DNA of 20,346 nucleotides from a virus. The stretch lies in IMG/VR virus record IMGVR_UViG_3300042472_000307, positions 1 through 20,346 of that record; one strand, 5' to 3'. Position numbers and translations under genes: made by a program. The notes under the pieces are model-generated. The model worked only from the letters and a program-made list of their open reading frames with translations. It had not been told where the DNA came from and did no database searches. Shown here piece after piece: positions 1 to 20,346 of this stretch (its first letter is position 1; the number at the start of each line of letters is the position of its first letter).

Positions 1-90
1 GTTGCCATGAATCGGTATGCATCAGAACACCGAAAAGATCACAAATTGGTAACAGAAATGCATCAATATGGCGTGCGTGAGGCATTGTGA
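1..90 (+). CDS. C-terminal end of an upstream gene (partial), unknown
   Basis: The first reading frame is open from the window edge to a TGA at 88-90, giving 29 residues that end in QYGVREAL. An ATG at position 7 could make it a 27-residue peptide, but an open frame at the window edge more simply means the tail of a longer protein. The stretch is rich in His, Lys and Glu and less GC-rich than what follows. It ends 30 bases before the preferred start of the next gene, as expected for the same rightward operon. No function can be assigned from so little sequence. Confidence 0.45.
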   Translation, partial: VAMNRYASEHRKDHKLVTEMHQYGVREAL

Positions 91-120
91 TACCCCATGA
101 TTGGGCTCATGGGACGCACC

Positions 121-1023
121 GTGAGCAAGTTGATCGACCTCGACATAGACGAGGTGTCGCTCGTTGACCGAGCGGCAAATCAGCACTCACTGGTCGCGTT
201 CTCCAAAAGCCTCCAGGAGGGGGCTTCCAACCATCTGGAGGAATCCGTGAGTGCTGATCTCTCAGTGTTCAGCGATACCGGCGAGGAAGTGGACGCCGAC
301 GAACTTGAGCATGGTGACACCGTCTTCGACGCCGCTGGAAACGAGTACGTGTTCGTCGAGGACGGCGAGGAGGACGAGGTAGGCAAGGCAGACCTCATCC
401 GTACCGCGCGCGTGATGGGACGCCGCAAGGGGCGTCAGGCCAAGGACATGTTCAACCGGGTCCCGACTGGCGCAAAGTACGGCGCTGCTGCGGGTGCAGG
501 ACTCGGCGCTGGCATGGCCGCAGGATCGCAGTTCGGCAAGTCGCTGTCAGAGGAGATCCTTGAGGACTTCTCCAAGGCCGTCACCGACCGCGACCGCGAC
601 TACGTCATCGCAAAGGCCATGGACGAGGTGTCCAAGGCACAGGAGATCGCCCAGGAGGCGATGGAGTGGGCCGAGTACGAGCATGACACGCGCATGACTG
701 AGGCGTTCATCTCCAAGGCTGCGGAGTACAACCTCCCGGTCGCGCCCGACATCCTCGGACCGATCCTCAAGTCGCTCGCCGAGGCCCTCACCGACGAGCA
801 GCTCGACGTGCTTGACGAGATCTTCAACGCCGTCGGGGACAGCCTCTACGACGAGATCGGCTACGTGGGCGGAGGCTCCAACAGCTCGGTCTTCGACCAG
901 GTCGATGCGTTCGCTTCCGAGTACGTCGGCAAGTCCGACCTCTCCCGCGAGCAGGCAACCACGCTCATGTTCGAGGCCAATCCTGCGGCCTACGACGCAT
1001 ACATCTCCGAGTTGGGACGGTAA
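121..1023 (+). CDS. Putative head-assembly protein (VSLVDRAANQH N-terminus)
   Basis: The N-terminus carries the motif DEVSLVDRAANQHSLVAF, the hallmark start of XkdF-like phage proteins encoded just upstream of capsid genes, several of which are prohead protease or scaffold components. After about 30 residues the protein becomes acidic (a Glu/Asp-rich stretch around residues 55-90). It then has a Gly/Ala-rich hydrophobic segment (about residues 116-140) and a helical, acidic C-terminal half. I see no clear protease catalytic triad. The acidic helical composition and the place before the decoration and capsid genes fit a scaffold or maturation role, which is inferred. The GTG at 121 is preferred because GGGA lies about 7 bases upstream and family members begin close to the motif. 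ATGs at 97 and 112 are in-frame alternatives without a well-placed Shine-Dalgarno. Confidence 0.65.
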   Translation: MSKLIDLDIDEVSLVDRAANQHSLVAFSKSLQEGASNHLEESVSADLSVFSDTGEEVDADELEHGDTVFDAAGNEYVFVEDGEEDEVGKADLIRTARVMGRRKGRQAKDMFNRVPTGAKYGAAAGAGLGAGMAAGSQFGKSLSEEILEDFSKAVTDRDRDYVIAKAMDEVSKAQEIAQEAMEWAEYEHDTRMTEAFISKAAEYNLPVAPDILGPILKSLAEALTDEQLDVLDEIFNAVGDSLYDEIGYVGGGSNSSVFDQVDAFASEYVGKSDLSREQATTLMFEANPAAYDAYISELGR

Positions 1024-1028
1024 CGGCA

Positions 1029-1436
1029 ATGGCTTTTGAAGAGAACATCTATAGCGCCTCCTTCGCGGCTGACGCATCTCTCGCGAAGTACACGGGTGTC
1101 CCCGGCCAGCCGGGATCGGCTGTCCCGAACAGCGGCTTCCAGTACCGCTTCGTGAAGGTCACCGGCAAGGCCCAGGTGGGGCTTGCCACTGACTCTGGTG
1201 ACCGGCTCATCGGGGTCATGCAGTCGAAGCCCCAGGTCGTCGGCCAGGCAGCGACCATCGGAATCTGGGGTATCAGCCTCGTCAGCGCCGGTGGCGTTGT
1301 CGCAGCAGGCGATGAAATCACAACGAACACGGTGGGTCAGGCCATTAAGTCAGTGGACCCGGCGACATCCCGTGGGGTCGCAATCACATCTTCAGCGAAC
1401 GCAGGCGAGCTCATCTCCGTCCTGCTCCAGAACTAG
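1029..1436 (+). CDS. Capsid decoration (cement) protein, putative
   Basis: A small 135-residue protein sits directly before the major capsid gene, the usual place of head decoration proteins. It is rich in Gly, Ala, Val, Ser and Thr. Its predicted beta-rich pattern (GVMQSKP, then VGQAATIGIWGISLV, then GDEITTNTVGQAI) resembles the DUF2190-like capsid cement proteins that sit on the outer capsid lattice. There is no signal peptide or membrane segment. It begins 5 bases after the preceding stop, and 20 bases separate its stop from the capsid start, so the three are co-transcribed. The decoration role comes from position plus family-like pattern; a spike or fibre subunit is the main alternative. 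Confidence 0.7.
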   Translation: MAFEENIYSASFAADASLAKYTGVPGQPGSAVPNSGFQYRFVKVTGKAQVGLATDSGDRLIGVMQSKPQVVGQAATIGIWGISLVSAGGVVAAGDEITTNTVGQAIKSVDPATSRGVAITSSANAGELISVLLQN

Positions 1437-1456
1437 GAACAGGAAGGTAGAGACAA

Positions 1457-2437
1457 ATGCCTAGCCCCTCGCAATCCGATCTTCACGTCAACGTACCGCT
1501 GACGAACGTCAGCATCGCGTACATGCAGTCTTCGGACGCCTACATCGCGGACAAGATCTTCCCGAAGGTCCCCGTGAAGAAGCAGTCTGACCTGTACTGG
1601 AAGTACAGCAAGTCCGACTGGCGTCGTACCGATGTCGCCCGCCGTGCCCCCTCGACTGAGTCGAAGGGTGTCGGCTGGAATATGGACACCGACCAGTACT
1701 TCGCGCATGTCTACGCCGTCCACAAGGACGTCGACGACCAGTTGCGGTCGAACGCTGACTCCAACTTCAACCTGGACCGCGACGCTACGGAGTTCATCAC
1801 GAACCAGCTCCTGCTCAAGCGGGACATCGACTGGAACGCTTCGTACTTCCAGCCGGGTATCTGGGCGACGGACCTCGCTGGCGGGACGGACTTCACTAAG
1901 TGGAGCGACGCCGGTTCTGACCCGATCGGTGACGTCGCGGACTGGATCCTTGAGTTCCGCAAGCTCACGGGCTTCGCCCCGAACAAGATGATCCTTGGCG
2001 CTCAGGTCATGAAGGCCCTCAAGCAGCATCCGGACATCATCGACCGCATCAAGTACACGCAGAAGGGCATCGTCACGGAGGATCTCATCGCGACCCTCTT
2101 CAATGTCGATCAGCTCTTCACGTCGTACGCAACGGTCGCGACTGGACCTCAGCTCGATGACGCCCGCACTCAGGACGCGGCGTCGACGTTCGACTTCATC
2201 AGCAACGCGAAGTCGGTCCTCCTCGCCTACGCCCCGGGCGCTCCGTCGCTCATGACCCCGTCTGCCGGGTACACGTTCACGTGGAACGGATACCTGGGCG
2301 GGAATGGCGAGGGCGTGAAGATCAAGCGGTTCCGCATGGAGCAGATTGCATCTGACCGCGTGGAAGCGGAAATGACGTACGACATGAAGGTCGTCGCCAA
2401 GGACCTTGGTTCCTTCGCAAAAGAGGTCGTCGCCTGA
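1457..2437 (+). CDS. Major capsid protein (HK97 fold, lambda gpE-like)
   Basis: This 326-residue protein has the normal length for lambda gpE-type (Phage_cap_E) major capsid proteins. The N-terminal part contains YIADKIFPKVPVKKQSDLYW, typical of the N-arm and E-loop region. The central part contains the A-domain-like stretch PNKMILGAQVMKALKQHPDI followed by DRIKYTQKG, a well conserved pattern in this family. The C-terminal part ends with DRVEAEMTYDMKVVAKD, typical of the last beta strands. GGAAGG stands just before the ATG. It forms the icosahedral shell and follows the decoration protein. The gene ends in a TGATG overlap with the next gene, so translation is probably coupled. Confidence 0.93.
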   Translation: MPSPSQSDLHVNVPLTNVSIAYMQSSDAYIADKIFPKVPVKKQSDLYWKYSKSDWRRTDVARRAPSTESKGVGWNMDTDQYFAHVYAVHKDVDDQLRSNADSNFNLDRDATEFITNQLLLKRDIDWNASYFQPGIWATDLAGGTDFTKWSDAGSDPIGDVADWILEFRKLTGFAPNKMILGAQVMKALKQHPDIIDRIKYTQKGIVTEDLIATLFNVDQLFTSYATVATGPQLDDARTQDAASTFDFISNAKSVLLAYAPGAPSLMTPSAGYTFTWNGYLGGNGEGVKIKRFRMEQIASDRVEAEMTYDMKVVAKDLGSFAKEVVA

Positions 2438-2934
2438 TGTTTCAGATGCCGAACAGCGTTGTCGTCCGTCGGCCCATCACCCTTGACGGGGTGCTGGTGC
2501 CGGCGGGCACTTCGCTTTCCAAAGGTCAGGTCATCGATCTGGGCCGGGAGTTGAACGCGCTGCTGGACTCTGGCTTCGTGGTTGCCCTCCCGGACCCGTA
2601 TGAGCGGCCCGGTAGGCCTCCTCGCCCGACGAGCCTGCCCCCGGTTATCCGCAACGCGATGCTGGGGAAGATGAGCGCGCCACTGGCCGTGTCTGCGACG
2701 GTCGCCGGGGATGCGATCAGCGCGGTGGTGACGGGCGGCGTGCCGCAGTTCACTGTCACGATCAACAGTGCGCTACCGCAGTCGAAGTCGTCCCGGACGT
2801 TCGCGTTCACGGGCGTGGTTCCCGGGGATCACCGGATCGAGGTCACGGACGGCGCGGGTTCAACGAGTGCGTTCACGGCTCGTGTGACCGTTGCCGATGA
2901 GGCTAAGCGGCCTGTGCGCAAGAAGGCGGAGTAG
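2437..2934 (+). CDS. Head-region protein with C-terminal Ig-like domain
   Basis: The ATG shares a base with the TGA of the capsid gene, indicating translational coupling. The first 55 or so residues (rich in Val and Leu, with a short Pro/Arg stretch RPGRPPRP) resemble small head proteins encoded right after actinophage capsid genes. From about residue 78 the sequence becomes a Ser/Thr/Val-rich run of alternating strands (SAVVTGGVPQFTVTINSA, then FTGVVPGDHRIEVTDGAGS) that looks like an immunoglobulin-like beta sandwich of the Big/PKD type. The C-terminus is a basic Lys/Arg tail. Ig-like domains are common accessory surface domains on phage capsids and tails and often bind host surface sugars weakly. 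Function in this phage is inferred; an internal ATG at 2446 is possible. Confidence 0.6.
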   Translation: MFQMPNSVVVRRPITLDGVLVPAGTSLSKGQVIDLGRELNALLDSGFVVALPDPYERPGRPPRPTSLPPVIRNAMLGKMSAPLAVSATVAGDAISAVVTGGVPQFTVTINSALPQSKSSRTFAFTGVVPGDHRIEVTDGAGSTSAFTARVTVADEAKRPVRKKAE

Positions 2935-2937
2935 CCG

Positions 2938-3153
2938 ATGACTACTGAGGCGTTCGAGGTTGTTACCTCAGACCGGGTGCGTCCCAGGGAGGTCGCGAAG
3001 AAGCGCCCTGCCGGTCCTCGTTACGTGGCGCGCAAGCCCATGGTTATCGGCGAGAAGAAGATCAAGATCGGGGACTTGGTTCCCGAGGCGAGTAAGTGGC
3101 CGCGCGTCGAGGCGTGGGTGCGCAGCGGTTACATCGACATCGTGGAGGGCTAG
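2938..3153 (+). CDS. Small head-region protein, unknown
   Basis: This 71-residue protein has a GGAG ribosome-binding site 8 bases before its ATG and lies 3 bases after the preceding stop. The N-terminal half is basic and probably flexible (KKRPAGPRYVARKP). The C-terminal half holds a compact motif, GEKKIKIGDLVPEASKWPRV, followed by EAWVRSGYID. This pattern of a short beta strand then a helix-like W-x-x-V/L-x-x-x-V/I-x-x-G is seen in small uncharacterised proteins between capsid and connector genes in actinophages. It could be a minor capsid or completion component; nothing in the sequence fixes the role. Confidence 0.6.
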   Translation: MTTEAFEVVTSDRVRPREVAKKRPAGPRYVARKPMVIGEKKIKIGDLVPEASKWPRVEAWVRSGYIDIVEG

Positions 3154-3155
3154 TC

Positions 3156-3836
3156 ATGTTTGATGCTCGTGAGGTTGCCGTGTCGAAGACGGTGCTGTCC
3201 CGCAGGATCGCGGAGGTTACTGGCGAGGCGACGATGGCGGCGGCAACGCGGTCGGGTCGCAGGGCGGCGTTTGCTGCTGATGATGCATCCGTGCAGGTGG
3301 CACACGCTGGTCGTGGCGGCATGTCGTCGCGTAAGAAGGCGCTGATTGCTACTGGTGTGGCTGTTCCGGTTGTTGGTGGGGCGCTCATCGCGACACGGCG
3401 CGGTAAGGGCGTGGAGAAGGCCTTGAACGCCGGGCAACTGGCGGGGCATTTCTCGAACAAGATTGCTGGTACGACGGTGCGCCGAGGCGGGATGCTCAAG
3501 CCGAAGCGCGTGAAGTCGACCGGGGCGCTGATGCTCGATTCCCGGTCGTCTGCGGTCGCTGGCCGCAAGGTGCGTCCGGAAGGCACTGCGCCGAAGGGCA
3601 TGGTCGAGACGCTTCCTGGTCGTCGTGCTGGCGGTGCGAATCGAGCGATCGCCTCGCAGGGATATCGGGCGAATCTTGAGTCCATCGCTGGGACGGCACC
3701 TGCGAAACTTGAGGGCTACTCGGCCCGCAGCCAGTTGGAACGCTGGCATCAGGGTGCGCTGCGCGCTGAACGTAAGCGAGTCGGCACGGAGCCGCGCCGG
3801 GTGGCGCTGCGCTCGAAGCGCGACCCCTGGTCGTAG
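3156..3836 (+). CDS. Basic head-region protein with one membrane-like segment, unknown
   Basis: The start is placed at the ATG of 3156 because GGAGGG lies about 7 bases upstream and the ATG follows the previous stop by 2 bases. An earlier ATG in the same frame (3096) would read through the preceding gene out of phase. The 226-residue product is strikingly basic (Arg/Lys-rich throughout, ending RVALRSKRDPWS) and Gly/Ala-rich. One hydrophobic segment at about residues 62-80 (ALIATGVAVPVVGGALIAT) is flanked by basic residues on both sides. Such a protein could bind packaged DNA, line the head interior, or insert in the host membrane during DNA entry; none of these is shown. It lies between the capsid group and the connector genes. 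I do not recognise a family. Confidence 0.6.
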   Translation: MFDAREVAVSKTVLSRRIAEVTGEATMAAATRSGRRAAFAADDASVQVAHAGRGGMSSRKKALIATGVAVPVVGGALIATRRGKGVEKALNAGQLAGHFSNKIAGTTVRRGGMLKPKRVKSTGALMLDSRSSAVAGRKVRPEGTAPKGMVETLPGRRAGGANRAIASQGYRANLESIAGTAPAKLEGYSARSQLERWHQGALRAERKRVGTEPRRVALRSKRDPWS

Positions 3837-3842
3837 GTAGCC

Positions 3843-4373
3843 GTGACGTGGACGTACAGCGGCAGCCCGGCGTCGAGCCATCGTGACGCGATCCGGTTCT
3901 ACGTGGGGGACATCGATCCTTCGCTGCCGTTGCTCCAGGACGAGGACATCGACTTTCTGCTCGACAAGTGGCTGGACCTGTACGGGTCTGACTTGATGGT
4001 GGCGGCTGGTGCTGCGGAGATCATCTCGAATCATTTCGGGCGCGAGGTGTCGGTGTCTGCCGATGGCGTGTCGGTTGGGTCGAGCGAGTTGCAGCAGAAG
4101 TACAACGACATCGCGATGAACCTGCGGGATATGTACAAGATCGAACAGATCGGCACACCGATCATCCCTGGCTTGTGGGACACGTCATGGGATCCGTCGA
4201 TCAAGGTGCTGCGGTTCGGTATCGGGTTCACGGACAACTACTTGGCCGGCCGTCAGGACTATGGGGATTACGACCCGGACGGCTATCCGAACACTGGCGG
4301 TGGCGGGGACTGGAACCAGTTGACCGGTGGTGCGGGCGGCGGCAGCGACGTGGCTGCGGATGGCGCTACCTGA
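3843..4373 (+). CDS. Head-tail connector, adaptor protein (HK97 gp6-like)
   Basis: Residues 14-40 read RDAIRFYVGDIDPSLPLLQD followed by EDIDFLLDKW. This is the classic signature of actinophage head-to-tail adaptors of the HK97 gp6 / SPP1 gp15 type, which form a ring under the portal. The following helix (LMVAAGAAEIISNHFGREVSV) and the short linker SVGSSELQQKYNDIAMNLRD also match the family's helical bundle. The C-terminal 50 residues are Gly/Asp/Tyr-rich and probably disordered. The start is a GTG with an AGGT just upstream, 6 bases after the preceding gene. Its stop overlaps the next start as TGATG, consistent with tight coupling to the stopper gene. Confidence 0.85.
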   Translation: MTWTYSGSPASSHRDAIRFYVGDIDPSLPLLQDEDIDFLLDKWLDLYGSDLMVAAGAAEIISNHFGREVSVSADGVSVGSSELQQKYNDIAMNLRDMYKIEQIGTPIIPGLWDTSWDPSIKVLRFGIGFTDNYLAGRQDYGDYDPDGYPNTGGGGDWNQLTGGAGGGSDVAADGAT

Positions 4374-4885
4374 TGTGGCAGTGGAGCGCGGTGACGCCGC
4401 GCTTCTCGACGAATGCGAGCGCCTACATCGCGCGGGTGTACGCGGAGCGGAACATGGATTCGATGGTGCGGATCTGGCGTCCTGACAGTCCGGGGTTCGT
4501 CCCGCAGTCGGGGACGCTGCTGGCCGAGGAGATGTTCGAGGTGTACTTGGGCAAGGCCCGGGTGTACACGGTGTCAGGGCCGATCACGATGGGCATTGGA
4601 GATGAGCCGACGTACTACTCGTCTACGTTCGTGAGCATCCCGCTGACGACGGAGGACCCGTTCGCGTCTCCGGCTGTGGAGCCGGTCGCACAGTCCCCTC
4701 GGGTGGACGACATCGTGCAGGTGGACAGGCATCGTGACCCGTTGATGGTGGACAGGTATTTCCGGGTGGTGGACGTGGAGGCTGGTTCCCAGTTCCCGGT
4801 GTCCCGCCGGTTGCAGTGCGTGGGCATTCAGGCGTCGAAGCAGTGGGGTAGTTCGCAGATCCCGACGGAATGGATCATCAGGTGA
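4373..4885 (+). CDS. Head-tail connector, stopper-like protein (DUF6093-like)
   Basis: The ATG at 4373 overlaps the TGA of the adaptor gene; an upstream ATG in this frame (4175) would overlap the adaptor by 199 bases and is rejected. The 170-residue product contains MVRIWRPDSPGFVPQSGTLL then a YLGKARVY element, a pattern of the DUF6093 family, which occupies the stopper position in actinophage connector modules. The C-terminal half is beta-rich and ends near VSRRLQCVGIQASKQWGSS. The stopper closes the DNA channel after packaging and joins the adaptor ring to the tail. The role rests on family resemblance plus its place between the adaptor and the tail terminator. Confidence 0.72.
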   Translation: MWQWSAVTPRFSTNASAYIARVYAERNMDSMVRIWRPDSPGFVPQSGTLLAEEMFEVYLGKARVYTVSGPITMGIGDEPTYYSSTFVSIPLTTEDPFASPAVEPVAQSPRVDDIVQVDRHRDPLMVDRYFRVVDVEAGSQFPVSRRLQCVGIQASKQWGSSQIPTEWIIR

Positions 4886-5124
4886 AGCCTGATGAGCTGA
4901 TTACCCGCCTTGAGGGTTTGAGGGATGTGGCGGGGCGCGCTGACGCGGCTGCCATCGCGGGTGCTCGTGACGCGATTAAGGGCGTGAGGGTGCCTGGTCA
5001 CCGGGTGTCGATGTCGGGGTCGCGCATCCGGGTGACGGGGCCGGTCGCGCCGAAGGTCGCGGAGCGTCTGGCCCGTGAGGCTGGCAAGGGCGCGCAGGCG
5101 TCCGTGAGGGGACTGCTGCCATGA
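4870..5124 (+). CDS. Small neck/tail-completion protein (gp10-like position)
   Basis: This 84-residue protein lies where HK97 gp10-like tail-completion proteins sit, between the stopper and the tail terminator. It is shorter than that family usually is (above 100 residues). It starts with a helical stretch (ELITRLEGLRDVAGRAD) followed by a basic beta-like part (VPGHRVSMSGSRIRVTGPVA) and a final helix. The ATG at 4870 overlaps the stopper gene by 16 bases. A GTG at 4882 would give the common GTGA overlap and is equally plausible, because neither has a strong Shine-Dalgarno. It ends in an ATGA overlap with the terminator gene. Confidence 0.62.
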   Translation: MDHQVKPDELITRLEGLRDVAGRADAAAIAGARDAIKGVRVPGHRVSMSGSRIRVTGPVAPKVAERLAREAGKGAQASVRGLLP

Positions 5125-5558
5125 TCGACATCGGACAGTTGACGACGCAGGTGGTGACGGCACTGTCGGAGTCGTCTGGGCAGAGGATCGGCGACGGGAT
5201 CGCCCCTCAGGGGGTCGGATGGCTGTCCGGTCAGCCGAACGTGTCCGCGTTCATCCCGTACTCGGTGGTGGCGTTCCAGGGCGGGCAGTTGGCTGAGACG
5301 GCATGGTCGTACAGCGAGCAGGTTCGGGCGTGGACGACGTCGTGGCGGGTGTCTTCCTACGGGGGTTCTCGGGAGCAGTGCGACTGGATGGCGACGGCCG
5401 CACGCGATGGCGTGTACCACTGCATCGGCCGGCTGTTCGGCTCATATCGGGTGAGCATGGCCTCGTGGGGGTCGTTGGGGCCGATGACGCGCAACGATTC
5501 GGTCGATCCGCCCATGTGGAGCGTCACCGATATGTTCACGTTGCGCTGCGATGCTTAA
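5121..5558 (+). CDS. Tail terminator protein, putative
   Basis: This 145-residue protein is last in the connector cluster and immediately before the tail tube gene, the standard place of the tail terminator, which caps the tube at the length set by the tape measure. The N-terminal helix (MIDIGQLTTQVVTALSES) followed by alternating strands and the segment SEQVRAWTTSWRVSSYGGSR fit the alpha/beta fold of the lambda gpU / SPP1 gp17 type. A helix near DWMATAARDGVYHCIGRL fits the second family helix. The assignment is mainly positional with compatible length and secondary structure. The ATGA overlap with the upstream gene indicates coupled translation. Confidence 0.68.
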   Translation: MIDIGQLTTQVVTALSESSGQRIGDGIAPQGVGWLSGQPNVSAFIPYSVVAFQGGQLAETAWSYSEQVRAWTTSWRVSSYGGSREQCDWMATAARDGVYHCIGRLFGSYRVSMASWGSLGPMTRNDSVDPPMWSVTDMFTLRCDA

Positions 5559-5632
5559 CGACAAGACGCCTTGAGGCATCTAGACTCATTCATAGTCACT
5601 CTCGCGAGTACCGACAACCGAAAGGCACCACC
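5559..5632 (+). promoter_or_regulatory. Intergenic leader of the tail tube gene, possible promoter
   Basis: This 74-base gap is the first real one after a run of overlapping genes. It is less GC-rich than its surroundings and ends with AAAGG 7 bases before the tube ATG. TTGAGG (5571-5576) and TAGACT (5581-5586) resemble -35 and -10 hexamers but are not spaced to work together, so a promoter is only suggested. An extra promoter before a gene needed in hundreds of copies would make sense. Confidence 0.25.
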
Positions 5633-6145
5633 ATGAGAATCATCCCGAATGAGAACTCCTGGATCGGATTCACGAAGGTCCGTCCGGCGAACGTCAAGGC
5701 ACCGTCTGCTGCGGAGATCGCCGCCGCGGAGGACCTGACAAGTTTCATCATCAGCATCACTGCGCAGTCGCAGGGCAATACGGTTCCGACCCCGAACATC
5801 GACTCGCTGTTTGAGACATCAGTCCCGGGTACGAGCCAGGCATCGTTCATGGCGGACATGTACCGAGACGACGCCTTGGACACCGCGTGGGAGACCCTTC
5901 CTAGGGGCACCGTCGGCTACTTCTACATCTCCCGCTTCGGCGGCACTGGCCCGGGCTTCACCCCCGTGATCGGTGAGTCTGTCGAGGTGTGGCCGGTTCG
6001 TATCGTGTCGCGCACCGCTTCGGCAATGGCGAGCAACACGGCGCAGACGTTCTCATGCACCGCATCGGTGCCTGAGGAGCCCTCTGAGAACGCGAAGGTA
6101 GCGGCGACATTCGCCAGCAATCCGGTTGCGAAGCCCTCAGCATGA
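5633..6145 (+). CDS. Major tail (tube) protein
   Basis: The start is the ATG at 5633, preceded by AAAGG. An earlier ATG in the same frame (5303) would run 256 bases through the terminator gene and is rejected. The 170-residue product shows the two-part pattern of siphophage tube proteins. An N-terminal part contains SWIGFTKVRPANVKAPSAAE then SFIISITAQSQGN. A beta-sandwich core runs through SLFETSVPGTSQASFMAD, MYRDDALDTAWETLPRGT, then GYFYISRFGGTGPGFTPVIG and VEVWPVRIVSRTASAMA, a characteristic tube-protein block. It polymerises around the tape measure. It lies between the terminator and the chaperone genes, as in most siphophages, and is followed by a strong hairpin. Confidence 0.88.
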   Translation: MRIIPNENSWIGFTKVRPANVKAPSAAEIAAAEDLTSFIISITAQSQGNTVPTPNIDSLFETSVPGTSQASFMADMYRDDALDTAWETLPRGTVGYFYISRFGGTGPGFTPVIGESVEVWPVRIVSRTASAMASNTAQTFSCTASVPEEPSENAKVAATFASNPVAKPSA

Positions 6146-6150
6146 GCTAT

Positions 6151-6199
6151 TCGCAGGAGCCACTGGACGGCTTGGCCGCCGAACCGGTGGCTCCTGCGA
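6151..6199 (+). terminator. 16-bp stem-loop after the tail tube gene (attenuator candidate)
   Basis: The arm at 6151-6166 pairs completely with 6184-6199 (15 Watson-Crick pairs and one T-G wobble). The 17-base loop holds a nested hairpin, CGGC-TTG-GCCG (6168-6178). A 10-bp palindrome GCCCTAGGGC follows at 6215-6224. No T-run follows, so this is not a classical intrinsic terminator. It may reduce read-through or mark an RNA processing end, lowering expression of the chaperone and tape measure relative to the tube. Confidence 0.6.
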
Positions 6200-6246
6200 C
6201 GCACGAATCACCGGGCCCTAGGGCACAGACCAGTCGGAGGAAGAAG

Positions 6247-6672
6247 ATGAGCACCGCAACGGAGACTCGCCGTCAGGCGACATTGAAGGACCTGCTGAAC
6301 AAGCCCGCCCGTGTGAAGGACGTCGTCCTGACGGTCCCGGACGAGGACGGCACGATGATCGAGTACGTGTTCTCGATGCGCGCGATCGGGTCGAAGGCGT
6401 ATGACGTCCTCGTGGGGATGCACCCGCCGACGCCGGACCAAAAGCGCGAGGGCTCGACGTACAACCCTGACTCGTTCGGCCCGGCACTGATCTCGATGTG
6501 CTCGGCGAATCCCCGGATGACGCCGAATGAGGCGAAGGAACTGTGGGAGTCCGACGAGTGGAGCCGCGGGGAGGTCATGGAGATCTTCATGGCGTCTGTC
6601 GAGGTGAACAGCCGGGGGCTTGATGTCCCTTTTACCGCAGCCGACTCCGGTACGACCCGGCGTTCCAGTTAG
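6247..6672 (+). CDS. Tail assembly chaperone, short form (gpG-like)
   Basis: The start is the ATG at 6247 because GGAGG lies 6 bases upstream, the strongest site in this stretch. An in-frame ATG at 6142 overlaps the tube stop as ATGA but would translate straight through the 16-bp stem-loop. The 141-residue product has motifs typical of actinophage chaperones: KDLLNKPARVKDVVLTVPDE, then VFSMRAIGSKAYDVLVGMHP and PALISMCSANPRMTPNEAKE, followed by SDEWSRGEVMEIFMASVEVN. This pattern (a beta strand, then helices and a PALI element) coats the tape measure during tail assembly in the lambda gpG manner. Most ribosomes should stop at the TAG of 6670-6672; a minority should shift to the long form. Confidence 0.85.
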   Translation: MSTATETRRQATLKDLLNKPARVKDVVLTVPDEDGTMIEYVFSMRAIGSKAYDVLVGMHPPTPDQKREGSTYNPDSFGPALISMCSANPRMTPNEAKELWESDEWSRGEVMEIFMASVEVNSRGLDVPFTAADSGTTRRSS

Positions 6673-6989
6673 AGGTCGGCTGGTGCTCGGATCACGGGCT
6701 CTCCCATTCGGCGCTGCTGGACTGGGAGCCGGAGGACAGGGCGAAGCTGGTCGCGTACCTGCTGGAGTCCAGTAGCAAGTGCCAGCAGTGCGGCACCGCC
6801 GCATGGGAGTGGGAGGAGGACCGTTTTGCGTACGAGCCGACGGTCACCCAATGCTGGGGCTGCTACCTCAAGGATCTCGTGCACAGCGAGGCTGACATGC
6901 CTGGTTCGCGGATCACGCTGCTGCCGAAGGAGTCGGCGCGCCTGCTGCGGGAGTCGCCGCCTGAGCCTCCGACGAGGAGGCGCACATGA
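6247..6989 (+). CDS. Tail assembly chaperone, frameshifted long form (gpGT-like)
   Basis: A -1 shift at CCCTTTT (6627-6633) joins 129 residues of the short form to 118 residues read from 6633, about 247 residues in all. The junction reads RGLDVPF then YRSRLRYDPAFQLEVGWC. The downstream frame is open from 6624 to a TGA at 6987-6989. It has no ATG or GTG before its last third, so it needs the shift to be made. It reads as a genuine protein (SHSALLDWEPEDRAKLVAYL) and carries a CX2C-X20-CX2C pattern (CQQC and CWGC) that suggests a bound zinc. The product ends in an ATGA overlap with the tape measure gene. In lambda and many siphophages the equivalent fusion recruits the tube subunits to the tape measure. 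Confidence 0.85.
6627..6633 (+). other. -1 programmed frameshift slippery heptamer CCCTTTT
   Basis: The heptamer has the X-XXY-YYZ form in the frame of the short chaperone (codons CCT TTT, slipping to CCC TTT). The shift window is bounded by a -1 frame TGA at 6621-6623 and the 0-frame TAG at 6670-6672, and this is the only slippery heptamer I see inside it. Confidence 0.8.
6640..6680 (+). promoter_or_regulatory. Predicted frameshift-stimulating hairpin
   Basis: GCCGAC (6640-6645) pairs with GTCGGC (6675-6680), and CCGG (6647-6650) with CCGG (6657-6660) inside it. The fold begins 6 bases after the slippery heptamer, inside the usual 5-9 base spacing for -1 stimulators. The stems are short and GCCG/CGGC (6640-6643 with 6658-6661) is a competing pairing. 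Confidence 0.4.
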
Positions 6990-9900
6990 GTGAGTACATG
7001 GTCGATGTCGGCCTGAACGTCAACGCCGGGTCGTACATGACGTCGATGGGCCAAGCCGTCGCGGTGACCCGCCAGTACTCGGAGGTCGTTGACGGTATTC
7101 CGGCCGTTGCGACGAAGATGACGAGCGCCCTCGTGGGTGCGGCGAACAAGATGACCGGGTTCAACGCGGTGAACACCCTCGCGGTGGACACTGCCGCGTC
7201 GTACCAGAAGGCGCTGAGCGGGATCGAGGCTGGCGCTTCCGCTTCTGGCCGGTCGTTCACGGCGCTGGAGAAGACGACGAAGCAGTTCGGCAGGAACTTC
7301 TCTGGCGGTATGGGTCAGGCCATTCAGGTCGTGGAGACCTTGCAGAAGCAGGGCATCAAGTCCGAGAAGCAGATCGACTCGCTGGGTAAGGCGTGGATCA
7401 AGATGGGCGCGGCGACTGGGTCGAACGCTGCGCAGATCGGCGCTGATTTCACGCAACTGTCCCGGTCGATGGGCAATGGGGTCAGCCAGTTCACGAAACT
7501 GTCGGATTCGCTGGTGACGACGACGGCGAAGATCGGCGGGTCCGCTGAGTCAGTGGTGTCGTTCTCGAAGGCGCTCGCGCCGGTTGCGGCGACGATCGGG
7601 ATCAACCAGACGGCGGTGATGGGCCTGTCGGCGGCGATGTCGAGCCTCGGTGAGGACGGGTACCGGTCAGCGAACGTGCTGAACAAGGTCATGCTGGACA
7701 TGAACAGGGCGGTCCGCGATGGCGGCCCTGAGTTGAAGGCGTACGCCGACGTGATGGGGACGACGTCGGAGAAGCTGCGCGACTTGATGAAGCAGGACCC
7801 GACGGAGTTCATGACTCGGTTCGCGGAGTCGCTGGGCAAGGCTGGCCCGCAGATGTCCCGACAGTTGGAGATGCTCGGGTTCGACTCGGTGCGGGACACA
7901 AGGTCGCTGGCGGCGCTCACCCGGTCAGGGAACATGCGCGAGGCGATCGATACGGCGCAGAAGTCGTACGGTGATGGTTCGACGGAGCGTGCGGCATCGA
8001 AGGCCCTTGAGGGGGTCACGGACCAAGCGGACAAGTTGAAGGAGTCGATGACGCAGGTCGTCGTGAACATGGGTCGCCCCTTGCTCGGCGTGGCGGCGAA
8101 CCAGTTGGGCGTGGCAAACGCGATCGCTGGCGGCGTTGCGGGCGCGACGGAGGGGAAAGTCCCCCAGGTTCTTACCGGAGTCGCGGGTGCTGCTGGCGCA
8201 GTGGGAAGCATCGGCATGAATGCGCTGACGCTGGCGTCGTTCTACGCGCTGGCAAAAATCGGCGGGAAGAAACTCGGGGAGTCGGACACGGTCCAGGAGG
8301 GCAAGCGGGCACTCGTCCAGCGGTCCCAAGGCCTGCCGGTGGCGACTTCGACCACGACCATGGGACGGTTCGGCCAGGTGATCGGCAGCGCGGTCGGGTC
8401 CACACTCATGACCCCGTCCGGGATACCGATGACGGCCGGTGAGCGCTTCGCGTCGGCTAGTAGGACGGCGATTCGCACGGGTGCTGGAGTGGCGGCGTTC
8501 GGACTGAACTCGACGTACGGGAATTTGTTCCGCAACGCTCAGGGATTGGACCCGATTCGGGGTGTTGCGTACAACAATTTCAGGGATTCGGTGAAGTCCG
8601 CCGGGGCGCAGTTCAAGACCGGTGATATGCGCGGCGCGTTGCAGACGGTCGCGATGTCCGGCGGGAGAAGCCTGGGGTCGCTTGCGGATCCGACTCAGCG
8701 CGTGACGCTCCCTCAGGCGATCGGCAGCACGGCAGTGGGCGCGACGAAGATGATCGGCGGCGGGCTCGGGCTCGCGGCGTCAAGCGTTGGCAGGGTTGCG
8801 ACATCCATCATGAACCCCTACATGATGGGCATCATGGCTGCGGCCGGTACCGGCATGTACGCGGCTGGGCAGATCAAGGAGTCGGACTCCCGTGTGCAAC
8901 AGGTCGCTACTGCCGGGCAGGACTTGAACTCGACATTCAACTCGTTCGCGGCAGCGATGGGGATGGCGTCTCGGGGACTTGAGTCGTTCAGTGCGACGGC
9001 GTTGAAGTCGGCTGGCGACGTGGCGAAGACGAACACGTCGAATCGCGAGGCGACGACGATCGATCCGAACGAAGCCGCCGCATCGAACGCGGCCGGGTAC
9101 GTTCCCCAGAAGCGGTCAGACCGGGCGGAGGGCACGAATCTTGCTGCCGGTACGGCGATCGCGACGCTCGGGTTCTCAGCGAAGCCTGAGGAGATCGCCG
9201 CCTACGTGAACGATCTCGCGTCGTCGAAGTCCATGGGCAAGTTTGAGGCGCAGAATGTCGCCGATGTCCTGAAAGAGGTGTACGGCGACGGGAACACCCG
9301 GCCGAACAGCGAGATGGGCTACACGCTCATGCAGGACGCAGTCCGGGCGAACGGCGGCACGGTGCTGGGTTTGACCGGCCGGGTCACTGAGTCTCAGGCA
9401 GAGATCGGCGTCGGGATGACGCAGGCTGCCCAGGCGCAGGCGAATAACGCCGGGAAACTGTTCGGCGGCGAAGTGTCGGTCTACTCGCCGAAGGACGGAT
9501 CGAAGCTGTCGGCTACGTATGGGGATGTCGTGGCCGGTTCGGAGGCGAAGCAGATCTACGACGCCGCATACGCGCAACAGTTGGACGGTGAAGGCGATAA
9601 GAGCGCCGCTGCAATCACCGGTCAGACAGTGAGTGACCTCATTGGAATTAATGAGGTGGACGCGTACAACGCGGGTCTTCCGACTCAGGCAACGTCCCGA
9701 GGGGCGGCGTACGGATTGTTGAAAGAGGACAAGCAGACGTTCGAGGAGATGCTGGCACGTGCTGCGGAGGGCGGAAATACGAATGCCGCACGTACCCTCG
9801 CATTGATCAACGAGGGGTACATCACTGAGTCTGGGGCGAACTACAGCAAGTTCAGCCCGACGACGCCGGACAATGAGAAGGCCGCACGTTCGCTGGACAA

Positions 9901-12900
9901 GTCGTTCGTGCTGACGAGCAAGGCCGCGGGGAAACTGTCGGACTCCCTGTATGAGGCTGAGGCCGCTGGTCGTGCGCTGAAGAAGCCGATGGAAGAGCTG
10001 ACGGCCCTCGACACGAAGGGGATGTCCGCTGCCGGGCGGGACATCAACGCCTACCGCATGGATCGCACGGAGACATCGAGGAGGGATGCTGGACTGAGTG
10101 TCCTGGGTTCGGCCTTGACGAACTCCGGCGGCAGCCAGGGCGAGGCTGCGGTGTCGATCAGGCTTCAGCAGGCGATGGCGACGAATGACGACTTGAAGAA
10201 CGTACTGGGCAGCGCACTGTCATTGCAGGAGCCGCGCAGGTCCGCGCAGGAGGCTGGACGCACCCAGATGCAGTCCCTGCGGTCGAGCGCAGCGTCCGCG
10301 TATTCCACGTACGGCATGCAGTACACGCCGAGCAACACTGAACTGAACGACATTCTTGCCGCGCAGGAGGCCGGCCGATACCAGTGGCAGGAGGCGACGA
10401 GGGCTGACGCTATTGGAATGAACCGGTCGTCGGGCTCGATGCAGACGTCGATCAACGCGATGCAGCGCTCCACTGGGGTAACGATCGGGATGATCAACCG
10501 GGACACTGCGACGGGCGAACGGTACGGGCGTGAGGACTTCGCCCGCCAGCAGGACCTGTCGAGGTTCGAGCGGGACAAGACGATCAAGCGTTCGAACAGG
10601 GATTTCGGGACACAGCGCACTCGTGCGACCGTCGAGTACGGCAAGCAGGAGCAGTACTCGACCGAGGACAAGGGGCTTCAGGAGTCCCGGGCGAACCGTG
10701 ACTTCACCCGGCAGATGACCCAGTCCGATGACGACTACCGCAAGAGCAAGTACCGCGCCGATGAGGATTTCAGCACGCAGAAGCTTCGCGCGCAGCGCGA
10801 CTTCGATAAGCAGATGTCACGTGGGCAACGAGACTTCGATAAGGGGTCGCTGCGCGGACAGGAGGACTTCGACCGTGCGCGGGTGCGTGCAACTGAGGAC
10901 TTCAACAAGCAGATCGCCCGCATGGTGGAGGATTCCGCGAAGCAGATGTATGACCCGTGGAAGCGGATCAGCGCCCAAATGGTGATGGATGCCGGGCAAC
11001 TGGTGACGAACTTGAAGGATCAGACGGCGGCCGTTGACAAGCAGGTGTCGAATCTTGCGGAGGCACGGGGGATGGGCCTGTCGGATGCGGCGATCAAGGC
11101 GTTGAACCTGTCGGATGCGTCGAACGCCCAGCAGTTGTCCCGGGTCGTTGACGACATTCGCGGGAACTCCTCGTACGCGGGGCAGATCAATGACGCGGTG
11201 GGCGCGAAGGCGGCGAGTTCTCAGGTACTGGTGCAGGACCAGGGGAACACGTCGTTTGCGCGGGCGCAGGAGGACTTCTCAACGCAGATGCAGCGCGGCG
11301 GCGACGACTTCGCGATTTCGAAGTCTCGTGCGCTCGCGGACTTCGACCAGTCGAAGGCGGACACGAAAGAGGACTTCAAGAAGTCACTGGACGACTCGCA
11401 GGCCGACTTCGACAAGAACATGGTCCGGATGGACACGGATTTCGCGGTGAGCGTCGTGCGAGCGAATCTGGCGTTCGACACGTCGATGGCCGACATGCAG
11501 CAGTCGTTCGACATCTCACGGGCGCGCGCGAAGGAGATGTTCGTCCAGCAGCTTGCCTACTCGAAGGCCGACCACGATCTGGCGATGTCGGACTTGAACG
11601 CGGACTTCGACCATGCGAGCAAGGTCGCAGCGGACAGCCTCGAACTGTCTGTGAAGCGGATGTGGGAGCGGGCACGCACGTCGATCTCGGATGCGGGCGC
11701 TGCGGCATCAGCGCAGATCAAGTCGATGATGGAGCAGTTCTACCAGGTCGGCCAGTCGTCTGCGGCGGGCGATGGCGGCGTGACGCAGATGCTTTCCGAT
11801 GCGATGAAGAACGGGATCGACCCGAAGACGATGGGCGAGGACTGGCAGGCCCGTATCCAGAACTCGCTGGACTACATCAAGACGAACGGCATCAAGGTGC
11901 CGAAAGCGCTGACGGACTTCTATGCGGGCAAGGGGTTCACGGGCGAGGACTTGAAGCCAGCATCACCGACTGTGAGGGAAGCAGAGGGGCTTACCCCAGC
12001 GAAGCCGATCAATGTCCGCGATGAGCACGGTAATCGCCGTCCCGGCATTCCTGACGACGGGATCGACTGGAGCATTGGCGCTCTACAGAAGCAGCACGCC
12101 TTGCTCTTGGAAAAGGCCGGGAACGGGGATTTCAAGGAGATCGGCACGGCCATGTGGGATGGAGTGAAGGAGGGGTGGGAGACCGCTAACCACAACATCT
12201 TCGCCGCCCCGTTCACTATCGCGATCGAAATGGTGAAGAACCTCCTCGGCATCAAGTCCCCTTCGACGGTGTTCAAGGAGATCGGCGAGAACGTCGTCCA
12301 AGGGCTGAAGGATGGCATCACGGGCACGATCGGCGGGGTGTGGGAGAAGATCACGGACCCGATCAAGGACTTGGACATCGGCGGGAAGGTGACCGGGGCG
12401 TTCAAGACCGCGATGGAGTACTTGAAGAAGCTCGGCACCACGATCGGGACGTGGGTGACGGGCGCGTGGGATTCGATCGCCAGTCCCCTGACATCCATTG
12501 ACATCGAGGCGTCGGTGAAGACGGCGTTCTCGAAGGCGAAGGAATGGATCGGCGGCCTGGGGGACAAGACCGGGGGCGCGGCGGACTCGGTGTCGAAGTG
12601 GATCGGGACTGCCTGGGAGAGCATCATGTCAGGCATCCCAACGATCGAGAAGGTCATGGGGAAGGTGCAGGCGGCATTCGGCCTTGGGGATGCGAATGGC
12701 GGCGGCATCGCCCAGTGGCTTCAAGGGCTGAAGGACGCTGAGAAAGACGGCAAGGACACGGTCATGGGCTGGATTGGTGACGCGTGGGGGATGATCCTCA
12801 CCGGTATTCCTGGGCTGGAGATGGTCAAGGAAGCGTTCCGTCCGATGGGCGACGGGATCGTAAAGGTGGTGAACGCGTTGATCGACGCGTGGAACAGTCT

Positions 12901-13342
12901 CCAGATCACGATCCCCATACCGGACTGGGCGAAGGTCCTTCCGGGGCCTCAAAACGGACAAGACTCGATCTCATTCGGCACGAAGAAGATAAAGAATGTT
13001 GAGCTGAACCTCGCTGAGGGTGGTATCGCGACCCGTCAGATGCATGCACTCATCGGTGAGGCCGGATACCCGGAGGCTGTCATCCCGCTCAACCAGCGGG
13101 GCGCGGAAGTACTCGCAGCGACGATGGCCCGATACGTGGACCGCACATCAGTGCAGGGCGCGATGGTGTCCCAGTATGCGACCCCGGTCGTGAACAACTA
13201 CTCCAGCCAGTCATTCGACCAGTCGACGCAGTTCAACGGCCCGATCACGGTGAAGGCCCAGAGCCCCGACGACATGGCGCAGGCGTTGCAGGCACGCGCG
13301 AGGCGCAGGGCGCTGTCGCAGCCGATCCAAGGGAGACGTTGA
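6986..13342 (+). CDS. Tail tape measure protein
   Basis: This 2118-residue protein is the longest in the window. Residues about 70-340 have the PhageMin_Tail pattern (SYQKALSGIEAGAS, then KQFGRNFSGGMGQAIQVVET and GLSAAMSSLGEDGYRSANVL), typical of tape measures. Hydrophobic Gly/Ala-rich segments at about residues 392-425 and 582-628 may cross the host membrane during DNA delivery. Two arrays of exact 11-residue repeats (1180-1322 and about 1426-1568) form long hendecad coiled coils. A later region has LLGIKSPSTVFKEIGENVVQ (about residue 1755), and the C-terminus has GEAGYPEAVIPLNQRGAEVL, both frequent in tape measures. At the usual 0.15 nm per residue the tail would be about 0.3 micrometre long. 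I see no peptidase or lysozyme domain. The start is an ATGA overlap with the chaperone fusion. Confidence 0.96.
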   Translation: MSEYMVDVGLNVNAGSYMTSMGQAVAVTRQYSEVVDGIPAVATKMTSALVGAANKMTGFNAVNTLAVDTAASYQKALSGIEAGASASGRSFTALEKTTKQFGRNFSGGMGQAIQVVETLQKQGIKSEKQIDSLGKAWIKMGAATGSNAAQIGADFTQLSRSMGNGVSQFTKLSDSLVTTTAKIGGSAESVVSFSKALAPVAATIGINQTAVMGLSAAMSSLGEDGYRSANVLNKVMLDMNRAVRDGGPELKAYADVMGTTSEKLRDLMKQDPTEFMTRFAESLGKAGPQMSRQLEMLGFDSVRDTRSLAALTRSGNMREAIDTAQKSYGDGSTERAASKALEGVTDQADKLKESMTQVVVNMGRPLLGVAANQLGVANAIAGGVAGATEGKVPQVLTGVAGAAGAVGSIGMNALTLASFYALAKIGGKKLGESDTVQEGKRALVQRSQGLPVATSTTTMGRFGQVIGSAVGSTLMTPSGIPMTAGERFASASRTAIRTGAGVAAFGLNSTYGNLFRNAQGLDPIRGVAYNNFRDSVKSAGAQFKTGDMRGALQTVAMSGGRSLGSLADPTQRVTLPQAIGSTAVGATKMIGGGLGLAASSVGRVATSIMNPYMMGIMAAAGTGMYAAGQIKESDSRVQQVATAGQDLNSTFNSFAAAMGMASRGLESFSATALKSAGDVAKTNTSNREATTIDPNEAAASNAAGYVPQKRSDRAEGTNLAAGTAIATLGFSAKPEEIAAYVNDLASSKSMGKFEAQNVADVLKEVYGDGNTRPNSEMGYTLMQDAVRANGGTVLGLTGRVTESQAEIGVGMTQAAQAQANNAGKLFGGEVSVYSPKDGSKLSATYGDVVAGSEAKQIYDAAYAQQLDGEGDKSAAAITGQTVSDLIGINEVDAYNAGLPTQATSRGAAYGLLKEDKQTFEEMLARAAEGGNTNAARTLALINEGYITESGANYSKFSPTTPDNEKAARSLDKSFVLTSKAAGKLSDSLYEAEAAGRALKKPMEELTALDTKGMSAAGRDINAYRMDRTETSRRDAGLSVLGSALTNSGGSQGEAAVSIRLQQAMATNDDLKNVLGSALSLQEPRRSAQEAGRTQMQSLRSSAASAYSTYGMQYTPSNTELNDILAAQEAGRYQWQEATRADAIGMNRSSGSMQTSINAMQRSTGVTIGMINRDTATGERYGREDFARQQDLSRFERDKTIKRSNRDFGTQRTRATVEYGKQEQYSTEDKGLQESRANRDFTRQMTQSDDDYRKSKYRADEDFSTQKLRAQRDFDKQMSRGQRDFDKGSLRGQEDFDRARVRATEDFNKQIARMVEDSAKQMYDPWKRISAQMVMDAGQLVTNLKDQTAAVDKQVSNLAEARGMGLSDAAIKALNLSDASNAQQLSRVVDDIRGNSSYAGQINDAVGAKAASSQVLVQDQGNTSFARAQEDFSTQMQRGGDDFAISKSRALADFDQSKADTKEDFKKSLDDSQADFDKNMVRMDTDFAVSVVRANLAFDTSMADMQQSFDISRARAKEMFVQQLAYSKADHDLAMSDLNADFDHASKVAADSLELSVKRMWERARTSISDAGAAASAQIKSMMEQFYQVGQSSAAGDGGVTQMLSDAMKNGIDPKTMGEDWQARIQNSLDYIKTNGIKVPKALTDFYAGKGFTGEDLKPASPTVREAEGLTPAKPINVRDEHGNRRPGIPDDGIDWSIGALQKQHALLLEKAGNGDFKEIGTAMWDGVKEGWETANHNIFAAPFTIAIEMVKNLLGIKSPSTVFKEIGENVVQGLKDGITGTIGGVWEKITDPIKDLDIGGKVTGAFKTAMEYLKKLGTTIGTWVTGAWDSIASPLTSIDIEASVKTAFSKAKEWIGGLGDKTGGAADSVSKWIGTAWESIMSGIPTIEKVMGKVQAAFGLGDANGGGIAQWLQGLKDAEKDGKDTVMGWIGDAWGMILTGIPGLEMVKEAFRPMGDGIVKVVNALIDAWNSLQITIPIPDWAKVLPGPQNGQDSISFGTKKIKNVELNLAEGGIATRQMHALIGEAGYPEAVIPLNQRGAEVLAATMARYVDRTSVQGAMVSQYATPVVNNYSSQSFDQSTQFNGPITVKAQSPDDMAQALQARARRRALSQPIQGRR
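10523..10951 (+). repeat. Tape measure hendecad array 1 (13 x 33 nt)
   Basis: Residues 1180-1322 fall into thirteen 11-residue units with no insertion. Most have Asp then Phe/Tyr at positions 5-6 and Arg at position 1, for example RAQRDFDKQMS, RGQRDFDKGSL and RGQEDFDRARV. The period at DNA level is 33 bases. An 11-residue period gives a slightly right-handed coiled coil and is a known feature of tape measures. Confidence 0.85.
11261..11689 (+). repeat. Tape measure hendecad array 2 (about 13 x 33 nt)
   Basis: Residues 1426-1568 again fall into 11-residue units in the same register, for example RAQEDFSTQMQ, RALADFDQSKA, DSQADFDKNMV and DLNADFDHASK. The Asp-Phe core is clear up to the eleventh unit and fades in the last two. 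A 103-residue non-repeat linker separates it from the first array. Confidence 0.8.
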
Positions 13343-13776
13343 TGGACATCCTTCCGGTGACATGCCGGTTGACGACCCCTGGCGGATGGCTGGTCCTCAC
13401 GGACGGCCCGTACCGGCTGAGTTCGACAGCGTTCGGTGAGCAGGCAACGACATTCAGGCGGTCTGAGGTGAGCAACCCGTTCACTGAAGGATCGTGGACG
13501 GTGAATGCGCAGCGTGAGAACGTCACAGAGTCCTTGGACGTGTATGTGCGAGCTGACACGCCTGCGGGCGTGCAAGGGGCGGTGTCGGGGCTGCTGGAGG
13601 CATTGCGGCAGGTGAACTTCGGGATGGAGGTCACGTTCGACGGTATCCAGACGTTCTACCAGTGCTACTGCGCGGACGTGTCGGTGAAGACCCCTCGCGA
13701 GTTCCGGTTCTCCCGGATGGCGCAGGTGTCTGCGCAGGTCCCTCGACATCCGGGCACTGAATGGAAGGCTGTCTGA
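13342..13776 (+). CDS. Minor tail protein in the distal-tail (Dit) position
   Basis: GGGAG lies 6 bases before the ATG, which overlaps the tape measure TGA (TGATG). The 144-residue product directly follows the tape measure, where the distal tail protein sits. It looks beta-rich with one central helix (AGVQGAVSGLLEALRQV), like the tube-type fold of Dit and related baseplate proteins. NPFTEGSWTVNAQRENVTES and EVTFDGIQTFYQCY are the most structured stretches. At 144 residues it is shorter than most Dit proteins (200 or more), so it may correspond only to the tube-like half. It ends with a TGATG overlap with the next gene. Confidence 0.6.
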   Translation: MDILPVTCRLTTPGGWLVLTDGPYRLSSTAFGEQATTFRRSEVSNPFTEGSWTVNAQRENVTESLDVYVRADTPAGVQGAVSGLLEALRQVNFGMEVTFDGIQTFYQCYCADVSVKTPREFRFSRMAQVSAQVPRHPGTEWKAV

Positions 13777-14186
13777 TGGGCTCACTTTCGACTTGGGGCC
13801 GGTCTGTGGTCGTGAACTCGACGTTTCGACCTGAGGCTGCCCCAGCACTGGGCACGATCTGGCTGGCGTTGACGACACAGGTCCCGGTGTCAACGGATTC
13901 AGGGGACACCCTGCTGGAGCCTGCGGCATCAAGCTACGAGCGGTCCCCTTATGGGGTGGGTTCCTACTTCTGGAACCTGTCCGGGCCGGGGCTGCTCATC
14001 AATGCGCGGGCTGTCGACTGGCGGCAGCCCGATGACAACTGGGGTCAGGTGACGGGATGGGCGTTCTGTACCGAGTCGACGTCGGGGATGGTGCTGGCGT
14101 TCGGAGCACTGCCACGACCTACGACGGTTTCGAGTGGGTCCCGGCTTCGGGTACCACCGGGGGCGATACGCCTCAACCTACTTTAG
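13776..14186 (+). CDS. Minor tail protein, phage tail-fibre-like beta domain
   Basis: The ATG at 13776 shares a base with the previous TGA; an earlier ATG (13761) is not needed. The 136-residue product matches the general pattern of small tail-fibre proteins of the LALHTA...YAR...W family: TIWLALTTQVPVSTDSGD, then EPAASSYERSPYGVGSYFW, then WGQVTGWAFCTESTSGMVLA and a closing GSRLRVPPGAIRLNLL. That family forms a compact beta domain in tail tips. Its last 130 bases are also read in another frame by the next gene. A second protein with the same layout is encoded at 17918-18286. Confidence 0.6.
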   Translation: MGSLSTWGRSVVVNSTFRPEAAPALGTIWLALTTQVPVSTDSGDTLLEPAASSYERSPYGVGSYFWNLSGPGLLINARAVDWRQPDDNWGQVTGWAFCTESTSGMVLAFGALPRPTTVSSGSRLRVPPGAIRLNLL

Positions 14187-15445
14187 ACAGGCTGGACGCC
14201 TTCGCATCCATCATCAACGCGTTTGCCCCGTTCAATGTGAAGGAACTGTGCGACGCGCAGGTGGTGGCCCATGGCATGGGAGAGATCTACGGCAACAAGT
14301 ACGCGGACGTGTTCGACCTGGGGATGCTGTACGTCGGTGAACTGATCGGCGAATGGGGCGCGCATCCCATCGAGTTCCTCCTCATGGACGAGGTCAGGTC
14401 CTCGATGGGCGTTGATATCGTCCTCACGTCTGACCCTCCGGTGACCCGCCGTGAGGAACTGATCCCGGCCCGTGTCGTCGGATTCGAGGTCGATGACTAC
14501 TTCCCGGTGGCGGGGCTGCCGCAGCAGGTCACGGGGCTAGTGGTCGATGCCCGCCCAGTGATCGGCGTGGGACCGCTCACCCAGTTGCAGACGTTCCCTG
14601 AGCCGAGGAACGTGAGCCTGCTCGCATCGAGCCGGTGGCTTCCGTTGAACTGGGCGCTGGACCCGTGGTGCACGGTGTGGGAGCCGTTCTCCGGGTTTGA
14701 CCCTGACCCGATCGAGGCGCTGACAGTGCGGGAACTGTGCGACCTGCCGGAATGCCGCGACGGCGTCCCCTACTTGGTACGCGATTTCCTGCAAGGCGGC
14801 CGCTACCGCATCAGACCGGATGACGTCCGGTACCTGCGGTCGCAGCCTGGCACGAACCCGCAGTACCGGCCCCGCTACACCTACTACCGGGATGGCGGGT
14901 TCGTGAGGAACGCATCAGTGTCGATGTCCGGTGGCCGGCACATGTGGTGCGACGACATCAACTGGAACGCCCAGGAGGTGACGGTGTTCGTCGTGGCGAC
15001 ACTGCACGAGCCTGCCGGTGAGTGGTTCGGGGTGCTGGAGACGGAAGCCCCGAACTTGCAGGGGCTGGATCCGTTCTTCGGGATCAGGTATCACAAGAGC
15101 GGCATGCTGGCGTTGTGGGCTGATTCGATGCTCCTGTCGACGCCGCTATCGAGCGGGATGGCCCGCCCGGCGCAGCCGGTGATCATCGGGCTGAACATCG
15201 ACATGGCGAACAACACGGTGACGATGCTGAGCGCGGACTCGGGGGTGAAGGCCCTGACGACGTCGCTGCCCCGCCGCTACGACAACCGGTCACGGCTGTG
15301 GCTGGGCCGTTCCCCTCAGGGGCAGAACGCGACGGCATCGATGGACATCTTGGAAGTGTCGTACTGGGAGCGACGGTTTGGCCCCGGCGATCTCGCCGCA
15401 GTCATGGGTGAATACGACCGCATGTATGGGGTGACGACGTCATGA
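14057..15445 (+). CDS. Minor tail protein with C-terminal LamG-like domain
   Basis: The 462-residue frame opens with an ATG carrying AGGTGA 4 bases upstream (14047-14052), even though it lies 130 bases inside the preceding gene. The early codons already read as protein (TYDGFEWVPASG), and the next in-frame ATG or GTG is more than 170 bases further, which supports this start. The N-terminal half is an unrecognised Pro/Trp-containing region. From about residue 295 the pattern VTVFVVATLHEPAGEWFGVL, then FFGIRYHKSGMLALWA, then SRLWLGRSPQGQNATASMDI and EVSYWERRFGPGDLAAVMGE is that of a concanavalin-A/LamG jelly roll. Such domains in phage tails often bind glycans, so a role in host-surface contact is likely but inferred. 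It ends in an ATGA overlap with the HicA-like gene. Confidence 0.72.
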   Translation: MGVLYRVDVGDGAGVRSTATTYDGFEWVPASGTTGGDTPQPTLDRLDAFASIINAFAPFNVKELCDAQVVAHGMGEIYGNKYADVFDLGMLYVGELIGEWGAHPIEFLLMDEVRSSMGVDIVLTSDPPVTRREELIPARVVGFEVDDYFPVAGLPQQVTGLVVDARPVIGVGPLTQLQTFPEPRNVSLLASSRWLPLNWALDPWCTVWEPFSGFDPDPIEALTVRELCDLPECRDGVPYLVRDFLQGGRYRIRPDDVRYLRSQPGTNPQYRPRYTYYRDGGFVRNASVSMSGGRHMWCDDINWNAQEVTVFVVATLHEPAGEWFGVLETEAPNLQGLDPFFGIRYHKSGMLALWADSMLLSTPLSSGMARPAQPVIIGLNIDMANNTVTMLSADSGVKALTTSLPRRYDNRSRLWLGRSPQGQNATASMDILEVSYWERRFGPGDLAAVMGEYDRMYGVTTS

Positions 15446-15663
15446 CGACGTTTACGAAGGCAGGCGCGAAGGACTTCAAGTACCTGGTGGGTCGTTTGGA
15501 GCGTGCAGGGCACAAGGTGCAGATGCGCGGCAGCGGCCACTACTTGGTGAAGCACCGGGATGGGATCGGCATGGTGACACTCCCGTCGTCCCCGGGGGAT
15601 TACCGCGGCTGGCAGAACGCGAAGTCGCAGCTGCGCCGCGCCGGGTTCGGTGATGACGTATGA
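15442..15663 (+). CDS. Small HicA-fold protein in the tail operon
   Basis: The 73-residue product resembles HicA/YcfA mRNA interferases. A helix LVGRLERAGHKVQ leads into the strand RGSGHYLVKHRDGIGMVTLP, and the final helix NAKSQLRRAGF closes the small double-stranded-RNA-binding-like fold. HicA proteins carry a catalytic histidine in a G-S/T-H motif, and here GSGH keeps a histidine one place later. No HicB-like antitoxin is next to it, so a simple toxin-antitoxin pair is not visible. It starts in an ATGA overlap and sits between two tail genes, so it is made together with them. It could be a host- or phage-mRNA nuclease, an RNA-binding regulator, or a structural derivative of the fold. The fold assignment is moderately sure; the activity is unknown. 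Confidence 0.65.
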   Translation: MTTFTKAGAKDFKYLVGRLERAGHKVQMRGSGHYLVKHRDGIGMVTLPSSPGDYRGWQNAKSQLRRAGFGDDV

Positions 15664-15725
15664 CGCTCACGTCACCTGTTCCCACCTGTTCCCACCTGTT
15701 CCCGGGAACAGGTGATGACGTATGA
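15660..15725 (+). CDS. Possible 21-residue leader peptide
   Basis: The ATG at 15660 overlaps the HicA-like TGA as ATGA, and the frame runs for 21 residues (MTLTSPVPTCSHLFPGTGDD plus Val) to a TGA at 15723-15725. That stop overlaps the tail hub ATG, again as ATGA. It begins with the same MTL as the tail hub protein, as expected from duplication of that start region. It may act only to carry ribosomes across the palindrome to the next start; a function for the peptide itself is not implied. Confidence 0.4.
   Translation: MTLTSPVPTCSHLFPGTGDDV
15672..15715 (+). promoter_or_regulatory. Hairpin able to mask the tail hub ribosome-binding site
   Basis: GGGAACAGGTGA (15704-15715) ends with AGGTGA, the Shine-Dalgarno of the ATG at 15722. 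It is exactly complementary to TCACCTGTTCCC (15672-15683) and nearly so to the second and third tandem copies. Folding would hide the site, and ribosomes crossing the leader frame would open it. Confidence 0.55.
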
Positions 15726-17908
15726 CGCTCATGGCCCCAGTTCCGCGCCTCATGGACAACAGCATGTCGGGCAGTTGGCGAGTGTGGGTGTACCCGTCTG
15801 GCGTGCGGTCGCTGGAGTCGGCAGTTGACGTGTCGTTCGTCCGCGGGGCACCGACGATGGTTGAGTCGTTGGCGACCGCAGACCCGTTTGGGCCGACGAC
15901 GGCGTCGATCAGGTTCCCGGCAGTGACCCTCATGGACGCGATCGGTGCGTCGGATTTGTGGTGGCTCCAACCTGAGATGGACGTAGACATCGTGTGGGTG
16001 CTGGCGGATGGGGATAAACCTTCGTACCGCTGGGAGGGCTACATGGCCTCATTCGAGTACAGCCCGACCGAGGCGGCGAGTGAACTGTCGGTGACGTTGC
16101 GCGGGGCGATGTTCCAGATGGACAACTACTTGGCGAAGCCGGAGTACGTGTACCAGCCGATCCCGTACGAGGTGGCGATCTCACGACAGTTCACGGGGCG
16201 ACCGGACATGAGGATCGCGCCGCTGCGCACGGAATGGCCGTCGTGGTGGTCAACAAAGTTCAGGCTCGCCGACTATTCAAGCAGGCCCCTATACATGCGC
16301 CCGGTCGGACTGGAGGACGGCTCGAACTGGTCTGGGTCAGTGACGCGCTCCACGGGTTCGTTTGACCAGGTCCTCACCTCCTATGTGCAGGGCCTGCTGG
16401 CGAACATGTACACGGCGAGGGGCCAGTTCACGCTGGCGTTGGACGAGGGCCGCAGGCCGGTGCTGCGGCACCGCGACCGCATCACTGCCCCAGACGACCG
16501 CACCCTCGTCGTGGATTTGCTTACGCCGGGCGTGTCGATGTCGGCGACGAAGGACTACACGCAGCGCTTGAACGCCGTCTACGGGCAGGGCAAGAGCCTG
16601 AACGGTTCGACGTTCTCCGGGATGCAGGTGTCTGCTGACGGTCAGACGATCACGTACGCGCCATATGCCGCGAGGCGTCAGGTGGATCCGATAGACGAGA
16701 ACGACTGGTTTGACCGTTCGGTGATGCGCAAGGAGGTGAACCTGTCGTTCTATGAGGGATTGAGCGAGGTGGAGGCCGCCGACATCGCGAAGGGACATCT
16801 GGCACGGTTCTCCGATCCGGGGGTGACGGGGACGATCACGCTGACTGCCGACCCAGTGCGCGGCGGCGCGTTCTTCTCCCGCTACTTGGTGACAGCTGGG
16901 ATGAGCATTCAGGTGAGGGGCCTGTTCGGGAACCCTGACGGGGTCATGTTCCATGTGACGGAGTCGAATGTCGGCCCTGAGGCGACGGAGTTGACGGTTG
17001 ACGGGAAGTACCGCGACCAGTTGACGGTGCAGGAGGTGACGGCCCGCACCCGTGATTCCCTCGCCCCGATCCGGCTGCTCACGGTCGGCCAGTACAAGCC
17101 GAACATCCCCGACATGCTGTTCCCCTGGTCGTACGCGGACGGGTCTGGGTTCGTGCCGAAGGGCAGCCAGAACCTGTTCGCCGGAATGCCCAGCCAGGTG
17201 ACGTTCCCGTGGGTGGACTGGACGAGGCAGCGCCCGCCGAGGGACCCGCAGTGGGCGGCGAACTACATCAGGATTTCCCCAGCATCGGGGAACGCTGACG
17301 GGAACTGGGCGAACAAGCGCCAGTCGAGGCAGGATTTCGCCGCGTACCCGGTGCGCCTGTCGCAGGCTGGGGAGGCGAGCCTGTTCCAGATCTCCGCCTA
17401 CGACCAGTACGGGTCGGTGCTGAAGGTGCCGTTCCATGTGTCGCTGTACCGGACGAATGGCGTGTCCTATTCGAGCATGCCGTCGTTGGGTATCAGTGAC
17501 GAGCCGGACAACCGGCCGTACAAGGCGGGGCAGCATTACCCGTTCTTCAAGCGTGCATGGGAGGAGTACGCGGAGGATGGCACCCAGTTGAATCCGGATC
17601 TCGTGGGAGCGGTGTCGACGGCGCAGATCATCATCGGATACGGCAACTTCTATGAGAAGGCCGGGTTTTGGCCGGGGACATCTGCGGTGGCAGGCGCGGA
17701 GCCCACTGGGCTGCTGTCAGATTCTGGCGGGTTCTCGTGGGACTTGACGGACGCCGTGTACGGGGTGGACCCGCAGCGGTCCGCTGACGAGAACCTGCGC
17801 TACCCGAACAGGGCTGACGTGTACGTGATGGTCTATTGCGACGCCCAGTTGACGCAGGACGTGTACTTCCTGGGGCGGATCTACCGCAAGGAACCGGGAA
17901 CGGCTTAG
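15722..17908 (+). CDS. Tail hub / large minor tail protein
   Basis: The ATG at 15722 has AGGTGA 6 bases upstream. The 728-residue product is a large beta-rich tail-tip protein. An N-terminal part (residues 1-140, with RVWVYPSGVRSLESAVDVSF, then WEGYMASFEYSPTEAASELS) and a central part (about 200-450, with LTSYVQGLLANMYTARGQFT, DYTQRLNAVYGQGKSL, EVEAADIAKGHLARFSDPGV and LTVQEVTARTRDSLAPIRLL) resemble gp27-like hub proteins of actinophage tail tips. The C-terminal third (about 500-728) is Trp/Tyr/Gly-rich with no recognised domain and may contact the host. It follows the HicA-like gene and the duplicated start region and precedes a tail-fibre-like gene. Hub identity is inferred from size, place and pattern. 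Confidence 0.68.
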   Translation: MTLMAPVPRLMDNSMSGSWRVWVYPSGVRSLESAVDVSFVRGAPTMVESLATADPFGPTTASIRFPAVTLMDAIGASDLWWLQPEMDVDIVWVLADGDKPSYRWEGYMASFEYSPTEAASELSVTLRGAMFQMDNYLAKPEYVYQPIPYEVAISRQFTGRPDMRIAPLRTEWPSWWSTKFRLADYSSRPLYMRPVGLEDGSNWSGSVTRSTGSFDQVLTSYVQGLLANMYTARGQFTLALDEGRRPVLRHRDRITAPDDRTLVVDLLTPGVSMSATKDYTQRLNAVYGQGKSLNGSTFSGMQVSADGQTITYAPYAARRQVDPIDENDWFDRSVMRKEVNLSFYEGLSEVEAADIAKGHLARFSDPGVTGTITLTADPVRGGAFFSRYLVTAGMSIQVRGLFGNPDGVMFHVTESNVGPEATELTVDGKYRDQLTVQEVTARTRDSLAPIRLLTVGQYKPNIPDMLFPWSYADGSGFVPKGSQNLFAGMPSQVTFPWVDWTRQRPPRDPQWAANYIRISPASGNADGNWANKRQSRQDFAAYPVRLSQAGEASLFQISAYDQYGSVLKVPFHVSLYRTNGVSYSSMPSLGISDEPDNRPYKAGQHYPFFKRAWEEYAEDGTQLNPDLVGAVSTAQIIIGYGNFYEKAGFWPGTSAVAGAEPTGLLSDSGGFSWDLTDAVYGVDPQRSADENLRYPNRADVYVMVYCDAQLTQDVYFLGRIYRKEPGTA

Positions 17909-17917
17909 GAGGAACGC

Positions 17918-18286
17918 ATGGCATCAGTGATCTACGACCCGCTTGCCCGTCCGTGGCTTGAGTACTTGATCGGCATCAAATGCTTCGCGAGCCTGCACTA
18001 TGAGGCTCCGGATCCGGCTGATCCTGCCGCGAGCGAGATCAGCAGCCCGACGTATGCCCGGTCGCCGTTGACGTGGGATTTCGCGAAGGACACGTCTCGG
18101 ACGGCGTGGAACGTGCAGGACTTGTCATGGCTGAATCTGGACGCGGTGACGATCGTGGGCGTGGGGGCGTGGACTGATCCGACGAAGGGTGAGTTCCTGC
18201 TGTTCGCTCAGCTCGACGACCCGTACCCAGTTCCTGCTCGCGGCTCGTACACGCTGGCCGCGAATGGCCTGTTCATGCACGTGTGA
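17918..18286 (+). CDS. Minor tail protein, second tail-fibre-like beta domain
   Basis: AGGAGG directly after the previous stop gives this gene one of the strongest ribosome-binding sites in the window. The 122-residue protein has the same layout as the protein of 13776-14186: CFASLHYEAPDPADPAASEI, then SPTYARSPLTWDF, then TIVGVGAWTDPTKGEFLLFA and a closing SYTLAANGLFMHV. This fits the small tail-fibre-type beta domain of siphophage tail tips. The two are distant relatives at most. It is the last gene of the rightward operon and is followed by the terminator region at 18320-18345. Confidence 0.6.
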   Translation: MASVIYDPLARPWLEYLIGIKCFASLHYEAPDPADPAASEISSPTYARSPLTWDFAKDTSRTAWNVQDLSWLNLDAVTIVGVGAWTDPTKGEFLLFAQLDDPYPVPARGSYTLAANGLFMHV

Positions 18287-18319
18287 CGGCTGGTTTTGGG
18301 CACAAAAAAATACCCTGTT

Positions 18320-18345
18320 GGGGGCCAGCCCGAAGGCTGGCCCCC
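18320..18345 (-). terminator. Strong hairpin terminator between convergent operons
   Basis: GGGGGCCAGCC and GGCTGGCCCCC pair perfectly (11 bp) around a CGAA loop. An outer ACCCT/AGGGG pairing lengthens the stem. On the leftward strand a run of seven T follows the extended stem, and the hairpin begins 7 bases after the stop of the last leftward gene, so it is a good intrinsic terminator in that direction. On the rightward strand the T-run is missing, but the stem may still slow polymerase arriving from the tail genes. Confidence 0.88.
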
Positions 18346-18352
18346 TAGGGGT

Positions 18353-18742
18353 CTAGAAGTTGTCCATGTCCATGATGCTCGTGAACGCCATGCCGTGCTT
18401 GACGGGCGGTGGCGAGTTGGGTGACGGCATCGCGTGTGGCGGCTGTGGGGGCCTCGGCCCCGGCTGGCTGGCCCCCACGATGGGCGTCGGGACGGTGAGC
18501 GGCGGCTTGCTGATCCGCTGGTTCTCCATCCTTCTGCCGGTGTGGTCGCGAGGCCACGAGTCTGACCATTCGATGATGGAACGGAATGCGTCAATGGTGG
18601 TGAAGACGCGCGTGAGCACCCCTGCTGAGGCGCTGAACATGTTCAGGCGGTTAAGCGCTGAGGTGCGGGTTGCCGAAGAAAATCCAGCGATTTGCTTGAT
18701 TCCGAATACGGTGAGTAATGCTGCAAGTACCGTGATAAGCAT
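18353..18742 (-). CDS. Small membrane-anchored proline-rich protein, unknown
   Basis: The start is the ATG at 18742 with GGAGA just upstream. The longer open frame reaching to 19216 reads as low-quality Arg/His-rich sequence antisense-like in character and is rejected. The 129-residue product begins with a hydrophobic segment (MLITVLAALLTVFGIKQIAG, residues 1-20) that looks like a membrane anchor or uncleaved signal. An amphipathic middle follows, then a proline-rich part (PPLTVPTPIVGASQPGPRPP and onward, residues 80-115) and a short acidic end. The layout recalls phage lysis accessories or envelope-spanning proteins, but no family is recognised. It overlaps the 3' end of the upstream leftward gene by 100 bases. 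Confidence 0.62.
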   Translation of the reverse strand: MLITVLAALLTVFGIKQIAGFSSATRTSALNRLNMFSASAGVLTRVFTTIDAFRSIIEWSDSWPRDHTGRRMENQRISKPPLTVPTPIVGASQPGPRPPQPPHAMPSPNSPPPVKHGMAFTSIMDMDNF

Positions 18743-19569
18743 GCGTCTCCATTCTCCATTTCGATGGCACGGTGCCATCCCTGCTTGTACCGGGTGATCG
18801 CGTAGTCCATGACTTCGTCGAACACCTGCGGGTCGGACATCCACTGCGATTCCTCGAACCCGTCGCACGCGAACTTCACTGCCAGTTCGAAGACTTCCTC
18901 GAACGGGCAGTCGGGTCCGCTTTCGCACGAATCGTTGTCGCAGTAGTACTCGTGGTAACCCGATCCATGGGCGCAGATAGGTATCGAGGAGGCTCCAATG
19001 GACTCCGAATATGCCATCCACATGTCCGTGACGTCCTTCGACCACTGCTCGAAGAACGCAGGATCGATCGGCGTGACCGTCCACATCGGAACGATCGCAT
19101 CGACTGTTCCATACCAACCACTGGCATCCCTGGACAAGACGCCCGGAATGTTGTATTCCTGCGTATGCTGCTCGAATGTCTGGTCCGGGTACCGGAGCCC
19201 CTTCACTCGCACCCACGGGATGGCTTCAAGCCACTCTCGGTCTTCTTCACCGATGAGCATGCCGAAGCCGAAGAAATTGTCTCCCCTGTAGTCGGCGACC
19301 GAGTCTTCGCTGATCGGGATGTCGAGCTTGCCGTTGGCGTCGTACGCGCACGTCCACGCCGTGGGCGCGGGCGTGAGGAACCCGCCGGACATGTCATGCG
19401 CAGACTGTGCTTCCTCGCGGCACCCGTACAGTGTCATGTTCCACACCATCAGCCCGTACCCCGAACTTCCGGGGGTGAGCATTTCTCGTGCCACGCCGTC
19501 GTCATAGCCCGCGTACCAGCCCTTGAACGCCTCGGAGGGGGCCTTGTGGGCCCCCTCCTCGCGCTGCAT
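18643..19569 (-). CDS. Acidic Cys-containing protein of unknown function
   Basis: The ATG at 19569 shares a base with the stop of the upstream leftward gene (TGATG on that strand); a TTG one codon earlier is the less likely start. The 308-residue product is acidic and rich in Trp, Tyr, Gly and Asp, with no signal peptide or membrane segment. Notable parts are SEAFKGWYAGYDDGVAREML near the start, GDNFFGFGMLIGEEDREWLE in the centre, and a Cys/His cluster HGSGYHEYYCDNDSCESGPD then C (about residues 200-225) that might bind a metal. A helical C-terminal part (EEVFELAVKFACDGFEESQW) follows. I recognise no family. It is flanked by membrane proteins in the same operon. Confidence 0.7.
   Translation of the reverse strand: MQREEGAHKAPSEAFKGWYAGYDDGVAREMLTPGSSGYGLMVWNMTLYGCREEAQSAHDMSGGFLTPAPTAWTCAYDANGKLDIPISEDSVADYRGDNFFGFGMLIGEEDREWLEAIPWVRVKGLRYPDQTFEQHTQEYNIPGVLSRDASGWYGTVDAIVPMWTVTPIDPAFFEQWSKDVTDMWMAYSESIGASSIPICAHGSGYHEYYCDNDSCESGPDCPFEEVFELAVKFACDGFEESQWMSDPQVFDEVMDYAITRYKQGWHRAIEMENGDACLSRYLQHYSPYSESSKSLDFLRQPAPQRLTA
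19534..19558 (-). other. 10-bp perfect stem-loop at the start of a leftward gene
   Basis: GGAGGGGGCC and GGCCCCCTCC pair around a 5-base loop, 11 bases inside the coding frame that starts at 19569. No T-run follows on either strand, so it is not a clear terminator. It may slow early translation or attenuate transcription after the upstream membrane gene. Confidence 0.5.
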
Positions 19570-20345
19570 CAAGACGAGACTGCTTCCTTAGCGTCTTCGA
19601 CGTCAAGGCTTTCAGCGTTCTCCAATGCCTCGGCCTTAGCGGACTTGGCAGTGGCCTTCAATGCCTTTGCCTCATCTGCCTGCGCCTGCTCCTTGGCGGC
19701 CTTATTTGCCCTAGAGACCTGCTTGGCCATCGCATCGGCCGCACGGATCGCTTCGGCCTCCGCGAACTTCGCCTTCGAGTCGGCGTCGATCTTGGCGATC
19801 TTCGCTGCCTCAGACTCGCTGCGCACTTCCTGCGTGCGGAACATCATCGTGTAGGCGATCCCTGCGAGGGCGAACCCTGCGAGGACCATCATGGAGCCGA
19901 TACCTCCACCGACGATACCGGCGATGGTGCCGCCGATGACGGGGATGGATGCAGCCGCCGTGGCGACTACGCCGCCAGTGACAGCGTTGACACCGATGAG
20001 GGTGAAGAACGCCATTGCCGCGTAGTTCACGAACTTGGTGCAGAAGCGCGACAGCGCCGAGACGGTGAACCATTCGGACTGCTCGGCGGTGTACGACTTC
20101 ACGACGTCAGCGGCGCTGGTGATCGCGCCTGTGATGGACCACGTGAGCCCCTGGACCCAGTTGCCTGCGCCCTTGTTGGCCTTGCCGACGACCCGGGCAA
20201 CCCGGTTGCCGATCCATCCGATGCCCCTGCTTGCCCCGTGGAGGGTTCCGATGACTGCCTTGGAGGCGATCTTCACGGTGCTGGTGATGGCGTTGACGGC
20301 CATCCCGTAGCCCTTCTCGGATGCGAGGAGGAGCGCGCCGCCCAT
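19569..20345 (-). CDS. Multi-spanning membrane protein with charged helical tail (possibly 5'-truncated)
   Basis: The frame is open to the window edge; an ATG lies at 20345 but no upstream ribosome-binding site can be seen, so the gene may begin outside. The visible 258 residues have an amphipathic, basic N-terminal part (MAVNAITSTVKIASKAVIGT, then GIGWIGNRVARVVGKANKGA). About three hydrophobic segments rich in Gly/Ala follow between residues 103 and 168 (NYAAMAFFTLIGVNAVTGGV, AASIPVIGGTIAGIVGGGIG, MVLAGFALAGIAYTMM). The last 85 residues form an Ala/Lys/Glu-rich helix (EAEAIRAADAMAKQVSRANK) that could be a coiled coil in the cytoplasm. Holin-like or superinfection-related roles are possible but nothing identifies one. 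Confidence 0.7.
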   Translation of the reverse strand: MGGALLLASEKGYGMAVNAITSTVKIASKAVIGTLHGASRGIGWIGNRVARVVGKANKGAGNWVQGLTWSITGAITSAADVVKSYTAEQSEWFTVSALSRFCTKFVNYAAMAFFTLIGVNAVTGGVVATAAASIPVIGGTIAGIVGGGIGSMMVLAGFALAGIAYTMMFRTQEVRSESEAAKIAKIDADSKAKFAEAEAIRAADAMAKQVSRANKAAKEQAQADEAKALKATAKSAKAEALENAESLDVEDAKEAVSS

Positions 20346-20346
20346 G

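Follow-up and report, generated by a model that had tools for sequence, protein, structure and literature searches.

We analysed a viral DNA stretch of 20,346 nucleotides (the window), in which a 62-bp insert occupies the start of a structural gene encoding a 728-aa protein. The insert is probably an orphan iteron triplet, (ACCTGTTCCC)x3 followed by one inverted half-unit, that was captured by microhomology-guided template switching. Its 10-bp word belongs to a putative iteron type that phages and mobile elements keep beside a VapE, DUF927/Cch-like or AAA_25 primase-helicase. The insertion itself, an identical core occupying separate loci in two sister phages, the word and architecture shared with helicase-side arrays and the lack of a detectable cognate helicase are direct observations, and are presented below together with the readings that we draw from them.

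The layout described in an earlier note on this DNA, with two 21-bp repeats, three units, a palindrome and a 21-residue leader ending at the second ATGA, is exact. The features of the insert and its flanking genes are as follows, G002 and G003 being related phages considered below:

15442..15663, plus strand: 73-aa ORF upstream of the insert, HicA-like by eye only, matching phrog_2089 (unknown function); its ATGA stop represents the ancestral junction
15649..15669, plus strand: first copy of the 21-bp direct repeat, with GGTGAT (Shine-Dalgarno-like) and the ATG at 15660
15649..15682, plus strand: extended 34-bp duplicated segment, equal to 15711-15744 at 30 of 34 positions
15660..15725, plus strand: 21-residue leader frame, MTLTSPVPTCSHLFPGTGDDV, its stop overlapping the next ATG
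15673..15702, plus strand: three tandem 10-bp units (CACCTGTTCC), the iteron-like triplet
15674..15709, plus strand: 36-bp core, ACCTGTTCCCACCTGTTCCCACCTGTTCCCGGGAAC, identical to the array at G002:17282-17317
15704..15714, minus strand: inverted fourth unit, which with unit 3 makes the 22-bp palindrome at 15693-15714
15711..15731, plus strand: second copy of the 21-bp repeat, source of the working Shine-Dalgarno sequence and start
15722..17908, plus strand: 728-aa structural gene without a family match, 96% to G002 and 67% to G003

The repeat GGTGATGACGTATGACGCTCA is present in two identical copies with a start-to-start spacing of 62, and none of 20 shuffled windows contained a 21-bp repeat inside 150 bp; the likeness of the two copies runs beyond the exact repeat to 34 bp. 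Each copy holds GGTGAT-GACGT-ATG, that is, a Shine-Dalgarno-like sequence, five bases and a start codon, so that the duplication re-created a complete translation start, and the leader peptide MTLTSPVPTCSHLFPGTGDDV* ends in a TGA that overlaps the ATG at 15722. The three CACCTGTTCC units start at 15673, 15683 and 15693, with a 10-bp period, and the palindrome formed by the third, CACCTGTTCCCGGGAACAGGTG, is perfect. The first CCTGTTCC of the insert lines up with the Pro-Val-Pro codons native to the downstream gene, and the right arm, the inverted unit, ends in GGTG, which also begins the direct repeat.

The names previously given to the flanking genes found no support. The 73-aa ORF, called HicA-like, matched no Pfam or NCBIfam family and only PHROGs of unknown function, and the product of the supposed tail hub gene matched no family at all. 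Among named phages, a DNA search with positions 15400-16200 and a protein search with the 728-aa gene returned nothing. Elsewhere in the window, a 2118-aa protein (probable tape measure) contains long degenerate repeats around RDFDK/EDFDR at 10500-11500, and two separate genes (13761-14186 and 17918-18286) match PF23140 (podophage GP4 fibre gp80).

Comparison with related contigs supports an insertion event. IMG/VR contig 3300034068_000734 (G001; 68,413 bp) is the same phage with the same insert: it is 100% identical over 18,299 bp of the window and has three differences over 2,091 bp elsewhere. An assembly artefact is unlikely, since the insert recurs in a contig that differs from the window elsewhere. 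The sister phage G002 (69,238 bp; most aligned blocks about 87-90% identical at the nucleotide level) possesses the 73-aa upstream gene and the junction GGTGATGACATATGACGTTCACAGCCCCTGTTCCGCG, with a single ATGA, no 62-bp insert and a native GCCCCTGTTCCG at the Pro-Val-Pro codons. G003, though it lacks the small upstream gene, retains the ATGA overlap. Together, the single ATGA in G002 and the overlap in G003 support an ancestral coupled junction, and the alignments show that the 62 bp were truly inserted at this gene start. The earlier proposal of a 62-bp insertion-duplication that preserved the stop/start junction is borne out by the uninterrupted junction of G002.

The three units and inverted half are also present in G002, but 33 kb away, at 17282-17317, directly after the stop of the gene preceding a collagen-like fibre gene. 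All 24-mers common to G001 and G002 are collinear except for 13 that form the 36-bp core, which is the only out-of-order exact match of at least 24 bp between the two genomes. At about 89% identity the chance of 36 unchanged bases is about 1.5%, implying that the core is either recent or constrained. Of 47 contigs that encode a related capsid, fragments among them, only G001 and G002 carry the array, one each. Two contigs, G016 (L078/L081) and G017 (L079/L080), of 105 and 136 kb, each contain two copies of the capsid gene and look like two related phage genomes joined together.

Two loci in two otherwise collinear sister phages could point to a very small mobile element (MITE-like or REP-like) mobilised by a recombinase in trans. 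However, terminal inverted repeats do not bracket the insert: three of its units are direct, and the sole inverted one lies on one side. Neither a flanking repeat nor a target duplication accompanies the G002 copy, so that the duplication is not of constant length (21 bp in the window, none at G002), and each genome holds a single array. We regard such an element as quite improbable, and a classical transposon is ruled out by the missing target duplication at the G002 copy. Our first hypothesis was that the insert controls the 728-aa gene as a cis-regulatory RNA or translational leader, as the window copy folds into a 14-bp stem (-24.5 kcal/mol, z -4.3) and the leader peptide is coupled to the gene start. 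This was dropped, and we now rate it very improbable: the fold is missing in the G002 copy (z 0.35), the leader is wholly absent from G002, and no Rfam family scored above threshold for the insert, the sole hit lying far below it. Because it is not kept in the G002 copy, we read the RNA stem differently: it is a side effect of the inverted unit. Neither a promoter nor a terminator was seen when looked for at the insert. The suggestion in the earlier note of a selfish or regulatory element is not borne out, given the lack of a fixed target duplication, terminal inverted repeats, a conserved hairpin, a promoter or a terminator, whereas its companion statement, that random slippage alone is not the cause, gains partial support from the array core at another locus in G002 and in unrelated phages. 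What was missed is that the 10-bp word is of a putative replication-origin iteron type.

Two-unit exact matches to this word were present in six viral contigs and relaxed matches in 28; a 42-mer search of phages and plasmids gave chance matches only, and no match to a 23-mer turned up in 84,980 bacterial and archaeal genomes. L005, L011 and L010 have the triple unit in common with the window, over 33, 32 and 29 bp respectively, in all cases beside primase-helicase genes, where three ACCTGTTCCC-type units lie in intergenic clusters with further copies in both orientations. Clustering is specific to the word: at least four sites within 400 bp were found in 21 of the 28 motif-found contigs, whereas only 1 of the 21 contigs with the reversed word had as many (Fisher p=5e-7). 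The reversed word is a fair null for TGTTCC clustering only and not for helicase adjacency; the raw numbers of contigs with the tandem word (28) and the reversed word (21) are not far apart. Although meant as a null, the reversed-word search matched a second class, TTGTCCACCC x3 with a 10-bp period, beside AAA_25 helicases. This second putative iteron class, with three tandem 10-bp units and many TGTCC/GGACA sites, was seen in L189, L194, L195, L198 and L199, and in L189, L194, L195 and L199 it adjoins AAA_25 helicases with Toprim or PriCT_2.

Genes adjoining the clusters in 13 distinct loci encode VapE, DUF927 or AAA_25/DnaB-N helicases or primases: VapE with Prim-Pol or Toprim (L010, L054 and L026), DUF927, mostly with Toprim or a Cch helix-turn-helix (L040, L044, L048 and L064), and AAA_25 or DnaB-N (L005, L039, L042, L057 and L065). 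The helicase of L011, assigned via PHROGs and similarity to L005, is the only protein common to the L005 and L011 phages, in which the three-plus-inverted block is nearly the same. Clusters without a helicase neighbour lie by a methylase (L047), a LAGLIDADG protein (L061) and an integrase (L032). Integrase arm sites (10-bp tandem repeats) were set aside because the array is not near the integrase gene and the recurring neighbours are helicases. On word and gene neighbourhood, the TGTTCCC/GGGAACA clusters beside primase-helicases look like origin iterons, and we infer that they mark origins. Two further contigs drew attention: L012, a 5.6-kb viral contig, stops exactly at the end of an array unit (L012:5530-5571), as if assembly had halted at the inverted arm, and in Nonomuraea (L042:2629-3834) a TGTTCC cluster and AAA_25 helicase lie close to a gene for DpdA (deoxypurine in DNA).

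Eight named-phage loci were picked by helicase similarity only, and arrays in them were read by eye. Repeated words on both strands directly follow the helicase stop in seven of the eight, each with its own word: GGGGACA in Salicola phage CGphi29, GGTACA in Idiomarinaceae phage 1N2-2, GGTTCA in Alteromonas phages PB15 and XX1924, GACAACC in Yersinia phage YeP4, GTAACC in Caulobacter phage Jess A and GTAACAACC in APSE-3. The arrays, all downstream of the primase-helicase in a named phage, are located at:

L202:4496-4760
L203:4508-4770
L204:4484-4740
L205:4484-4740
L207:4646-4900
L208:4787-5040
L209:3707-3960

Several of these arrays centre on a palindrome with TATAG, a TATAG hairpin being present downstream of several helicases in L202-L205. 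Arrays placed directly downstream of a primase-helicase look like a general origin layout. GTTCCC clusters were mostly missing from twelve bacterial loci chosen without regard to the motif, of which four were Actinomycetota DUF927 loci and eight were VapE or weak VapE loci; such a scarcity is expected if the words are element-specific but also if the link is loose. At one Actinomycetota DUF927 locus, L167, many GTCGTTCC repeats in both orientations near 430-690 apparently represent another iteron word.

The window phage has replication genes of its own, with a DnaB_C helicase and Toprim primase in G001 and PolIII alpha domains scanned in G002; an integrase-like protein in G001 was read from sequence. 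None of the replication proteins of G001 and G002 matches the array-linked helicases, and no homologue of these was found. The window array sits alone among structural genes with no adjacent initiator, and since the phage lacks an initiator helicase of this kind, we term the array an orphan. It shares with origins its tandem short direct repeats (three 10-bp units plus the inverted unit) and, over 29-33 bp of identity to L005, L011 and L010, the word and architecture of helicase-side arrays. No cognate initiator gene is adjacent, and no hairpin or unwinding element adjoins the iterons, the surroundings being G+C-rich without the TATAG hairpin or AT-rich part of the putative origins. That the array is the working replication origin of this phage group, moved between loci, would agree with the single array seen in each of G001 and G002, but it is absent from G003 and 44 other capsid-related contigs (some fragments), it lies among structural rather than replication genes and no initiator adjoins it. 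We consider this very unlikely.

Capture by template switching, the likeliest route, would have proceeded as follows. An iteron unit of a foreign origin would pair with CCTGTTCC, the native Pro-Val-Pro codons where the 728-aa gene starts, after which the triplet and inverted unit would be copied from the foreign array. Synthesis would then come back to the phage at the upstream GGTG, re-copying the Shine-Dalgarno sequence and start codon, to yield a 21-34 bp duplication with translation coupling unharmed. One such event would produce both junctions, the triplet, the palindrome and the duplication. The main rival is purely local: slippage at the gene start expanded a native CCCTGTTCC to three units, and the inverted arm arose by a fold-back template switch that returned at GGTG and duplicated the junction, with neither foreign DNA nor function. 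The native CCTGTTCC at the very spot, the first unit in register with the Pro-Val-Pro codons, the GCCCCTGTTCCG at the same codons in G002 and the GGTG that both ends the right arm and starts the direct repeat all agree with local slippage and fold-back, yet the identical 36 bp at an unrelated G002 locus and the same three-unit block beside helicases in unrelated phages are left unexplained. We judge this a minority possibility and prefer capture from a foreign array.

We give the captured array roughly one chance in three of having any real effect. Its likeliest action, if any, would be to bind and titrate the initiator of a co-resident element at high phage copy number (iteron incompatibility); alternatives are a weak ectopic origin or a neutral passenger. 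More specifically, the competitor's origin iterons may serve as a decoy, which would suppress the replication of a co-resident satellite, plasmid or prophage by titrating its initiator helicase, the sister phages having acquired them at different loci. We rate this reading as rather unlikely; the observation itself is an orphan array, putatively able to bind and titrate an initiator.

If the preferred reading is true, 36-bp cassettes of origin iterons can pass from phage to phage unaccompanied by their initiator, with microhomology as the guide, and gene junctions would tolerate them since the start site is copied anew by the duplication. The reading further suggests that VapE, DUF927 and AAA_25 primase-helicases have a common family of origin words downstream (TGTTCCC, TGTCCCC, TGTACC, TGAACC and similar), which would aid in locating origins in uncultured phages and in testing interference between mobile elements. 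The decoy, if real, would constitute a protein-free form of inter-element interference.

Several known systems provide a comparison. The initiators Cch2 of SCCmec and Rep of SaPI bind iterons that lie immediately downstream of the genes encoding them, SCCmec having three (PMC7581432), and the helicase-then-array layout in named phages fits this arrangement. The window array resembles these origins in its short tandem iterons, of a kind associated with the same broad initiator helicase set (DUF927/Cch-like, VapE-type), but it lies between structural genes without a helicase gene, hairpin or AT-rich element. The AAA_25-side TGTTCCC arrays of L005 and L011 likewise have three identical ACCTGTTCCC units and then an inverted GGAAC half, with 32-33 bp identical to the window; unlike the window array, they lie beside a helicase gene within a larger cluster, which has additional sites in either orientation. 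Initiator-binding repeats away from the origin can lower initiation by titration, for example the RctB sites off ori2 of V. cholerae chromosome 2 (PMC6090056), and since extra iterons are known to titrate initiators in this way, a decoy effect on a co-resident element is possible. RctB sites, however, serve a replicon of the same cell and their binding is proven, whereas the window array would address a putative foreign initiator. Finally, Odn of phage ICP1 is a protein that cuts the iterons of the PLE origin (PMC8263062). As in the decoy reading, the phage exploits the origin specificity of a competing element, but in ICP1 a protein acts on the iterons, whereas here the phage would hold the DNA site itself.
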